Source: Actinomycetota bacterium (GTDB lineage Bacteria > Actinomycetota > Thermoleophilia > Solirubrobacterales > 70-9). Taken from it: a DNA stretch of 64,000 bases. Each line of letters opens with the position of its first letter. The stretch's first letter is position 1. The position numbers and the translations under genes are program-made. Below are positions 1-64,000 of the stretch, piece after piece. Below the pieces are notes generated by a model. It did no database searches. It was not told where the DNA came from and saw only the letters and a program-made list of their open reading frames with translations. The stretch lies in the NCBI GenBank assembly GCA_018268675.1, contig JAFDWB010000009.1, forward strand, positions 124,001-188,000, written 5' to 3'.

Positions 1-355
1 CGCCGCCGAGCGCGGCGCCCAGCTCGCCGCCGGCCTCCGCGAGCTCGCCGCCGAGCGCGAGCTGATCGGCGACGTGCGCGGCCGCGGCCTGGCGCTCGGG
101 GTCGACCTCGTGCGCGACCGCGAGGCCCGCACCCCGGCCGGGACCGAGGCGGCGAAGACGATCGTCCGCGCGCTCGAGCTCGGCGTCGCCTTCTTCTGCG
201 TCGGCCCGGAGTCCAACGTGCTCGAGCTGACCCCGCCGCTGACCGTCACCGAGGCCGAGATCGACCGCGCCGTGGAGGTGATCGGCGCCGCCCTCGCCGA
301 CGTCGAAGCGGGTCGCGTCCCCGACGCCGCGATCGAGGGGTACGCGGGGTGGTGA
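1..355 (+). CDS. Class III PLP-dependent aminotransferase, C-terminal part (5' end outside window)
   Basis: About 117 C-terminal residues of a class III (ornithine/GABA/putrescine type) aminotransferase; the catalytic lysine and most of the PLP domain lie before the window. The visible part shows the family's C-terminal small domain: [13 protein letters not shown], then [18 protein letters not shown] and a final amphipathic helix. Its TGA (353-355) falls inside the first codons of the next gene (GTG at 349), so the two are translationally coupled. Followed by a ligase, hydrolases and an importer, it probably moves the amino group of an omega-amine or of GABA to a keto acid. The family is clear; the substrate is inferred. 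Confidence 0.85.
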
Positions 356-1671
356 GCGGGCCCGCGCGGGCGGAGATCACCGCCGCCGGCCTCGTCTTCG
401 TCGGCCAGGGCGACCTGGTCGGGATGACCCGCGGCAAGTCGCTCCCCGCGGCGCGCCAGCAGGCCGCCGCGAGCGAGGGCGTCGGCTGGGTCCCCGCCAA
501 CCTCTCGCTCGACCCGTTCGGCGGCATCGCGCCGAACCCCTGGGGCCCGACCGGCGAAATCCGCCTGCGCCCCGACCCCGCCGCCCTGCTGGCGATCGAG
601 CGCCCCGACGGCCCCTCGCCGTTCCAGCTCGCGCTCGCCGACGCCTACCTCGACGGCGAGCCCTGGGACGCCTGCCCCCGCGGCCTGCTCAAACGCACCC
701 TGGCCGAGGTCGAGCGGGTCACCGGCTGCGGCGTGCTGAGCGCCTTCGAGCACGAGTTCCAGCTCGACCCCGGCGCCGCCGGCGCCCACCAGGACGCCTT
801 CAGCCCCCACGCCCTGGCCGCCGCCGAGCCGTTCCCCTCGACCCTCGTCGGCGTCCTCGCCGCGGCCGGCTTCGCCCCCGAGATGGTCTTCTCGGAGTTC
901 GGCCCGCGCCAGTTCGAGGTCCCCTGCGGCCCGGCCCCGGCCCATGAGGGCGCCGACCGCGCCCTGCTCCTGCGCGAAACCGTGCGCGAGGTCGCCCGCT
1001 GGTCGGGCCGCCGCGCCTCCTTCACCCCGATCGCCCCCGGCGCCGGGGTCGGCAACGGCGTCCACATCCACCTCTCGCTTCGCGGCGAAGGCGGCTTCTC
1101 GCCGCTCGGCGCGCTCGACGAGGAGGGCGGGGCGGGGGACCTGGGGCGGAGCTTCGCCGCCGGGATCGTCGCCCACGGCGAGGCCCTCTGCGCGCTCACC
1201 GCGCCGAGCCCGGTCTCCTACGAGCGCCTCGGCCCGGGCCACTGGAGCGCCGGGTACGCCGCCCTCGGCGGGGTCAACCGCGAGGTCCTGCTGCGGATCG
1301 TCGGCCCCGGCACCAGCTCCGCCCACGTCGAGTTCCGCGCTGCCGACGCGACCGCCAACCCCTACCTGGCGCTGGGAGCGATCCTCGCCGCCGGCCTCGA
1401 CGGCGTGCGCCGCAACCTGCCCCCGGCGGCGCGCCAGGACGAGGATCCGGCGACCCTCGACCCGGCCGAGCGCGAGCGCCGCGGCATCCGCCCGCTGCCC
1501 GCCTCCCTCGAGGACGCGCTGGCCGCGCTGGCGGAGGACGAGGCGCTCTCCGGCTGGCTCCCGCCGGAGCTCCGCGACGCCTACCTGGCGATGAAGCGCC
1601 ACGAGCTCGACCTCGCCGCGGAGCTCGGGTCGCCGGCGGAGATCGGGGAGGCCTATGGGCGCATCTACTGA
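349..1671 (+). CDS. Glutamine synthetase family ligase (GlnA-like / gamma-glutamyl-amine synthetase type)
   Basis: 440 residues, GTG start overlapping the previous stop. It keeps the glutamine synthetase core: EHEFQL near residue 133 (metal/glutamate site), NGVHIHLSL near 235 (ATP/metal-binding His motif), an Arg-rich ERLGPGHW...NREVLLRI stretch near 290-315, and [21 protein letters not shown] near 327-347. The N-terminal [16 protein letters not shown] resembles the short domain of GlnA3/PuuA/FluG-like enzymes rather than housekeeping GlnA. In an amine-catabolic operon it probably joins glutamate to an amine, as PuuA does to putrescine. Together with the next gene it forms the two halves of fungal FluG. 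Family sure, substrate unknown. Confidence 0.88.
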
Positions 1672-2779
1672 CCTGCCGCTGATCGACCACCACTGCCACG
1701 GCGTGGTGGCGGCGCTCGACCCGGGCGGCTTCGAGCGCTGGATCACCGAGAGCGACCGCCCCCCGGCGCCCGGCACGCGCTGGTTCGACACCCCGCTCGG
1801 CCTCGCGATCCGCGCCTGGTGCGCGCCGTTCCTCGACCTCGAGCCAGGGACCTCCCCGGAAGACTACGTCGCCCGCCGCGGCGAGCTCGGCCAGGAGGAG
1901 GTCGGCCGCCGCCTCTTCGCCGCCTGCGGCCTCGAGCAGATGCTGGTCGACACCGGCATCGCCGGGCTCGGGCTGGCCGGGCCCGACGAGCTCGCCGCGC
2001 TCACCGGGATCCCCGCCCGCGAGGTGGTGCGGATCGAGGCCGTGGCCGAGGCGCTCGCCCGCCGGGTGACCGGCGCCGACGCCTTCCTCGCCGCCTTCGC
2101 CGCGGCGCTCGACGAGGCCGCCGCGGGCGCGGTCGGGCTGAAGACGATCGCCGCCTACCGCCACGGCCTCGCCCTCGCCGACGCGCCGCCGCCCGCCGAC
2201 GAGGTCCGCCGCGCGCTCGAGCGCCGCCTCCCCGAGATCGCCGCCGGCGCGCGCCTCGCCGACCCGGTGCTGCTCGACCTCGGCGTCTGGACCGGGGTCG
2301 AGGTCGCCCGCGAGCGCGGCCTGCCGCTCCAGGTCCACACCGGCTTCGGCGACACCGACGTCGACCTGCGCCTCGCCGACCCGACCCTGCTGACGCCGCT
2401 GATCCGCGCCCTCGACCCGCTCGGCGTCGACCTCACCCTGCTCCACTGCTACCCCTACCACCGCCAGGCCGCCTACCTCGCGGCGATGTACCCGCACGTG
2501 TACTTCGACCTCGGCCTCACCCTCAACCACGCGATCGCGGGCGCGCCGAGGATCATGGCGGAGGCGATGGAGATGGCACCGTTCGGCAAGCAGCTCTACT
2601 CCTCCGACGCGATCGCGATCCCGGAGCTCCACTACCTCGGCGCGCGCGCGTTCCGCGGCGCGCTCGACGCGGTGCTCGACGGCTGGTCCCGCGACGGCCT
2701 GCTCGGGGCGGCGGACGCGGAGCGGATCGCGGTGGCGATCGCGCGCGGCAACGCGGCCCGGATCTACCCGCTCGGATGA
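1655..2779 (+). CDS. Amidohydrolase-2 family metal-dependent hydrolase (FluG N-domain-like)
   Basis: 374 residues; ATG at 1655 overlaps the ligase end by 17 bases. A TIM-barrel amidohydrolase pattern is visible: IDHHCHG at residues 10-16 (metal-binding His pair), QVHTGFGDTD near 226, LHCYPYHRQ near 262 and the late metal-binding Asp in YSSDAI near 314. Fungal FluG fuses this domain to a glutamine-synthetase domain; here the two are adjacent coupled genes. It likely hydrolyses an amide or releases an amine from a gamma-glutamyl or N-acyl intermediate. The exact reaction cannot be read from the sequence. It ends in an ATGA overlap with the M20 gene. Confidence 0.85.
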   Translation: MGASTDLPLIDHHCHGVVAALDPGGFERWITESDRPPAPGTRWFDTPLGLAIRAWCAPFLDLEPGTSPEDYVARRGELGQEEVGRRLFAACGLEQMLVDTGIAGLGLAGPDELAALTGIPAREVVRIEAVAEALARRVTGADAFLAAFAAALDEAAAGAVGLKTIAAYRHGLALADAPPPADEVRRALERRLPEIAAGARLADPVLLDLGVWTGVEVARERGLPLQVHTGFGDTDVDLRLADPTLLTPLIRALDPLGVDLTLLHCYPYHRQAAYLAAMYPHVYFDLGLTLNHAIAGAPRIMAEAMEMAPFGKQLYSSDAIAIPELHYLGARAFRGALDAVLDGWSRDGLLGAADAERIAVAIARGNAARIYPLG

Positions 2780-3999
2780 GCGCCGGGCTCGACCTCGGGG
2801 GCCTGCTGGCGGCGGTGGACGCGGAGCTGCCGGCGGCGGCCGAGCTGCGCCGCGAGCTGCACCGCCGCCCGGAGCTCGGCAACGAGGAGGAGGGGACGTC
2901 GGCGGCCGTCGCGGCGGCGCTCCCCGGGGTCGAGCGCGAGAGCGTCCTCGGTACCGGGCTGCTGTTCCGCGTCGGCGGCGCCGCCGCCGATCCCCCCGTG
3001 ATGGCCCGCGCCGAGCTCGACGCGCTGCCGATCCGCGAGGCCACCGGCGCCCCCTTCGCGGCCACCGGCGGCGCCATGCACGCCTGCGGCCACGACGTCC
3101 ATATGGCGGCGCTGGTGGCGCTCACGCGGGCCGTGGCCGCGCTCGGCGCGGGCGCGCCGCCGCTGGTCGCCTTCTTCCAGCCGAGCGAGGAGCGCGCCCC
3201 CTCCGGCGCCCGCGCCTTCCTCGCCACCGCCGCCGCGGCCCGCCCCTACCGCGCCGTCCTCGGCGCCCACGTCCACCCGACGATCCCGTTCGGCGCGGTC
3301 GCGGTCCCGCCCGGCCCGATCAACGCCGCCTGCGACGACTTCCGCCTGCTCGTGCGCGGCGCGCCCACCCACGCCGCCTACCCGCACCAGGGCCGCGACC
3401 CGGTGCTGGCGCTGGCGGCGATCGTCGTCGCCCTGCAGCAGATCGTCAGCCGTCGGCTCGACCCGATCCGCCCGGCCGTGGTCAGCGTCACCGGGCTCGA
3501 CGCCGAAGGCCCGAGCAACGCGCTCCCCGGCGAGGCGAGCGCCTGGGGGACGGTCCGCACGCTGGAGCCGGAGGACCGCGCCCCGGCCCTGGAGCTGCTC
3601 GGCGAGATCGCCGCCGACGTCGCCCGCGCCCACGGCTGCACCGCCGCGGTGGAGCTCACCCCCGGCGAGCCCGCCCTCGTCAACGACCCCGAGCTGGCGG
3701 CCGCCGCGGCGCCGCTCCTGGCCGCCGCCGACGCCCGCCTCGCCCCCGGCTTCCGCTCCTGCGGCTCCGACGACATCGCCTTCCTCGGCGACCTGGCGCC
3801 GCTGCTGATGGCGTTCGTCGGCATCGAGGGCGCCCAGGAGGTCGCCGACGTGCCCCTCCACGACCCGCGTTTCCTCCCATCCGAGAAGGCGATCGGCGCG
3901 GTCGCGCGCGCCCTCGCCTGCCTCTACGCCGCGGCCTCTGGCGCGACAAACACAGACTGGCCACAGTCCGCCGGCCCACTTCCACCAATGCGTAGATAG
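2776..3999 (+). CDS. M20 family amidohydrolase (N-acyl-amino-acid/IAA-conjugate hydrolase type)
   Basis: 407 residues. The frame is open far upstream, but the start is set at ATG 2776, whose ATGA overlaps the previous stop and where homologous sequence begins (ELRRELHRRPELGNEE). M20D hallmarks: HACGHDVHM near residue 102 (metal ligands), PSEERAPSGA near 135 (catalytic Glu and second metal), GAHVHPT near 163, and the dimerisation insert APTHAAYPHQGRDP near 196. The C-terminal SCGSDDIAFL carries the Ser/Asp replacement typical of M20D. Such enzymes cut N-acyl or N-carbamoyl-type bonds of amino acids. The last 15 residues (WPQSAGPLPPMRR end) look like low-constraint tail. Confidence 0.88.
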   Translation: MSAGLDLGGLLAAVDAELPAAAELRRELHRRPELGNEEEGTSAAVAAALPGVERESVLGTGLLFRVGGAAADPPVMARAELDALPIREATGAPFAATGGAMHACGHDVHMAALVALTRAVAALGAGAPPLVAFFQPSEERAPSGARAFLATAAAARPYRAVLGAHVHPTIPFGAVAVPPGPINAACDDFRLLVRGAPTHAAYPHQGRDPVLALAAIVVALQQIVSRRLDPIRPAVVSVTGLDAEGPSNALPGEASAWGTVRTLEPEDRAPALELLGEIAADVARAHGCTAAVELTPGEPALVNDPELAAAAAPLLAAADARLAPGFRSCGSDDIAFLGDLAPLLMAFVGIEGAQEVADVPLHDPRFLPSEKAIGAVARALACLYAAASGATNTDWPQSAGPLPPMRR

Positions 4000-4026
4000 C
4001 TCGCCGGGCCCCCCGATGGGACTCTG

Positions 4027-4857
4027 ATGGCGATCATGGGAGCGGAGACAGACCGTACGACGGCCGGCGTCGCCGTGGCGAGCCCCGGTGGCGCCAACGC
4101 GGAGAAGCCGGGCTTCCGCGCCGAGGGCATCTGCGTCCACTTCGAGGGCGTCAAAGCCGTCGACGGGGTCGACGTGACGATCGTCCGCGGCGAGGTGCTC
4201 GGCCTGCTCGGCCCCAACGGCGCCGGGAAGACGACCCTCGTCAACGCGCTCACCGGCTTCGAGAAGCCGACCGCCGGCCAGGTCTGGCTCGGCGAGCGCG
4301 ACATCACCGGGATGGAGGCGGCGCGCCTCGCCCGCCTCGGTGTCGCGCGCACCTTCCAGTCGGGCCGCCTCTTCGACCACCTCACGGTGCTGGAGAACGT
4401 CGAGGTCGCGGCGCTGACCGGGTACCGCACCCGCCGCCGCGCGGTCGCCCGCGCCCGCGAGATCCTCGCGATGCTGGAGCTCTCCCACATCGCCGACCGC
4501 CGCGCCCGCGAGCTCTCGCACGGCGAGAGCCGCAACGTCGAGCTCGGCCGGCTGATCGCCACCTCGGCCTCCTACCTGCTGCTCGACGAGCCCGCGGCCG
4601 GCCTGAACGAGGCCGAGAGCGACCAGCTGACCACGCTGATCGCCTCGCTGCCCGAGCGGCTCGACTGCGGCGTGCTGATCATCGAGCACGACATGCGGGT
4701 GATCATGCGGCTCTGCCACCGCATCCAGGTCCTCGACCACGGCAAGACGATCGCCGTCGGCACGCCGGAGGAGATCCGCGCCGACGCCGCCGTCAACGCC
4801 GCCTACCTCGGCTCGGTGGACAACGAGGCCGCGGGGGAGAACGATGCTGCGAGTTGA
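4027..4857 (+). CDS. livG: Liv-type ABC importer ATPase (LivG-like)
   Basis: 276 residues, one of two ATPases of a HAAT-family (branched-chain amino acid/amide/urea type) importer. Walker A GPNGAGKTTLVN near residue 62, Q-loop in ARTFQSGRL near 113, a degenerate signature LSHGESRNVEL near 160, Walker B YLLLDEPAAGLN and the H-loop IIEHDM. The first 35 residues before the ABC domain are poorly conserved; a second ATG at 4036 is an equal candidate start. A 27-base gap separates it from the M20 gene. All glutamates I checked are GAG, the reverse of the coupled binding-protein gene. Confidence 0.93.
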   Translation: MAIMGAETDRTTAGVAVASPGGANAEKPGFRAEGICVHFEGVKAVDGVDVTIVRGEVLGLLGPNGAGKTTLVNALTGFEKPTAGQVWLGERDITGMEAARLARLGVARTFQSGRLFDHLTVLENVEVAALTGYRTRRRAVARAREILAMLELSHIADRRARELSHGESRNVELGRLIATSASYLLLDEPAAGLNEAESDQLTTLIASLPERLDCGVLIIEHDMRVIMRLCHRIQVLDHGKTIAVGTPEEIRADAAVNAAYLGSVDNEAAGENDAAS

Positions 4858-5563
4858 CTCACTCGAGGTCCGCTACGGACGCCTGGTCGCCGTGCACGGC
4901 ATCTCGCTGGAGGTCGGCGACGGCGAGTGCGTCGGCCTGATCGGCCCCAACGGGGCGGGCAAGACGACGACGCTCTCGGCGATCGCCGGGGTCCTCTCGC
5001 CCGCCTCGGGCACGATCGAGATCGGCGGCGAGAGCGTCGGTGGCGAACCGCCGGAGGCGATCGTCCGCCGCGGCGTCTCCCTGGTCCCCGAGGGCCGGCG
5101 GATCTTCACCACGCTGACGGTGGAGGAAAACCTGCGGATCGGCTCCTCGACCCGCAAGGACGGCGAGGTCGACGCCGACATCGACCGGATGATGGAGCGC
5201 TTCCCGGTGTTGCGGCGCTACGCCGCGACCCACGCGGGCAAGCTCTCGGGCGGCGAGCAGCAGCAGCTGGCGATCGCCCGGGCGCTGATGTCGCGCCCCC
5301 GCCTCCTGCTCTTGGACGAGCCCTCCCTGGGCCTCGCCCCCCTGATGGTTGACCTCGTCTTCGAACTGGTCGCGCAGCTGCGCGAGGAAGGGATAACGAT
5401 GCTCCTGGTCGAGCAGAACGGCCGTCGAACCGTCGACCTGGCCGACCGCACCTACGTTCTCGCCGGCGGCCGGATCGCGATGGTGGCGACCGGCGTCAAG
5501 GACCTCGAGGAGGTCGAGCGGGCCTACTTCGGCGGCGATGCCGCGGTGGGGACCGAGGCATGA
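4844..5563 (+). CDS. livF: Liv-type ABC importer ATPase (LivF-like)
   Basis: 239 residues, the second ATPase of the importer; its start overlaps livG by 14 bases. Walker A GPNGAGKTTTLSAI near residue 33, the full signature LSGGEQQQLAIARAL near 131, Walker B LLLLDEPSLGLAP near 151 and LLVEQN as H-loop region, where the usual His is Gln/Asn as in LivF proteins. The length is typical. It works with LivG as a heterodimer below the LivH/LivM channel. It ends in an ATGA overlap with livH. Confidence 0.94.
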   Translation: MLRVDSLEVRYGRLVAVHGISLEVGDGECVGLIGPNGAGKTTTLSAIAGVLSPASGTIEIGGESVGGEPPEAIVRRGVSLVPEGRRIFTTLTVEENLRIGSSTRKDGEVDADIDRMMERFPVLRRYAATHAGKLSGGEQQQLAIARALMSRPRLLLLDEPSLGLAPLMVDLVFELVAQLREEGITMLLVEQNGRRTVDLADRTYVLAGGRIAMVATGVKDLEEVERAYFGGDAAVGTEA

Positions 5564-6438
5564 CCGCGCTGCTGCAGCACGTCGTCGACGCGATCGGCCT
5601 CGCCAGCCTCTACGCGCTGCTCGCCCTGCCGGTGGCGCTGATCTACGGGATCATGGGCCTGGTCAACTTCGCCCACGGCGAATTGATCATGATCGGCGCC
5701 TACGGGCTGTTCATCTTCGCCGCCCTCTCGCTGCCGCTGGCGATCTTCCTGATGATCGCGGTGGTGATCGTCGCCGCCCTGCTGATGGAGCGCTCGGCCT
5801 TCAGACCGGTGCGCGGCTCGACCCCGGAGACCCTGCTGGTCACCTCCTTCGCGGTCAGCTTCTTACTCCAGAACCTCGCCCTGATGGTCTTCGGCAGCCG
5901 CCCGAAGAGCATCGAAACGCCGGGCTTCCTGAACAAGGCCGTGAGCGTCGGCGGGATCCAGATCGAAGGCGTGACGATCCTCTCGGTGGTCGCCGCGACG
6001 GTCTTCATCGGCGGCCTCGTGATCTTCATGCGCCGGACCAACTTCGGCATGGCGATGCGGGCCGCGGCGGAGGACTTCACGATGGCCCGGCTGGTCGGCA
6101 TCCGCGCCAACGCGGTGATCTCCGGCACCTTCGCGATCAGCGGCGCGATGGCCGGCGTCGCCGCCTTCATCCTCGTCGTCCAGGGCGGCTCGGCCTTCGC
6201 CACGATGGGGCTCGCGCCGGTGATCATCGCCTTCGTCGCGACGATGATGGGCGGCCTCGGCAGCTTCAGCGGCGCTCTGCTCGGGGCGGCGTTGCTCGGC
6301 GCCGGCACGGTCGCCTTCGAGGTCGTGTTGCCGACCCAGCTGCGCTCCTCGCGCGAAGCGTTCGTCTACGGCGGCGTCCTCGTGCTCCTCCTGATCCGGC
6401 CCCAGGGCCTGATCCCGTCGCGCAAGGAGCGCGTCTGA
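5560..6438 (+). CDS. livH: Liv-type ABC importer permease (LivH-like)
   Basis: 292 residues, about eight hydrophobic segments. It starts with LLQHVVDAIGLASLYALLALP and the conserved MGLVNFAHGELIMIGAY stretch typical of LivH, and has the coupling-helix region AMRAAAEDFTMARLVGI near residue 167-183. It ends LLLIRPQGLIPSRKERV, the standard LivH C-terminus. ATGA overlap on both sides (livF, livM). Confidence 0.94.
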   Translation: MTALLQHVVDAIGLASLYALLALPVALIYGIMGLVNFAHGELIMIGAYGLFIFAALSLPLAIFLMIAVVIVAALLMERSAFRPVRGSTPETLLVTSFAVSFLLQNLALMVFGSRPKSIETPGFLNKAVSVGGIQIEGVTILSVVAATVFIGGLVIFMRRTNFGMAMRAAAEDFTMARLVGIRANAVISGTFAISGAMAGVAAFILVVQGGSAFATMGLAPVIIAFVATMMGGLGSFSGALLGAALLGAGTVAFEVVLPTQLRSSREAFVYGGVLVLLLIRPQGLIPSRKERV

Positions 6439-7532
6439 TGGCGCGGGTCGGCGGCTTCGCGCGCCAGGTCCAGACGCCGGTGCTGCTGGCGGCGCTGGTC
6501 GCGGTGATCACGCTGCTGGCGCCGCTCGGCGGGCTGGCGATGGAAAACCGGGCGATGGTGATGCTGCTGAACGTCAGCATCGTGGTCGGGCTCTACTCGT
6601 TCGCCGGCCTCTCCGGCGTCCTCTCCTTCGGCCATATGAGCTTCATGTCGATCGGCGCCTACGCGGGCGCGCTGATCACGATCCCGATCGTCGCCAAGGG
6701 GGCGCTGCTGCCGAACCTGCCGACCTTCATCGCGCACGCCGAATTCTCCTACCCGCTGGCGTTCCTGATCGCCGGCGGCGTCGCCGCGCTGGCGGCGCTG
6801 ATCATCTCGCTGCCGGTGGCGCGGCTCCCCGCCCTGGCGCTCTCGCTGGCGATGTTCGCGGTGCTGGTGATCGCCTACCAGGTGGAGAGCAACTGGAACA
6901 GCGTCACCCGCGGGCGGCAGGCGCTGCTCGGCGTGCCCACCAACACCACCCTCGGCGTCGCCCTGGTGCTTGCCGCGCTGACGATCTTCTTCGTTTTCGC
7001 CTACCAGGAGTCGCGCTTCGGCCTGCGCCTGCGGGCGTCGCGGGAGAACGAGCTGGCGGCGGCGGCGATCGGCGTCAACGTGGTCCGCGAGCGGCGCATC
7101 GCGCTGGTCCTCAGCGGCTTCGTGATCGGCGTCGCGGGCGCCGCCTACGGGCAGTACCTGGGCGTCTTCACGCCGAACAACTTCTACCTCGAACTCACCT
7201 TCCTGACGATCGCGATGCTGGTGATCGGCGGCTCGCTCAGCCTCACCGGCGCGGTGATCGGCCCGGTCCTGGTCGCCTTCCTCACCTACTTCCTGCAGCA
7301 GGGGGAGACGGTCACCGGCCCCGGCCTGCAGCAGATCGGGCTGGCGCTGGCGATGCTGCTGGTCCTGATCTTCCGCCCGCTCGGGCTGACGATGGGCTCC
7401 GAGCTGAAGCTCTCCAGCCTGCGCGCCCTGTCGTTTTCGGGGCTGCGGCGGCGCGGCGCGAGCCAGGCCGCGAACACCTCTTCATCCTCATCCGAGCCTG
7501 AGCCCCGGACCGCCGAGGGAGGCCCTCGATGA
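6438..7532 (+). CDS. livM: Liv-type ABC importer permease (LivM-like)
   Basis: 364 residues from the ATG at 6438 that overlaps the livH stop (TGATG). About ten hydrophobic segments; LSFGHMSFMSIGAYAGAL near residue 62 is the LivM counterpart of the LivH NFAHGE motif, and RLRASRENELAAAAIGVN near 195 is the ATPase-coupling loop. The last 40 residues (Ser/Glu/Pro-rich, after LIFRPLGL) form a non-conserved cytoplasmic tail. It pairs with LivH as the channel. Confidence 0.93.
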   Translation: MARVGGFARQVQTPVLLAALVAVITLLAPLGGLAMENRAMVMLLNVSIVVGLYSFAGLSGVLSFGHMSFMSIGAYAGALITIPIVAKGALLPNLPTFIAHAEFSYPLAFLIAGGVAALAALIISLPVARLPALALSLAMFAVLVIAYQVESNWNSVTRGRQALLGVPTNTTLGVALVLAALTIFFVFAYQESRFGLRLRASRENELAAAAIGVNVVRERRIALVLSGFVIGVAGAAYGQYLGVFTPNNFYLELTFLTIAMLVIGGSLSLTGAVIGPVLVAFLTYFLQQGETVTGPGLQQIGLALAMLLVLIFRPLGLTMGSELKLSSLRALSFSGLRRRGASQAANTSSSSSEPEPRTAEGGPR

Positions 7533-7563
7533 CCCCAACCCCCCGATTCAGAAGGAGCAACAG

Positions 7564-8766
7564 ATGCGCTTGACGAGATTGAGGACGGTCGCGGTGGCGA
7601 TCATGGTCGCCGCGGTCGCGGTGGGCGTGACGGCCTGCGGCAGCTCCGAAGGCGGGTCGAGCAACACCGGTCCGATCACGATCGGGTTCGCCACCGCCCA
7701 GTCGGGGGCGTTCGCCTCCTACGACCAGCCGGCGGTCCAGTCGGCGAAGCTGAAGGTCGAAAAGATCAACGCCGAAGGCGGGATCGAAGGCCGCAAGATC
7801 AAGATCGTCGAAGCCGATACGCGGACGGAAATCAGCGGCGCCCGCGAAGCGGCCGACGAAGTGCTCGCCGCGGGTGCGGAATTCATGATGACCACGTGTG
7901 ACTTCGACTACTCGACCCCGAGCATCATCGAGGCCCAGTCGCACAACGTGGTGGCGATGTCACCGTGCGCGGGCTCGACCAAGTTCCGCACCGACATCAT
8001 CGGCCCGAACGGGTTCTCGATGGGGACCGGGGCGGGCGCCGAAGGCGCGAGCCAGGCCGAATTCGCCTACGAAAAACTCCATGCCCGGACCGCCTACGTG
8101 GTCGTCGACCCGACCATCGACATCGACAAACAGTCGGCGCAGGCGTTCGAAATCCGGTTCAAAGAACTCGGCGGCAAGATCGTCGGCAACGACGTCTTCC
8201 AGCAGGAAGACCAGGCCTTCTCGGCGCAGACGAACCGCATCCGCGAACTCTCCGAAGCGCCCGACATGATCTACCTCGCCAGCTACCCGCCTGGCGGCGT
8301 GCGGTTCCTGCGCAGCCTGCGGGCCGCCGGGATCGAAGAGCCGGTGCTCTCGGAATCGAACTTCGACGGCTCCTACTGGCTGAAGTCGGTGCCCGGGCTG
8401 TCGAACTTCTACCACACCGCCTACGGCTCGCTGCAGGGCAACGACCCCGATCCGGCAGTCAACAAACTGATCGCCGAAGTGACCAAGAAGTACGGCAAGC
8501 CGGAAACGTCGATCGGCTCGCTTAGTGGCTACAGCGTGATCGAAGCGTTCCAGAAAGCCTACGAAAAAGCCAAATCGACCGAAGCGAGCAAGCTGATCCC
8601 GGCGCTCCAGGAATTCAACAACGAAAAGCTGGTGATCGGGCCGACGACGTTCAACAGCACCTACCACATCACCCTCGACCGACCCGTCCGGATCATCGAA
8701 GTCCAGAACGGGAAGGAAAAACTCGTCGGCCTGTGGTCGCCGAAAAAAGTGCCGAAGATCGAATGA
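7564..8766 (+). CDS. livK: Liv-type substrate-binding lipoprotein (LivK-like)
   Basis: 400 residues with a lipoprotein signal peptide: basic n-region MRLTRLR, hydrophobic core, and lipobox VTAC with the lipidated Cys near residue 24. The mature part is a type I periplasmic-binding fold (PITIGFATAQSGAFASYD, then EGRKIKIVEADTRTE). A strong ribosome binding site, AGAAGGAG, precedes the ATG. It captures the transported compound outside the membrane. Codon use is unlike its operon partners: 29 of 31 glutamates are GAA by hand count, and AAA lysines are common. The ligand cannot be inferred from the fold; neighbours suggest a guanidino/amine or acyl-amino compound. Confidence 0.93.
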   Translation: MRLTRLRTVAVAIMVAAVAVGVTACGSSEGGSSNTGPITIGFATAQSGAFASYDQPAVQSAKLKVEKINAEGGIEGRKIKIVEADTRTEISGAREAADEVLAAGAEFMMTTCDFDYSTPSIIEAQSHNVVAMSPCAGSTKFRTDIIGPNGFSMGTGAGAEGASQAEFAYEKLHARTAYVVVDPTIDIDKQSAQAFEIRFKELGGKIVGNDVFQQEDQAFSAQTNRIRELSEAPDMIYLASYPPGGVRFLRSLRAAGIEEPVLSESNFDGSYWLKSVPGLSNFYHTAYGSLQGNDPDPAVNKLIAEVTKKYGKPETSIGSLSGYSVIEAFQKAYEKAKSTEASKLIPALQEFNNEKLVIGPTTFNSTYHITLDRPVRIIEVQNGKEKLVGLWSPKKVPKIE

Positions 8767-9788
8767 CGATCCAGGTCAACCGTGCCCACGAGCCGGCCTA
8801 CGCCGGCCTGGGCACCTACTGCAAGGCGCCGCTGGCGCTGCGTCCCGAGGACCTCGACGGCGTCGACGTCGCGGTCCTCGGGGCACCCTTCGACGAAGGG
8901 GTGTCGTATCGGCCGGGGGCGCGGTTCGGGCCCCGGTCGATCCGCGAGGCGTGCAACTACCTCTGGGCGCCGCCGGCGCGGCCGCACATGAACCTGGGGA
9001 TCGACCCGTTCGCGGTGCTCTCGGTGGCCGACTACGGCGACGCGGAGTGCCCGCCCGCCGACCTTGCCGCGGCCCACCGTGAGGTGAAGGCGCGCCTCGG
9101 CGAGATCCTCGACGCGGGCGTCTTCCCCGTGGTCCTCGGCGGCGACCACTCGCTCGCCTACCCGGACGTGACGGCGGTGGTCGAGCGCTTCGGCGCCGGC
9201 AACGTGGGGCTGATCCAGTTCGACGCCCACGCCGACACCGCGGCGGGGGCGAGCGCCGACGGCCAGTTCGCCGCCCCGCACGGGACCGGGATGCGGCGGC
9301 TGGTCGAGGAGGGCCACATCCGCGGCGAGCACTTCATCCAGATCGGCCTGCACGGGTACTTCCCCGACCCCGGGGACTTCGACTGGATGCGCTCGGCCGG
9401 GATGCGGTGGTTCACGCGGTACGAGATCGACCGGCGCGGGATGGCGGCGGTGATGGACGACCTGATCGAGACCGCGGCGCGGGACCTTCCCGAGCACATC
9501 TTCGTCAGCTTCGACATCGACGTCTTCGACCCCGGGTTCGCCCCCGGGACCGGGGCGCCGGAGCCGGGCGGGCTGACGCCGCGCGAGGTCCTGCCGGCGC
9601 TCGTCCGCATCTTCCACGAGCTGCCGACGGTGGGGATGGACCTGGTCGAGGTGGCGCCGACCTACGACAACGCGTCGGGGATCACCTCGCTGCTGGCGCA
9701 CCGCTGCATCCTCGAGTCGCTCGCCGGGCTGGCCCTGCGGCGGAGCGGTCGCGAGCCGCGGCCGCAGGTCGACGCGCGTACGAGCTGA
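8763..9788 (+). CDS. Agmatinase/ureohydrolase family protein, copy 1
   Basis: 341 residues from ATG 8763, overlapping the livK stop (AATGA); an upstream in-frame ATG at 8733 would run into livK and is less likely. Ureohydrolase metal ligands are intact: GGDHSLAYP near residue 125, FDAHADT near 149 and SFDIDVFDP near 250. Such manganese enzymes release urea from agmatine, guanidinobutyrate, guanidinopropionate or related compounds. A close paralogue lies 1.2 kb downstream (11043-12047), with an M24 peptidase between. Family certain; which guanidino substrate is used is not. Confidence 0.9.
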   Translation: MTIQVNRAHEPAYAGLGTYCKAPLALRPEDLDGVDVAVLGAPFDEGVSYRPGARFGPRSIREACNYLWAPPARPHMNLGIDPFAVLSVADYGDAECPPADLAAAHREVKARLGEILDAGVFPVVLGGDHSLAYPDVTAVVERFGAGNVGLIQFDAHADTAAGASADGQFAAPHGTGMRRLVEEGHIRGEHFIQIGLHGYFPDPGDFDWMRSAGMRWFTRYEIDRRGMAAVMDDLIETAARDLPEHIFVSFDIDVFDPGFAPGTGAPEPGGLTPREVLPALVRIFHELPTVGMDLVEVAPTYDNASGITSLLAHRCILESLAGLALRRSGREPRPQVDARTS

Positions 9789-9801
9789 TCTGGGGAGATC
9801 C

Positions 9802-11046
9802 ATGGAAGCGAGGATTCCCTGGCACGAGTACGAGGAACGCTGGCGGAGGGTGAAGGCGGCCTGCGCCCAGCTCGGCCTGGACGGGGTGATCGTCGGCTCG
9901 CGGGGCGGCGCGATGTTGGACGGTTACGCCGACACCGTCTACCTCGCGAACCATTATCCCGACACACCTCTGCTCGGGCACCTGCCGCCGCTCTGGGTAG
10001 GCCGTGGGCACGCCTTCCTGGTGTTCTCACACGACGCCGATGCGCCGACGCTGATCGTCGACTCGCCTGACTGGCGGCCTGATCTGGTTGCGGTGGACGA
10101 CGTCAGGTACTCGATGAACCTTGCCGACGAGGCGGGGAGGGTGGTGGACGAGCTCGGTCTCGACAGGGGCAGGATCGGGTTCGCGGGGGGCAACCAGGTG
10201 ATCGCCACCACCTACCTGGCGATGTGCGAGGCGATCCCGAACGCCGAGATCGTCCAGGTCCCCGACCTGGTCGAAAAGCTGCGCATGGTCAAGAGCCCGA
10301 ACGAGCTCGAGCTCGTCCGCGAGTCGGTCGCCGTGGGCAGCGAAGTCATGAACGCGATGATGGAGGCGGCGATGTCGCAGCCCGGGATCACCGAGGCCGA
10401 AGCCGTGGCGGCCGGTTACTCGCTCGCCGTCTCCCGGGGCGTGGCGATGTATGACGCCGCCACCTCCTCCGGCCCGTACAGTGACTCCTACAGTCACGGG
10501 CGCCTGCCTTCGTGGACCACGCGTACCCTCGAGCGCGGCGATTTCTTCCACGTCGACGCCTACGGTGCGCTGAACGGCTACCTCTTCGACATGCAACGCA
10601 CCGCCGTCGTCGGGGGCGAGGCGAGCGAAGGGCAGCTCGAGGTGCTGGACGGCCTGGTCGAGGCCTACGAAGCCGGGGCCGCGGCGATCGAGCCGGGAGT
10701 GACGGCGGGCGCGGTCTATGCGGCCGTCCACGACAGCCTCGTCGGCTCGGGGATGGCCGAGCACGACGACGCCGCCTGGGCGTCGGGGGAGGGGGACACC
10801 GGGGCGGCGGTGCTGTCCTACTTCCCCTGCCACGGCCACTCGATCGGCCTCGCCTGGGAAGGGCCGTGGATCATGGCCGGGAACGAGTCGACCTTCGAGG
10901 CCGGGATGTGCATCTCGCTCGAGGTGCAGAGCGGTCTCCCGGGCGTCGGGACCGCGATGTTCGAGCAGGATGTCATCGTGTTCGACGACGGTATCGAGAC
11001 CCTGCCGACGATCGCCCGGTACTACGCTGGGGCGGCGGGAAGGTGA
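9802..11046 (+). CDS. M24 family metallopeptidase (Xaa-Pro peptidase / creatinase fold)
   Basis: 414 residues: an N-terminal creatinase-like domain, then the pita-bread M24 domain from about residue 170. The five metal ligands of Xaa-Pro peptidases are all present: Asp in HVDAYGAL and, 11 residues on, Asp in FDMQRT; His in GHSIGLAWEGP; Glu in ISLEVQSG; Glu in MFEQDVIVF. True creatinases lack these ligands, so a metal-dependent C-N hydrolase or peptidase is more likely than a creatine amidinohydrolase. It sits between two ureohydrolase genes and ends in a GTGA overlap with the second. Confidence 0.88.
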   Translation: MEARIPWHEYEERWRRVKAACAQLGLDGVIVGSRGGAMLDGYADTVYLANHYPDTPLLGHLPPLWVGRGHAFLVFSHDADAPTLIVDSPDWRPDLVAVDDVRYSMNLADEAGRVVDELGLDRGRIGFAGGNQVIATTYLAMCEAIPNAEIVQVPDLVEKLRMVKSPNELELVRESVAVGSEVMNAMMEAAMSQPGITEAEAVAAGYSLAVSRGVAMYDAATSSGPYSDSYSHGRLPSWTTRTLERGDFFHVDAYGALNGYLFDMQRTAVVGGEASEGQLEVLDGLVEAYEAGAAAIEPGVTAGAVYAAVHDSLVGSGMAEHDDAAWASGEGDTGAAVLSYFPCHGHSIGLAWEGPWIMAGNESTFEAGMCISLEVQSGLPGVGTAMFEQDVIVFDDGIETLPTIARYYAGAAGR

Positions 11047-12047
11047 TCGGTGACACCGGTGGTCGCGGAGTGATCGGCGTCAACCGTCCCGACGAGCCGG
11101 CGTACGCCGGCCTGGGCACCTACTGCAAGGCGCCGCTGGCGCTGCGGCCGGAGGACCTCGAGGGGGTCGACGTGGCGATCCTCGGGGCGCCTTTCGACGA
11201 AGGGGTCTCGTTCCGGCCGGGGGCGCGCTTCGGGCCGCGGGCGATCCGCGAGGCCTGCAACTTCCTCTCCTCGCCGCCGGCGCGGCCGCACCTGGGGCTC
11301 GGCGTCGATCCCTTCGCGGTGCTCTCGGTAGCCGACTACGGCGACGCGGAGTGCCCGCCCGCCGACCTCGCCGCGGCGCACCGGGAGGTGAAGGCGCGGC
11401 TGGGGGAGATCCTCGACGCGGGCGTGATGCCGATCATCCTCGGCGGCGACCACTCGCTCGCCTACCCGGACGTGACCGCGGTGGTCGAGCGTTACGGCGC
11501 CGGGGAGGTCGGCGTGATCCAGTTCGACACCCACACCGACACCTCGCCGGTCGACTGGGGCGGTCCGCTCTCCCACGCGAGCCCGATGCGCCGCCTGGTC
11601 GAGGAGGGCCACGTGCGCGGCGAGCACTTCATCCAGGTCGGCATCCACGGGTACTACCCCGACCCCGAGGATTTCGACTGGGCCCGCTCGGTCGGCATGC
11701 GCTGGCACACCCGCTACGAGATCGACGAACGCGGCATGCCCGCCGTGGTCGACGACCTGATCGCGACCGCCGCCCGCGACCTCCCCGAGCACATCTTCGT
11801 CACCTTCGACATCGACGTCTTCGACGACCTCTACGCCCCCGGCACCGGCTCCCTGGAGTCCGGCGGCCTCGGCCCCCGCGAGATCTTCCCCGCCCTCAAC
11901 CGCATCTTCACCGAGCTCCCGATCGTCGGCATGGACCTGGTCGAGGTCTCGCCCACCTACGACACCTCCGGCATCACCGCCCTCCTCGCCCACCGCTGCG
12001 TCCTCGAGTCCCTCTGCGGCCTCGCCCTCCGCCCCCGCCCCGCCTGA
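11043..12047 (+). CDS. Agmatinase/ureohydrolase family protein, copy 2
   Basis: 334 residues from GTG 11043, which overlaps the M24 stop (GTGA); GTG 11070 is an alternative that aligns better with the N-terminus of copy 1. Closely similar to the protein at 8763-9788 (shared DEGVSxRPGARFGPR, VLSVADYGDAECPP). Metal motifs GGDHSLAYP, FDTHTDTS and TFDIDVFDD are kept, but DAHAD becomes DTHTD and the Pro after the last Asp is lost, so the two may differ in substrate. It is the last gene of the operon. Confidence 0.9.
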   Translation: MIGDTGGRGVIGVNRPDEPAYAGLGTYCKAPLALRPEDLEGVDVAILGAPFDEGVSFRPGARFGPRAIREACNFLSSPPARPHLGLGVDPFAVLSVADYGDAECPPADLAAAHREVKARLGEILDAGVMPIILGGDHSLAYPDVTAVVERYGAGEVGVIQFDTHTDTSPVDWGGPLSHASPMRRLVEEGHVRGEHFIQVGIHGYYPDPEDFDWARSVGMRWHTRYEIDERGMPAVVDDLIATAARDLPEHIFVTFDIDVFDDLYAPGTGSLESGGLGPREIFPALNRIFTELPIVGMDLVEVSPTYDTSGITALLAHRCVLESLCGLALRPRPA

Positions 12048-12487
12048 CCCTCGGGGCGCCCGGGCCCTTGCACCCGCCCGAGACGGTCCCCGGCGCCTCA
12101 TGGGGTCCGTTGCCCCTGTGTCCGGCCGTCGCCGCGACCCGCGGCCTCGGCAAGTTCCTCTGAGCGTCGACGGTGTCGAGGGACCTCCTCCTCTCGATCG
12201 TGAGGAGAAGCCGCCAGACCCGACGCGCAAGGTGGCGCTTCGGCAGCGCACGCCGCGGCCCTCGATCGCCCAGACCCGCCCTCGTCGAGGTCCCGCCCCC
12301 AGGCGAGGAGCTCGCCGGATCCGGGCTCCCTCCGGTCGCCGCGTCGACAGCGGCAGGGGTACGGGTCCGCTCGTGGGGGTCAGTCCCGATCAAGATCATC
12401 TCTTCCTTCCTTCGATCGGTCCTCGCCTCCGGACGGACCCCGGCCGACGGGCCTCAACCGGGGCGATGGCACGGGGACGGCGGGGAC
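12048..12487. other. Long non-coding stretch after the catabolic operon
   Basis: No open frame here has homology-like composition, a convincing ribosome binding site or domain motif. There are short GC-rich inverted repeats (for example CTCCTC...GAGGAG around 12185-12205) but no hairpin followed by a T run. The stretch ends where the 81-bp repeat begins. Confidence 0.5.
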
Positions 12488-12568
12488 GGGGCGCCTGTGG
12501 AGCGTTAGTGGCGCATAGAGAGAGTTTCTCTCCACAGCAAAGTCCTGACCAATGGGAAGGCATGGGGA
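12488..12568 (+). repeat. 81-bp dispersed repeat, copy 1 (inverted partner at 18847-18927)
   Basis: Matches the reverse complement of 18847-18927 at about 78 of 81 positions. Inside it, CTGTGGAG (12495-12502) and CTCCACAG (12530-12537) can pair as an 8-bp stem, with GAGAGAG/CTCTC able to pair in the loop. The sequence ends GGGAAGGCATGGGGA. The two copies point outward/inward as an inverted pair enclosing 6.3 kb. Function unknown: structured RNA, recombination site or remnant of an element. Confidence 0.85.
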
Positions 12569-12705
12569 ACATACTGCGTCCCTTCCTCACGGGCGCCGCT
12601 TCCCGGGCCCGCGAGCCGCCCCGCCCGCGGTTCTCACCTCGGATCTCACGTTTCGTGCGCGGGTTGCGTCGTATCTCTGACGACCCGAGCGAGAGGAGCA
12701 GGAGG

Positions 12706-13025
12706 ATGAGGGCGAGGGTGTTGGCGGCGTCGCCTTGGGAACGGGTCCGCGCGCTCGACTGGGAGGGGATCGGGGGGCAGCTCGAGGAGCGGGGGTTCGC
12801 GGTCACCGAGGATGTGCTGGACGAGGGCGAGTGCGCCGAACTGGCGGCCAGAGTCGCGCGCATGTCGTGAGCCCTCCCCGGGGCGCTTTCGTCGTCTTCC
12901 CGACCCACCATCGGCCCGGGGCCGGAACGCGTGGTTGGCACCGCGCCGCCCTGCGCCACGGGGTGAGCACGGTGACGCGCGGCTCCCGCACCGCGCTCGG
13001 GATCATCTTCCACGACGCGACGTGA
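12706..13025 (+). pseudogene. 2OG-Fe(II) oxygenase remnant with internal deletion and frameshift
   Basis: Two pieces of one protein family sit in different frames. Piece 1 (12706-12870) has the N-terminus, SPWERVRALDWEGIGGQLEE then RGFAVTEDVLDEGECAELAA, ending in a stop after RVARMS. Piece 2 (about 12880-13025) has the C-terminus FVVFPTHHRPGAGTRGWHR, then LRHGVSTVTRGSRTALGIIF and HDAT. In intact relatives, as I recall them, about 110-130 residues including the HxD iron ligands lie between, and they are missing here. The C-terminal Arg/His cosubstrate region survives. The stop overlaps the next gene (GTGA), so the pair was probably a DNA-alkylation-repair operon. Inactive unless the sequence is misassembled. 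Confidence 0.75.
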
Positions 13026-13309
13026 CCCGACCGGCGGAAGACGAGGCGCCGCGGCGCACCTGGACCCTGATCGGTCCCGACGGCCTCCCGTACGAGAGCT
13101 CCGTCGCCGGCACCCTCGGCGGCCACCGTCGCTCGCGCATCTACGGCCGCCTCGGCTGCCCGAGCGCCGCCCGCGCCCTCACCCGCGGCGGCTACCTCGC
13201 CGACCGCGTCTTCTTCGCCGACGAGCCCAATGCGATCGCCGCCGGCTACCGCCCCTGCGCGGTCTGCATGGCTGCCGAGTACCGGGCGTGGCGCGCTACA
13301 GAGTGTTGA
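13022..13309 (+). CDS. Stand-alone Ada-type zinc-binding domain protein
   Basis: 95 residues, GTG start overlapping the oxygenase remnant. The Ada N-terminal zinc-domain layout is clear: IYGRLGCPSAARAL, VFFADEPNAIAAGYRPCAVC. Only three of the four Ada cysteines remain; the position equivalent to the methyl-accepting Cys38 of E. coli Ada is Gly (IYG rather than IYC), so it cannot take a methyl group in the Ada manner. It may be a metal-binding or DNA-phosphate-binding accessory. The last 14 bases overlap convergently with the ABC permease gene. Confidence 0.7.
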   Translation: MTRPAEDEAPRRTWTLIGPDGLPYESSVAGTLGGHRRSRIYGRLGCPSAARALTRGGYLADRVFFADEPNAIAAGYRPCAVCMAAEYRAWRATEC

Positions 13310-14639
13310 AGCATCCGTAGACGACGTAGAGCGGGTTGGTGACGGTTTCGCCGGCGGCGTCGACCATCGTCGGGCCGCCGATGAACGAGGGCGGGGAGGA
13401 AGCCTTGAAGCAGCCGCCGGCATCGACGCTGACGTCGTACTCGACCGAGGTTGCGCTGAACGGCACGGCGTGGGCCTGCGGCAGGTAGACGTTGAGGCTG
13501 CAGGTCCAGTCGCCCGGCCCTTCCGCCTTCGCGGCCCGCCGGTTGCAGGTGGGGAGGACGTCGAGCTTGGCGCCCGCCGGGACCTGGCGGCCGATCAGTT
13601 CTTGTTGGCGCAGGGTCAGGCGGTTGAACTCTTCGCCGATCGCGGCGCTGAGGCGGTGCTCGGTGACCGCGCTCGGGCCGACGTCGGAGAGCAGGGCGAG
13701 CGCCGCGACCAGCGCCGCGGTGGCGGCGACCGCCTTGACCGGGGTGCGCCAGCCCGGCCCGCGGCGCTCGGCGCTCGCGAGGAAGTCGCGGCGGCGCAGG
13801 ATCGCGAGGCTCGCCCAGACGCAGCCGACGATCCAGGCGACGCTGACCAGGCTCGAGATCACCAGCGGCCCGAGGAAGCGGTGCGCGGTGAAGAGCCCGT
13901 GCCAGCCGAGGTAGGCCGAGCCGGGCAGCAGCAGGTGGACGATCACGCCGTTGCCGATCAGGAACAGGAGCTGCGTGACCAGGGCGACGAAGAGCGGGCC
14001 GAGCACGCCGACGATCCCGTTGCGGGAGGCGATCGAGAAGAGGATCGCGATGCTCGTGTAGGCGAGCGTCGGCAGCAGGCAGAGGAGCCAGCTGAGCACG
14101 GTGAGCAGGAGCATCTGGCCGGAGGAGGTGGTCACGCCGCTGAGGTCGACCATCGAGTTCGCCCCGATGAGGAGGACGCCGGCGAGGAGGCTCGCCAGCG
14201 CCAGCAGCAGGGTGAGGCCGACCGCGAGCGCCGCCGCGGCCAGCAGCTTGGCGACGAAGACGTCGATGCGCGTGCACGAACGCGTGAGGATCGTCTTCCA
14301 GGTCCCGTGGCGGTCCTCGGCGGCGAAGAGGTCGCCGCCGATCAGCCCGGCGATCACCGGCAGCCCCCAGTTGCCGGCGAAGGTGAGAAGTACCAGCGAC
14401 AGCGCGTATCCCGAGGAGTGGGCGTAGACGCCGAAGAGCGCGTCGTTGGGCGTGCCGCTCTGCACCTTCAGCACCGCGGCGAAGGCGAACGGGCAGGCGA
14501 CGCAGGCGAGCGCCAGGAGGCGGATCGTCAGCTGGGCGCCGAGCTTCTGCAGCTCCGCGCGGAAGGCGTTCCAGATCGGGTCCTCGCCGCCGATCGGCCT
14601 GGTGGCCGCGGCGGGGATCGAGGGCGCGGCAGAGCTCAT
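13296..14639 (-). CDS. ABC-2 type exporter permease
   Basis: 447 residues. A cytoplasmic N-terminus (about 35 residues) is followed by six hydrophobic segments between residues 40 and 290 in the ABC-2 pattern, including GLIGGDLFAAEDRHGTWKTI, the conserved stretch preceding the second membrane segment. After a further hydrophobic segment near 310-330, a roughly 110-residue extracytoplasmic C-terminal domain with four cysteines (PTCN, WTCS, GGCF, YGCF) follows, unusual for plain ABC-2 permeases and possibly disulfide-bonded. Its ATGA start overlaps the ATPase gene, so both form one exporter. Substrate unknown. Confidence 0.88.
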   Translation of the reverse strand: MSSAAPSIPAAATRPIGGEDPIWNAFRAELQKLGAQLTIRLLALACVACPFAFAAVLKVQSGTPNDALFGVYAHSSGYALSLVLLTFAGNWGLPVIAGLIGGDLFAAEDRHGTWKTILTRSCTRIDVFVAKLLAAAALAVGLTLLLALASLLAGVLLIGANSMVDLSGVTTSSGQMLLLTVLSWLLCLLPTLAYTSIAILFSIASRNGIVGVLGPLFVALVTQLLFLIGNGVIVHLLLPGSAYLGWHGLFTAHRFLGPLVISSLVSVAWIVGCVWASLAILRRRDFLASAERRGPGWRTPVKAVAATAALVAALALLSDVGPSAVTEHRLSAAIGEEFNRLTLRQQELIGRQVPAGAKLDVLPTCNRRAAKAEGPGDWTCSLNVYLPQAHAVPFSATSVEYDVSVDAGGCFKASSPPSFIGGPTMVDAAGETVTNPLYVVYGCFNTL

Positions 14640-15598
14640 GACGCGGCGAGCACGGTCTCGGCCAGCTCCTCCGGCTCCAGCCGGTCGACCGCGGCGTCGT
14701 CGGCGGTGAGGGCGAAGAACATCGTCTCCAGCGGGCTCGCGAGCAGGTCGAGCCGGCGGACCGCGACGCGGGCGTCGCCGAGAGCGAGCACGAAGCCGTC
14801 GAGCCGGTCCGCCTCGAGCGCCAGCGCGAGGCCGCCGCGCCGTGCCCGCCCGGCGCGCACGCCGGGATGCTCGGCGGCGATCCGCAGCGCCGCCTCGTCG
14901 TCGCTGGTCGCGAGCGCGTAGGCCGAGGCGGGCGCCGCGCAGATGAGCTCGGTCGCCGAGCCGTCCCAGACGACCCGGCCGCGGCGCATCACCGTGTAGG
15001 TGTCGCAGACGCGCTCGAGCTCGCCGATCTGGTGGCTAGAGAGGAGGATCGCGACGCCGTCCGCCGCCAGCTCGCGCACCAGTGCGGTGACCGCCTGCGT
15101 CCCGCCGGGGTCGAGGCCGCTGGTCGGCTCGTCGAGCAGCAGCAGGCGGGGCGAGCGCAGGAGCGCCGCGGCGAGCCCGAGCCGCTGCTTCATCCCGGTC
15201 GAGTAACCGGCGACGCGGTCGCCGCCGCGGCCGTCGAGCCCGACCCGGGTGAGCGCCTCGGTGACCGCGGCCGCGCTCGGGCCGCCGTCGAGGCGGGCGA
15301 GCAAAGACAGGTTCGCGGCGCCGGAGAGGTAGGGGTAGAAGGCGGGCTCCTCGACGAACCCGCCGACGTCGCGGAGGGCCTCGCCGCCGGGGTCCGCGGC
15401 CGGCCGGCCGAGCAGCTCGACGCTCCCGGCGTCCGGCGCGACCAGCCCGAACAGCATCCGCAGCAGCGTCGTCTTGCCCGCCCCGTTGGGACCGAGCAGG
15501 CCGCGCACCTCGCCGGGTGCGACCGCGAGGTCGACCCCGTCGACCGCGGTGGTCGTCGCGAAGCGCTTCGTCAGGCCGCCGGCACGTACCGCATACAC
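14636..15598 (-). CDS. ABC exporter ATP-binding protein (drug/antibiotic-type)
   Basis: 320 residues, GTG start. Walker A GPNGAGKTTLLRM near residue 37, a degenerate signature YSTGMKQRLGLAAALL near 133, Walker B LLLLDEPTSGLDPGG near 155 and the switch SSHQIGEL near 190. The C-terminal 100 residues are the accessory region common in DrrA/CcmA-like ATPases of ABC-2 systems. Coupled by ATGA to the permease. It starts 196 bases from the divergent phosphoesterase gene. Confidence 0.9.
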   Translation of the reverse strand: MYAVRAGGLTKRFATTTAVDGVDLAVAPGEVRGLLGPNGAGKTTLLRMLFGLVAPDAGSVELLGRPAADPGGEALRDVGGFVEEPAFYPYLSGAANLSLLARLDGGPSAAAVTEALTRVGLDGRGGDRVAGYSTGMKQRLGLAAALLRSPRLLLLDEPTSGLDPGGTQAVTALVRELAADGVAILLSSHQIGELERVCDTYTVMRRGRVVWDGSATELICAAPASAYALATSDDEAALRIAAEHPGVRAGRARRGGLALALEADRLDGFVLALGDARVAVRRLDLLASPLETMFFALTADDAAVDRLEPEELAETVLAAS

Positions 15599-15684
15599 AG
15601 GGCGAGAGGGTAGGTCGAGACAGGCGGAGTCGATGTAACGGTGGTGTGAAGCCGAGATTCACCAACTGGTAACCGACCCACCAG

Positions 15685-15694
15685 CCAGTACTGG
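15685..15694. promoter_or_regulatory. Possible operator palindrome in divergent promoter region
   Basis: The 195-bp region between the divergent ABC ATPase and phosphoesterase genes holds the perfect 10-bp palindrome CCAGTACTGG. Just upstream, ATTCACC and GGTAACC spaced 11 bp apart loosely resemble a Pho-type direct repeat. Neither is proven; the region must hold two promoters. Confidence 0.25.
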
Positions 15695-15793
15695 GTAGCG
15701 TGCCGATCGAACCGCACAGTTCAGTTCTTCGCACCAGTCGCTCGTCCAGTCACCCCACGCCCGAGACCTCACCCGCCCGAGGAGGAGTCACCT

Positions 15794-18682
15794 GTGGCCA
15801 GCTCGCACCGCTTTCGTATCCGCACGCCCCGCGCCAATCGCTCCCGCGCCACTGTGAGGCGCAGGCGCCTGGCCGCGCTCGGCGCCTTCGCCCTCGCGTT
15901 CCTCGCGGTCGTCGGCGTGGCCTCCGCCGCGCTCGGCGGCTTCAACCCGTTCGGTTCCGACGAAGTCGGACAGATCGTGAACGGCGCGGTGCTGCTGCCG
16001 ACGAACCAGTGGATCTCCCCGATCGGGCAGCGGATCGAAGACAAGAACGGGCGGCTCCAGTCGAGTGCGATCAGCCCCGACGGCAACTACATGGCGGCGC
16101 TCACCTGGCACGAGTTCACCGGCTACCTCAGCATCATCGACCTGAAGACCGGGAAGATCGTGCAGGAAGAAGGGAACGAATATCCGAACGGGACGCTCGA
16201 TCCGGCGGCGGGCGAACCGGGCGAAGAGGTGGCCGCGGACGGGCCGTTCTACTCCCCGGACGGGAAGACGCTGTGGGTGCCGCAGACCGGCGACATCGCG
16301 AAGTTCACCGTGAACCCGGCGACCGGGATGGTGTCGAACAAAGAAATCATCACGATGCCGAAAGCGGCGAACACCCACGCGCCCGAATACAACACCGAAC
16401 CCGTGCACCCGGGCGAAGCGATGCCCTCCGGGATGGCGTTCTCCGCCGACGGCAGCAAGGTTTACGTCGCGCTCAACGGCTCCAACGCCCTTGCCGTCAT
16501 CAACACCGCCACCAACCAGATCGAAAAGGAAATCCCGGTTGGCAACGCGCCGCGCCAGGTGGTGGTCGACGGCGAAACCGCCTACGTCTCCAACGAGGGC
16601 GGCCGCCCCGCGCAGCCCGGCGAAACCACGAACTACACCGACGGGACCGCGGTCGTCTCCAACCCGGTCACCGGCGCCGCCTCCACCGGCACCGTCTCCG
16701 TGGTCAACCTCGGCAGCGGCAAGACCGAAGAAGAAATCCCGGTCGGGCTGCAGCCGACGGCGCTCTACCAGGACGGTCCGGCGCTTTTCGTCGCCAACTC
16801 CAACGACGACAGCCTCTCGGTGATCGACACGCGCCAGAACAAGGTGGTGCAGACGGTGAGCACCAACCCGCTGCCGGGCGCCAAGGTCGGCAGCTACGCC
16901 AACGCGATCTCGATGCCGAGCCCGAACCAGCTCCTGGTCAGCATCGGCCGCGACAACGCGGTCGCCGTCTACTCCTACAAGGGCCTGACCCACGGGCACG
17001 GGCGCGGTCACGGCAACCACCACGAACAGCCGGTGAAGGACCCGCTCTCCCTCGAAGGCCTGCTGCCCACCGACTGGTACCCGGTCGACGTCCAGCCCGA
17101 CCCGGCGCTCGGCAAGATCGTCGTCACCAACGCCCGCGGGATCGGCGACCGCGGCCCGCAGGCGAAGATCTGCAAGGGCCCGGAAACCTCGCCGGCGACC
17201 GAATGCGCCACCGGCTTCAACACCTACGACGAGACCGGCAGCGTGACGATGTTCAAGATGCCGTCCCACGGCGAACTGGTGCAGGGCACCAAGACGGTCT
17301 TCACCAACAACGACTGGAACAACGTGCCGGCGATCAACAACGGCGCCGGCGACACGGTGCCGAACGTGATCCCGCCGCACATCGGCGGCTCCTCGCCGAT
17401 CAAGCACGTCTTCGTCATCGTGAAAGAGAACCGCACCTACGACCAGGTGCTCGGCGATCTCGGCAAGGGCAACGGCGACCCGGAACTGGCGCAGTTCGGC
17501 GCCAAGGTGACGCCGAACCTGCACGCGCTGGCGAACCGCTTCGGCGTCCTCGACAACTTCTACAACGAGGGGACGCTGTCGGCCGACGGCCACAACTGGA
17601 TCGTCCAGGCCGAGGCCAACGACTACATCGAAAAGGAGTTCGGCGCCTTCTACCGCTCCTACCCGGCCGAAGGCGACGACGCGCTCGCCTACCAGCGCGA
17701 CGGCTTCCTCTGGAACGCCGCCGAGAAGGCGGGCCTGAGCGTGAAAGTGTTCGGTGAGTACAACTACTTCATCACCGGGCCCGGCAACGGCGGGACCTGG
17801 AAAGAATGGTACGAAGACTCCCAGATTCTCGAAGGCAAGCAGCAGGGCCCGCTGCCGATCCCGACCACCCAGTACAAAACGACCTCCGACATCCCCTCGC
17901 TGAACGCGATCACCGATCACGCGTACCCACGGTTCGACCTCGAAATCCCCGATCAGTACCGGTACGACATCTGGAAGGAAGAATTCGAACGGGAGGAAGC
18001 GTCGAGCTCGGTCCCGAGCCTGACCCTGATCTGGCTCCCTGACGACCACACCGGCGGCAAGCCGAAGCCGGTCGCCCAGGTTGCCGACAACGACCTGGCC
18101 TTGGGCAAGATCATCGAAACGATCTCCCACAGCAAGGTGTGGAAGGAATCGGCGATCTTCGGGGTCGAGGACGACACCCAGAACGGGGTCGACCACGTCG
18201 ACGGCCACCGCGGGCCGGCGTTCGTGATCAGCCCCTACTCGAAGGGCGGCGTCGACCACGAATACGCCTCGCAGCCAAACATGGTCCGCACGGTCGAGCA
18301 GATCCTCGGGATCCAGCCGATGAACCAGATGGACTACGCGGCGCAGCCGATGTACGGGGCGTTCACCGAAAGCCCCAACTTCGCCCCCTACACCGCGGCC
18401 CCCAACCAGATCCCCCTGACCCTCGGCGTCCCCGGCTACCCCGCCCAGGGCACGGTCCCGAGCTCGATGCGGAAGGTCTACCACGCCTGGCAGTCCTGGA
18501 AGAGCCACCAGCCCTTCGCCGGCCTCGACGGCCGCCCCGACACCGCCAAGCCGGTCCTCCTCGACCGCTACGACTGGTACTCCGCCCACAACTGGAAGCG
18601 CGCCTACCCCGGCGACCCGAAGATCTACCGCCCCGAAGAAGTCCCCGGCCACGGTCTCCCGGCGGCCCTGCAGGGCAACTGA
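15794..18682 (+). CDS. Exported beta-propeller phosphoesterase (phospholipase C/acid phosphatase family)
   Basis: 962 residues; GTG start chosen from the GAGGAGG ribosome binding site about 8 bases upstream. A basic N-terminus and one hydrophobic segment (about residues 29-47) target it for export, perhaps Tat-like (two Arg-rich clusters). Residues about 80-450 carry YVTN-type propeller repeats (for example ALAVINTATNQIEKEIPVG). A His/Gly-rich loop follows (HGHGRGHGNHHEQ near 400). From about 535 the phosphoesterase domain begins with KHVFVIVKENRTYDQVLG and LDNFYNEGTLSADGHNW, the metal-binding region of the PF04185-type family. It probably releases phosphate from extracellular esters. The C-terminus ends VPGHGLPAALQGN. 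Glutamate codons are mixed but rich in GAA. Confidence 0.87.
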   Translation: MASSHRFRIRTPRANRSRATVRRRRLAALGAFALAFLAVVGVASAALGGFNPFGSDEVGQIVNGAVLLPTNQWISPIGQRIEDKNGRLQSSAISPDGNYMAALTWHEFTGYLSIIDLKTGKIVQEEGNEYPNGTLDPAAGEPGEEVAADGPFYSPDGKTLWVPQTGDIAKFTVNPATGMVSNKEIITMPKAANTHAPEYNTEPVHPGEAMPSGMAFSADGSKVYVALNGSNALAVINTATNQIEKEIPVGNAPRQVVVDGETAYVSNEGGRPAQPGETTNYTDGTAVVSNPVTGAASTGTVSVVNLGSGKTEEEIPVGLQPTALYQDGPALFVANSNDDSLSVIDTRQNKVVQTVSTNPLPGAKVGSYANAISMPSPNQLLVSIGRDNAVAVYSYKGLTHGHGRGHGNHHEQPVKDPLSLEGLLPTDWYPVDVQPDPALGKIVVTNARGIGDRGPQAKICKGPETSPATECATGFNTYDETGSVTMFKMPSHGELVQGTKTVFTNNDWNNVPAINNGAGDTVPNVIPPHIGGSSPIKHVFVIVKENRTYDQVLGDLGKGNGDPELAQFGAKVTPNLHALANRFGVLDNFYNEGTLSADGHNWIVQAEANDYIEKEFGAFYRSYPAEGDDALAYQRDGFLWNAAEKAGLSVKVFGEYNYFITGPGNGGTWKEWYEDSQILEGKQQGPLPIPTTQYKTTSDIPSLNAITDHAYPRFDLEIPDQYRYDIWKEEFEREEASSSVPSLTLIWLPDDHTGGKPKPVAQVADNDLALGKIIETISHSKVWKESAIFGVEDDTQNGVDHVDGHRGPAFVISPYSKGGVDHEYASQPNMVRTVEQILGIQPMNQMDYAAQPMYGAFTESPNFAPYTAAPNQIPLTLGVPGYPAQGTVPSSMRKVYHAWQSWKSHQPFAGLDGRPDTAKPVLLDRYDWYSAHNWKRAYPGDPKIYRPEEVPGHGLPAALQGN

Positions 18683-18765
18683 CGTAGCCGCCCGCCCTCA
18701 TCGGGGGAAGCCGGCGATCGTGCGGGCGCGCCGGCGTGGTGAAGCTGACGCCCGAGGAAGGGACG

Positions 18766-18815
18766 CGGCCCTCCCGCCACGGCCCGGGCCGGCTGTGGCC
18801 GTGGCGAGAGGGCCG
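18766..18815. repeat. 50-bp palindrome after the phosphoesterase gene
   Basis: Arms CGGCCCTCcCGCCACGGCC and GGCCGTGGCGaGAGGGCCG pair at 18 of 19 positions around a 12-base loop. It lies 83 bases past the stop, in the convergent gap before the sulfotransferase gene. It has no T run on either strand, so if it ends transcription it does so in the actinobacterial no-U-tail manner. Confidence 0.7.
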
Positions 18816-18846
18816 GGTATGAAAGGCGTCGAGGATCCGTCCGTCC

Positions 18847-18927
18847 TCCCCATGCCTTCCCATCGGTCAGGACCTTGCTGTGGAGAGAAACTCTCTCTAT
18901 GCGCCACTAAAGCTCCACAGGCGCCCC
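18847..18927 (-). repeat. 81-bp dispersed repeat, copy 2 (inverted relative to 12488-12568)
   Basis: Read on the minus strand it matches copy 1 with three substitutions, including both arms of the CTGTGGAG/CTCCACAG stem. It sits in the convergent gap between the phosphoesterase and sulfotransferase genes (18683-19078), where no protein gene is visible. Confidence 0.85.
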
Positions 18928-19078
18928 GCAGCCGCCTCCCGAGGCCTCCTTTCCGCACGAGACCGTCACGGAAGTCCGACTTCGCGCCGTCCCCGTGTCC
19001 TCTTCCCCACGCACCCCTCACGTCCCCGTGACGCAACTCGGACGGGCGCAAGCGCACGGACCGCCACCCGTCCACCCC

Positions 19079-20020
19079 CTAACCCCGCCGCCCCGAGCCT
19101 TGTGGCGCGTAGCGGCGCAGGCCGGGGGCGGTCAGGGCGCCGACCAGGAGGCGGCCGGGGGTGGGCATGGCGTGGCGCCACTCCTCGTCGGGGGCGATCT
19201 CGATCTCGCCGGTGCGGAAACGGTTGGGGTTGCCGGCGGCGGTGTGGTCGGCCTCGAGGTGGACCGTGCGGGAGGGGGTGACCGGGTTGGGGCGGTCGGG
19301 CTCGTCGAGGAAGGTGAGGACGTCGTCGACGGCCGCGCCGGGGTCGGCGGTGAAGTCGCCGTAGTGGAGGGTGGAGTAGCGGGCGCCGGTAGGTGAGTGG
19401 AGGCGGGTGAGGGCGTTGATCGCCGACCACTCGGCGCTGGTGCGCAGGAGGGAGTAGCGGTCCATGTGCTCGCCGTTGCCCGGGTTGAACTTGCGGCGCT
19501 GCCAGGACCAGGCGACCGCGCGGCTGTCGCGCACGAGGTGGAGCACGTGGAGGTCGACGCCGTCGAGGCCGCGCAGGGCGTAGCCGTGGGAGACGTCCTT
19601 GGAGGAGTCGATCAGGACCGCGGCGCCCGACTCGGCGGCGATCGCCGCGTAGAGGTGGCACAGGACGCGCCGGTAGCGGTCGACGTCGCGCCGCCGCCGC
19701 GGCCCGCCCATCCGCCAGCCGAGCAGCGGCAGCCGCCACCAGCGGTCGACGCGGTCCTTCAGCGCCGCGATCTCGGCCACCTCGCGCGGGTCGAGCTCGC
19801 CGAACTCCCGGCGCGTCACGGCGCGCCAGAAGTCGCACTCGAGGAACTGCTCGCCGCAACCGCAGCGCCGGTTCTCGAGGAAGCCCTCCTGGAAGACGTG
19901 GCGCAGCTCGCCGACCGAGAGGAAGCCCGGGATCTGGCCCAGCACGCGATCGAGCAGGGTGCTCCCGCTGCGCCCGTAGCCGCCGATGAAGAGCACCTTC
20001 AGGGGCCGGTCGTTCAGCAC
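19079..20020 (-). CDS. PAPS-dependent sulfotransferase
   Basis: 313 residues, GTG start overlapping the GH8 stop. The 5'-phosphosulfate loop LFIGGYGRSGSTLLDRVLG spans residues 10-28 and the 3'-phosphate motif is HLVRDSRAVAWSW near 170. A cysteine pair near 52-54 (RRCGCGEQ) is common in actinobacterial members. It is the last gene of the polysaccharide operon and is the likely step adding sulfate to the exported polymer or a lipid-linked intermediate. The fold is clear; the acceptor is inferred from context. Confidence 0.87.
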   Translation of the reverse strand: MLNDRPLKVLFIGGYGRSGSTLLDRVLGQIPGFLSVGELRHVFQEGFLENRRCGCGEQFLECDFWRAVTRREFGELDPREVAEIAALKDRVDRWWRLPLLGWRMGGPRRRRDVDRYRRVLCHLYAAIAAESGAAVLIDSSKDVSHGYALRGLDGVDLHVLHLVRDSRAVAWSWQRRKFNPGNGEHMDRYSLLRTSAEWSAINALTRLHSPTGARYSTLHYGDFTADPGAAVDDVLTFLDEPDRPNPVTPSRTVHLEADHTAAGNPNRFRTGEIEIAPDEEWRHAMPTPGRLLVGALTAPGLRRYAPQGSGRRG

Positions 20021-21144
20021 GCGAGGCCGCCTTTAGGTTCGAGGGCGGCGCGGGCGAGAGCCACCAGCGCGCCGCCGTAATAGGTGGGGTCGGATTCGAC
20101 CGCGGCTCCCGCGCGCGCCAGCCATTCCTGGCTCGCCGCCGGTTCCCCGGCCGCCGCGCTCGCCGCCGCCGCGGCGACCATGATCGGCGCCCCGGGCGGC
20201 CCGCCGTGCGGTTCCCCGCCCAGCGAGTAGGTCGCCGCGGGAGCCCGGCGGAGCGCGCGCCCGAGGAACGGCGCGGCGCGCGCGGCGACGCCCCGGTCGC
20301 CGGCGACGCAGCTCGCCGCCTCCCAGAGCGGTACCCGCACCGCGTCGTAGCCGAAGAGCGCTTCGCCGCCCTTGCCCGGCGGCGGGGTCGGCCGCGCGGT
20401 GCCGTCGGATTCGACCACCGCCCAGTCCGGCGGCAGTCCGGTCGGGCGGCTGGTCAGCTGGGCGAGGACTTCGCGGCTCGTTTCCGCCAGCTGCGCCCAG
20501 CGCGGGTCGCCCGACGCCCGCCCCAGCGCTTCGACCGCGGCGGGGGCGAAGTAGCTCGGGTCGACGATCGCCGGGAAGGTCGTCGCCCAGTCCCCGGCGA
20601 CGAGCAGCGAGCGGCCGTCGAGCGAGACCGTCTCGTGTTCGAGGATCGCGTGGGCGAGCGCCAGCCCTTCGGCGCGGTAGCGGGCCGAGCCGAAGCGCCG
20701 CGAGGCGACCAGCAGCGCCCAGGCCGCGTCGAGGTCGGCGTCGGCCGCCGACTGGGTCGCCACCACCTGCCCGTTTTCCCAGTGCCAGGCGAGCAGCCCG
20801 TTCGGCTGGCGGAGGTTTTCCCGCGCCCAGCCCCAGACGCTCGCGAACCGTTCGGATTCGCCGTTGGCGGCGGCGATCAGCATCCCGTAGGCCTGCCCCT
20901 CGCTGACCGTGTCGCCGCCCTGGTCGACCCGGCTGACCCGGCCGCCGGGCTGCACGTACTCGCTGCCGAAGGCGCTCGCCGCGGCGCCGGCGGTCGCCTC
21001 CCGTCCCCCGGTCGCGCCGCCGCTGTGCACGAGCACGACGAAGGCGACGACCGCGGCGGCGAGCGTCAGCAGCGCCCCGGCGAGCAGCACGTCGCGCGAG
21101 TCGACCGGGACCCCCCGCGGCGCGTGCCGCGGCACCGCCCTCAC
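20014..21144 (-). CDS. Glycoside hydrolase family 8 (endo-glucanase, BcsZ-like), membrane-anchored
   Basis: 376 residues from GTG 21144, which overlaps the synthase stop (GTGA) and follows a GGGGGAG ribosome binding site; an ATG at 21180 lies inside a palindrome and is less likely. One hydrophobic signal-anchor (about residues 18-38), then the GH8 catalytic features: general acid Glu in VSEGQAYGM and Asp in ADADLDAAWALL, with an Asp/Tyr-rich groove (VAGDWATTFPAIVDPSYF). Bacterial cellulose operons carry such a glucanase next to bcsA to trim or sort nascent glucan. Most glutamates are GAA, unlike the neighbouring synthase. Confidence 0.83.
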   Translation of the reverse strand: MRAVPRHAPRGVPVDSRDVLLAGALLTLAAAVVAFVVLVHSGGATGGREATAGAAASAFGSEYVQPGGRVSRVDQGGDTVSEGQAYGMLIAAANGESERFASVWGWARENLRQPNGLLAWHWENGQVVATQSAADADLDAAWALLVASRRFGSARYRAEGLALAHAILEHETVSLDGRSLLVAGDWATTFPAIVDPSYFAPAAVEALGRASGDPRWAQLAETSREVLAQLTSRPTGLPPDWAVVESDGTARPTPPPGKGGEALFGYDAVRVPLWEAASCVAGDRGVAARAAPFLGRALRRAPAATYSLGGEPHGGPPGAPIMVAAAAASAAAGEPAASQEWLARAGAAVESDPTYYGGALVALARAALEPKGGLAC

Positions 21145-22787
21145 CGCGACTCCCCCTGAGCTTCCGAGCTTTCCCGCCACATATGGCGGTTAAGCTCGGA
21201 AGCACGACCGGAGGGCGTCGCGGGGACGGGCTCGGGCTGGGCCTCGGCGCGCGTCTCCCCCGCCGCCGGCTCCGCTTCCTGGCCCCCGTCCCGCATCAGC
21301 GCCCAGCGCGCGCCGCTCACCAGCACGGTGATGTGGAGGAGGGCGAAGGCGATGTTGTTGAGCGTGCTCGGGGAGCGCTGATGGAGGAAGCCCCAGAGCG
21401 AGCCGACGGCGAGGGCCGCGATCGCCACCAGCGTCGGCGCCACCGCGAGCGGCTGCCGATGTCCCGCCCCCTCCTTCGGGGTGACGACGAAGCGTCCGGC
21501 CCGCCGCGTGAGCGCCGCCAGCGAGGCGAGGATCTGCACCCAGAACGTCGCCGCCGCGAGCGCGAACCCGGCGAACGTGTAGGCGCCCCGCCCCGCCACC
21601 ACGACCATCGCCAGCGCGGTGCAGAAGTACGGCGCGAAGTGGAGGACGAACTGGTCCGCCGACGCCGCCGCGATCGGCTGCGCCCCGGTGAAGATCCGGA
21701 TCAGCGGGAACGACATGTAGGCGAGCAGCGTCCAGCCGGAGAGGAAGTACCCCGAGGACAGCAGGTAGTGGACCCGCTTGCGCAGCGGCAGCCGCGCCCG
21801 CACCACCCGTCCGATCGCCCCCAGGCACCCGCGCGCCCAGCGCCGCTGCTGGCCGATGTAGGAGGCCATGTCCTCCGGCCCGAGCCCCACCGCCAGCACC
21901 TCCGGCAGGTAGCGCGTCTCCCAGCCGCGTTCGTGCATCTCCACCGAGAGCACGAAGTCCTCGGTGATCGAGTCGGTCGGGAAGCCGCCCACCGACTCCA
22001 GCGCGGTGCGCCGGAAGAGCACGTTGGTGCCGCAGCAGAACATCGCCTGGTCGGCGTCCTTGCCGCGCGAGATCGCGCCGAAGAAGAGCGCCTGCTGCGC
22101 CCAGGCCGCCGCCGCGATCCCGCCCCGCCGCGAGTTCGCGTAGTACTGCGGGGTCTGCACGAAGGCGATCTGCTCGTCGACCATCGGCTCCAGCGTGCGC
22201 TCGAGGAAGTCGGGCCGCGGCACGTGGTCGCAGTCGAGCACGGCGACGAACGGCGAACCGGTCGAGAGCAGCGCCGAGTTGATGTTCCCGGCCTTCGCCC
22301 CCTCGCTCTCCTCGCGCGCCACGTAGCGCGCCCCGAGCCGCGCCGCCATCGCCTCGACCTGCGGCCGGCAGCCGTCGTCGAGCACGCTGACCACGAGCTC
22401 CGCGCCGCGCATCGCGAGCGCCGCCCGCACCGTCGGTTCGAGCACCGCGAGCGACTCGTCGTAGGTGGGGATGAGGACGTCGACCAGCGGCGGGGTCAGG
22501 GCGCGCGCCGCCCCGGGTCGCGCCGCCGGCCGGCGGTCCCGCCGCGTCACCGTCCACCAGAACCCGGTCGCCTGCGCCAGGTTGAAGAGTTCCGCCGCGA
22601 CCAGGATGCCGAACAGCAGCGGCACCCCGACCCGCGCCGGCTGCAGGAGCCAGCCGAAATACCAGAGCGAGAGCGGGACCATCAGGATCACGAGCAGCCG
22701 CAGCCGCCGCGGCGGGGCCGGCTCGGGGCTCCAGTCGGGCGGCAGCAGGCGGGGATCGGCGGCCATCGGGCGGGGGTCGGCGCTCAT
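21141..22787 (-). CDS. Cellulose-synthase-like processive glycosyltransferase (GT2, BcsA type)
   Basis: 548 residues from the ATGA at 22787. Two N-terminal membrane segments (residues 30-75), the GT-A domain, then about five more. Processive GT2 motifs are complete: IPTYDES near 108, DDGCRP, VLDCDHV (DxD) near 186, ITEDF near 275 and QQRRWARG near 310. There is no PilZ domain, so c-di-GMP control is not seen. The very C-terminus is written by a 44-bp palindrome (ASELNRHMWRESSEA). Linked to GH8 it probably makes a beta-glucan-type backbone; cellulose itself is not proven. Confidence 0.9.
   Translation of the reverse strand: MSADPRPMAADPRLLPPDWSPEPAPPRRLRLLVILMVPLSLWYFGWLLQPARVGVPLLFGILVAAELFNLAQATGFWWTVTRRDRRPAARPGAARALTPPLVDVLIPTYDESLAVLEPTVRAALAMRGAELVVSVLDDGCRPQVEAMAARLGARYVAREESEGAKAGNINSALLSTGSPFVAVLDCDHVPRPDFLERTLEPMVDEQIAFVQTPQYYANSRRGGIAAAAWAQQALFFGAISRGKDADQAMFCCGTNVLFRRTALESVGGFPTDSITEDFVLSVEMHERGWETRYLPEVLAVGLGPEDMASYIGQQRRWARGCLGAIGRVVRARLPLRKRVHYLLSSGYFLSGWTLLAYMSFPLIRIFTGAQPIAAASADQFVLHFAPYFCTALAMVVVAGRGAYTFAGFALAAATFWVQILASLAALTRRAGRFVVTPKEGAGHRQPLAVAPTLVAIAALAVGSLWGFLHQRSPSTLNNIAFALLHITVLVSGARWALMRDGGQEAEPAAGETRAEAQPEPVPATPSGRASELNRHMWRESSEAQGESR
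21160..21203. repeat. 44-bp palindrome at the synthase/GH8 gene junction
   Basis: Arms GCTTCCGAGCTT and AAGCTCGGAAGC (12 of 12) enclose a second stem CCGCCA/TGGCGG and a CATA loop. It encodes the last residues of the synthase (ASELNRHMWRESSEA) and begins exactly on a codon boundary. It lies just before the GH8 start and could control its translation. Confidence 0.8.
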
Positions 22788-25600
22788 CGGAATTCCCACA
22801 CCTCCACCTGGGAGAACTTCATCCGCCTGGTCAGCGTCCGTTCACGGCGGAGCTTCACCAGCGCCTTGCGCACCGCCTCGCGGTTGGCCGGGTCTTCGAA
22901 GAAGCTCTCCATGAGGAAGACGCGCGGCACCTTCGCCGCCGGCATGTGGGGACCGAGGCGCCGCGTCTTCAGCCCCGGCGGGTAGTAGGCGACCAGGTTG
23001 TTGAGGTCGTGCGGCATGTACATGAGCACGTCCTTGGGGCCGGAGCGGACCGCGACTTCGTGCAGCGCGCCTTCGAAGTTGTAGGTCCGCGGGTTGGTCC
23101 CGTTCCACTGCTGGTCGGCGAACCCGGCGGCGAGCGCGGCGATCGCGGCGGCGGCGAGGACGGCCCGCCCGCGCTCGGTGTGCGGCCAGGTGGTGACGGC
23201 GCGCGCCCCGAGCAGCAGCAGGAACGGCACCGCGGTCAGGTTGTAGCGGACCTCGAAGAGGAACGGCTGGTCGAGCGAGAGCGCGGTCAGCAGCGCGGTC
23301 GGCACCATCACCCCGGCGAAGAGCAGCGCCGTCGCCCGCGAGCGCCCTCGCCCGAGCAGCATCAGCGCCAGCAGGATCAGCAGCGGCCAGAGCGCCGTCA
23401 GGTTGGCCATCGTCGCGTTCGAGTGGTAGCCCGCGATCGCCCAGATCCCGTTCGTGAGGGCGGCGTAGAGCGAGACCTGGTTTTCGGTCCCGCTGTTCAC
23501 CTGGCTCGGCGAGTCGAACCCCTTGCCCGCTTCCTGGTTGACCGCGAACTGGTGGTGCGCGAAGGGGATCAGGGGCGCGATCAACGCCGCCATCAGCAGC
23601 GACGCGAGGACGCCGCCGATGATCAGCTTGGCCGTCGGGCGCCCGGCCCGCGACTCCTGCCAGGCGACGAGCGCGATCGCCCCCTCGAAGACGAACAGCG
23701 GCAGGAAGGCGAAGTACTGCGTCCAGGCGAGCGCCGCCCCCGCCAGCGCGTAGACGAGCCAGTAGCGGAGCCGCTTCGACTCGAGCGCCCGGTAGAGCGC
23801 CCAGATCGCCACCGTCGCCAGCAGCATCAGCTGCGCGTACATCCGCGCTTCCTGCGAGTACCAGACGACGATCGGGGCGACGACGGCGAAGCCCGCGGCG
23901 AGGAGGCCGGTCGTCCGGTCGTACATCGCCCGGCCGGCGACGTAGAGCATCGGCACCAGCGCGGTGGCGGCGAAGAGGGAGGGCAGCCGCAGCGCCAGCT
24001 CGCTGTCGCCGAAGGCGCGCACCGTCGCCCAGAGCACGGTGAAGTACCCGGGCGGGTGGACGTCGGTGTTGCGCAGCACTTCGATCATCCGGTGGAAGGG
24101 AAGCTGCGTCTCGAACCAGCTGGTGGCCTCGTCGAGCCAGAGGCTGCGCCCGGCGAGCAGCCGCAGGCCGATCGCGACGAGCACCATCCCGGTGAGGATC
24201 AGCGCGGTCTGCAGGCCCTGCCGATCGCGGAGCCGCGCCGGAGCGCGACGCGGTGGGCGATCGTCGTACCGATGGTGGGGCGTGTCGCCGTTGATCGGGA
24301 TCACGTCGGTGGGGATCTCGTCGGTCAGCGGCTCCTGGGTCGGCACCTCGGCGCGCGCCCCGACCGCGCGCTCCAGCCCCAGCGCCGCGGTCAGCGCGCT
24401 CGCCGCGATCAGGGTGGAGAGGCCGACGCCTTCGGCGCTGTCGCCGATCGCGAAGAGGAGCCCAAGCTGCAGGGCGCCCGCGCCGAGCGCGATCCAGGGG
24501 ATCCGGCGCCCGCCCCGCGCGACCGCGTCCGCGGCCAGCACCCGGGCCAGCCCGAGCAGCGCCATCGCCAGCATGTAGGCAGGCAGGAAGGAGGCGACGC
24601 CGTCGAAGCGCCCGCCGCCGTAGGCGAGCGTGAGCACCGGTTCGGCGGCGATCAGGGTGACGAGCGCGGCGGCGCCGCCGAGCAGCGCCGCCGTCCCCAG
24701 CGCCGCGCCGAGCGCCCCCGGCTCGCCCGCCTTGGCGCGCGGCATGAGCACGAAGGGGATCGTCGCGGTGGCGAATACCGCCGCCCCGCCGAGGGTCGAG
24801 ATCGCCGCGAAGCGCGCCGCCGCCCCGGCGCTCAGGGTCGCGTTGGCGAAGACGATGTCCTGGCACTGGACGACGGCGAGGAAGAGGAAGGCCGGCGCCG
24901 CGACCCGCGACGCCGGCCCCCCCGCCCGCGCCCCCCGCGCTCCGCTGTTCCTTTTGCCGACCTGTCCGGCAAAAAGAACAGCTGACGGGGAGGGGCGGGC
25001 GGGGCCGCGGCCCGCGCGCGCCACGACCAGGCCCGCGATCCCGCCGGCGACGACGCCCGCGGCGCCGCCCGCGACCCCGAGCGAGGCCGCCAGGACGGTC
25101 CCGACCGCCAGCCGCACGGCGGGTTCGGCGACGAGGCTCCCCGTTACCCAGCCGTAGGCGCGTTCGCCGTAGAGGCGGCCGCGGTCGAGCTCGATCAGCG
25201 CGACCAGGGTCGGGGTCGTCGCCAGCGCCAGCGCACTCGCCACCGAGAGCCCGAGCGAAGGCGCCAGCGCCACCGCGCCCGCCGCGATCGCGAGCGAGAC
25301 CGGGATCGACCCCGCCAGCACCCGGCCGCGCCGCCGCCGCGCCCGCTCGGGGTCGAGCGCGCCGCCCGCGGCGAAGCTCAGCGAGGGCACCGCGATCAGC
25401 AGGTAGAGGGCGAGGAAGGCGGCCAGCTCGGCGAAGCCGCCCGGGGTCAGCATCCGCGCCATCACCGCGGCGAAGAGCAGGTTGCCGACCCCGGAGAGGA
25501 TCTGCCCGCTCGCGACCAGCGCCTGCTCGCGCACCGCCGCGCGGCTGCGGCGCAGGGAGACGCCGGCCGCGCGGCGCAGAGCGATCGTTCCGGCGCTCAT
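22784..25600 (-). CDS. Polysaccharide flippase fused to GT39/ArnT-type glycosyltransferase
   Basis: 938 residues from ATG 25600 (ATGA overlap). Residues 1-450 resemble MATE/Wzx-type oligosaccharide flippases (about 12 hydrophobic segments, starting LVASGQILSGVGNLLFAAVM). A hydrophilic linker (TQEPLTDEIPTDVIPINGD, about 455-490) leads to a PMT/ArnT-type transferase: WLDEATSWFE carries the catalytic Asp-Glu of the first loop, DVHPPGYF follows, then many segments and a soluble C-terminus. The fusion would couple polymer or lipid-linked sugar flipping to sugar transfer on the outer face. A 39-bp palindrome lies in-frame at codons 207-219. Frame stays open throughout, so this is a fusion rather than two genes, barring a base error. 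Confidence 0.8.
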   Translation of the reverse strand: MSAGTIALRRAAGVSLRRSRAAVREQALVASGQILSGVGNLLFAAVMARMLTPGGFAELAAFLALYLLIAVPSLSFAAGGALDPERARRRRGRVLAGSIPVSLAIAAGAVALAPSLGLSVASALALATTPTLVALIELDRGRLYGERAYGWVTGSLVAEPAVRLAVGTVLAASLGVAGGAAGVVAGGIAGLVVARAGRGPARPSPSAVLFAGQVGKRNSGARGARAGGPASRVAAPAFLFLAVVQCQDIVFANATLSAGAAARFAAISTLGGAAVFATATIPFVLMPRAKAGEPGALGAALGTAALLGGAAALVTLIAAEPVLTLAYGGGRFDGVASFLPAYMLAMALLGLARVLAADAVARGGRRIPWIALGAGALQLGLLFAIGDSAEGVGLSTLIAASALTAALGLERAVGARAEVPTQEPLTDEIPTDVIPINGDTPHHRYDDRPPRRAPARLRDRQGLQTALILTGMVLVAIGLRLLAGRSLWLDEATSWFETQLPFHRMIEVLRNTDVHPPGYFTVLWATVRAFGDSELALRLPSLFAATALVPMLYVAGRAMYDRTTGLLAAGFAVVAPIVVWYSQEARMYAQLMLLATVAIWALYRALESKRLRYWLVYALAGAALAWTQYFAFLPLFVFEGAIALVAWQESRAGRPTAKLIIGGVLASLLMAALIAPLIPFAHHQFAVNQEAGKGFDSPSQVNSGTENQVSLYAALTNGIWAIAGYHSNATMANLTALWPLLILLALMLLGRGRSRATALLFAGVMVPTALLTALSLDQPFLFEVRYNLTAVPFLLLLGARAVTTWPHTERGRAVLAAAAIAALAAGFADQQWNGTNPRTYNFEGALHEVAVRSGPKDVLMYMPHDLNNLVAYYPPGLKTRRLGPHMPAAKVPRVFLMESFFEDPANREAVRKALVKLRRERTLTRRMKFSQVEVWEFR
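24944..24982. repeat. 39-bp palindrome family A, copy 1, inside the flippase domain
   Basis: Arms gctgttccttttgccg / cggcaaaaagaacagc (15 of 16 paired), 7-base loop. It occupies codons 207-219 of the flippase fusion exactly in frame, adding AVLFAGQVGKRNS in a hydrophilic stretch between membrane segments. Two other copies (41584, 52126) are between genes. Confidence 0.9.
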
Positions 25601-26739
25601 CGCCCGGGACCCCGCCGCAGCGGCAGCCCGCTCAGCTCGCCGACCTCCTCGCTGCGCCCTTCGGAGAGCAGCAGGCGCAGCAGGCGGAAGCCCTCCTCGG
25701 CGGTGGCGATCTGGCCCTCGACCGCGTTCGGCAGCGCCGGCTCGTGCTCGAGCGCGGCGCCGATCGCGGCGGCGATCTCCGCGGTCGAGGCGTCGGCGGC
25801 GACCAGCGGCTGGTCGAGGCGCCGCGCCAGGTCGGCGATCGCCGGCTCGCAGGCGATCGCGACGGCGGGAACCCCCGCCGCGGCGGCGGCGATCAGGGCG
25901 TGGGAGCCGAGCGCGACCACCGCCCCGATCCCGGCGAGGGAGGTGCGCCCGGCGCCGAGGTCGGGCAGCGGCTCGAGCACCTGCACCGGCCGACCGATCC
26001 GTCCGGCGAGCTCGGCGACCAGCCCGTGGTCGCGACCCTCGGCCGACGCCGCCCACGGCTGGAGGGCGATCTCGGCGCCGCCCGCGGCCGGCGCGGCGAG
26101 CGCGTCCCCGAGCCGCCCGATCAGCCCCGGGGGGCAGCCGCGCGCCTCGATCGCGACGACGATCCGCCGCGGCCTCGACGCACTGTCTGCATTTACCCCC
26201 GCTATACGGGGGTGATTGCAGACGGTCCCGGTGGCGCGGCCGTCCTGCACGTCGCCCCAGGCGGGGTCGGTCCCGATCCGGAACGGCCCCGGCACGCCCG
26301 CCGACTCGAGGTGGCGCGCCGAGAGCTCGTCGCGCAGCACCACCAGGTCGGCGCCGCCGAGCAGGCGCCGGCTGAGGCGCTCTTCCCAGGCGCTGCGCCC
26401 GCCGCGGGCGGAGATGCCGAGCAGCGCCGTCGGCCGCCCGCGCAGCTTCGCCGCCGTCACCAGCGCGAGCGCGGTGCGCAGTCCGGGCCGGGCCGCGCCG
26501 TCGGCGCCGATCGACCAGCCGGCCAGCACCGCGGCGTCGGCGCGGGCCGCGGCCATCACCACGGCGGCGGGCCGGCGCGCGTCGACGACCCGGCAGCCGT
26601 GCGCGGCGTGGGTGGCCGCGGGGTCGCTGGTCGCCAGCACCGGGGTCCACTCGGGCAGCGCCCGTTCGAAGGCGCCGAGGGTCGCCGACTCGCCCGCGTC
26701 GGAGGGGCCGAAGTGCCCGGCCAGCAGCGCGCTAGGCAC
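25597..26739 (-). CDS. Polysaccharide pyruvyltransferase family protein (CsaB/WcaK-like)
   Basis: 380 residues, GTG start within the end of the upstream GT4 gene. The pattern fits the GT-B-like pyruvyltransferase fold: LLAGHFGPSDAGESATLGAF at the N-terminus (G-x-x-N/D-x-G-D region), WSIGADG, LLGISARGG, VVLRDELSARHLESAG near 150 (the R-x-x-x-S motif), GTDPAW, and GSHALIAAAAAGVPAVAI near 280, where family members have R-x-H-x-x-I-x-A. It probably adds pyruvate ketals to the polymer. A 39-bp palindrome is inserted in frame at codons 173-185, between the two halves. Confidence 0.75.
   Translation of the reverse strand: MPSALLAGHFGPSDAGESATLGAFERALPEWTPVLATSDPAATHAAHGCRVVDARRPAAVVMAAARADAAVLAGWSIGADGAARPGLRTALALVTAAKLRGRPTALLGISARGGRSAWEERLSRRLLGGADLVVLRDELSARHLESAGVPGPFRIGTDPAWGDVQDGRATGTVCNHPRIAGVNADSASRPRRIVVAIEARGCPPGLIGRLGDALAAPAAGGAEIALQPWAASAEGRDHGLVAELAGRIGRPVQVLEPLPDLGAGRTSLAGIGAVVALGSHALIAAAAAGVPAVAIACEPAIADLARRLDQPLVAADASTAEIAAAIGAALEHEPALPNAVEGQIATAEEGFRLLRLLLSEGRSEEVGELSGLPLRRGPGR
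26185..26223. repeat. 39-bp palindrome inside the pyruvyltransferase-like gene
   Basis: Nested stems GTCTGCA/TGCAGAC and ACCCCCG/CGGGGGT around CTATA. It fills codons 173-185 exactly (VCNHPRIAGVNAD). Same length, codon phase and count as family A copy 1, but an unrelated sequence; no second copy noticed in the window. Confidence 0.85.
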
Positions 26740-27934
26740 ACCTCACCTCGCGGTAGATCTCGGCGTGGCGGCCGGCGACCGTCGCCCAGGAGCGGTCGCG
26801 GGTCAGCTCGGCGGAGCGCCGCCGCAGCGGCTCGAGCGCCGCCCGGTCGGCGGCCAGCGCCCGCAGCCGCGCGGCCAGCGCGGGCGCCGCGCTCGGCGCG
26901 ACCAGCTCCCCCGGCGCGCCGACCACCTTCGCCAGCGGCGGCGAGAGCAGCGCCGGCAGCCCGTGTGCGGCGGCCAGCGCCAGCGCGCCGCTGGTCGCGA
27001 ACGGCCGGCGGTAGAGGAAGAGCGCGAGATCGGCGCGCGCGAACCAGCCGGGCAGCTCGGCGTCGGGGACGTAGCCGGCGAACTCGCCGACCCCCGGCCA
27101 GCGCGCCCGCAGCCGCTCGCCGAACGGGGCGCCCGCCTCGGCGAAGCGGGGGTGCTCCCCGCCGACGACCAGGAGGCGGACGTCCTCGGCCGCCAGCGAA
27201 GCAGCCTCGAGCGCCAGCTCGAGGCCCTTATATGGAGCGAGGAACCCGAAGCAGAGCAGCGTCAGGCGTAAGTCGTCCTCGCTATCGGGTTCGCCTTCGG
27301 CGGCGGGGGAGGCGCCTGGGGCGGCGCCGGTCGCGCCGGGCGCGGACGCGATGCCCTCGACGCCGTGCGGGACGACGGTCGCGTCGCGCACGACCGAGGC
27401 GAAGGCGGGCTCGTGGACGATCACTCGGCGCGCGAGCCGGCCGATCGTCGCCTGCACCGCGGCGAGCCCGGCGCGGACCGCGGCGCGCGGCGCCCGCACC
27501 CCGTGCAGGCGGGCGAACTCGGCGTCGACCCCGGCCGGGTCGACCGCGTGGTGCATCGTCACCACCGGCCCGACCCCGGCGGCGCGCAGCATCCCGAGCC
27601 CGGGGAGGAGGCCCGGCATCGCGGCGGTGCCGCCGTAGAGGAAGAGCTCGTGCTGGACGTGGACGACCGGGGCGCCGGTGGCGAGCGCGAGGCGCGCCGC
27701 GGCGGGGACCGCCCGCGGGCCGCGGCGGAAGCGGCGCTCGACCGTCACCGGGCCGTCCTGTTCGCGCCCGGCGGGGAGGTCGGGCTCGCTCGGGGCGACG
27801 ACGGTCACCCGCAGGCCGCGCTCGCCCAGCGCCCGCGCCAGGTTCCCGGCGTAGGAGGCGACGCCGCTGCGGCCCGCGTGGCGGCTCCCGGCGGGCGGAT
27901 AGGGGCTGACGATCGCGACGTCAGGCCGCGGCAC
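26732..27934 (-). CDS. GT4 family glycosyltransferase
   Basis: 400 residues, GTG start overlapping the upstream GT2 gene by 14 bases. GT-B layout: N-domain with SGVASYAGNLARALGERG near 23-40, HVQHELFLYGG near 92 and VVTMHHAVDPAG; the C-domain has LLCFGFLAPYKGLELAL near 232, LLVVGGEHPRF, FARADLALFLYRRPFATSGA near 315 and GLPALLSPP. The linker near residues 205-228 is Ala/Gly/Pro/Glu-rich and probably flexible. It extends a lipid-linked polysaccharide precursor in the cytoplasm. Confidence 0.85.
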   Translation of the reverse strand: MPRPDVAIVSPYPPAGSRHAGRSGVASYAGNLARALGERGLRVTVVAPSEPDLPAGREQDGPVTVERRFRRGPRAVPAAARLALATGAPVVHVQHELFLYGGTAAMPGLLPGLGMLRAAGVGPVVTMHHAVDPAGVDAEFARLHGVRAPRAAVRAGLAAVQATIGRLARRVIVHEPAFASVVRDATVVPHGVEGIASAPGATGAAPGASPAAEGEPDSEDDLRLTLLCFGFLAPYKGLELALEAASLAAEDVRLLVVGGEHPRFAEAGAPFGERLRARWPGVGEFAGYVPDAELPGWFARADLALFLYRRPFATSGALALAAAHGLPALLSPPLAKVVGAPGELVAPSAAPALAARLRALAADRAALEPLRRRSAELTRDRSWATVAGRHAEIYREVRCA

Positions 27935-28733
27935 GGCGATCCTCCCCGGGGGCGTCGGGCTCCCCGGTCGGCGCGCCGTCCTGCGCCTCGGGCGCCGCCG
28001 CCGCGCTCGGGTCGGGCGGCCCCTCGGTCTCCACCGGGATCACCCGGTGGTGCAGCCAGAGGCGCAGGGTCGAGGCGGCCATCTTCTTCGCGTCGGCGGC
28101 GGCGCGCACGCGCGAGCCCTCGCGGTCGATCCAGATCGTCGGCACGGTCTCGATCCGGTAGCCGAGCCGCCGCGCCACCAGCAGGACGTCGACGTCGAAG
28201 AGGAAGTCGCGCGAGGTCAGCAGCGGCAGCATCCGCTCCATCGCCGCGCGGCGGAACACCTTGGCGCCGCACTGGGTGTCGGCGTACGGGAGGCCGAAGA
28301 TGCGGCGGACCCAGAAGGCGAACCCGGCGCTGGTCACCTCGCGGGCAAGGCCGCGGCGGGCGGGCAGGATCGCGGCGGGATGGCGGCGGCTGGCGATCGC
28401 GCCGTCGCAGTCGCGGGCGGCGTCGAGCAGGCGCAGCATCTCGCTCGGCGGGGTCGCCCCGTCGGCGTCGACGAAACCGACCAGGTCGGCGTCGCAGCGG
28501 CGGAACGTCTCCATCAGCACGCCGCCCTTGCCGAGCTTCGGGTAGTCGACGGTGACCACGCGCGGGTCTCGGGCGGCGCGGCTCGCCACCACCTCGGCGG
28601 TGGCGTCGGTGCAGCGGTCGAGGGCGACCAGGAACCGCATCTCCGGCCCGGCGCAGCGGGTCAGATAGGCGTCGAGCATGGGGCCGATCCGCTCTTGCTC
28701 GTTGTGGGCCGGGATGACGATGTCGACGCGCAT
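27921..28733 (-). CDS. GT2 family glycosyltransferase, dolichyl-phosphate-glucose synthase-like
   Basis: 270 residues from ATG 28733, chosen for the AGGAGG site 8 bases upstream; the frame is open further 5' through palindromic non-coding DNA. GT-A motifs: IVIPAHNEQERIGPMLDAYL (residues 5-24), DPRVVTVDYPKLGKGGVLME, FVDADGATPPSEM (DxD near 95), DTQCGAKVFRR near 160 and FLFDVDVLLVARRLGY near 180. These match polyprenyl-phosphate glucose/mannose synthases, which could supply the donor for the fused GT39-type enzyme downstream. The last 30 residues are disordered. First gene of the operon. Confidence 0.86.
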   Translation of the reverse strand: MRVDIVIPAHNEQERIGPMLDAYLTRCAGPEMRFLVALDRCTDATAEVVASRAARDPRVVTVDYPKLGKGGVLMETFRRCDADLVGFVDADGATPPSEMLRLLDAARDCDGAIASRRHPAAILPARRGLAREVTSAGFAFWVRRIFGLPYADTQCGAKVFRRAAMERMLPLLTSRDFLFDVDVLLVARRLGYRIETVPTIWIDREGSRVRAAADAKKMAASTLRLWLHHRVIPVETEGPPDPSAAAAPEAQDGAPTGEPDAPGEDRRAAA

Positions 28734-28864
28734 GAGACGACCTCCTTCCGAGAGGGGGCGATGGGGTCGGGCAACTTCCTGCCTGCGTCGGGGAGAGCGT
28801 CCCCGCTCTCCGGCGACTCCGGGGGGTGCGGAGTCGCGCTGTCTTACCCCCCGACACGCGAGAC

Positions 28865-28876
28865 CTACACCTGTAG
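28865..28876. promoter_or_regulatory. Small palindrome in divergent region, possible regulator site
   Basis: CTACA-CC-TGTAG lies in the 274-bp gap between the polysaccharide operon and the divergent TetR gene at 29008. The TetR protein could bind it, but spacing and sequence alone cannot show this. Confidence 0.25.
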
Positions 28877-28896
28877 TGCTCGACCCCCCGCCATTC

Positions 28897-28962
28897 CCCC
28901 GAGGTGGGGGGTGGCCCTTAATCGGCCTCCCATGTAGGGGAAAGTGCGAACCCACCTCGGGG
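28897..28962. repeat. 66-bp region bounded by perfect 12-bp inverted repeats
   Basis: CCCCGAGGTGGG (28897-28908) and CCCACCTCGGGG (28951-28962) can form a stem with a 42-base loop. It lies between the divergent operon start and the TetR gene; the same gap also has GCGACTCCG/CGGAGTCGC near 28812-28836 and a GGAGAGCG/CGCTCTCC hairpin near 28800. Confidence 0.6.
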
Positions 28963-29007
28963 CCGTGCCCCGATAGAGGAAGAGGGCGGCGGGGTACGGT
29001 TGGGCCG

Positions 29008-29607
29008 GTGCCCGCAAGAGCCGAGACCGAGGAGGTGCGCGAGGCGCAGCACGCGCGGCTGATGGAGGGTCTCGCGGCGTCGATCCGCGAGAAAGGGCTG
29101 GCGCGGACCCAGGTGACGGACATCGTGCGCCACGCGCGCGCCTCGCGGCGCACCTTCTACAACCATTTCGCCGACAAGGAAGCGTGTTTCGTCGAGCTGA
29201 TGAACACGCTCTCCGACGCGTTCCTCGAAGCGGTGGACCGGGCGATCGACCGGGAGGCGCCGATCGCGACCCAGGTCGAGCAGGCGGTCGACACCTACCT
29301 CGGGCTGGTCACCGGCGATCCGGCGCTGATGGCGACGTTCGCCAGCCCGGCGCTCGGCGAGCGCACCGTGGTGGCGCAGCGCGAAGGCTTCGAGCGTTAC
29401 GCCGAGCTGATCGTCGCCGTGGTGGCCGGCGACTCGGCGCGCGATCCGCGCGTCTCCCCGATCTCGATCGAGCGCGCCTACATGCTGGTCAGCGGCCTGC
29501 ACCAGACGCTGGTCCGGGCGCTGGTCCGCGGCGAGGACCTGGGGCGCGCCTCCTACGAGTTCAAGGCCGTGATCAAGCTCGTGCTCTCCGGCGGACCCGC
29601 CGCCTGA
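29008..29607 (+). CDS. TetR family transcriptional regulator
   Basis: 199 residues, GTG start (a later ATG at 29062 is possible). The helix-turn-helix spans residues about 30-60: GLARTQVTDIVRHARASRR then TFYNHFADKEACF, the classic TetR signature. The C-terminal ligand domain is not assignable. It is divergent from the polysaccharide operon and convergent with a P450 gene, overlapping it by 55 bases at the 3' end, so the P450 is the nearest candidate partner. Confidence 0.88.
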   Translation: MPARAETEEVREAQHARLMEGLAASIREKGLARTQVTDIVRHARASRRTFYNHFADKEACFVELMNTLSDAFLEAVDRAIDREAPIATQVEQAVDTYLGLVTGDPALMATFASPALGERTVVAQREGFERYAELIVAVVAGDSARDPRVSPISIERAYMLVSGLHQTLVRALVRGEDLGRASYEFKAVIKLVLSGGPAA

Positions 29608-30911
29608 GGGAGCGGCCGCCTGCGGACGACGGCGACGCCGCCCTTCGACGGGGCGAAGGCGACGCCCCGGAACCCTTCGCGCTCGCCCGGCGCGCTCGTC
29701 GGCTGCAGCTCGAAGTCGCGCAGCAGGGTGCGCAGGACGACGTCGATCTCGAACTGGGCGAAAGCGGCGCCGAGGCAGCGGCGCACGCCGCCGCCGAAGG
29801 GGATCCAGGAGTAGGTGTCGGGCTTCTTGCCGAGGTAGCGGTCGGGGTCGAAGCTCCCGGCGCCCTCGTGGAAGCGGCCGTCGCGGTGCAGGGTGGTGAT
29901 CCCGGTCGCCACCCAGACGCCCGGCGGCAGCCGCCACCCGCCGATCTCGAACGGCTTCTTCACCAGGCGGAAGGTGGCGCTGATCACCGGGCGGACGCGC
30001 AGCACCTCCTCGGCGGTGGCGAGGCGCAGCGCGTTGCCGTCCCCGCGCGCCTCCGCTTCGAGGCGGTGAAGCACGGCGGGGTGGCGCCGCAGCCGCTCGA
30101 CGCTCCAGGCGAGCGCTGAGCCGGTGGTCTCGTGGCCCGCGACGAGCAGGGTGAGGAGCTCGTCGGCGAGGTCGGCCTTGTCGATCCCGCCGCCGTCCTC
30201 GAGCTGCGCGCGCAGCATCAGCGCGAGGATGTCGATGCGCGCGGCGAGGTCGGGGTCGGCGAGGTGGTCGTCGATCAGCTTGTCGGTGAGCCGGCGGTAG
30301 CGGGCGCGCATGGCCCGCCAGCGGCGCGCCGGGCTGCGGCGGCCGAGGTCCCGGCGCAGGATCGGCGCGGCGACGAGGCGCTGCCCGAGCGCCGTCATCG
30401 GCGGCAGCAGCGCTTCCAGTTCCGCCAGCTCGCGACCCTCGGCGCCGAAGACGGCGCGCAGGATGATCCGCAGCGTGATCGTCTGAAAGGACTCGAGCGA
30501 GGCGAACTCGACGCCCTCCGGCCAGGCGGCCATCGCGGCCTTCGCCTCCTCTTCGATGATCGCCTCGTAGGAGCGCATGCGCTCGCCGTGGAAGGGAGGC
30601 AGCAGCATCCGCCGCTCACGCAGGTGGCGCTCCTCGTCCATCGAGAAGAGCGAGCCGGGGCCGAGCACTTCGCCGAGCGGGTCCTCGCCCGCGTGGAGCA
30701 CGTCGGGCTTCGCCGTGTAGACGGCCTTGACCAGCTCCGGGGTCGCGACCACGACCACGGTGCCGAACGGCGGGATCCGCAGCGTCACCGCGTCGCCGTA
30801 GCGCCGGTGCAGCGAGCGCAGGAACCGGTTGTGGGCGACGACGAAGACGAGGCCGTTGAGGAGGCTCGGCGTCCGCGGGCCGGGCGGCAGGGTGGTCGGC
30901 ATGCGAGGCAT
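29553..30911 (-). CDS. Cytochrome P450
   Basis: 452 residues from ATG 30911 (ATG 30902 also possible); the frame is open further upstream into another gene's shadow. P450 hallmarks: I-helix AGHETTGSAL near residue 263, ExxR in EEVLRVRP near 312, and the heme loop FGGGVRRCLGAAFA near 397 with the Cys ligand. LPPGPRTPSLLNG at the N-terminus and the length fit class II-like bacterial CYPs that oxidise lipids or terpenes. No ferredoxin gene is adjacent. The 3' end overlaps the convergent TetR gene by 55 bases, which is long. Confidence 0.9.
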   Translation of the reverse strand: MPRMPTTLPPGPRTPSLLNGLVFVVAHNRFLRSLHRRYGDAVTLRIPPFGTVVVVATPELVKAVYTAKPDVLHAGEDPLGEVLGPGSLFSMDEERHLRERRMLLPPFHGERMRSYEAIIEEEAKAAMAAWPEGVEFASLESFQTITLRIILRAVFGAEGRELAELEALLPPMTALGQRLVAAPILRRDLGRRSPARRWRAMRARYRRLTDKLIDDHLADPDLAARIDILALMLRAQLEDGGGIDKADLADELLTLLVAGHETTGSALAWSVERLRRHPAVLHRLEAEARGDGNALRLATAEEVLRVRPVISATFRLVKKPFEIGGWRLPPGVWVATGITTLHRDGRFHEGAGSFDPDRYLGKKPDTYSWIPFGGGVRRCLGAAFAQFEIDVVLRTLLRDFELQPTSAPGEREGFRGVAFAPSKGGVAVVRRRPLPQAAGPPESTSLITALNS

Positions 30912-30982
30912 GGTATTCGTGAGTACCGGTCTGTCAAGGGTCCGTCTGGGCGCGGGCCGGCCGCCGGGCCAGGCCGACGGCG

Positions 30983-32239
30983 TCAGCCGGCAGCGCCGCC
31001 GACCGCGCGCCGCAGCGGCCCCGCCAGGTCCCCTTTCCGTCCCACCGCGACGCCCCCGAGCCCGAGCCACGTCGACACCAGCCGCAGTTCGTCGGCCAGC
31101 TCGCGGGCGACCTCGTCCGCCTCCACCTTGGGCTCGGCGAAGGCGCCGACCACTCGCAGGACGCCGGCCTGGCGGTCGCTTTTGAGGTCGATGCGGGCGA
31201 CCAGGCGGTCGCCGAGGAGGAAGGGGAGGACGTAGTAGCCGAAGACGCGCTTCGGGGCCGGGACGTAGATCTCGATCCGGTAGCGGAAGTCGAAGAGGCG
31301 CTCGGTCCGCTCGCGCGCCCAGACCATCGAGTCGAAGGGGCTGAGGAGCGCGCGCGCCCGGACGCGGCGCGGCACGGCGAGGTCGTGGGGGGCGTAGGCG
31401 GGCGCGCGCCAGCCCTCGACCGCGACCGTGCGCAGCGCCCCCGCCTCGACCAGCTCCGCCAGCCGCGCCTTCGAGTCGGCGCGCGGCAGCCGGAAGTAGT
31501 CGCCGAGGTCGGGCTCCGTCGCCACCCCGAGCCGGCGCGCCGCGAAGAGCAGCAGCTCGCGCTGCGCCTCCGCCTCCGGCGGCGTCGGCATGTCCAGGAC
31601 CGCGCCCGGCAGCACCCGCTCGGGCAGGTCGTAGAGGCGCTCGAAGTTGACCCGCCGCTCCGCCGTCACCTGGCCGGAGAAGAAGAGGTACTCGAGCGCT
31701 TTCTTGCCCGCGTTCCAGTTCCACATCTCGCCCGCCTGCCGCTGCCGCCGTGGGACGCCGACCGCCGCCGCCCGGATCGGCCCCTCCTCGCGTACCAGGC
31801 GCAGCACCCGCCGCACCAGCCCCGGCTCCTCGCGGGCGACCCGCGCCACCCCGGCCCAGGCGAGCTCGTCGGCGCGCGCCATCCGCCAGCGCAGCAGTGG
31901 CTGCATGTCGATCGGGATCAGCGACGCCTCGTGCCCCCAGTACTCGAAGAGCTCCCGCCGGTCCGCCCGCGACCGCCCGTCCTGCCCGTCCTGGTGGACG
32001 CTCAGCAAATCGAGCGTCTCGCGCGGATACGGCCCGAGCCGCGAGAACAGCGGCATGTAGTGAGAACGGCTGAAGACGTTGACCGAGTCGAGCTGGACGA
32101 TTCCGAGCGGGTCGAGCGCCCGCCGCAGGTGCCGTACGTCGACCCGCCCCCGCGGCCGCGCCCGCGCCAGACCCTGCGCCGCGATCGCCGCCCGCCGCGC
32201 CTGCCCGGCGCTCAGCTCGATGTCGGCGCCCTCGCCCAC
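30983..32239 (-). CDS. YcaQ-family DNA glycosylase (HTH_42, crosslink repair type)
   Basis: 418 residues, GTG start. Contains the family core: LGIVQLDSVNVFSRSHY near residue 46-62, including the QxD motif used for catalysis in E. coli YcaQ, then ELFEYWGHEASLIP near 95, WNAGKKALEYLFFSGQV near 175, and LLSPFDSMVWARERTERLFDF near 292 followed by YYVLPFLLGDRLVARIDLK. YcaQ opens DNA interstrand crosslinks and removes bulky N7-guanine lesions. It may protect against a genotoxic product; it is divergent from an MFS exporter. Confidence 0.87.
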   Translation of the reverse strand: MGEGADIELSAGQARRAAIAAQGLARARPRGRVDVRHLRRALDPLGIVQLDSVNVFSRSHYMPLFSRLGPYPRETLDLLSVHQDGQDGRSRADRRELFEYWGHEASLIPIDMQPLLRWRMARADELAWAGVARVAREEPGLVRRVLRLVREEGPIRAAAVGVPRRQRQAGEMWNWNAGKKALEYLFFSGQVTAERRVNFERLYDLPERVLPGAVLDMPTPPEAEAQRELLLFAARRLGVATEPDLGDYFRLPRADSKARLAELVEAGALRTVAVEGWRAPAYAPHDLAVPRRVRARALLSPFDSMVWARERTERLFDFRYRIEIYVPAPKRVFGYYVLPFLLGDRLVARIDLKSDRQAGVLRVVGAFAEPKVEADEVARELADELRLVSTWLGLGGVAVGRKGDLAGPLRRAVGGAAG

Positions 32240-32294
32240 GCGCCGATTCTTGCCAACGCGACTTCCCGGCGTCGCGGAGCGTCAACTCCGTTTT

Positions 32295-32314
32295 AACGGA
32301 GCATCTGCTCCGTT
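32295..32314. promoter_or_regulatory. Likely TetR-type operator upstream of the MFS exporter
   Basis: A perfect 20-bp inverted repeat, AACGGAGCATCTGCTCCGTT, lies 19 bases before the MFS start. It overlaps a second palindrome, CTCCGTT-TT-AACGGAG (32286-32301), giving three half-sites in a row. Size and placement match TetR operators; the TetR gene directly downstream of the exporter (33884) is the natural candidate. Confidence 0.6.
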
Positions 32315-32333
32315 TCGTGCTACAGTGCCCGAC

Positions 32334-33803
32334 ATGAACCGGAGCGATCACCCCCACTTCAATCCCTGGCTCGCCCTCGTCGTCGTCTGCTTCGGCCAGT
32401 TCATGGTCGTCCTCGACGCCACGATCGTGAACGTCGCGCTGCCCGCGATCCAGCGGGACCTCGGCTTCTCCGACAGCTCGCTGGCCTGGGTCGTCAACGC
32501 CTACACGCTGTTTTTCGGTGGCTTCCTGCTGCTCGGCGGGCGCGCCGCGGACCTGCTCGGCCGGCGCTCGCTGTTCCTCGCCGGCGTCGTCGTCTTCTCG
32601 CTCGCCTCGCTGGCCAACGGGCTGGCGACCTCGGAGACGCAGCTGATCGTCGGCCGCGCCATCCAGGGCCTCGGCGGCGCGATGCTCTCGCCCGCCGCGC
32701 TCTCGGTCATCACCACCTCCTTCGCCGAGGGCGCCGAGCGCACCAAAGCGCTCTCCATCTGGGCCGGCGTCGCCGCGGGGGGTGGCGCGGTCGGCCTCCT
32801 GCTCGGCGGCTTCCTGGTCGAAAGCCTCTCCTGGGAATGGATCTTCTTCGTCAACGTGCCGGTCGGCGTCGCGATCGTCTTCGCCGCCCTCAAATGGGTG
32901 CCGAACTCGGTCCAGGAGGGCGCCCTGCGCCACTTCGACATCGCCGGCGCGATCACCGTCACCGGCGGCCTGATCGCCCTCGTCTACGCGATCGTCGAGG
33001 CCTCCAACTGGGGCTGGGGCGCGCCGAAGACGCTCGGCGTCGCCGCCGGCGGGCTCGCCCTGCTCGCCGCCTTCATCGCGATCGAGCGGCGCTCGCCCGC
33101 CCCGCTGGTGCGCCTGGAGCTGTTCAAGCTGCGCTCGCTGGCGACCGGCAACGGCGTCTTCCTGGTCGTCGCCGGCGGCCTCTTCGCGATGTTCTTCTTC
33201 GCCTCGCTCTACCTGCAGAACATCCTCGGGTACTCGCCGCTGACCACCGGCCTCGCCTTCCTGCCGGTCACTTTCGGGATCGCGATCGGCGCGACCCTGG
33301 CGGAGAAACTGATCCCCCGCGTCGGCCTGCGCCCGGTGCTGCTCTCCGGGATGATGGTCGCCGCCGCCGGGCTCGGGGTGCTCGCCGCGACGACCAAGGT
33401 CGGCGGCCACTACCCGGGCGTCGTCGGCGGCCTCCTGCCGATGTCGATCGGGATGGGGGCGACCTTCGTCTCCCTGACCCTGGTGGCGACCACCAACGTC
33501 GAAGAGCGCGACGCCGGGCTCGCGTCGGGCATCTTCAACACCTCGCAGCAGATCGGCGGGGCGCTCGGCCTGGCGGTCCTCTCCAGCATCGCCAACAGCA
33601 AGACGACCAGCTTCCTCGGCGGGATCGTCGGCCGGCCGACCGTGCTCGACAAACAGGAAGCGCTGGTGTCGGGCTTCCAGACCGCGTTCATCGTCGCCGC
33701 CGGGCTGGTCGCCGCGGGCACGATCCTCGCCGCGCTGCTGCTCCGCCGCAGCGACGTCGCCCGGATCGAGTCCGGCGAAGTCTCCGGCGCGGTCGCGGTC
33801 TGA
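32334..33803 (+). CDS. MFS drug exporter, DHA2 (14-helix) family
   Basis: 489 residues from ATG 32334. Starts PWLALVVVCFGQFMVVLDATIV, with motif A GGRAADLLGRR near residue 66 and the DHA2 motif C region near 150; 14 hydrophobic segments are visible. Relatives such as EmrB/QacA export drugs by proton antiport. Followed by a hairpin (33805-33843) and a TetR gene, and preceded by a TetR-type operator: a self-contained, inducible efflux unit. Confidence 0.9.
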   Translation: MNRSDHPHFNPWLALVVVCFGQFMVVLDATIVNVALPAIQRDLGFSDSSLAWVVNAYTLFFGGFLLLGGRAADLLGRRSLFLAGVVVFSLASLANGLATSETQLIVGRAIQGLGGAMLSPAALSVITTSFAEGAERTKALSIWAGVAAGGGAVGLLLGGFLVESLSWEWIFFVNVPVGVAIVFAALKWVPNSVQEGALRHFDIAGAITVTGGLIALVYAIVEASNWGWGAPKTLGVAAGGLALLAAFIAIERRSPAPLVRLELFKLRSLATGNGVFLVVAGGLFAMFFFASLYLQNILGYSPLTTGLAFLPVTFGIAIGATLAEKLIPRVGLRPVLLSGMMVAAAGLGVLAATTKVGGHYPGVVGGLLPMSIGMGATFVSLTLVATTNVEERDAGLASGIFNTSQQIGGALGLAVLSSIANSKTTSFLGGIVGRPTVLDKQEALVSGFQTAFIVAAGLVAAGTILAALLLRRSDVARIESGEVSGAVAV

Positions 33804-33804
33804 C

Positions 33805-33843
33805 CCCCGACGCTTGTCTTCGATACGCGGACAAGCGTCGGGG
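33805..33843. repeat. 39-bp hairpin family G, copy 1
   Basis: Perfect 14-bp arms CCCCGACGCTTGTC/GACAAGCGTCGGGG around TTCGATACGCG, starting one base after the MFS stop codon. A second copy is at 43577-43615. No T run follows; it could act as a terminator or mRNA 3' shield. Confidence 0.8.
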
Positions 33844-33883
33844 CGCCGCCGCACCGGTGGACGCGCGGGTTAGGCTTCGAGCC

Positions 33884-34525
33884 ATGGCAGCGGCGGAGAG
33901 CGCAACGGCCCTTCGCGCCGACGCGGCGCGCAACCGGGAGCGGATCGTCGCCGCCGCGACCGAGGTCTTCGCCGAGCGCGGCCTGGAGGCGTCGACGGCG
34001 GAGATCGCCGCCCGCGCCGGGGTCGGCGAGGCGACCCTCTTCCGCCGCTTCCCGACCAAGGACGACCTGATCACGGCGATCATCGCCGTGCAGTTCGAGC
34101 AGTCCGCCGAGCTCGCCTCGTCCTGTCTCGAAGAGGAGGACCCCTGGCGGGGGGTCGAACGCTTCCTGTCGGGGATGGCGGAGCGCGCCGCCGACGACCA
34201 CGGGATGTCCGGCGCGGCCAAGGAGCGCTGCATGGCCTCGCCCGCCCTCGCCGACGCGCGCGGCCGCGTCCTCGATCTCACCTCGCAGCTGGTCCGCCGC
34301 GCCCAGAAGGCGGGCGTCATGCGGGAGGACGTCGCGGGCCAGGACCTGATGTTCCTGATGGCGGCCGTCGCCTCGCTCGGCGAACTCCCCTTTCCCGGCC
34401 TGCGCGCCGACCTCTGGAAGCGCTACCTCGGCATCGTCCTCGACGGGCTGCGCCCCGACGGCGCCTCGAAGCTCCGCCCCGGGGCGCCGTCGCGCAAGCT
34501 GATCGAGTTCCCCGAGGTCGAGTAG
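33884..34525 (+). CDS. TetR family transcriptional regulator
   Basis: 213 residues. The N-terminal HTH is canonical: AARNRERIVAAATEVFAERG, then STAEIAARAGVGEATLFRRF (about residues 38-57) and PTKDDLITAI. The C-terminal domain resembles the TetR_C_33-like groups. It sits 80 bases behind the MFS exporter and probably represses it through the palindrome at 32295-32314. Confidence 0.9.
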   Translation: MAAAESATALRADAARNRERIVAAATEVFAERGLEASTAEIAARAGVGEATLFRRFPTKDDLITAIIAVQFEQSAELASSCLEEEDPWRGVERFLSGMAERAADDHGMSGAAKERCMASPALADARGRVLDLTSQLVRRAQKAGVMREDVAGQDLMFLMAAVASLGELPFPGLRADLWKRYLGIVLDGLRPDGASKLRPGAPSRKLIEFPEVE

Positions 34526-34564
34526 CCCGGCCGGCCCGCGGCGGCCGGGGGGTAGCCTTGTCGC

Positions 34565-34984
34565 ATGACTGCCTCCGAGGACCTTTTCGGCCAGAACCAC
34601 GTCCGGCACTACCTCGACACCGACGGCGAGGAAGGCTACGAATGGCGCAACGGGACGAAGATCCTGTTGCTCTTCACCAAGGGGTGGAAGTCCGGTGAGG
34701 GCCGGGCGACCCCGCTGATCTTCGAGCCCGACGGCGAGGACTACCTGATCGTCGCCTCCAACGGCGGCTCCCCGGCACCGCCGGCCTGGTTCCGCAACCT
34801 CGAGGCGGAGCCGGAGATCGAAGCCCAGGTCAAAGGCGACCGCTTCCGCGCCCGCGCCCGCACCGCCACCGCCGAGGAGCAGCCGCGAATGTGGCAGAAG
34901 ATGGCCGAATCCTGGCCGGACTACGACGCCTACCAGCAGCGCACCGACCGCCCGATCCCGGTCGTGGTCCTCGAGCGAGCGTAG
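34565..34984 (+). CDS. Ddn-like deazaflavin (F420)-dependent nitroreductase-family protein
   Basis: 139 residues forming a split beta-barrel: GTKILLLFTKGWKSGEGRATPLIFE near residues 30-55, YLIVASNGGSPAPPAWFRNLEAEPEIEAQV near 61-90, then RFRARARTATAEE and MWQKMAESWPDYDAYQQRT. The K-G-x-x-S-G and SNGGSP segments match the F420-binding site of Ddn/FDOR-A proteins. These use F420H2 to reduce quinones or nitro compounds, and F420 is a marker of actinobacteria. Stand-alone gene in front of a palindrome cluster. Confidence 0.87.
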   Translation: MTASEDLFGQNHVRHYLDTDGEEGYEWRNGTKILLLFTKGWKSGEGRATPLIFEPDGEDYLIVASNGGSPAPPAWFRNLEAEPEIEAQVKGDRFRARARTATAEEQPRMWQKMAESWPDYDAYQQRTDRPIPVVVLERA

Positions 34985-35011
34985 TTCGGTCGGCTGGCGC
35001 CCGGCCGCGCA

Positions 35012-35052
35012 GCCATCCCCCTCATGCTTCGGCTGGTTATGAGGGGGATGGC
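35012..35052. repeat. Palindrome family C, copy 1
   Basis: Perfect 14-bp arms GCCATCCCCCTCAT/ATGAGGGGGATGGC around the 13-base loop GCTTCGGCTGGTT. The loop is almost the same as in copy 2 at 51915-51967. It is 28 bases past the Ddn-like gene stop. Confidence 0.8.
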
Positions 35053-35075
35053 CGCGCCTTGGCCTGCGCCAAGCC

Positions 35076-35124
35076 GGTGCGTTCGCAGTTGGCCACAACA
35101 GTTGTCGATAAGTGCGAACGCGCC
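35076..35124. repeat. Palindrome family D, copy 1
   Basis: Arms GGTGCGTTCGCA/TGCGAACGCGCC (11 of 12) around a 25-base interior that starts GTTGGCCACA and ends GATAAG. Copy 2 is at 52058-52110; both copies follow a family C palindrome. Confidence 0.75.
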
Positions 35125-35184
35125 AGGCCCGGCCGGCCACGTGTGTCGAGGCCCCGTGCCCTCTCCGTCACCAGACACGCACGA

Positions 35185-35238
35185 GGCGCGCCCGCCCCGC
35201 CCTCATAGCCGCCGAAGTGAGGGTGGGACGGGCGCGCC
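35185..35238. repeat. Palindrome related to family C, copy 3
   Basis: 21-bp arms GGCGCGCCCGCCCCGCCCTCA and its partner pair at 19 of 21 positions, 12-base loop. The outer arm GGCGCGCCCG and the CCTCA end match copy 2 of family C. It ends 20 bases before the stop of the convergent flavoprotein gene. Confidence 0.65.
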
Positions 35239-35258
35239 GACGGGCGGCTGCCACCCGC

Positions 35259-36971
35259 CTAGCCCGGCGCGCCGACGCCGGCGGGGGTCGTGTCGGAGAG
35301 GAGCTCGTGGGCGAAGCGAACCACGAGGGCGCCGTCGCCGACCGCGCCCGCGACCCGGTTCGACGCTCCGGCCCGCACGTCGCCCGCGGCGAAGACGCCG
35401 GGGCGCACGGTCTCCAGCAGCGCCGGCTCGCGGTCGACGAGCGGCCAGGCCATGTGGCCCTCGCAATGGTGGGCGCCCTCGCCGCAGAGGAGGAAGCCCG
35501 CGTCGTCGGTCGCCAGCATGCCGTCGGACACCTCGGTGCAGGGGTCGGCGCCGATCATCACGTAGACGGCGCTGGTGTCGACGTCGCGGCGCGCGCCGTC
35601 GCTCGACTGCAGGGTCACCGATTCGACCACCGCGCCGCCGTGCAGGGCGACGACCTCGGTCTCGGTCAGGACCTCGATCCGCGGCGAGCGCTCCACCCGG
35701 TCCACCAGGTAGCGCGACATCGTCGACTTCAGCCCCTGCCCGCGCACGATCACCCGCACGCTGCGCGCTTGGCGGGAGAGGGCGACCGCCGCCTGCCCGG
35801 CCGAGTTGCCGCCGCCGATCACGATCACGTCTTTGTCGCGCGCCCGTTCGGCGTCGGTCGGCATCGCCGCGTGGTAGACGCCGGCGCCGCGGAAGCGGTC
35901 GACCCCCTCGGCGCGCAGCTCGCGCCAGCGCGCCCCGGTCGCCATCACCAGCGAGCGCGCCAGCACGTGCTGGCCGTCGTCGAGGTCGATCCGCACCAGC
36001 CCTTCCGGGCCGTCGGCGAGCTCGGTCGCGCGGTGGTAGCTGGAGAGGACGGCGTCGAAGCGGCGCGCCTGCAGGGTCGCTTTGGTGGTCAGCTCGCGGC
36101 CGCCGATCCCGGTCGGGAAGCCGAGGTAGTTCTCGATCCGGGTGCTCGTCCCGGCCTGGCCGCCGGGCGCCCAGGACTCGACCACGAGCGTCCGCAGCCC
36201 CTCCGAGCCCCCGTACACAGCCGCCGCCAGCCCGGCGGGCCCGGCGCCGAGCACGACCAGATCGAAGCGCTCGCCGTCGACCTCGGCCCGCAGCCCGAGC
36301 CCGCGCGCCACCTGCGCCGGGGACGGGTTGCGCAGCACCTGCCGGGCGTGCACGAGCACCGGCGTTTCCTCGCGCGGTATCTCGAGCCAGTCGAGCATCT
36401 CCTGGCTCTCCGGGTCGTTGTCGACGTCATACCAGCGCACCGGGAGGAGGTTGCGCTCCAGCAGGTCGCGCACTTCGAAGGCGCGGCGGGACGCCTGCGG
36501 AGCGATCAGGCGCATCACCCCGAAGCCCATCTCTTCGGCGCGGGCGCGCCGGGCGAGCAGGGTGCGGAAGACCTGTTCGCCGAACTCGGGCCAGTCGGCG
36601 ACCATGCGGCGGAGCGCCTCGCGCTCGAAGACGAGCGCCTCGGTCGGCTCGGCCGCCACCGCGGCGCTGATCGTCGGCTCGCCGGTAAAGGCGGCGATGT
36701 CGCCGATGTAGGTGCCGGGGCCCGCGGCCCCCACGTACACGTCCTTGCCCGGCTTGCGGTCGACGAACTCGACCCTACCGCCGAGGAGGACGAAGAACGG
36801 CGCGTCGCGCACGGCGTGCTCGTAGAGGACCTCGCCCGGCCCGAACGAGCGGCGCTCGCCGCCCTTCTTCTTCTCCAGCCACGCGAGCTTCGCCTCCGAG
36901 AGGCGCGGGAAGATCACAGGATCGTCGATATCTTGGAACGGTTCGGCGCGAACCACACGAACTTCTTGCAT
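35259..36971 (-). CDS. cNMP-binding domain fused to thioredoxin-reductase-like flavoprotein
   Basis: 570 residues. Residues about 20-150 form a cyclic-nucleotide-binding beta-roll (ERRSFGPGEVLYEH, GPGTYIGDIAAFTGEPTISA). About 180-235 resembles a glutaredoxin/thioredoxin-fold segment (VRWYDVDNDPESQEMLDWL, TPVLVHARQVLRNPS). From 246 an FAD/NAD(P) oxidoreductase: VVLGAGPAGLAAAVYG, APGGQAGTSTRIENYLGFP, DVIVIGGGNSAGQAA near 395 and FAAGDVR near 530. The CxxC redox pair of thioredoxin reductase, expected before GGGNSA, is absent (YHAAMPTDAERARD), so it is not a thioredoxin reductase. It may be a redox enzyme gated by a nucleotide signal. Known domain arrangement in bacteria; substrate unknown. Confidence 0.85.
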   Translation of the reverse strand: MQEVRVVRAEPFQDIDDPVIFPRLSEAKLAWLEKKKGGERRSFGPGEVLYEHAVRDAPFFVLLGGRVEFVDRKPGKDVYVGAAGPGTYIGDIAAFTGEPTISAAVAAEPTEALVFEREALRRMVADWPEFGEQVFRTLLARRARAEEMGFGVMRLIAPQASRRAFEVRDLLERNLLPVRWYDVDNDPESQEMLDWLEIPREETPVLVHARQVLRNPSPAQVARGLGLRAEVDGERFDLVVLGAGPAGLAAAVYGGSEGLRTLVVESWAPGGQAGTSTRIENYLGFPTGIGGRELTTKATLQARRFDAVLSSYHRATELADGPEGLVRIDLDDGQHVLARSLVMATGARWRELRAEGVDRFRGAGVYHAAMPTDAERARDKDVIVIGGGNSAGQAAVALSRQARSVRVIVRGQGLKSTMSRYLVDRVERSPRIEVLTETEVVALHGGAVVESVTLQSSDGARRDVDTSAVYVMIGADPCTEVSDGMLATDDAGFLLCGEGAHHCEGHMAWPLVDREPALLETVRPGVFAAGDVRAGASNRVAGAVGDGALVVRFAHELLSDTTPAGVGAPG

Positions 36972-37021
36972 GGCTCAAAGCTACAGCGGCGCCCAAGCGG
37001 GCCCGACCTAGAATCCGACCC

Positions 37022-37228
37022 ATGCGAATCGGCACGCCGTTCGGCGAGTACCCGTTCCAGTACCGCCGCCTCGAGCGCCGCGCCGAGGGCCTTGCGATCG
37101 TCGGCACCGTGGCCGGGATCGAGTCGACGGTCGTGTTCGACAAGGAGGACGCGAAGCGCGCCGCCGTGGCGCTCGCGGCCCCTGCCGCCGTCGCGGCGCT
37201 TGTGCTGCTGGCGTGCGGGCGGCGCTGA
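37022..37228 (+). CDS. Small conserved-looking protein with C-terminal hydrophobic segment
   Basis: 68 residues, divergent from the flavoprotein gene with a 50-bp gap. MRIGTPFGEYPFQYRRLERR begins a soluble basic part with AEGLAIVGTVAGIESTVVFD; the C-terminus AAVALAAPAAVAALVLLACG could be a membrane anchor. No known domain recognised. Codon-position GC and a clear divergent promoter position favour a real gene. Confidence 0.5.
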   Translation: MRIGTPFGEYPFQYRRLERRAEGLAIVGTVAGIESTVVFDKEDAKRAAVALAAPAAVAALVLLACGRR

Positions 37229-37311
37229 GGGCTGCGCGAGAGCCGCGTCACGCTTCCGTGACAGCGTCCGCGCGTCCCGCCGTCCACCGGTCACCCCCCG
37301 CGCACGCCCAG

Positions 37312-37450
37312 GTTGATGGGCCGAAAACCGGACCATGTGACGGGTTTTCGGCCCATCAACTTGGACCCGTCTACGGAAGGCGCACCGAAGCCACGCACTT
37401 CGTCACGACCTTCCACGCCAGGCGCCGCGAACCTCGTCCCCATCCTGAAA
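37312..37450 (+). repeat. Repeat family B, copy 1: palindrome plus 90-bp conserved tail
   Basis: Palindrome 37312-37360 has perfect 18-bp arms gttgatgggccgaaaacc / ggttttcggcccatcaac. The next 90 bases (to CATCCTGAAA at 37450) match the reverse complement of 59425-59513 at most positions (GGAAGGCGCACCGAAGC, GCACTTCGTCACG, CGTCCCCATCCTGAAA). So a 139-bp element exists in two orientations; a third, tail-less palindrome is at 51009. Confidence 0.88.
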
Positions 37451-37492
37451 CCCGCCCGCCGTCCGCCACCCCGATCTGCGAGATTGGCGCGC

Positions 37493-38467
37493 GTGCCGAC
37501 TGTCTTGACGCCCGGAGGAATCGAGCTCGCTTACGAGACCGTCGGCTCGCCCGCCGACCCGGCGCTGCTCATGGTGATGGGCTACGGGGCGCAGCTGATC
37601 GCCTGGCCGCGGGGGTTCTCGGAGATGCTCGCCGCCGGCGGCCGCTTCGTGATCGAGTTCGACAACCGCGACTCAGGCCTCTCCTCGAAGCTCGACGGGG
37701 TGGAGGTCGAGATGGACGCGCTCTTGGCCGCGGCCCGCGCCGGCGATCGCGCCCGGGTCGCCGAGCTCGCTCCCTACACCTTGAGCGACCTCGCGACCGA
37801 CGCGGCGGCGCTGCTGGACGCCCTCGGCATCGACCGCGCCCACGTGCTCGGCGCCTCGATGGGCGCGATGATCGCCCAGCAGATGGCGATCGAGCGGCCG
37901 GAGCGGCTGCTCTCCTTGGTCTCGATGATGTCGACGACCGGCGAGCCCGAGTTCGGCGCGCCGTCGCCGCAGGCGCTCGAGGCCCTGCTCACCCCGTCGC
38001 CGGCCGAGCGCGCCGCCTACATCGAGAGCTCGGGCGCCAAGGGGATGATCTGGGCGTCGCGGCGCTACGGCGACCGCACCCGCCTCGAAGCCCTTGCCGC
38101 CGCGGGCTACGACCGCTGCTTCTACCCGCAGGGGGTGAGCCGCCAGCTCGCCGCGATCCTGGCGACCGGCTCGCGCGCCGACGGGCTGCGGGCGCTCGAC
38201 GTCCCGACGCTGGTGATCCACGGGTTGGACGACACGCTGATCGCGCCGGACGGCGGTGAGCGGACCGCCGAGCTGATCCCGGGGGCCCGCCTGCTGCTGG
38301 TCGAGGACATGGGGCACGATCGGCCGGAAGCTCTTTGGCCGTTGCTCGTTGACGCGATTCTTGGGCATACCGGGGGGGACGAGTCGATGGACCCCCTCGC
38401 TCACGAACAGCGGGGAGGTTCGTTCGGGGGTCCATCGATTCGTCCCGTGGAGGCCGGCGATGGGTGA
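37493..38467 (+). CDS. Alpha/beta hydrolase
   Basis: 324 residues from GTG 37493; the frame is open upstream through repeat B but homology begins at VPTVLTPGGIELAYET. Catalytic triad visible: Ser in GASMGAMIAQQ near residue 122, Asp in IHGLDDTLIAP near 244, His in DMGHDRPE near 275. The DNRDSGLSSKL segment matches the oxyanion-loop region of this family (heroin-esterase/proline-iminopeptidase-like groups). The last 30 residues are encoded by palindrome F (38376-38446) and probably not part of the fold. It overlaps the next start by 8 bases. Confidence 0.86.
   Translation: MPTVLTPGGIELAYETVGSPADPALLMVMGYGAQLIAWPRGFSEMLAAGGRFVIEFDNRDSGLSSKLDGVEVEMDALLAAARAGDRARVAELAPYTLSDLATDAAALLDALGIDRAHVLGASMGAMIAQQMAIERPERLLSLVSMMSTTGEPEFGAPSPQALEALLTPSPAERAAYIESSGAKGMIWASRRYGDRTRLEALAAAGYDRCFYPQGVSRQLAAILATGSRADGLRALDVPTLVIHGLDDTLIAPDGGERTAELIPGARLLLVEDMGHDRPEALWPLLVDAILGHTGGDESMDPLAHEQRGGSFGGPSIRPVEAGDG
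38376..38446. repeat. Palindrome family F, copy 1, at the 3' end of the hydrolase gene
   Basis: 20-bp arms GGGACGAGTCGATGGACCCC and partner pair at 19 of 20 positions; the interior TCGCTCACGAACAGCGGGGA then GGTTCG is almost the same as in copy 2 (53777-53844). It is translated as the hydrolase tail (ESMDPLAHEQRGGSFGGPS) and ends 13 bases before the next start codon. Confidence 0.8.
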
Positions 38468-39245
38468 CAAGGGGCGGGCGCGGGATAGGCCGCTCTTCAC
38501 CGGGCGGGTTGAATCGATTGAGCCGCTCACGCCGACGGTGATCCGGGTGGTCTTCGGTGGGGAGGGGCTCGCGGGGTTCGCGCCTGGGGAGTTCAGCGAC
38601 AGCTACGTGAAGCTTCTGTTTCCGCGCGCGGGGGCGGGCGCGGAGGAGCGGGCGAAGGTGCGGACCTACACGGTGCGCCAGTGGGACGCGGGGCGGCGTC
38701 TGCTCACGATCGACTTCGTCGTCCACGGGGACGAGGGGGTCGCCGGGCCCTGGGCGACCGCGGCCACTCCCGGCGACACGCTGCAGATGCGCGGTCCCGG
38801 CGGCGGCTACGCTCCCGACGCCGAGGCGGACTGGCACCTGCTGGCGGGCGACACCAGCGTCATCCCGGCGATCTCCGCCTCGCTCCCCCGCATCCCCGCC
38901 GGCCGCCCGGTCCACGCCTTCCTCCAGGTCCACGGCCCCGAGGAGCACCTGGAGCTCACCTCGCCCGGCGACCTCGAGGTCCACTGGCTCCATGGCGACG
39001 CCGACGCCCAGCTCGCCGACGCGATCGCCGCCCTCGACTTCCCGCCCGGCACCCCGCAGGTCTTCCTCCACGGCGAGGCCACCGCCGTCCGCCTCGCCCG
39101 CCGCCACCTGGTCCTCGACCGCGCCGTCCCCGCCTCGGCCCTCTCCGCCTCCGGCTACTGGAAGCGCACCCTCACCGACGAAGGCTGGCGCCAGGCCAAG
39201 GCCGACTGGAACCGCCAGGTCGAGGCCGAAGCCGCCGGCGTCTGA
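38460..39245 (+). CDS. Siderophore-interacting protein (FAD/NAD(P)H ferric reductase family)
   Basis: 261 residues, ATG overlapping the hydrolase end. SIP layout: FAD domain with SDSYVKLLFPRAG near residue 40 and VRTYTVRQWD near 66 (the RxYTxR motif), then FVVHGDEGVAGPWATAATPGD near 86-106. NAD(P) domain: WHLLAGDTSVIPAISASLPRIP near 121, HGEATAVRLARRHL near 210 and SASGYWKRTLTDEGWRQAK near the end, the family signature. It releases iron from internalised ferric siderophores by reduction. No siderophore transporter is nearby. Confidence 0.92.
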   Translation: MGDKGRARDRPLFTGRVESIEPLTPTVIRVVFGGEGLAGFAPGEFSDSYVKLLFPRAGAGAEERAKVRTYTVRQWDAGRRLLTIDFVVHGDEGVAGPWATAATPGDTLQMRGPGGGYAPDAEADWHLLAGDTSVIPAISASLPRIPAGRPVHAFLQVHGPEEHLELTSPGDLEVHWLHGDADAQLADAIAALDFPPGTPQVFLHGEATAVRLARRHLVLDRAVPASALSASGYWKRTLTDEGWRQAKADWNRQVEAEAAGV

Positions 39246-39552
39246 GGCGCCCCCGCCGTATCTTCGTTGCCCTGGCGCGAAGACCCCCGCCGCCGCGGGT
39301 CTGCCGGCATCTCGCCGACCTCCGACGCGGCAAGCACCGCACCTTCACCACCACCGCCCGGGTCGAGGCGACCAGCCCCCGCGCCCTCGTCAGCCGCACC
39401 GAAGCCCGCGCCCGTGGCGTCCCCTCCCTCCGCCGCGCGAGCCGCTTCCGCGTCACCCCGTTGCCGCCCCGCGCCTGCGGCAGCTCCCTCGCCCCGGGCG
39501 TCGTCGCGCGCCGCTGCTGAGCTCGGGGCGGGGCTCGTCCCCGCTCCCGCCG
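39246..39552. other. Gap between siderophore-interacting protein and SIMPL genes
   Basis: About 300 bases, Arg/Pro/Ala-rich in all frames, with no start plus ribosome binding site and no recognisable protein. A decayed gene cannot be excluded (frame with TFTTTARVEATSPRALVSRT), but I see no support for one. Confidence 0.4.
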
Positions 39553-40260
39553 CTACTGGAGTTCGAAGACCACGTGCACCGTCGCCCTGACCTGGGACGT
39601 GCCGGGGGTGGTGGGGGGCGTCGGGGCGGCCTTGCCGGCGCTCGTTTCGGAGGCCGCGTTGAAGGGGTGAGGGCCGACGAATTCCCCTTCGCCTTCTTCG
39701 ATCGTCAGCGCCTGGCCGAGCGTCGCGCCGGCCTGGGCGGCGAGGATGGTGGCCCGTTCCTTGGCCTTGGTGAAGGCGGCGGCGAGGACGGTGGCGAACG
39801 CCGCTTCTTCGTTGCCGACGGTGAAGGTCGGGCCGCTCACCCCGGTCGCCCCGGCGGCGAGGCCCTTGGCGATCAGTTCGCCCGCCTTCGCCGGTTCGTG
39901 GAGGGTGACCTGGACGCCCTCGGTGGCGCGGTAGAGGGTGGCGGCGCCCTTCTTCACCGCGCGCACCGAGATCCGCCCGGTCCGCACGTCCCCTTGGCCG
40001 ATCCCGGGGAAAGCCTTGGCGGCGGCGATCACCTGGCGCAGGCCGGCCGCGGTCGCCTGCAGGGCCGCGGTGCGGGTGGAACGTTCGCGCTTCACCCCGA
40101 AGCCGACCTTGGCGGTGTCGTTCGGCACCTTGACGGTCGCTGAGGCGGTGACGGCGACGGTGCGACCGGTCGCGGCGCCCGCGGCGGCGGGGAGGAGGGC
40201 GCCCGCGGCGAGGATGGCGGCGAGGGCGAGGGCGGCGGTGAGCTTCGTGATGGCGCGCAT
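39553..40260 (-). CDS. SIMPL domain (DUF541) exported protein
   Basis: 235 residues with a cleavable signal peptide (MRAITKLTAALALAAILAAGA...AAAGA, about residues 1-29). The SIMPL fold starts RTVAVTASATVKVPNDTAKVGFGV near 33, with ILAAQAGATLGQALTIEEGE near 170, a hallmark of the family, and a final beta strand VRATVHVVFELQ. Members act at the cell surface; some bind lipids or signalling proteins. Glutamates are nearly all GAA. Expressed alone, divergent from nothing obvious. Confidence 0.87.
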   Translation of the reverse strand: MRAITKLTAALALAAILAAGALLPAAAGAATGRTVAVTASATVKVPNDTAKVGFGVKRERSTRTAALQATAAGLRQVIAAAKAFPGIGQGDVRTGRISVRAVKKGAATLYRATEGVQVTLHEPAKAGELIAKGLAAGATGVSGPTFTVGNEEAAFATVLAAAFTKAKERATILAAQAGATLGQALTIEEGEGEFVGPHPFNAASETSAGKAAPTPPTTPGTSQVRATVHVVFELQ

Positions 40261-40280
40261 ATGTACCTACTACCTCCGAG

Positions 40281-41246
40281 CTACGGTTTGATCACAATCT
40301 TTCCGAGCACGTCGCCCTCGGCGAGCGCCCGCAGGCCCGTGGCGACCTCCGCCAGCGGCAGCGTCCGGTCGATCCGCGGCCGGACCCCGCTCACCTCGAG
40401 CAGCGCGACGAGGCGCCGCAGCTCCTCCAGCGTCCCCATCGTCGAGCCGACCACCTCGAGCTCTTTGAAGAAGACGCGGTTCAGCTCGGCGGGTGGGTCG
40501 AAGCCGCTGGTCGAGCCGGCGACGACGATCCGGCCGCCCGGCCTCAGCGCGCGCAGCGAGTGCCCCCAGGTCGCCTCGCCGACCGTCTCCAGGACGGCGT
40601 CGACTTTCCCCGGCAGCCGCGCGCCCGACTCGAAGGCGGCGTGCGCGCCGCACTCGAGCGCGAAGTCGCGCTTGCGCTGCTGGCGGCTCGTCGCCCAGAC
40701 CCGGAAGCCCGCCGCGGCGCCGAGCGCGATCGCGGCGCTGGCGACGCCGCCGCCGGCGCCCTGGATCAGGACCGTCTGCCCGGGCCGCAGCCCGGAGCGG
40801 TCGAAGAGCATCCGGTAGGCGGTGAGCCAGGCGGTCGGCAGGCAGCAGGCCTCCTCGAAGCTCAGCGACTCCGGCTTCGGGATCAGGTTGCGGCGCGGCA
40901 CCGCGACCCGCTCGGCGAGCGTGCCGGGGTGGAGCTCGGAGAGCAGCGTCCGCCCCGGGTCGACGATTTCGCCGCCGGGGAAGTCCGGGTCGCCGATCAC
41001 CGCGTGGACGATCACCTCCGTGCCGCGGTCGTCGATCCCCGCCGCGTCGCAGCCGATGATCATCGGCAGGCGCTCCGCGGGCAGGCCGACGCCGCGCAGC
41101 GACCAGACGTCGTGGTGGTTCAGCGAGACCGCCTTGACCGTGACCAGCGCCCAGCCCTCGGGGACGTTCGGCTCCTCGACCTGGCCCACCTCGAGGGCGG
41201 AGAGCGGGTCCTCCATCGAGGCGGCGACGGCGCGGGCGGCGAGCAT
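40281..41246 (-). CDS. Zinc-type alcohol dehydrogenase / quinone oxidoreductase family (MDR)
   Basis: 321 residues. GroES-like N-domain (ALVTVKAVSLNHHDVWSLRG near residue 33, MIIGCDAAGI near 62) and Rossmann domain with VLIQGAGGGVASAAIALGAA near 143. The catalytic-zinc Cys of ADHs is replaced (SLNHHDVW) and no structural-zinc Cys cluster is seen, so it belongs to the zinc-free quinone-reductase side of the family. NADPH-dependent reduction of a carbonyl or enone is likely. Downstream partner is the SIMPL gene, 20 bases away. Confidence 0.87.
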   Translation of the reverse strand: MLAARAVAASMEDPLSALEVGQVEEPNVPEGWALVTVKAVSLNHHDVWSLRGVGLPAERLPMIIGCDAAGIDDRGTEVIVHAVIGDPDFPGGEIVDPGRTLLSELHPGTLAERVAVPRRNLIPKPESLSFEEACCLPTAWLTAYRMLFDRSGLRPGQTVLIQGAGGGVASAAIALGAAAGFRVWATSRQQRKRDFALECGAHAAFESGARLPGKVDAVLETVGEATWGHSLRALRPGGRIVVAGSTSGFDPPAELNRVFFKELEVVGSTMGTLEELRRLVALLEVSGVRPRIDRTLPLAEVATGLRALAEGDVLGKIVIKP

Positions 41247-41375
41247 CGCTGAAAATTTACCTGCAAGGCCATGTGACGCCGGTCACCGAGTGAGGCCGGT
41301 CACAAACGCCTGTTCGCGCCTGCCGCACCATGGTTGGTGACTCGAGGAACTGAACTCGAACCACCATCGGAGTTG

Positions 41376-41570
41376 ATGAAGATGCAGAAGACCTGGAACC
41401 TCACTTATTACGCGGACGGCGAGCCCGTCGCCGAGCGCAACGGCATCAGCCACAGCGACGCGGTCGTCGAGCTGTACCGGCTCGCCCGCGGCGAAGCGGC
41501 CCCGGTCCCGGCCGAGGTCGAGGAGCTCGTCCCCGCCGTCGACACCCACGAGCTGGCCCTCGTCGCCTAG
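41376..41570 (+). CDS. Small acidic hypothetical protein
   Basis: 64 residues (KMQKTWNLTYYADGEPVAER, then NGISHSDAVVELYRLARGE), acidic C-terminus. Start at ATG 41376 chosen over ATG 41334 for compactness; a GGAG lies 3-4 bases upstream. No domain recognised. The upstream gap holds a direct repeat GCCGGTCAC (41279 and 41293) and a partly palindromic ATGGTTGGTGACTCGAG. It is followed 13 bases later by palindrome A. Confidence 0.5.
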   Translation: MKMQKTWNLTYYADGEPVAERNGISHSDAVVELYRLARGEAAPVPAEVEELVPAVDTHELALVA

Positions 41571-41583
41571 CGAACCCTCGCCC

Positions 41584-41622
41584 GCTGTTCCTTTTGCCGA
41601 CCATTCCGGCATAAGGAACAGC
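41584..41622. repeat. 39-bp palindrome family A, copy 2
   Basis: Same arms as copy 1 with one mismatch in the right arm (cggcataaggaacagc). Lies between the small acidic gene and the convergent ilvD stop (41628), where it could end transcription from both sides. Confidence 0.9.
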
Positions 41623-41627
41623 TACCG

Positions 41628-43526
41628 TCAGGGCGCCGGGAGCTCGGCGCCGCGCCTGGCGGCCGCCGCCATCGCGCGCTCGACCGCGTCGACGTCGCGC
41701 ACCGCGCCGGTGTCGGCGGAAGTCGCCATCGCCGCGTAGGCGCGCAGGGCGGGGGAGACGACGCGCTCCCGCGCCGCCGGGGCGTAGCCGCCCGCGGCGA
41801 GCAGGGCCTCGCGCCGCTCGTCCAGCACCGCGTCCTCGACCTCGAGCTCGATCGAGCGCGCCGGGATGTCGATCGCGATCGTGTCGCCGTCCTCGACCAG
41901 GGCGATCGCGCCGCCCGCCGCCGCCTCCGGCGAGACGTGGCCGATCGAGAGCCCCGAGGTGCCGCCGCTGAAGCGGCCGTCGGTGAGGAGCGCACACCGC
42001 GCCCCGAGCCCGAGCCCCTTCAGGTAGGAGGTCGGGTAGAGCATCTCCTGCATCCCGGGGCCGCCCTTCGGCCCCTCGTAGCGGATCACGACCACGTCGC
42101 CCGCGGCGATCCGTCCGCCGAGGATCGCCTCGACCGCCTCGTCCTGGGACTCGAGCACGACCGCCGGGCCGCGGAAGGTGAGGATCGACTCGTCGACGCC
42201 CGCGGTCTTCACCACGCAGCCGCGCTCGGCCAGGTTGCCGTAGAGGATCGCCAGGCCGCCATCGGCGGAGTAGGCGTGGGCGACGTCGCGGACGCAGCCC
42301 GCGGCGGGGTCGAGGTCGAGCGACTCCCAGCGCTCCGACTGCGAGAAGGCGGTGGCGGAGCGGCGGCAGCCGGGGGCGGCGTGGAAGAGCTCGACCGCGG
42401 CCTCCGCGGCGGGTCCGTCGCCGCGCACGTCCCAGGTCTCGAGCCAGGCGTCGAGCGAGGCGGAGTGGACGGCGTGCACGTCCTCGTTCAGCAGCCCGCC
42501 GCCGCGGAGCTCGCCGAGGATCGCCGGGATGCCGCCGGCGCGGTGGACGTCCTCGACCAGGTAATCGCCGTTCGGCGCGACCTTGCAGATGCAGGGGACG
42601 CGGCGCGAGAGCGCGTCGATGTCGGCCATCGTGAAGTCGACCGCGGCCTCCTGGGCTGCGGCCAGCAGATGGAGCACGGTGTTGGTCGAGCCGCCCATCG
42701 CGATGTCGAGGGTCATCGCGTTCTCGAACGCCTCCCGGGTGGCGACCCGGCGGGGGAGGACGCTCTCGTCGTCGCCGTCGTACCAGCGCGCGCAGAGCTC
42801 GACCACGGTGCGCCCGGCGTCCTCGTACAAGGCCTTGCGCGCGGTGTGGGTGGCGAGGGTCGTGCCGTTGCCGGGGAGCGCGACGCCGAGCGCCTCGGTC
42901 AGGCAGTTCATCGAGTTGGCGGTGAACATCCCCGAGCAGGAGCCGCAGGTCGGGCAGGCCGCCTCCTCGATCCGGGCGATGTCGTCGTCGGAGACCTCGG
43001 AGGCGACCGCGTCGGCGATCGCCGAGATCAGGTTGACGCGCTTGCGCACGGTGCCGTCCTCGAGCACCGCGGTCCCGCCCTCCATCGGGCCGCCGGAGAC
43101 GAAGACGGTGGGGATGTTCAGCCGCAGCGCCGCGTTCAGCATCCCCGGCGTGATCTTGTCGCAGTTGGAGATGCAGACGAGGGCGTCGGCGCAGTGCGCG
43201 TTGACCATGTACTCGACCGAGTCGGAGATCAGGTCGCGCGAGGGGAGCGAGTAGAGCATCCCGCCGTGGCCCATCGCGATGCCGTCGTCGACCGCGATCG
43301 TGTCGAACTCGCGCGGCACCCCGCCCGCGGCGCGGACCGCCGCCGCCACCACCTCGCCGACCGGTTGCAGGTGCGTGTGGCCGGGGACGAACTGGGTGAA
43401 GGAGTTGGCGATCGCGACGATCGGCTTGCCGAAGTCCTCGCGCTCGACCCCGGTGGCGCGGAGCAGCGCCCGGGCGCCCGCCATGTTGCGGCCGTGGGTG
43501 ACGGTGCGGGAGCGGAGCTCGGGCAT
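41628..43526 (-). CDS. ilvD: Dihydroxy-acid dehydratase
   Basis: 632 residues. Dehydrates 2,3-dihydroxy-isovalerate/-methylvalerate in valine, isoleucine and pantothenate synthesis. IlvD/Edd motifs with the Fe-S cysteines: [20 protein letters not shown] near residue 107 and [19 protein letters not shown] near 190; the C-terminal [20 protein letters not shown] contains the catalytic Ser region. Full length, three iron-sulfur Cys indicating a 4Fe-4S E. coli-type enzyme. Transcribed alone; a family G hairpin lies just upstream of its start. Confidence 0.95.
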
Positions 43527-43576
43527 CGGCCTGAACGGTACCGGCAGCGCGATCCGGCCGCCGTCCCTGCCGCCAC

Positions 43577-43615
43577 CCTCGACGCTTGTCCTCGATACGA
43601 AGACAAGCGTCGAGG
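43577..43615. repeat. 39-bp hairpin family G, copy 2
   Basis: Perfect 14-bp arms CCTCGACGCTTGTC/GACAAGCGTCGAGG, loop CTCGATACGAA, 50 bases upstream of the ilvD start. Copy 1 (33805) shares arm core CGACGCTTGTC and loop TCGATACG; the outermost arm pair changes but still pairs (CCCC/GGGG versus CCTC/GAGG). Confidence 0.8.
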
Positions 43616-43671
43616 GGCCGCCGCCGGCGTGTGCTTCAATCGTCAGACCAGAGAAAGGAGGTGGTCCTATT

Positions 43672-43716
43672 TTGAGTCACATGCTTCGAGGGACTCTGGA
43701 GGTGCAGGGCCGCTAG
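43672..43716 (+). CDS. Possible 14-residue leader peptide
   Basis: TTG at 43672 lies 10 bases after GGAGG of the extended Shine-Dalgarno; the frame reads (M)[13 protein letters not shown] and stops at TAG 43714-43716. An ATG at 43681 in the same frame would be too far away. Supported only by the unusual ribosome binding site and its spacing. Confidence 0.3.
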
Positions 43717-43836
43717 GCGCCGCACTGGTTCGGGCGCCCGGTGGAATCCAACCCGGGCACCGGCGTGCGCGTGGAGGTCGGGCTTTGTCCCACCCGATCG
43801 CGATGTCACGGGCACGTTGCCATGCACCAGATTCGA

Positions 43837-43866
43837 GAGGGCCGTCCTTCGGGGCGGCCCTCTTTT
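43837..43866 (+). terminator. Intrinsic terminator
   Basis: Perfect 8-bp stem GAGGGCCG/CGGCCCTC with a 10-base loop followed by TTTT on the plus strand. It closes the candidate RNA 12 bases before the stop of the convergent acetoacetyl-CoA synthetase gene. It is the only classical U-tailed terminator I noticed in the window. Confidence 0.8.
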
Positions 43867-43877
43867 CGTCGGTGGGC

Positions 43878-45839
43878 TCAGGCGGGCTCGGCGGCCAGCC
43901 CGACGAAATAGTCGAGCGCCTCGGGGTTCGCCAGCGAGTCGCGGCTCACCACCTCGGCCGGATCGGCACCCATCAGGACCCGCTTCACGGGCACCTCGAC
44001 GATCTTGCCCGAGAGGGTGCGGGGGACGGCGGGGACGGCGGTGACGCGGTCGGGGACGTGGCGGGGGCTGGTGCGCTCGCGGATCGAGCGGGCGAGGGTC
44101 TTCTTCAGGTCCTCGTCGAGCTCGGCACCCTCGCGGAGGACGACGAAGAGCCAGGTCACGCCGTCGGTCCCCTCCTTCGGCAGGTCGACGACGAGGGCGT
44201 CGACGACGTCGTCGGACTCCAGCACCGCCCGGTAGATCTCGGCCGTGCCGATGCGGATGCCGCCGCGGTTGATGGTCGAGTCCGAGCGCCCGTGGATGAT
44301 CGCGGTGCCGCGGTCGGTGATCTCGATCCAGTCGCCGTGGCGCCAGGTGCCGGGGAACATCTCGAAGTAGGACTCGCGGTAGCGCGAGCGGTCGGCGTCG
44401 CCCCAGAGGAAGAGTGGCATCGAGGGCATCGGCGCGGTGATCACGAGCTCGCCGACCTCGCCGACCAGCGGTCGGCCCTCGGGGTCCCAGGCCTCCACCG
44501 CGGCCCCCAGCGCCCGCGCCTGCAGCTCGCCGCGGTAGACCGGCAGGGTCGGCACGCCGCCGACGAAGGCGCTGCAGAGGTCGGTGCCGCCGGAGGTCGA
44601 GAAGAGCCAGGTGTCGGAGCCGACGTGCTCGTAGACCCAGTCGAAGCCCTCCGGGGAGAGCGGCGAGCCGGTCGAGCCGACCGCGCGCAGGCGGGAGAGG
44701 TCGCGCCCCCTGCCCGGCTCCACCCCCGCCTTCATGCAGGCCGAGATCCAGGCGGCCGAGGTGCCGAACATCGTCACCCCGGCGCGCTCGGCGAGGTCCC
44801 AGAGGACGCCCATGTCCGGGTACCCGGGGTTGCCGTCGTGGAGGACGATCGCCGCCTCGGTGAGCAGGCCCGAGACGATGTAGTTCCACATCATCCAGCC
44901 GGTGGTGGTGAACCAGAAGAGGCGGTCGCCGGGCCGCGCGTCGGTGTGGAGGTGCATCGTCTTCAGCTGCTCGACGAGGATCCCGCCCTGGCCCTGGACG
45001 ATCGCCTTCGGCAGCCCGGTGGTGCCGGAGGAGTAGAGGACCCAGAGCGGGTGGTCGAAGGGGACGCGGGTGAAGGTGAGCTCCGATCCCTCGCCGCGGG
45101 CGAGGAGGTCCGCCCAGGCGAGCGCGCCCTCGAGCGAGGCCTCGGGGTCGAGGTAGGGGAGGAGCACCGTGTGCTCGAGCGAGGGCATCGCCTCCCGCAG
45201 CCGCGCCACCACCCCGGTGCGGTCGAAGTCCTTGCCGCCGTAGCGGTAGCCGTCGACGCAGATCAGCACCTTCGGCCCGATCTGGGCGAAGCGGTCGATC
45301 AGCGAGCCGGCGCCGAAGTCGGGCGAGGCCGAGGACCAGATCGCGCCGATCGAGGCGACCGCGAGGAAGGCGACCGTCGCCTCCAGGATGTTCGGCAGGT
45401 AGGCGACGACGCGGTCGCCCTCCCCCACCCCGAGGGAGCGCAGGCCCGCGGCGCAGGCCGCCACCTTCCCCCGCAGCTCGCCCCAGGTGACCTCCTCCAA
45501 CTCCCTGAGCTCGGAGGAGTGGAGGATCGCCACCGCCTCGTCGGCCTTGCCGGCGAAGGCGCGCTCGGCCCAGTTCAGGCGCACGCCGGGGAACCACACC
45601 GCGCCCGGCATCTCCCGCGCGGCGAGGGCGACGGTGCGCTCGCCGTCGTACTCGACCCCGAAGTGGTCGAAGATCGAGTTCCAGAAGGCCTCGAGGTCGT
45701 CCACCGACCAGCGCCAGAGCTCCGGGTAGGTGGTGACGTCGACGCCGCGCCCGGCCCGCAGCCAGTCGACGTAGGCGGTCAGGTTGGAGGACTCGACCGC
45801 GGCGGCGGTGGGGCGCCAGAGGATCTCGGGGGCGTTCAT
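43878..45839 (-). CDS. aacS: Acetoacetyl-CoA synthetase
   Basis: 653 residues, full length for the family. AMP-forming acyl-CoA synthetase motifs: LYSSGTTGLPKAIVQGQGG near residue 267 (P-loop), WFTTTGWMMWNYIVSGLL near 308, FSTSGGTDLCSAFVGG near 405, GRSDSTINRGGIRIGTAEIY near 530 and the Lys in TLSGKIVEVPVKR near 610. The ACS N-domain (YPELWRWSVDDLEAFWNSI) and the TTTGWMMWN pattern point to acetoacetyl-CoA rather than acetyl-CoA synthetases. It activates acetoacetate for lipid, polymer or ketone use. Confidence 0.92.
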   Translation of the reverse strand: MNAPEILWRPTAAAVESSNLTAYVDWLRAGRGVDVTTYPELWRWSVDDLEAFWNSIFDHFGVEYDGERTVALAAREMPGAVWFPGVRLNWAERAFAGKADEAVAILHSSELRELEEVTWGELRGKVAACAAGLRSLGVGEGDRVVAYLPNILEATVAFLAVASIGAIWSSASPDFGAGSLIDRFAQIGPKVLICVDGYRYGGKDFDRTGVVARLREAMPSLEHTVLLPYLDPEASLEGALAWADLLARGEGSELTFTRVPFDHPLWVLYSSGTTGLPKAIVQGQGGILVEQLKTMHLHTDARPGDRLFWFTTTGWMMWNYIVSGLLTEAAIVLHDGNPGYPDMGVLWDLAERAGVTMFGTSAAWISACMKAGVEPGRGRDLSRLRAVGSTGSPLSPEGFDWVYEHVGSDTWLFSTSGGTDLCSAFVGGVPTLPVYRGELQARALGAAVEAWDPEGRPLVGEVGELVITAPMPSMPLFLWGDADRSRYRESYFEMFPGTWRHGDWIEITDRGTAIIHGRSDSTINRGGIRIGTAEIYRAVLESDDVVDALVVDLPKEGTDGVTWLFVVLREGAELDEDLKKTLARSIRERTSPRHVPDRVTAVPAVPRTLSGKIVEVPVKRVLMGADPAEVVSRDSLANPEALDYFVGLAAEPA

Positions 45840-45902
45840 CGCGGCAAGCTTAGTGAGGGCGCCCCGAACCGGGTCGGCGTCCTGGCGAGGCGGGCGCGAA
45901 GC

Positions 45903-46388
45903 CTATCCGCCGCCGCGCTCGGCGGCGTCGAGGTCCTTCGAGGCGATCCGCCAGCGGCGCTGCAGGCGGCCTTCGACCTCGCTCGCCGAGCAGCCCGCGG
46001 TGCCGGCGCATTCGCCCCAGGCGTTGGCCGCGCGCAGGTACTGGTTGAACGCCGCCTCGGCATCGGCGGCCGGGCCGGTGACGCAGGAGGCCCCCAGCCT
46101 GTCGACGGGGAGGGCCGCGTAGGCGTCGCCGATCGCCCGCACCCGGACGACGTATTCGGAGTAGCTGAGCCCCGCGAGAAGGGACTGGCGGAGGTCGTCC
46201 ATGCGGGCGAGGAAGTTGCCGAGCCGCGCCTGGCAGGCGCTCTTCTGGGGATCGGCGGGCGTGACCACGACGGGCTTCGTCCCCGCCGATCTCACCTTCG
46301 CCGACGGGGTCTTCGCGGACGTCGACGGGGTGCTCGAACCGCCGCCCCCGCAAGCTGCGAGTGCCAAAAGTGTGCCGATCGCCGCCAT
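45903..46388 (-). CDS. Small lipoprotein of unknown function
   Basis: 161 residues from ATG 46388. Lipobox LALAACGGGG places the lipidated Cys at residue 13. The n-region has no positive charge; starting at TTG 46409 would add YRTWAG with one Arg and give a better signal, so the start is uncertain. A Ser/Thr/Lys linker precedes a helical domain with three Cys (KSACQAR, GASCVTG, GECAGTAGC). Divergent from the SGNH-hydrolase gene with only 10-30 bases between starts. Confidence 0.65.
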   Translation of the reverse strand: MAAIGTLLALAACGGGGSSTPSTSAKTPSAKVRSAGTKPVVVTPADPQKSACQARLGNFLARMDDLRQSLLAGLSYSEYVVRVRAIGDAYAALPVDRLGASCVTGPAADAEAAFNQYLRAANAWGECAGTAGCSASEVEGRLQRRWRIASKDLDAAERGGG

Positions 46389-46418
46389 CCCGGCCCAGGT
46401 GCGGTACAACCCGCGGCG

Positions 46419-47303
46419 ATGCCGAAACGCAGGGAGATCGTCGCGGCGCTGGTCGTCGCCTTGCTCGCCGTGGGGGCCCTCGCGCCCGCCGCGCATGCGG
46501 CCGCGGGCCAGGGGCGCGTCCTGGTCGTCGGCGACAGCCTCGAGGAACTCACCTCTCCCTACCTGCAGCATTTCCTCCCCGGTGTGCCGATCACGGTCAA
46601 CGCGGTCGGCGGCTCCAACAGCTACCAGATCTTCGACCTGTTCCAAGAAAGCTACGAACCCTCCGACTCGGTGATCGTGTTCGACGCGGGGACCAACGAC
46701 GACCCCGAATATCCACAGATCTTGGCGGAAAATTTGAAGAAGGTCGCGCAGATCGTCGGCAATCGGTGCATCGTGGTGCCGACGATCCACGGCTTCACCG
46801 TGAACGGCGTCGACAACGCCGGCAAGAATCGGGTGGTCGCCGAATTCGCCGCCTCCCGCCCCGGCACCCAGACCCCGGACTGGGCGGGCTTCGTCCACAC
46901 CCACCCGCAGCTGATGCAGTCCGACAACCTTCACCCGATCGAAGCGGGCGCCGAAGCGCGGGCGAGGCTGATTGCCGCAGGGATCGACCGCTGCCTCGCC
47001 GGGGAACCGAACGCGCCGGTCGCGAGCGGCGCCAACGAAGGCGCGATCCCGCCCGGCCAGGAAGGCCGCAACGGCGAAGCCGAAGGCGAACTGAGCGCCT
47101 CCCGCGAACCCTTCGAACCGGCGGAAGCCGCCGCGCAAGCAAGCTCCACCGGCCCCGAACCGGGCTCCGCGCCGATCGCCGACCCGGTCCACTTCAAGCT
47201 CGTCGACCGGGTGGCGGCGCGGCGCGCCGCGATGCTCGAAGAAGCCGGCCGCGGCCTGGTCGCGGTCGCCGCCGCCGCGGCCCTCGACGGCCTCCTGCGC
47301 TGA
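46419..47303 (+). CDS. Exported SGNH/GDSL-type hydrolase-like protein
   Basis: 294 residues with a Sec signal (KRREIVAALVVALLAVGALA...AHA, residues 3-27). SGNH blocks: VLVVGDSLEE (Ser in block I), VGGSNSYQ, FDAGTNDDP (Asn block III) and SDNLHPIEAG (Asp/His block V). A Glu/Ala/Pro-rich tail after residue 185 (EGRNGEAEGELSASREPFEP) leads to a final hydrophobic helix VAVAAAAALDGLL. It could deacetylate or de-esterify cell-surface sugars. 21 of 22 glutamates are GAA, opposite to most of its neighbours. Confidence 0.82.
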   Translation: MPKRREIVAALVVALLAVGALAPAAHAAAGQGRVLVVGDSLEELTSPYLQHFLPGVPITVNAVGGSNSYQIFDLFQESYEPSDSVIVFDAGTNDDPEYPQILAENLKKVAQIVGNRCIVVPTIHGFTVNGVDNAGKNRVVAEFAASRPGTQTPDWAGFVHTHPQLMQSDNLHPIEAGAEARARLIAAGIDRCLAGEPNAPVASGANEGAIPPGQEGRNGEAEGELSASREPFEPAEAAAQASSTGPEPGSAPIADPVHFKLVDRVAARRAAMLEEAGRGLVAVAAAAALDGLLR

Positions 47304-47324
47304 CCCGCGTGGAAGACTGCGCCC

Positions 47325-47837
47325 GTGGCCGACCGAGGACAGCTTCCCTTCGACCCGATCGAGGAGGCCCGCCGCCACTGGCTCGAGCGCTGGCCGGAGG
47401 AGGTGGCGCCGCCGATGGTCGCGGTCACCTCGATCATGCGCGTCCACCAGATCCTGATGGCGCGGCTGAACGACCTGCTCGAGCCGTTCGACCTCACCTT
47501 CCCCCGCTACGAGGTGTTGATGCTGCTCCACTTCTCCAGCCGCGGCTCGCTGCCGGTCGGCAAGATCGGCGAGCGCCTCCAGGTCCACCGCACCAGCATC
47601 ACCAACTCCCTCGACGGGCTGGAGAAGGCGGGGCTCGTGCGCCGCACTCCGCACGAGTCCGACCGCCGGGCCGTCCTCGCCGAGATCACCGGGGCCGGGC
47701 GCGACGCCGCGGAGCGCGCCACCGCGGTCCTGAACGGAGCGCGCTTCGGCACCGAGCCGCTGCGCGACGCCGACCTCGAGGCCCTCTCCGCGACCCTCCG
47801 CAACCTGCGCGCCGGTGCCGGCGACTTCGCCCCGTAG
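47325..47837 (+). CDS. MarR family transcriptional regulator
   Basis: 170 residues, GTG start. Winged helix: FPRYEVLMLLHFSSRGSLPV, IGERLQVHRTSITNSLDGLE near 85-104 and KAGLVRRTPHESDRRAVLAE (the wing with DRR) near 105-124. MarR proteins sense aromatic or lipid ligands, and this one stands 71 bases before menB and the acyl-CoA genes, so it probably controls them. Confidence 0.9.
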   Translation: MADRGQLPFDPIEEARRHWLERWPEEVAPPMVAVTSIMRVHQILMARLNDLLEPFDLTFPRYEVLMLLHFSSRGSLPVGKIGERLQVHRTSITNSLDGLEKAGLVRRTPHESDRRAVLAEITGAGRDAAERATAVLNGARFGTEPLRDADLEALSATLRNLRAGAGDFAP

Positions 47838-47908
47838 GTCCGCCTCCTCGAGTTACGTGGTATTCCTCCTATCTGTGGACCGGGCGAGTCGAATAGGGTG
47901 CCGCGCCG

Positions 47909-48760
47909 ATGGCGAGTGATTCCGTGCAGCGGCCCGGGGCGGAGTGGATCGCCGGCCCCGGCGACTTCGAGGACATCCGCTACGAGCTGAGCGGCGACGG
48001 GATCGCGAAGATCACGATCGCCCGCCCACAGGTCCGCAACGCCTTCCGCCCGCAGACGCTGATCGAGCTCTCGCGCGCCTTCGAGGCCGCCCGCGAGGAC
48101 CTCGAGGTCGGCGTCATCGTCTTCACCGGCGAGGGCGATCTCGCCTTCTGTTCGGGCGGCGACCAGAACGTCCGCGGGGACACCGGCTACATGTCGGAGG
48201 GCGGCGGCGTCGGCCGCTTCCACGTCACCGACCTGCAGGTGCAGATGCGCCGGCTGCCGAAGCCGATCGTCGCGATGGTGGCGGGATACGCGGTCGGCGG
48301 CGGCCACGTGCTGCACGTCTGCTGCGACATGACGATCGCCGCCGACAACGCCCGCTTCGGCCAGACCGGCCCGCGGGTCGGCTCCTGGGACGGCGGCTTC
48401 GGCGCCTCGCTGCTGCGCGACCTGGTCGGGCCGAAGAAGGCGAAGGAGATCTGGATGCTCTGCCGCCAGTACGACGCGGCGCAGGCGCTCGACATGGGCC
48501 TCGTCAACACGGTCGTGCCGCTCGCCGACCTCGAGGTCGAGACCGTCTCCTGGTGCCGGGAGATGCTCGCCCTCTCGCCGTTCGCGCTGCGCCTGGTGAA
48601 GGCGAGCTTCAACGCCCACGAGGACGGCTACGCAGGTATCCAGCAGCTCGCCCACGACACCAACCTCCTCTTCTACGGCGCCGAGGAGGCCAAGGAGGGC
48701 CGCGAGGCCTACAAGGAGAAGCGCCGCCCCGACTTCAGCAAGTTCCCGCGGCGACCCTAG
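47909..48760 (+). CDS. menB: 1,4-dihydroxy-2-naphthoyl-CoA synthase
   Basis: 283 residues. Cyclises o-succinylbenzoyl-CoA in menaquinone synthesis. The sequence follows E. coli MenB closely as I recall it: [35 protein letters not shown] (oxyanion and bicarbonate-site region), [57 protein letters not shown], and the family end [12 protein letters not shown]. No other men genes are here. The related ring-cleaving hydrolase BadI lacks the [14 protein letters not shown] pattern, so MenB is preferred although the next genes are catabolic. Confidence 0.9.
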
Positions 48761-48771
48761 GAGGAGTGCAG

Positions 48772-49932
48772 ATGAGCACCGACCCCGCCACCGGCCTCTA
48801 CGACATCCCCCAGGAGATGGTCGACTTCCGCGAACTGGTCCGGCGGATCGCGACCGAGCGGATCGCCCCCCGCGCCGCCGACATCGACCGCGACGCCGCC
48901 TACCCGCGCGACATCCGCGAGCTGCTCGGCGAGCAGGACATCCTCGGGCTGCCCTTCGCCGAGGCCTACGGCGGCACCGGGACCGGCACGCTGATGCTGC
49001 AGATCGCGGTCGAGGAGATCGCCAAGGCGTGCGCGTCCTCGGCCTTGATCCTGATGATCCAGGAGCTGGGCACGCTGCCGATCCAGCTGTTCGGCTCCGA
49101 CGAGCAGAAAGAGCGCTTCCTGCCGCGCTGCGCCACCGGCGAGTGGTCGCCGGCCTTCGCGCTGTCGGAGCCCGAGGCGGGCTCCGACCCGGCGGCGATG
49201 CGCACCACCGCGGTCCGCGACGGCGACGAGTGGGTGATCAACGGGCAGAAGGCCTGGATCACCAACGCCGGGGTCGCCGACTTCTATTGCGTCTTCGCCT
49301 CCACCGACCGCGAGAACCGGCGCACCTCGGCCTTCATCGTCGAGGCCGACCGGGAGGGCTTCGACCCCGGCGCGCTCGAGCACAAGCTGGGGATCAAGGG
49401 CAGCCCGACCGGCTCGCCCTCCTTCACCGACGTCCGCGTCCCGCACGAGAACCTGATCGGCGAGGAGGGCAAGGGCCTCCAGATCGCGCTCGGCACGCTC
49501 GAGCGCACCCGCCTCGGCGCCGCCGCCCAGGCGGTCGGCATCGCCCAGGGCGCCACCGACTTCGCCAACGCCTACGCGAAGGAGCGGATCGCCTTCGGCA
49601 GGCCGATCAACAACCTCCAGGGCATCCAGTTCAAGCTCGCCGACATGGAGGCCGGCACCGCCGCCGCCCGCGAGCTCCTCTACAAGGCCTGCGCGATGGC
49701 CGACCGTTCCCCGCGCCCCGCCGACCTCCCCAAGTACACCTCGATGGCGAAGCTGATCGCCGGCGACAACGCGATGCGCGTGACGGTCGAGGCGGTCCAG
49801 GTCCTCGGCGGCTACGGCTACGTCAACGAGTACCCGGTCGAGCGGATGATGCGCGACGCCAAGATCACCCAGATCTACGAGGGGACGCAGGAGATCCAGC
49901 GGCTGGTCATCGCGCGGGCGATGGCGGGATAG
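48772..49932 (+). CDS. Acyl-CoA dehydrogenase
   Basis: 386 residues from ATG 48772 with ribosome binding site GGAGGAG 11 bases after the menB stop. ACAD motifs: FALSEPEAGSDPAAM near residue 130, WITNAGVADFYCVFAST near 162 (FAD), ERIAFGRPINNLQGIQFKLADME near 262, VEAVQVLGGYGYVNEYPVER near 340, and the catalytic Glu in ITQIYEGTQEIQRLVIAR near 366. The Glu position is that of short/medium-chain enzymes. It introduces a 2,3-double bond in an acyl-CoA. Confidence 0.93.
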   Translation: MSTDPATGLYDIPQEMVDFRELVRRIATERIAPRAADIDRDAAYPRDIRELLGEQDILGLPFAEAYGGTGTGTLMLQIAVEEIAKACASSALILMIQELGTLPIQLFGSDEQKERFLPRCATGEWSPAFALSEPEAGSDPAAMRTTAVRDGDEWVINGQKAWITNAGVADFYCVFASTDRENRRTSAFIVEADREGFDPGALEHKLGIKGSPTGSPSFTDVRVPHENLIGEEGKGLQIALGTLERTRLGAAAQAVGIAQGATDFANAYAKERIAFGRPINNLQGIQFKLADMEAGTAAARELLYKACAMADRSPRPADLPKYTSMAKLIAGDNAMRVTVEAVQVLGGYGYVNEYPVERMMRDAKITQIYEGTQEIQRLVIARAMAG

Positions 49933-49954
49933 CGCGGCGCTCTAGGCTCACCCG

Positions 49955-51013
49955 ATGGGGCCGCTGCAGGGGGTGAAGGTGGTGGAGATGGCCGGGATCG
50001 GGCCGATCTCCTTCGCCGGGATGATGCTCGCCGATCTCGGGGCCGAGGTGACGCGGATCGAACGGCCCGCGGGGGACGGGCTCGCCTGGGGCGCCTCGCC
50101 GGTGCTCGACCGCGGCCGGATCGCGCGCGAGGTGGACCTGAAGGCGCCGGGCGGGGTGGAGGAGGTGCTGGCGCTCGCCACCGAGGCCGAGGTGCTGGTC
50201 GAGGGCTTCCGGCCCGGGGTGATGGAGCGGCTCGGGCTCGGGCCCGAGGCGTGCCTCGGGCGCAACCCGGCGCTGGTCTACGGGCGGATGACCGGCTGGG
50301 GCCAGAGCGGCCGCTACGCCCACACCGCCGGTCACGACATCACCTACCTGGCGATCTCCGGGGCCCTCCACACGGTCGGCGAGCCGGACCGCAAGCCGGT
50401 GCCGCCGGTCAACCTCCTCGGCGACTTCGGCGCCGGCGCCACCTACCTCGTGATCGGCGTGCTCGGCGCGCTGCTCCACGCGCGGGCAGGCGGGGTGGGG
50501 CAGGTGGTCGACGCGGCGATCGTCGACGGCGCCGCCTCGGTCACCGGGATCCTCCACGGCTTCCTCGAGCTCGGCGCCTGGCGCGACGAGCGCGGCGTCA
50601 ACCTGCTCGACGGCGGCGCGCCCTTCTACGACACCTACCGCTGCGCCGACGGCGGCTGGGTCGCGGTGGGGGCGCTCGAGCCGCAGTTCTACCGGGCGCT
50701 GCTGGAGGCGCTGGGGATGGCCGACGACCCCGAGCTCGCCAACCACCTCGACCCGGCGACCTGGCCCGCGATCCGCGCCCGCCTGACGGCGAAGTTCGCG
50801 GAGCGCCCGCGCGACGCCTGGCACGAGCTCTTCGCCGACTCCGACTGTTGCGTCGCCCCGGTCCTCTCGATGCGCGAGGCGCGCGCGGACGGCCACAACC
50901 GCGACCGCGGCGTCTTCCTCGACGTCGGCGGCATGCCGCAGCCGGCCCCGGCGCCGCGCTTCAGCGTCACCGAACCCGACGCCCCGCGCCCCGCCGCGCG
51001 CCCCGAACGTTGA
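49955..51013 (+). CDS. Family III CoA-transferase (CaiB/BaiF/AMACR type)
   Basis: 352 residues. GVKVVEMAGIGPISFAGMMLADLGAEVTRIER opens the family fold; VDLKAPGGVEEVLALATEAEVLVEGFRPGVMERLG (residues 60-95) and YGRMTGWGQSGRYAHTAGHDITYLAISG follow, then DAWHELFADSDCCVAPV near 285 with the catalytic-type Asp/Glu region. It either moves CoA to a carboxylate or racemises a 2-methylacyl-CoA (AMACR side seems likely from GHDITYLA). The stop codon lies inside palindrome B copy 2. Confidence 0.87.
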   Translation: MGPLQGVKVVEMAGIGPISFAGMMLADLGAEVTRIERPAGDGLAWGASPVLDRGRIAREVDLKAPGGVEEVLALATEAEVLVEGFRPGVMERLGLGPEACLGRNPALVYGRMTGWGQSGRYAHTAGHDITYLAISGALHTVGEPDRKPVPPVNLLGDFGAGATYLVIGVLGALLHARAGGVGQVVDAAIVDGAASVTGILHGFLELGAWRDERGVNLLDGGAPFYDTYRCADGGWVAVGALEPQFYRALLEALGMADDPELANHLDPATWPAIRARLTAKFAERPRDAWHELFADSDCCVAPVLSMREARADGHNRDRGVFLDVGGMPQPAPAPRFSVTEPDAPRPAARPER

Positions 51014-51058
51014 TGGGCCGAAAAACCTGCCCATATGTCCAGTTTTCGGCCCATCAAC
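51009..51058. repeat. Repeat family B, copy 2 (palindrome only)
   Basis: Arms gttgatgggccgaaaa / ttttcggcccatcaac, loop containing CCATATG. The TGA of the CoA-transferase gene (51011-51013) is part of the left arm, and the following SDR gene starts 21 bases after the right arm. No tail is present. Confidence 0.9.
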
Positions 51059-51078
51059 CGGCTGGGCGGCGGGCCGCG

Positions 51079-51879
51079 GTGAACCGGCGCGTCGCGATCG
51101 TCACCGGGGCCGGGCGCGGGATCGGCGCGGCGACGGTGGGGGCGCTCGCGGCCGAGGGATGGAGCGTCGTCGCGGTGGACCGCTGCGGCGCCGATCGCCG
51201 CCTCCCCTACGCGATGGCCACGGAGCGGGACCTCGAGGCCGCGGTCGCCGCCGCCGCGGAGCGCGCCGGGAGGGACGACGTGGCGCGCGCCGTGGTCGCC
51301 GACGCGAGCGACCGCGAGGCGCTGGCCGCGGCGGTCGAGGGCGCCGAAGCCTGGGGCGACCTCGACGCCTTCGTCGCCTGCGCCGGAGTGATCGCCGGCG
51401 GCATCCCGGCCTGGGAACTCCCCGCCGACCAGCAGCGCGCTCTGCTCGCGCTCAATCTCGAAGCGGTGATCCTCGCCGCCCAGCTGGTCGTCCCCGCCTT
51501 GTTGGGACGACCGCGCCCGCGCTCCGGCCGCTTCGTCGCGGTCAGCTCCGCGGGCGCCACCCGCGGGATGCCCGGCCTCGCCGCCTACGCCGCCACCAAG
51601 GCCGGGGTCGAGGCCTTCGTCCGCGGCCTCGCCGCCGACCTCCACGGCAGCGGCGTCACCGCCAACGCCGTCGCCCCCGGCTCGACCGACACCCCGCTCC
51701 TCGCCGAGTCCGCCCGCCTCTTCGACCTCCCCTCGCCGCGCGACTTCGCTCCCCGCCAGCCCCTCGAACGCCTCCTCGACCCCGCCGAGGTCGCCGCCAC
51801 GATCGCCTTCCTCCTCGGCCCCGGCGGCTCCGGCATCACCGGGGCGACCGTCCCGGTGGACGGCGGGCTGACGATCTAG
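51079..51879 (+). CDS. SDR oxidoreductase, mycofactocin-associated type
   Basis: 266 residues, GTG start. Rossmann glycine motif VTGAGRGIGAATV near residue 9, then VVAVDRCGADRRLPYAMATERDLEA, an insertion after beta-2 that I associate with mycofactocin-coupled SDRs. ACAGVIAG near 99, catalytic Ser in VAVSSAGATRGMPG and Tyr-x-x-x-Lys in LAAYAATKAGVEAF near 173, and TDTPLLAES...GATVPVDGGLTI at the end. Such enzymes hold NAD tightly and pass electrons to mycofactocin. No mft genes are in the window. Confidence 0.85.
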   Translation: MNRRVAIVTGAGRGIGAATVGALAAEGWSVVAVDRCGADRRLPYAMATERDLEAAVAAAAERAGRDDVARAVVADASDREALAAAVEGAEAWGDLDAFVACAGVIAGGIPAWELPADQQRALLALNLEAVILAAQLVVPALLGRPRPRSGRFVAVSSAGATRGMPGLAAYAATKAGVEAFVRGLAADLHGSGVTANAVAPGSTDTPLLAESARLFDLPSPRDFAPRQPLERLLDPAEVAATIAFLLGPGGSGITGATVPVDGGLTI

Positions 51880-51914
51880 CGTCACTTCGGGGCGCCCCCC
51901 GGCTGACGCCCGTC

Positions 51915-51967
51915 GGCGCGCCCGTCCCCCTCATGCTATGGCTGGTTATGAGGGCGACGGGCGCGCC
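51915..51967. repeat. Palindrome family C, copy 2
   Basis: 20-bp arms GGCGCGCCCGTCCCCCTCAT and partner (19 of 20 paired), loop GCTATGGCTGGTT. First of four palindromes in the convergent gap 51880-52245. Confidence 0.85.
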
Positions 51968-51991
51968 TGGGTCTGTGCCGGGATCAGGGAA

Positions 51992-52050
51992 CCCCGCCTT
52001 CCGTGGCGAGTTTCTTCGACATGGGCGAAGTTTCTAACCACGGAACGGGG
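51992..52050. repeat. Imperfect palindrome, second in the 51.9-52.2 kb cluster
   Basis: TTCCGTGG (51999-52006) pairs with CCACGGAA (52038-52045), CCCCG with CGGGG outside, and CTTCG/CGAAG inside. No second copy noticed in the window. Confidence 0.6.
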
Positions 52051-52057
52051 ACCACCC

Positions 52058-52110
52058 CCGGTGCGTTCGCAGTTACCCACACATAGCGTGGATAAGTGCG
52101 AACTCACCGG
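52058..52110. repeat. Palindrome family D, copy 2
   Basis: Arms CCGGTGCGTTCGCA and TGCGAACTCACCGG pair at 13 of 14 positions; interior GTTACCCACACATAGCGTGG then ATAAG. Shares GGTGCGTTCGCAGTT and GATAAGTGCGAAC with copy 1 at 35076-35124. The inverted CCCAC/GTGG interior resembles DnaA-box halves, but this is probably chance. Confidence 0.75.
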
Positions 52111-52125
52111 GGAGGTGGGTCGCCA

Positions 52126-52164
52126 GCTGTTCCTTTTGCCGACCCCTCCGGCAAAAGGAACAGC
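52126..52164. repeat. 39-bp palindrome family A, copy 3
   Basis: Perfect 16-bp arms gctgttccttttgccg / cggcaaaaggaacagc with loop ACCCCTC. Last of the four-palindrome cluster, 82 bases before the stop of the convergent MFS gene. Confidence 0.92.
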
Positions 52165-52245
52165 CAACCGAGGACCCCGCAGGCGCCCCGGGCGGATGCA
52201 GACCAAGGCGCGCCGCCGGGCGCCGGCCGGCGCCGGACCGCGGGC

Positions 52246-53760
52246 TCAGCCATCAAGCCCCTGCACCGGTTCGCGGCCGGGGCGCAGGGTGGGGGCGCCG
52301 ACGCCGCAGCTGTAGTCCTCGGCGGGCTCGGGGGCGCCGTCGGGCTCCGGCTCGGCGTGGAGGACGTCGGGGGAGATCGTGGTCCAGGCGATGATCGCGC
52401 CGAGGGCGGAGAGGCCGGCGCAGATCGCCATGCCGACGTGGAAGCCGTGGGTCATATGGGCCGGGTCGTAGAACTTGTCGCCGGTGATGCCCGCGGCGAC
52501 CGGGACCACCGCGACCGCCAGCAGGCCCGCGACCCGCGCCACGGCGTTGTTGACGCCGGAGGCGATCCCCGAGTTGGCCGAGTCGGCAGCCGCCATCACC
52601 GTCGCCGTCACCGGCGCGACGACCAGGGTGAGGCCGAGGCCGAAGACCACCACCGCCGGCAGAACCGAGGTGACGTAGCTGTCGCCGGGGTCGATCCGCA
52701 GCATCAGCAGCAGGCCGGCGGCGATGATCAGGGGCCCGAGCGTGAGCGGGATCCGCGGCCCGATCCTCTCCGCCAGCGCCCCCGCCCGCGCCGAGCCGGC
52801 CAGCATCAGCGCCGTCACCGGCAGCGAGGCCGAGCCGGCCGCGATCGGCGAGTACCCCATCGAGATCTGCAGGAAGCTCACCAGCAGGAAGAAGACGACG
52901 CCGAGCGCCGCGTAGACGACGAAGGTGACCGCGTTGGCGGCGCTGAACTGGCGCGAGCGGAAGATCGACAGCGGCAGCATCGGGTTGGCCACCCGCCGCT
53001 CCTGGACGAAGAAGGCGACCAGCGCGGCGACGCCGACCACCGCGGTGATCGCGACCGCCGCCCCGCGGCCGCCTTCGGGCGCCTCGATCAGCGCATAGGT
53101 CGTCCCGCCGAGCCCGACCGCGGCCAGCACCGCGCCCCAGATGTCGAGCTTCCCGGTCGCGCTCGGGTCCCGCGTCTCGGGCACGTAGCGGGCCGCCGAC
53201 CAGATGACGAAGACGCCGAGCGGCAGGTTGATGAGGAAGATCGCGCGCCAGGAGATCGCCCCGATCAGCCAGCCGCCGAGCAGCGGCCCGAGCGCGGTCG
53301 CGACCCCGCCGAGCCCCGACCAGGCGCCGATCGCCCGCGCCCGGTCTTCGGGCCGGAAGCTGGCCTCGATGATCGCCAGGCTTCCCGGCGTCAGGAGCGC
53401 CCCGCCGATCCCCTGGACCAGTCGCGCGAAGATCAGCAGCTCGACGTTCGGCGCCGCCGCGCAGAGCGCCGAGGCGAGCGTGAAGATCGCCACCCCGGCC
53501 TGGAACACGCGCCGCCGCCCGAGCCGGTCACCGAGGCTGCCGCCGAGCAGGATCAGCGAGGCGAGCGTCAGCAGGTACCCGTTGATGATCCACTGCAGCG
53601 AGCTGGTCGACGCGTGCAGGTCCTCGCCGATCTTCGGCAGCGCCACGTTGACCACGGTGCTGTCGAGGAATGCCATCCCCGAGCCGGCGATCGTGACCGC
53701 GAGCAGCCAGCGGCCCGCCGAACTCGAGAATGAGACGCCCGCGGACGAGTTTGCCTCCAC
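52246..53760 (-). CDS. MFS exporter, DHA2 family
   Basis: 504 residues, 14 predicted segments. Opens GRWLLAVTIAGSGMAFLDST, then NVALPKIGEDLHAS, motif A LGGSLGDRLGRRRVFQAG near residue 74 and the central loop AARYVPETRDPSATGKLDIWG. The first TM carries an Asp (LDSTVV), typical of proton-coupled DHA2 pumps. First in the minus-strand set read towards the left after two other DHA2 genes; palindrome F copy 2 precedes its start. Confidence 0.9.
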   Translation of the reverse strand: MEANSSAGVSFSSSAGRWLLAVTIAGSGMAFLDSTVVNVALPKIGEDLHASTSSLQWIINGYLLTLASLILLGGSLGDRLGRRRVFQAGVAIFTLASALCAAAPNVELLIFARLVQGIGGALLTPGSLAIIEASFRPEDRARAIGAWSGLGGVATALGPLLGGWLIGAISWRAIFLINLPLGVFVIWSAARYVPETRDPSATGKLDIWGAVLAAVGLGGTTYALIEAPEGGRGAAVAITAVVGVAALVAFFVQERRVANPMLPLSIFRSRQFSAANAVTFVVYAALGVVFFLLVSFLQISMGYSPIAAGSASLPVTALMLAGSARAGALAERIGPRIPLTLGPLIIAAGLLLMLRIDPGDSYVTSVLPAVVVFGLGLTLVVAPVTATVMAAADSANSGIASGVNNAVARVAGLLAVAVVPVAAGITGDKFYDPAHMTHGFHVGMAICAGLSALGAIIAWTTISPDVLHAEPEPDGAPEPAEDYSCGVGAPTLRPGREPVQGLDG

Positions 53761-53776
53761 TTCACGAGCCTAGCGA

Positions 53777-53844
53777 GGGGAGGTCCGACGGACCCTTCGC
53801 TCACGAACTGCGGGAGGTTCGCTCAGGGTCCATCGGACCTCCCC
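53777..53844. repeat. Palindrome family F, copy 2
   Basis: 20-bp arms GGGGAGGTCCGACGGACCCT and partner (19 of 20 paired) around TCGCTCACGAAC...GCGGGAGGTTCGCTC. It fills most of the 95-bp gap between two MFS genes. The interior equals copy 1, while the outer arms differ but still pair. Confidence 0.85.
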
Positions 53845-53855
53845 GACGGGCGCCG

Positions 53856-55451
53856 TCAGGCGTCTTCGGCGTGGTAGCGCTCGAGCAGCGCCAGTTCGTC
53901 CTTGTGGCGGGGGAAGAGGAAGAAGACGACGCAGATGCCGGTGGCGACGGCGATCATGCCGGCGGCGTAGGTCCAGTCGCCGCCGTCGAGGAAGGACTTG
54001 CGGGCGGCGGCGGTGATCGCTTCGGCGTATTCGGGGTACCGCTGGGCGGTGATCGCGGCGCTCGAGAAGGACTTGGTCAGCTCGTTCTGCACGTTTTCGC
54101 TGACCTGCGCCGCGTTCGGGGAGGCGGCGATCTGTTCGGCGAAGGACTTGGCGTAGCCCGCGGTCAGCAGGGCGCCGAAGATCGACTGCATGATCGCGCC
54201 GCCGAGGTCGCGCTGCAGGTCGGCGGTCCCCGACGCCATCCCCGCCCGCCGCACCGGCACCGAGCCGGTCAGCGAGCGCGAGGCGGGCGTCCCGGCGAAG
54301 CCGACCCCGATCCCCATCAGCAGGAAGCCGAGCCCGACCGGGAAGTAGGAGGCGCCCTCTTCCCAGAGCAGGAACATGACGAAGAAGGCGAACAGGCAGA
54401 AGACGAACCCGACCAGCAGGGTGAAGCGGGCGCCGTGGCTCTCGACCAGCTTCGCCGAGCGGGGCGCGACGACGATCATCCCGATCGCCCCCGGGAGGAT
54501 CGCGAGCCCCGCCTGGAGGGTCGTGTAGCCGAGCACGTTCTGGACGAACTGCTGGCCGATGAACATCGCCCCCATCAGCGAGCCGAAGACGATGATCCCG
54601 GCCAGCGCCGCCACCCAGAAGGTCGGCCGCGCCGCCACGTGCAGGTCGTACAGCGGGTTGGCGACCCGGCGCTGGCGCAGCACGAACGCCCCCGCGGCGG
54701 CGAGCGCGACGATGCCGAGGATCACCGCGGTCATCCCTTTCCCGGGTTCCGGCGCCAGGTTGATCGCCAGCACCAGCGCGGCGACGAGGGCGATCGAGAG
54801 GATGCCGCCGAGGTGGTCGACCGGCTCGGTCGTCTCGTTGACGTGGGCGGGGACGAAGCGCCAGGCGAGGACGAGGGCGATCGCGGCGAGCGGCGCGCTG
54901 ATGACGAAGACCGACGACCAGGAGAAGTGTTCCAGCAGCGCCCCGGCGACCAGCGGCCCGAGCGCCGAGACGCCGCCGCCGAGCGCGCTCCAGAGCGCGA
55001 TCGACCTGGTCCGCGCGGCCCCCGACCAGAGCGCCGTGATCAGCGCCAGCGTGGTCGGGTAGGCCATCCCGGCGGAGACGCCGCCGAAGACGCGGGCGAT
55101 GAAGAGGACGGTCGCCGAGGGCGCCAACGCGGCGAGGATCGAGGCTGGGATCGTCAGCCCCATCCCCAGCACCAGCAGGGTCTTGCGCCCGTAGCGGTCG
55201 CCGATCGCGCCGAGGTAGAGGACCGACGCCGCCAGCCCGAGCGAGTAGCCGACCGCGATCAGGTCGACCATCGTCTGCCCGGCGTTGAAGTGCTTGCCGA
55301 TGTCCGGCAGGGCGACGTTCGCCACCGCCAGGTTCAGGTTGGCGACCGCGGCGACGCCGATCAGCGTCGCCAGCACCAGGCCCGCGCGGGCCGGCGAGGT
55401 CCCGCCGCCGCCACCTGCGGCGGAGGCCGCTCCTCCGCCGGCGTCCGCCAC
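53856..55451 (-). CDS. MFS exporter, DHA2 family
   Basis: 531 residues from GTG 55451, which shares a base with the stop of the metallophosphoesterase gene (TAGTG); the frame extends upstream but is not protein-like there. Gly/Ala-rich cytoplasmic start, then LVLATLIGVAAVANLNLAVA, motif A LGAIGDRYGRKTLLV and 14 segments with a large extracytoplasmic loop (VQNELTKSFSSAAITAQRYPEY) near residue 455-485, as in some EmrB-type proteins. Coupled to the phosphoesterase. Confidence 0.88.
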   Translation of the reverse strand: MADAGGGAASAAGGGGGTSPARAGLVLATLIGVAAVANLNLAVANVALPDIGKHFNAGQTMVDLIAVGYSLGLAASVLYLGAIGDRYGRKTLLVLGMGLTIPASILAALAPSATVLFIARVFGGVSAGMAYPTTLALITALWSGAARTRSIALWSALGGGVSALGPLVAGALLEHFSWSSVFVISAPLAAIALVLAWRFVPAHVNETTEPVDHLGGILSIALVAALVLAINLAPEPGKGMTAVILGIVALAAAGAFVLRQRRVANPLYDLHVAARPTFWVAALAGIIVFGSLMGAMFIGQQFVQNVLGYTTLQAGLAILPGAIGMIVVAPRSAKLVESHGARFTLLVGFVFCLFAFFVMFLLWEEGASYFPVGLGFLLMGIGVGFAGTPASRSLTGSVPVRRAGMASGTADLQRDLGGAIMQSIFGALLTAGYAKSFAEQIAASPNAAQVSENVQNELTKSFSSAAITAQRYPEYAEAITAAARKSFLDGGDWTYAAGMIAVATGICVVFFLFPRHKDELALLERYHAEDA

Positions 55452-56047
55452 TAGACCTCGATCCAGGTGCCGCTCGGACCGAGATTGCGCAGCGGCGTCT
55501 CGCCGATCCTGCTCTCGCATCCCCAGGCCTCGTGGATGTGGCCGCAGACGACCAGCCGCGGGCGCTTCTCCTCGATCGCCGCGAGCTCCGCCCGGCTGCC
55601 GAAGTGCGTGTCGGGGTCGGCGCCGTCGCAGTGCCCGAAGGGCGGCGAGTGGAGGACCAGGACGCATCCCGTGGGCGCGGGCGCGAGCGCCGCCGCCGCC
55701 TCCTCTTCGGAGAGGTCGAAGCTCCAGTCCCAGGGCGTGGTCGGGACGCCCGCGCCGAGGCCGAAGAACTCGACCCCCTCGATCGTCGTCCCCTCCCCGT
55801 GCAGCACCGTCGCCGCCGCCCACCCGGCCGCCGCGCCGCGCAAGGCGTCCGCGGTCTCGTTGTTGCCGGGGACGAGGATCGTCGGCGCCTCGATCGGCGC
55901 CAGCGCCCCGATCGTCTCCTCCAGCCCCTCGTGCACGGAGGCGAAATCGCCCGCCCCGATCACCGCGTCGGCGTCCGCCGACATCTCGACCAGCCGCGCC
56001 GCCTGGTCCAGATCGCGGTGGAGGTCGCTGAAGGCGAGCAGTCGCAC
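55451..56047 (-). CDS. Calcineurin-like metallophosphoesterase
   Basis: 198 residues. Metal motifs in order: FSDLHRD near residue 6 (D-x-H), GAGDFAS near 31 (GD), PGNNETAD near 60 (GNxE), LHSPPFGHCDG near 130 (H) and CGHIHEAWG near 168 (GHxH). Short form as in YfcE/MPPED-like proteins. It hydrolyses phosphodiester or phosphomonoester bonds; substrate unknown. The stop overlaps the exporter start; 17 bases separate it from the preceding exporter's stop. Confidence 0.88.
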   Translation of the reverse strand: MRLLAFSDLHRDLDQAARLVEMSADADAVIGAGDFASVHEGLEETIGALAPIEAPTILVPGNNETADALRGAAAGWAAATVLHGEGTTIEGVEFFGLGAGVPTTPWDWSFDLSEEEAAAALAPAPTGCVLVLHSPPFGHCDGADPDTHFGSRAELAAIEEKRPRLVVCGHIHEAWGCESRIGETPLRNLGPSGTWIEV

Positions 56048-56064
56048 GCCCGCAACCTATCCGG

Positions 56065-57630
56065 TCAGGCCTGCGCCGGGGAAGTCTCGTCCTCGGCCAC
56101 GTCGCCGGGCTCGACTTTGCCCCGGGGCATGAATCCCAGCGCCACGAGGAAGCCGATCGCGAGCGCGATCGCCATCCCGTAGAAGACGTCCCGGGTCGCT
56201 TCGGCGAAGGCGATCGGCACCGCGCCGAAGACCTCGCCCGCCCGCGCCCCCAGCGCGTGGCCGACCGCCTGGCAGGCGGTTTCGCCCTGCGACACACACC
56301 CGGCGACCGCGTCGGCCTTCCCCTTCGGCACCCCCTTGGCGCCGAGGATGCTCTCCAGGTTCGACCGGTTCTGGGTGATCAGCAGCGAGCCGAGGATCGC
56401 CAGCCCGAGGCTCGAGCCGAAGTTCCGCACCGTCTGCGTGATCCCGGTCGCCTCGCCGTAGCGGCTGCGCGGCACCCGGTTGAGCGCGTCGGTGTTGGCG
56501 GGGGAGAGGACCAGCCCGGTCCCGGCCCCGGCGAGCACGATGAAGTACCACTGTTCGCCCACCGAGAGGTGGGTCATCGAGCGGCCCCAGAGGTAGAAGC
56601 CGACGGCGCCGACCGCGCAGCCGAGGACCACCGGCCGCCGCGCCCCGATCCGGTCGAGCATCTTGCCGCCCCACTGGCTGGCGGTGGCGAACCCGGCGAA
56701 GAAGATCAGCAGGTAGAGGCCGGTTTCGGCGGCGGTTTCGCCGAGCGAGATCTGCGCGTACTCGCTGGCGAAGAAGAAGAGCGGCACGAAGGCGATCATC
56801 AGGAAGAAGAGGACGACGCAGTCGACGGCGAAGGCGCGGTTCTCGAAGATCCGCAGGCGCAACAGCGGGTTGGTCGCGCGCAGCTGGTCGACCACGAACC
56901 AGGCGAGAATCGCGAGGCCGAGGGCGATCGAGCCCCAGGTCTTGACGTCGCTCCACCCCCAGATCGCCGACTGCTGCAGTCCCAGCACCAGCAGCCCCAT
57001 GCCGCCGCAGGCGAGCACCGTGCCGCGATAGTCGAGCGGGGCGGGGTGGCGCTCGTCGGCGGGGTTGGCGCGCCAGGTGAGGAGGAGGGCGACGATCGCC
57101 ACCGGGATGTTGATCCAGAAGATCGAGCGCCAGGTCCACTGGGTGAGGTAGCCGCCCGCGATCGGCCCGATCGAGGTGAGCCCGCCGGCGATCGCGAAGA
57201 AGATCGCCATCGCGCGGCCGCGCTCGGCGACCGGGAAGGACTCGAGGACGATCGCCAGGGCGGCCGGGAACATGATCGCCGCGCCCGCGCCCTGGACGAT
57301 GCGGAAGGTGATCAGCCAGGCCTCGGCGGCGGAGCCGGTCGGGGTGGCGCCGCAGAGGGCGGAGGAGAGGGCGAAGACGACCACGCCGATCACGACCATG
57401 CGGCGGTGGCCGGCGATGTCGGCGAGGCGCCCGCCGAAGGCGAAGAGCGCCGACAGCGAGAGCAGGTAGCCGTTGATGATCCACTGCGACCCGGTGGTCG
57501 ACAGGTGGACGTCGGCCTGGATCGTCGGCAGCGCGATCGCGACGATCGTCTGGTCGATGAAGGTCATCGCGACGGCGAAGATCATCGCCGCCAGGATCAG
57601 CTTCGAGTTCTTGGCCGCCGTTTCGTCCAC
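56065..57630 (-). CDS. MFS exporter, DHA2 family
   Basis: 521 residues from GTG 57630 (VDETAAKNSKLILAAMIFAV), the first start codon that precedes the first membrane segment; no clear ribosome binding site is visible. Features: FIDQTIVAIALPTIQADVH (Asp in TM1), motif A FGGRLADIAGHRRMV and QRSRYGEATGITQT-like central region (VPRSRYGEATGITQTVRNFG). A Cys pair in a loop near residue 440-446 (AGCVSQGETACQAVG) may form a disulfide outside. Divergent from the small membrane protein gene at 57700. Confidence 0.88.
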   Translation of the reverse strand: MDETAAKNSKLILAAMIFAVAMTFIDQTIVAIALPTIQADVHLSTTGSQWIINGYLLSLSALFAFGGRLADIAGHRRMVVIGVVVFALSSALCGATPTGSAAEAWLITFRIVQGAGAAIMFPAALAIVLESFPVAERGRAMAIFFAIAGGLTSIGPIAGGYLTQWTWRSIFWINIPVAIVALLLTWRANPADERHPAPLDYRGTVLACGGMGLLVLGLQQSAIWGWSDVKTWGSIALGLAILAWFVVDQLRATNPLLRLRIFENRAFAVDCVVLFFLMIAFVPLFFFASEYAQISLGETAAETGLYLLIFFAGFATASQWGGKMLDRIGARRPVVLGCAVGAVGFYLWGRSMTHLSVGEQWYFIVLAGAGTGLVLSPANTDALNRVPRSRYGEATGITQTVRNFGSSLGLAILGSLLITQNRSNLESILGAKGVPKGKADAVAGCVSQGETACQAVGHALGARAGEVFGAVPIAFAEATRDVFYGMAIALAIGFLVALGFMPRGKVEPGDVAEDETSPAQA

Positions 57631-57699
57631 TGGCTGGAAATTCAGTGGTCGGTGGGGGATTCCTCCCCAGTTATCCGTCCGGTAGGGTGCCCAGCTGAG

Positions 57700-57873
57700 A
57701 TGCCCACCATCTTCTGGATCGGAGTCGGCTTCGCCTCCCTCATCTGCTTCATCGGCGCGCTGCTCGGCGCCCGGTCGAACAGCGCGACGTTCCTGTCGGG
57801 GGCCGCGATGGGCGCCTTCATGGGCTTCATGCTCTCCTTCCCGCTGATCGCGATCGGCCTCTCCTCCAGCTAG
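57700..57873 (+). CDS. Small two-helix membrane protein
   Basis: 57 residues: MPTIFWIGVGFASLICFIGA forms a first membrane helix, GARSNSATFLSGAAM a loop, and GAFMGFMLSFPLIAIGL a second. No known domain. Divergent from a DHA2 exporter with 69 bases between starts and only 4 bases before the AKR gene, so probably co-transcribed with it. Could be a small membrane accessory. Confidence 0.6.
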   Translation: MPTIFWIGVGFASLICFIGALLGARSNSATFLSGAAMGAFMGFMLSFPLIAIGLSSS

Positions 57874-57877
57874 CGCC

Positions 57878-58708
57878 GTGCCCGACGTCCCGAACGTCAG
57901 GCTGAGCGACGGCGTCGAGATCCCCCAGCTCGGGCTCGGCGTCTTCCAGGTCCCGCCCGAGGACACCCAGCGCACGGTCGAGGAGGCGCTGGCGGTCGGG
58001 TACCGACACCTCGACACCGCCGCCGCCTACCGCAACGAGCGCGGCGTCGCCGCCGGGATCGCCGCCTCCGGCGTCCACCGCGACGAGGTCTTCGTCACCA
58101 CCAAGGTCTGGAACACCGACCAGGGCTTCGACGCGACCCTCGCCGCCTTCGAGCGCTCGCTCGAAAACCTCGACACCGGCCACGTCGACCTCTACCTGAT
58201 CCACTGGCCGGTTCCCGCGCGCGACCGCTACCTGGACAGCTGGCGCGCTCTCGAACGGATCCGCGAGGAGGGCGGCGCGCGCTCGATCGGCGTCTCCAAC
58301 TTCCGCGTGGAGGACCTCGAGCGCCTGTCCCGCGAGGCCGGACAGATGCCGACGGTCAACCAGATCGAGCTCCATCCGCTGCTCCAGCAGGCCGACCTGC
58401 GCGCCTGGCACGCCGCGCACGGGATCGCCACCGAGGCCTGGAGCCCGCTGGCGCAGGGCGAGGTGCTGGGGGACGAGACCCTCGGCACGATCGCCGCCCA
58501 CCACTCGCGCACCGTCGCCCAGGTGATCCTGCGCTGGCACCTCCAGCTCGGCAACGTGGTGATCCCGAAGTCGGTCACCCCGGCGCGGATCGCAGAGAAC
58601 ATCGACCTCTTCGACTTCGAGCTGAGCGAAGACGACCTGGCGGCGATCGCCCGACTCGATGTCGGCCACCGCATCGGCCCCGACCCGGGCATCTTCGGCG
58701 CTGCGTAG
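57878..58708 (+). CDS. Aldo/keto reductase (2,5-diketo-gluconate reductase type)
   Basis: 276 residues, GTG start. Catalytic tetrad: Asp in YRHLDTAAAYRNE (with the Tyr) near residues 44-54, Lys in VTTKVWNTD near 75 and His in YLIHWPVPARD near 109. NADPH-binding end VVIPKSVTPARIAENIDLFDFELSED near 226-250. Reduces aldehydes or ketones to alcohols. The next gene begins 50 bases inside its end. Confidence 0.92.
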   Translation: MPDVPNVRLSDGVEIPQLGLGVFQVPPEDTQRTVEEALAVGYRHLDTAAAYRNERGVAAGIAASGVHRDEVFVTTKVWNTDQGFDATLAAFERSLENLDTGHVDLYLIHWPVPARDRYLDSWRALERIREEGGARSIGVSNFRVEDLERLSREAGQMPTVNQIELHPLLQQADLRAWHAAHGIATEAWSPLAQGEVLGDETLGTIAAHHSRTVAQVILRWHLQLGNVVIPKSVTPARIAENIDLFDFELSEDDLAAIARLDVGHRIGPDPGIFGAA

Positions 58709-59348
58709 GGCGAACGCGGTCGCCGCCACGGCCTTCCTGGTCGGCGGCTCGCTCTTCGCCCTCGGCGCCGCCCTGTCCCAGGCCCACATCGGCGGCCCGC
58801 GTCTGGCCGCGGTCGTCTACCTGGTCGGCGGCGTCTTCTTCTCGACCGGCGGCTATGCCTCGGTGCTGCTGGCGATCAACGCCCCGCACCGGCGCCGCGA
58901 CGGCACCTGGGCGGGCGACCGCTGGTGCTGGTTCGCCCGCGAACCGAGCAACGTCGACTTCCTCGCCGCCGCCGTCCTCTTCTCCGGCACCCTCGTCTTC
59001 GGCGTCAACCTCGTCGACTCGCTCTTCGGCAACCTGACCCCGGCCCAGGAGGACCGCCTGGTCTGGAACCCGGACATCATCGGCTGCCTGCTCTTCCTCA
59101 TCTCCGGCTTCCTGGCGATGGTCGACATCTCCGGCTCCTGGTGGCGCCTGCGCGGCGAGGGCCTCGGCTGGTGGATCGTCTTCACCAACCAGCTCGGCTC
59201 GGTCCTCTTCATGGTCGCCGCGGTCGCCTCCTTCGTCCGCGCCGACGGAGACATGATCGCGGTCGGCATCGCCAACTGGGGCACCCTGACCGGCGCCCTC
59301 TGCTTCGCCGTCGCCGGCGTGATGCAGTTCTACGAGGCGCCGGGGTAG
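58659..59348 (+). CDS. Multi-pass membrane protein (YrhK-like domain possible)
   Basis: 229 residues with about five hydrophobic segments: VAATAFLVGGSLFALGAAL, AVVYLVGGVFFSTGGYASVLL, FLAAAVLFSGTLVFGVNL, LLFLISGFLAMVDI, WIVFTNQLGSVLFMVAAVAS and GTLTGALCFAVAGVMQ. A conserved-looking loop WCWFAREPSNVDF lies near residue 88. The spacing GGxxFxxG recalls YrhK domains, but assignment is weak. The start at 58659 overlaps the AKR gene by 50 bases. Confidence 0.7.
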   Translation: MSATASAPTRASSALRRANAVAATAFLVGGSLFALGAALSQAHIGGPRLAAVVYLVGGVFFSTGGYASVLLAINAPHRRRDGTWAGDRWCWFAREPSNVDFLAAAVLFSGTLVFGVNLVDSLFGNLTPAQEDRLVWNPDIIGCLLFLISGFLAMVDISGSWWRLRGEGLGWWIVFTNQLGSVLFMVAAVASFVRADGDMIAVGIANWGTLTGALCFAVAGVMQFYEAPG

Positions 59349-59375
59349 GGACGGGGGCTCGCGCCCGGCCCGCTC

Positions 59376-59411
59376 GGTGAGTTGACCCCTGCGGGGTGTG
59401 GTCAACTCACC
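59376..59411. repeat. 36-bp palindrome upstream of repeat B copy 3
   Basis: Perfect 12-bp arms GGTGAGTTGACC/GGTCAACTCACC around a 12-base loop, 27 bases past the membrane protein stop. A candidate 3' hairpin; no T run. Confidence 0.75.
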
Positions 59412-59424
59412 AACCGTCCGGCGG

Positions 59425-59562
59425 TTTTCAGGATGGGGACGGGGTTCGGGCGCCTTGCGTGGGAGCCCGTGACGAAGTGCACAGCTTCGGTGCGCCTTCC
59501 ATGGCCGCTCCAGGTTGACGGGGCGAAAACCGCTGATATGGAGCGGTTTTCGGCCCATCAAC
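59425..59562 (-). repeat. Repeat family B, copy 3: palindrome plus conserved tail, minus orientation
   Basis: Palindrome 59514-59562 has 18-bp arms with two mismatches in the left arm (gttgacggggcgaaaacc). The tail (59425-59513) reads on the minus strand as GGAAGGCGCACCGAAGC... CATCCTGAAA and matches copy 1 at most of its positions. It fills the gap before the MBL gene. Confidence 0.88.
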
Positions 59563-59616
59563 CTTGGGGGGCGCGGGACGCTCCGTAGCCGCATGGGCAC
59601 CTGAGAGGATTCGCGG

Positions 59617-60615
59617 ATGGCGCAGGCGCAGGTGGTGAAGCCGCGGACCGAACGGATCCAGCCGGGGATCTGGCGGCTGAAGCTGCCCTGTCCGTGGCCG
59701 GGGGTGCCGCACGGGAACGCCTGGGCGGTGCAGCGGGGCGCGGGACTGGTGCTGTTCGACACCGGGGTCGGCGGGCGGGGGCGGCTGCGGATGCTCGACA
59801 TCGCGCTGGCGCAGGCCGGGTTCGGGGTCGAAAACGTGGAGCTGGTCGTCTGCACCCACGCGCACTCCGATCACTACGGGCTCGCCGCATCGATCTGCGA
59901 GCAGACCGGTTGTGAGCTGTGGATGCACCCGAAGTGGGAGCACATCCGGCTGCAGGCCGACGATCCCCAGGCGGCGCTCGAACAGCGGCTCGAGGTGGGC
60001 CGGATGAGCGGCGTGCCGCTGAGCGCCCTCGACCGCTACCGGGAGGCGCGCACCGACCATGCCGAAGACCTGATCGACGGGATCCGGGCGCCGGACCGCG
60101 ACCTCGTGCCGGGGGTGGAGGTGGAGACCGACATCGGCGCCTGGAGGGTGGTCGAGACCCCCGGCCACGCGCCCTCCCACGTCTGCCTGCACCAGCCCGA
60201 GCGGCGGCTGATGATCACCGGCGACCACCTGATGGGCCGCACCGTCCTCTTCTTCGACTACGGCCACACGCCGGACCCGTTCGGCGAATACCTCGCCAGC
60301 CTCGACGTCGTCGAGCCGCTCCCGGTCGACCTCTGCCTGCCCGGCCACGGCAAACCGTTCCGCGACATCGACGCGAAGGTCGCCGAGGGGCGCCGCCAGG
60401 CGGGCGAGCTGCTCGACCGGGTCCGCGCCCAGCTCGCCCCCGCCACCGAACCGACCGCCTTCGAAGTCGTCGAAGGGATCGCCGGCCCCGAGAACCTGAC
60501 CGCGGGCACGGCCGGCTTCCTGCTGCAGATCGTCCTCGCCTGCCTCGACCACCTGGCCGCCCTCGGGGAGGCGCGGCCGGTCCCCGACTCCGACCCCCAG
60601 CGCTGGCGTAGCTGA
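59617..60615 (+). CDS. MBL-fold metallohydrolase
   Basis: 332 residues. Zinc motif CTHAHSDHYGLA near residue 78 (HxHxDH), further ligands His in TPGHAPSHVCLH near 184 and Asp in ITGDHLMGR near 205, then CLPGHGKPF (last His) near 244. The C-terminal 80 residues contain a helical domain often seen in the LACTB2/RNase-like group. It hydrolyses an ester or thioester. The stop is directly followed by the start of the PQQ-type gene. Confidence 0.88.
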   Translation: MAQAQVVKPRTERIQPGIWRLKLPCPWPGVPHGNAWAVQRGAGLVLFDTGVGGRGRLRMLDIALAQAGFGVENVELVVCTHAHSDHYGLAASICEQTGCELWMHPKWEHIRLQADDPQAALEQRLEVGRMSGVPLSALDRYREARTDHAEDLIDGIRAPDRDLVPGVEVETDIGAWRVVETPGHAPSHVCLHQPERRLMITGDHLMGRTVLFFDYGHTPDPFGEYLASLDVVEPLPVDLCLPGHGKPFRDIDAKVAEGRRQAGELLDRVRAQLAPATEPTAFEVVEGIAGPENLTAGTAGFLLQIVLACLDHLAALGEARPVPDSDPQRWRS

Positions 60616-62088
60616 GTGATCAAGCGCCTCCGCTCGGCCCTCTCCCTCCTCGTCCACCCGCGCCGGCTGTGGCGGGAGCATCGGCGCGTCGCCTACGCGC
60701 TGATCGGCGCGGCGGTGCTGGTGATCGCCGCGGCGGCGGTCGGCTACGAGCTGCTGAAGCGCCCGCCCGACGTCCACAACGAAGCCGCGATCCGCGAATT
60801 CAAGCCAGAAAAGCCGAAGCCGCCGCCGAAGCCCGTGCACGGCAAGCCGAAGACGGTGAACTGGCCGATCTTCGGCCTCAACCCGGCCCGCACCCGTTAC
60901 CTGCCGGCGCAGGGGATCCGGCCGCCGTTCAAGCTGATCTGGCACTACACCGAGCGGCCGCTGCTCGAGTTCCCGCCCGTCTATGCCGACGGCCGCCTCT
61001 ACGCGGTCAACAACAGCGGCACCGCCTTCGCCCTCGACGCGGAAACCGGCAAGGTGCTCTGGGAACGGCGGATCGGCCGCCTGAACGCCTCCTCGCCCGC
61101 CTACTACAAAGGCCGCCTCTACATCGTCAACCTCGTCCCCGGCCACATCGTGAAGCTGAACGCGGCGACCGGGAAGATCATCTGGAAACACGTGCTCCCG
61201 GGCCGCGCCGAGTCCTCGCCGCTGGTGCTCGGCAACAGCGTCTACTTCGGCTGCGAAAACGACTATCTCTACTCGCTCAGCATCCACAACGGGAACATCC
61301 GCTGGAAAACCCAGCTCGCCGGTCCGGTCAAGTCGGCGCCCGCCTACCGCAACGGGGTGCTCTTCGTCGGTGACTACGGCGGCGACATGAACGCGGTGCG
61401 CGCCTCCGACGGCAAGCTGATCTGGCAGAGCGGCTCGCTCGGGACCGGGGTCAGCGGCGGCGAGTTCTACTCGACCCCGGCGGTCGCCTTCGGCCGCGTC
61501 TACGCTGGCAACAACGACGGCCGCGTCTACAGCTACGACCAGAAGACCGGCGCCCTCGCCTGGACCCACTCGACCGGCGGCTACGTCTACTCCGGCCCGA
61601 CCGTGGCGACCACCGACAACACCCCGCCGACCGTCTACATCGGTTCCTTCGACGGCAACATCTACGCGCTCAACGCGAAGAACGGCGAAACGCGCTGGGC
61701 GCACTCGGCGGGCGGGCAGGTGGTCGGCTCGCTCTCCGCCGTCGGCAACATCGTCTACGTCGCCGAGTTCACCAACGGCTCGACCAACGGCTACTCGATG
61801 CGCACCGGCAAGCAGGTCTTCCACTACAAGACCGGCACCTACTCGCCGGTGATCTCCGACGGCCGGCGGATCTACCTGGTGGGCTACTCGAGCATCAACG
61901 CGCTCGAACCGATCCGCAAGGTCGCCAAGGTCGCCCCGGCGAAGGCGGCGCCTGCGGTCAGGAGGCTGGCGCCGGCCCGGGTCGCACCAGCACCGAAGCG
62001 CGACCCCCGCCACCGACCAGCGCCCCATTCTCGAGCCGGCGAAGCGAAACACGCACGGGGTGGGGAGCGCGAAAACGGGTCAAGGTGA
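60616..62088 (+). CDS. Membrane-anchored PQQ-type beta-propeller protein
   Basis: 490 residues, GTG start at the end of the MBL gene. Basic N-terminus and one membrane anchor (YALIGAAVLVIAAAAVGYELL, residues 32-52), a Lys/Pro-rich linker (KPEKPKPPPKPVHGKPK), then repeated PQQ-like blades such as LDAETGKVLWERRI, LNAATGKIIWKHVL and RASDGKLIWQSG. Alanine-glycine-tryptophan spacing gives about seven blades, so a scaffold or BamB-like protein outside the membrane. The last 45 residues (RDPRHRPAPHSRAGEAKHAR) are encoded antisense to the next gene and look unstructured. Confidence 0.85.
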   Translation: MIKRLRSALSLLVHPRRLWREHRRVAYALIGAAVLVIAAAAVGYELLKRPPDVHNEAAIREFKPEKPKPPPKPVHGKPKTVNWPIFGLNPARTRYLPAQGIRPPFKLIWHYTERPLLEFPPVYADGRLYAVNNSGTAFALDAETGKVLWERRIGRLNASSPAYYKGRLYIVNLVPGHIVKLNAATGKIIWKHVLPGRAESSPLVLGNSVYFGCENDYLYSLSIHNGNIRWKTQLAGPVKSAPAYRNGVLFVGDYGGDMNAVRASDGKLIWQSGSLGTGVSGGEFYSTPAVAFGRVYAGNNDGRVYSYDQKTGALAWTHSTGGYVYSGPTVATTDNTPPTVYIGSFDGNIYALNAKNGETRWAHSAGGQVVGSLSAVGNIVYVAEFTNGSTNGYSMRTGKQVFHYKTGTYSPVISDGRRIYLVGYSSINALEPIRKVAKVAPAKAAPAVRRLAPARVAPAPKRDPRHRPAPHSRAGEAKHARGGERENGSR

Positions 62089-63448
62089 AGTTGTAGGAGA
62101 CCGGCTGTGAGCCGACCTTGTGGAAGGCCGGCGGCAGCAGGCGGGCGGCGCCGCGCTCGGCGCTCGCCGAGCCGACCAGGTCGATCTCCCGCAGCGGCGG
62201 CAGCGTGCCTTTGGCCATTTCGGCATCGAGGTAGTAGGCGAGCGGCCAGCCGGCGGCGTGGCGGATCGTCACCACCGCCTTGTCGGGGCGCAGCGGCCCG
62301 ACCACCGCGGCGGCGTTGCGCAGGTCCTCGCGCTGCAGGCGCGGCAGCCGGTCGATCTCCAGCGTGAAGATCAGCGAGCAGGCGCAGAAGGCGGCGGCCA
62401 GCCCGAGCCCGAGCCGCCCCGCCCGCCGCACGGTGAAGCCGGCGGCGATCACGACGATCAGCGGGCCGAAGGTCGGGATCAGGTTGCGGCCGTCGAAATA
62501 GTCTTTGCCGAGCAGGGCGAGCAGCAGCGACAGCGCCACCGCGCCGCCGCCGACCGCCGCCGCGAGGCCCGCGCCGCGCCGCTCCTCCGGGTCGCCGCGG
62601 GCGAGCAGCAGCGCCAGCGCCGCGAGCGCCAGCACGATCGGCACCCCGAGCGGGATCGGCCCCGGCTGCCGCGCCCCGTGCTCGTCGCCGTTGTCGTTGC
62701 CGACCAGCTTCGCCGTGGCCCGTTCCAGCCGTTCGCCGATCGGCTGTTCGGCGATCCAGCTGGCGTGGGCGTTGTTCGCCTGCTCGATCGCGATCGGCAG
62801 GAGGAGCGCGCCGACCACCGCCACCGCGCCGACCGCGAGCGCGACCTGCCGCCGCGGCCCCCACCAGAGCAGGAGCCCCGCCTCGACCACGACGACGAAG
62901 CCGGCGAAGTAGTGGGTGGCGATCGCCAGCGCCGAGAAGACCGCCCAGAGGACGAGGTCGCGGCGCGCCCAGCCGTGGCGGACGCGGGCGAAGTAGAGGA
63001 AGGAGAGGGAGGTGAGGAGGAAGACGAGGGCGTAGGCGCGGGCGTCCTGGGAGAACCAGATCAGGACCGGGCTGACGGCGACGATCGCCGCCGCCACGAG
63101 GCCGGTGAGGCGGCGCAGCGGCAGGGCGACGGCGGCGAGGTAGACGACGACGATCGAGCCGGTCCCGGCCAGCGCCGAGAGCGAGCGCAGCCACAGTTCG
63201 CCGGTCCCGAACGGACGCGACCAGAGCCAGGCGAGGGCGTAGTAGAGCGGCGGCGTCGACTCGCTCTTGGGTACGGTCGAGAGCGTTTCGAAGAAGCTCG
63301 GGTGGAGGACCCGGGCGACCGTGACCGCCTCGTCGTAGCGGTAGCTCTGGAGGTCGATGGTGGCGAAGCGCAGGATCGCCCCGACCGCGACGATCCCCGC
63401 CAGCGCGAGCAGGTGCGGCGAGGCGGTGAGGCGGCGGATCCTCGTCAC
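61958..63448 (-). CDS. PMT/ArnT-type membrane glycosyltransferase (GT39-like)
   Basis: 496 residues. Membrane segments throughout; the first external loop has DLQSYRYDEAVTVARVLH near residue 32 (catalytic Asp-Glu), followed by KSESTPPLYYALAWLWS, then IWFSQDARAYALVFL and GKDYFDGRNLIP near 315. Soluble C-terminal part from about 380. It transfers a sugar from a polyprenyl-phosphate donor outside the membrane. The 3' end overlaps the convergent propeller gene by 131 bases. Divergent from a paralogue at 63515. Confidence 0.87.
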   Translation of the reverse strand: MTRIRRLTASPHLLALAGIVAVGAILRFATIDLQSYRYDEAVTVARVLHPSFFETLSTVPKSESTPPLYYALAWLWSRPFGTGELWLRSLSALAGTGSIVVVYLAAVALPLRRLTGLVAAAIVAVSPVLIWFSQDARAYALVFLLTSLSFLYFARVRHGWARRDLVLWAVFSALAIATHYFAGFVVVVEAGLLLWWGPRRQVALAVGAVAVVGALLLPIAIEQANNAHASWIAEQPIGERLERATAKLVGNDNGDEHGARQPGPIPLGVPIVLALAALALLLARGDPEERRGAGLAAAVGGGAVALSLLLALLGKDYFDGRNLIPTFGPLIVVIAAGFTVRRAGRLGLGLAAAFCACSLIFTLEIDRLPRLQREDLRNAAAVVGPLRPDKAVVTIRHAAGWPLAYYLDAEMAKGTLPPLREIDLVGSASAERGAARLLPPAFHKVGSQPVSYNFTLTRFRAPHPVRVSLRRLENGALVGGGGRASVLVRPGPAPAS

Positions 63449-63514
63449 GCGCCGATCCTAGAGCGAGAGTATTGGACCGGGGCGCGCCGGGCGGGCGCTC
63501 CTCAGGCGCTCCTC

Positions 63515-64000
63515 ATGTTCATCTTCTTGTCTCAGCGGATCGAAGTCTCCCCCGACAGCGGCTCGTCGGCGTCCCCGGCGAGGAAGGCAAAGTGGTTCCT
63601 GTGGTCGGTCCTCGGCCTCACGGTGCTGGCCGCCGCGATCCGCTTCCCGACCCTCGGCCTGCAGAGCTACCGCCACGACGAGGCGGTCACCGCCGGGCGG
63701 GTCCTCGGCGGCAGCCTCGGCGCCGCGATGCACAGCGTCTGGTCGGGCGAGTCGACGCCGCCGCTCTACTACCTGCTGGCCTGGTTCTGGTCACAGCTCT
63801 TCGGCGTCGGCGAGTTCGGCCTGCGCTCGCTCTCGGCCCTGTTCGGGACGGCGACGGTGCCCTTCGCCTGCCTGGCCGGGCGGGAGCTCGTGGGCCGGCG
63901 CACCGGCATCGCCCTCGGCGCGCTGGTCGCCGTCAACCCACTGCTGATCTGGTACTCGCAGGACGCCCGCGCCTACGCCCTGCTGGTCTTGCTGACGACC
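63515..64000 (+). CDS. PMT/ArnT-type membrane glycosyltransferase, 5' part (runs past window)
   Basis: 162 residues visible from ATG 63515. Paralogous to the divergent gene: LGLQSYRHDEAVTAGRVLG carries the catalytic Asp-Glu, GESTPPLYYLLAWFWSQLF and IWYSQDARAYALLVLL follow. A signal-anchor type first segment (WSVLGLTVLAAAIRFPTL) comes after a 30-residue Ser-rich cytoplasmic start. The gap between the two divergent starts is only 66 bases. Confidence 0.85.
   Translation, partial: MFIFLSQRIEVSPDSGSSASPARKAKWFLWSVLGLTVLAAAIRFPTLGLQSYRHDEAVTAGRVLGGSLGAAMHSVWSGESTPPLYYLLAWFWSQLFGVGEFGLRSLSALFGTATVPFACLAGRELVGRRTGIALGALVAVNPLLIWYSQDARAYALLVLLTT

What the first reader, a model, noticed from the sequence alone, without database searches (positions are those of the whole stretch)
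24944..26223. 39-bp palindromes inserted in frame as exactly 13 codons inside two adjacent genes
Two unrelated 39-bp palindromes sit inside the flippase-GT39 gene (24944-24982, codons 207-219) and the pyruvyltransferase-like gene (26185-26223, codons 173-185). Both begin on a codon boundary, both are 13 codons, and both lie in hydrophilic, likely loop regions. The same family A sequence occurs twice outside genes, so it is a mobile or spreading element. In family A this frame is free of stops on both strands and gives nearly the same peptide either way (AVPFADxSGKRNS / AVPFAGxVGKRNS), so insertion is tolerated in either direction. This recalls the Rickettsia palindromic elements, which I do not know to be described in actinobacteria.
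Basis: partly seen in the sequence, partly recalled or inferred. Interest (0 to 1): 0.82.

Follow-up and report, generated by a model that had tools for sequence, protein, structure and literature searches.

The report
Palindromic repeats inserted in frame into genes
In one uncultured genus of actinobacteria, many families of short palindromic DNA repeats have spread through the genome and some sit in frame inside essential genes, where they add a short loop between protein domains, a habit best known from Rickettsia.

Summary
The two 39-bp palindromes are real: codons 207-219 of a flippase-GT39 gene and 173-185 of a polysaccharide pyruvyltransferase gene. They are not isolated. Family A (GCTGTTCCTT...AAGGAACAGC) has 79 copies in this genome, occurs in 9 of 12 genomes of its genus (Solirubrobacterales, 70-9 group), and in none of 293 other genomes sampled from the class. 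A survey of 1.23 Mb of this genome found at least ten palindrome families. Most copies are intergenic, but 17 of 117 lie in genes, in frame, including IleRS, PabAB (twice), a MoaD-MoaE fusion, HyuA, PrmA and a C5-methyltransferase, mostly between domains. Sister species often lack the insert: one pyruvyltransferase is exactly 13 residues shorter there. Where species share a site, the inner stem differs by compensated base pairs and often resembles other copies of the same genome (concerted evolution). This works like Rickettsia palindromic elements and intragenic REPs, but family A lacks a GTAG/CGTC tag and no Y1 transposase was found in 12 genomes.

The parts
24944..24982 (-). Family A palindrome, 39 bp, in frame (codons 207-219) in the flippase-GT39 gene
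   Evidence: orthologous 39-bp palindromes in G006 and G007
22784..25600 (-). Host gene: flippase domain followed by a PMT_2 (GT39-type) domain, 938 aa
   Evidence: ORF, gene, Pfam PF13231
26185..26223 (-). Family B palindrome, 39 bp, in frame (codons 173-185) in the pyruvyltransferase gene; absent as exactly 13 residues in G003
25597..26739 (-). Host gene: polysaccharide pyruvyl transferase, 380 aa; the Pfam match ends at residue 161, 11 residues before the insert
   Evidence: PF04230; low-confidence coil around 161-190 in the model
21160..21203 (-). Family H palindrome, 44 bp, coding most of the C-terminal tail (ASELNRHMWRESSEA) of a family 2 glycosyltransferase
   Evidence: a second H copy gives ASELSRHIWRESSEA in an unrelated peptidase C26 gene
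41584..41622 (.). Family A palindrome, intergenic, between convergent genes
52126..52164 (.). Family A palindrome, intergenic, beside a family D palindrome
52056..52112 (.). Family D palindrome (GTTCGCA...TGCGAAC), composite with the family A copy
33805..33843 (.). Family C palindrome (CGACGCTTGTC...GACAAGCGTCG), intergenic; family C is in genes elsewhere
43576..43616 (.). Family C palindrome, intergenic
37308..37364 (.). Family E palindrome (GTTGATGGGCCGAAAACC...), intergenic; family E is in PabAB, HyuA and a membrane protein gene elsewhere
59512..59564 (.). Family E palindrome, intergenic

Best explanation
The two palindromes are in-gene copies of dispersed palindromic repeats that multiply in this genus, as REPs and Rickettsia palindromic elements do elsewhere. 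The whole palindrome is the unit. Copies land mostly between genes, near 3' ends; a copy that lands in a gene survives only if the net change is a multiple of three, has no stop in frame, and falls in an interdomain linker, loop or C-terminal tail. The copies stay active or are rewritten by one another: inner stems change in compensated pairs and become alike within a genome, also inside genes. Shown: dispersal, occupied and empty orthologous sites, in-frame placement, linker position, compensated stems, inner cores nearly private to each genome. Inferred: that the movement is copying of a hairpin, most likely as single-stranded DNA at the replication fork, by an unidentified nuclease or transposase acting in trans; no Y1 transposase was found in 12 genomes of the genus.
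For: 79 family A copies in the genome, 9 of 12 genus genomes, 0 of 293 other class genomes. At least ten families in 1.23 Mb, 17 of 117 family copies in genes. Orthologues: pyruvyltransferase 13 residues shorter in G003; HyuA insert in G000 and G011, not in six others; second PabAB insert in five species, not in G009 or G002; MoaD-MoaE linker without palindrome in four species. Pfam boundaries flank the inserts in IleRS, PabAB, MoaDE and FAD oxidase; a solved IleRS has a gap there. Compensation: inner pairs 76% Watson-Crick in A against 56% (sd 1.5) in shuffles, 75% against 50% (sd 2.8) in E; only 2 of 86 A cores and 2 of 33 E cores are shared between genomes. E cores of G011 are nearly all GCGCTGATATAGAGCGC, and its PabAB and HyuA copies have that core. 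Outer arms of A, E and C almost never occur unpaired. Context of A: 44 convergent, 45 tandem, 4 divergent.
Against: No mobilising enzyme was identified and no target-site duplication was defined. No strain-level presence/absence polymorphism was available; the genomes compared are different species and mostly metagenome assemblies. Net insert sizes often differ from the palindrome length, so flanks change too. Shuffle controls do not remove relatedness. Orthologous copies could be old insertions under selection for the stem rather than active elements.
Confidence: 0.8

Rival explanations
1. The palindromes are functional sites (bidirectional terminators, mRNA stabilisers or binding sites of a chromosome-organising or regulatory protein) kept by selection, and the in-gene copies are working sites.
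For: Depleted between divergent genes and close to 3' ends; outer arms fixed; stems compensated; strong RNA hairpins.
Against: In-gene copies sit mid-gene in essential genes such as IleRS, where a terminator would be harmful; genus members with 2.4-2.7 Mb genomes have none or almost none; sites come and go between species.
Confidence: 0.12
2. Compensated stem changes come from replication errors (template switching in quasi-palindromes) acting on old, immobile inserts, without transposition.
For: Pairs change together without regard to the peptide; template switching is known to perfect quasi-palindromes (own knowledge).
Against: It does not explain dispersal of identical arms to unrelated sites, or the same core in dozens of copies of one genome, in-gene copies included.
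Confidence: 0.1
3. The inserts are ordinary protein linkers whose DNA is palindromic by chance or by codon bias in a 73% G+C genome.
For: Many non-family palindromes inside genes are GC-rich and probably chance.
Against: The arms are the same in unrelated genes and between genes; the elements are G+C-poor (54-56%) in a 73% G+C window; the Markov control gives 2 palindromes per 350 kb against 56 found in 354 kb.
Confidence: 0.01
4. Assembly artefact or contamination.
For: The genome is in 95 contigs, and some repeats lie at contig ends.
Against: The same families and sites occur in separately assembled genomes.
Confidence: 0.01

Closest known systems
Rickettsia palindromic elements (RPE), Ogata et al. 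2000, 2002; summarised in PMC10969869
   Same: Several families of palindromic repeats, both intergenic and in frame inside unrelated genes.
   Different: RPEs are described there as about 150 bp; here 33-65 bp. Different phylum; no sequence comparison was made. Here inner stems are nearly private to each genome and compensated.
Intragenic GTAG and CGTC REPs (BMC Genomics 2013, PMC3733652)
   Same: Small palindromes, mainly beside 3' ends, some inside genes including tRNA synthetases; the paper suggests linkers or loops. RPE-4 and RPE-6 are CGTC REPs. CGTC REPs also lack a dedicated transposase.
   Different: Family A has no GTAG or CGTC tag, a 17-bp stem (REP stems 5-13 bp), and a fixed outer with variable inner stem. 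The words Actinobacteria and Streptomyces do not occur in that paper's text.
Coding palindromes in Nematomorpha mitochondria (PMC6649704)
   Same: Inverted repeats inside protein-coding genes.
   Different: Up to 284 bp, perfect and mitochondrial; not described as a dispersed family in a bacterial chromosome (abstract only read).
MITEs
   Same: Short, dispersed, inverted-repeat units without a transposase of their own.
   Different: No parent transposon with these arms in 1.23 Mb (unpaired arms nearly absent); no target-site duplication shown.

Membership tests
Rickettsia palindromic elements | Palindromic repeat families in many copies, intergenic and genic | tested here: met
Rickettsia palindromic elements | In-frame insertion in unrelated genes, absent from some orthologues | tested here: met
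Rickettsia palindromic elements | Length about 150 bp as in the first description | tested here: not met
   33-65 bp; length as given in PMC10969869
Rickettsia palindromic elements | Sequence homology to a named RPE family | not tested
   RPE sequences were not compared; family A pattern hits in unrelated bacteria were a few single matches, mostly with other spacings
GTAG or CGTC REP | GTAG or CGTC tetranucleotide at one end | tested here: not met
   Flank frequencies of 137 family A copies show no such tag; other families were not tested formally
GTAG or CGTC REP | Stem of 5-13 bp | tested here: not met
   Family A stem 17 bp; range from PMC3733652
GTAG REP with RAYT | Y1 tyrosine transposase (PF01797) in the genome | tested here: not met
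   0 of 12 genus genomes; found in 5 of 14 control genomes
REP in general | Mainly between convergent and tandem genes | tested here: met
   44 convergent, 45 tandem, 4 divergent
MITE | Terminal inverted repeats shared with an autonomous transposon | tested here: inconclusive
   None in 1.23 Mb; the rest of the genome was not scanned for solo arms
MITE | Target-site duplication | not tested
   Linkers are too variable between species to define the target

The most novel reading that the evidence does not exclude
A class of untagged palindromic elements, without Y1 transposase, whose dispersed copies are rewritten in concert within each genome, copies inside essential genes included, so that peptide loops of housekeeping enzymes change in step with a selfish repeat.
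Probability: 0.4. Interest if true: 0.78.

Novelty: new variant of a known kind. Interest (0 to 1): 0.62.

Why it matters
It suggests that in-frame palindromic elements also arose outside Rickettsia and the known REP taxa, in an actinobacterial lineage with 73% G+C. Many orthologous sites are empty in one species and filled in the next, so insertion, tolerance and turnover of coding palindromes can be compared directly. It also offers a natural record of which protein linkers accept inserts, and a case where stem pairing seems to win over peptide sequence.

Tried and rejected
Y1 transposase (PF01797): none in 12 genomes. Reverse transcriptase (PF00078): only in G008 and G010, no link with copy number. 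Rfam: no relevant family, only sub-threshold hairpin matches. A parent IS with family A arms: the 8 arms flagged unpaired in 1.23 Mb all have a one- or few-mismatch partner. A fixed 39-bp unit for all families: rejected, lengths run 33-65 bp. A rule of phase 0: suggested, rejected (IleRS copy in phase 1, family C in all phases). The idea that one linker is hit by unrelated families in different species: weakened, since the IleRS copies of G009 and G008 look A-like and the MTase and MoaDE copies share a TTGTC-N11-GACAA-like core; clear only for FAD oxidase (C against a 65-bp type) and one membrane protein gene. PDB profile of the pyruvyltransferase: no hit. The AlphaFold2 model has low confidence (mean pLDDT 58.6).

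Full report
Observation. Both palindromes are present as described. They occupy codons 207-219 and 173-185. They are G+C-poor (54% and 56%) in a window of 72.7% G+C. As RNA they fold into hairpins of about -25 kcal/mol, z -7.8 and -6.2. Pairing around family A drops to near expectation within a few bases outside the 39 bp, so 39 bp is close to the real unit of that family.

Family A. The pattern GCTGTTCYTT-N15..25-AARGAACAGC has 79 matches in the genome and none for the reversed control. Although the gap was free to vary, 139 of 148 fetched copies are 39 bp; several of the others come from unrelated bacteria with single hits. It occurs in 9 of 12 genomes of the genus and in none of 38 other genomes of the family, and in none of 293 genomes outside the genus sampled across the class. 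Named relatives include Solirubrobacterales bacterium 70-9 and MAGs SZAS-9, -11, -14 and -15. Contexts: 44 convergent, 45 tandem, 4 divergent, 43 at locus edges, 5 inside genes. Family B has four copies by an approximate search.

Other families. A survey of 1.228 Mb of the genome (window plus stretches of C82, C87, C91, C93) found at least ten palindrome families with fixed outer arms. C82 alone has 56 palindromes in 354 kb, against 2 in a 350-kb Markov control. By my own codon-usage gene caller (coding fraction 0.888), 17 of 117 copies of eleven named families lie in genes; families A, B, C, E, H and M give all 17, families D, F, G, I and K give 0 of 53 (Fisher p 2e-5). The grouping was made after seeing the data, so this p-value is descriptive.

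Genes hit. IleRS (A), FAD oxidase (C), C5-methyltransferase (C), Gfo/Idh (C), MoaD-MoaE (C), PabAB twice (E), a membrane protein gene called GTE here (E), HyuA (E), PrmA (M), a large protein without Pfam match (A), and C-terminal tails of two unrelated proteins (H). Pfam puts most inserts between or beyond domains: IleRS 679-694 between tRNA-synt_1 (to 635) and Anticodon_1 (from 699); PabAB 217-231 and 403-419 in the two gaps between three domains; MoaDE 88-99 between ThiS (to 82) and MoaE (from 106). Exceptions are the methyltransferase and Gfo/Idh, where the insert lies within the domain match. A solved IleRS (8c8w) aligns with a gap at the insert. The pyruvyltransferase Pfam match ends at residue 161, and a low-confidence model has coil from about 161 to 190.

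Orthologues. Seven genus genomes were searched with two chimeric queries made of segments of these proteins; sites were then aligned and scanned for palindromes. Pyruvyltransferase linker: 28 residues here, 15 in G003, no palindrome in G003, G006 or G007; the first alignment shows a clean 13-residue gap. HyuA: family E in G000 and G011, none in six others apart from one short chance-like palindrome in G008. PabAB second site: family E in five species, none in G009 and G002. MoaDE: palindromes in G000, G006 and G008, none in G003, G007, G011 and G009. IleRS: 45-49 bp A palindromes in G000 and G006, A-like ones in G009 and G008, none in G011, G003 and G002. PrmA: 58-65 bp palindromes in G000, G003 and G009, none in G011, G006, G008 and G002. 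FAD oxidase: family C in G000, a 65-bp type in G009 and G002, none in G006, G007 and G003. Flippase: palindromes in G000, G006 and G007; in G007 the inner stem is GGCG/CGCC in place of GCCG/CGGC; G003's contigs end at the site. No orthologue of the Gfo/Idh site was aligned.

Compensation and concerted change. In 86 distinct A copies the inner pairs are 76% Watson-Crick against 56% (sd 1.5%) after shuffling; in 33 E copies 75% against 50% (sd 2.8%). Only 2 cores in each family occur in more than one genome. Between orthologous in-gene copies, 47 of 61 pair comparisons changed on both sides kept Watson-Crick pairing and 59 changed on one side (comparisons are not independent). In G011 nearly all listed E copies have the core GCGCTGATATAGAGCGC, in G006 most have CTCAAG...CTTGAG. 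The second PabAB copy follows its own genome: GCGCT...AGCGC in G011, CCGCT...AGCGG in G000, CTCAAG... in G006. Orthologous PabAB copies differ at 2-15 of 17 core positions, while in G000, G003, G006 and G008 the nearest non-identical copy of the same genome is 1-3 off, and G011 has identical copies elsewhere. The membrane protein site is less clear: G000, G007 and G008 share a core type there. Re-insertion, conversion between copies, or a shared binding factor could each cause the pattern; the data do not separate them.

Mechanism. The outer arms almost never occur alone, so the whole palindrome is the unit. Y1 transposase is absent from 12 genomes and reverse transcriptase does not track copy number. 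Movement by an unidentified enzyme acting on the hairpin is inference.

Known systems. RPEs are multi-family palindromes, nearly half of them genic in R. conorii (PMC10969869). Intragenic GTAG and CGTC REPs are reported from several species, some in tRNA synthetases, and RPE-4 and RPE-6 belong to CGTC REPs (PMC3733652). So the kind is known. The taxon, the lack of tag and Y1 enzyme, the longer stems with private compensated cores, and the set of empty and filled orthologous sites appear new. Literature was checked only in an open-access library; searches for Solirubrobacterales or Thermoleophilia with such repeats gave nothing relevant.

Limits. The genomes are mostly metagenome assemblies; gene calls outside Pfam hits are mine; 29% of the genome was surveyed; the Ogata papers themselves were not available.

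Noticed in passing
L029:1319-1862 (G000:C93) and about 15 further loci such as L026, L070, L025: A repeat of about 540 bp, roughly 83-95% identical between copies, with several internal hairpins including a family A and a family I palindrome, often at contig ends.
   Followed up: partly
window 52056-52164: Composite of a family D and a family A palindrome, also seen at other loci (L003, L004), like a mosaic BIME.
   Followed up: partly
window 21160-21203; L196:1445-1488: Family H palindrome gives nearly the same C-terminal tail (ASEL-RH-WRESSEA) to two unrelated proteins.
   Followed up: partly
genomes G001, G002, G004, G009 against G000, G006, G008, G011: Genus members of 2.4-2.7 Mb have 0-2 family A copies and no family E copies; those of 4.2-4.7 Mb have 18-108 A copies and 29-91 E copies.
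   Followed up: no
L287 (G003) methyltransferase linker: Two successive palindrome-like inserts (LPLVTHRVTKG, SFVTQRVTN) in one linker.
   Followed up: no
window 8768-9578 and 11072-11873: Two pairs of direct repeats of at least 300 bp, 81-88% identical, probably duplicated genes.
   Followed up: no
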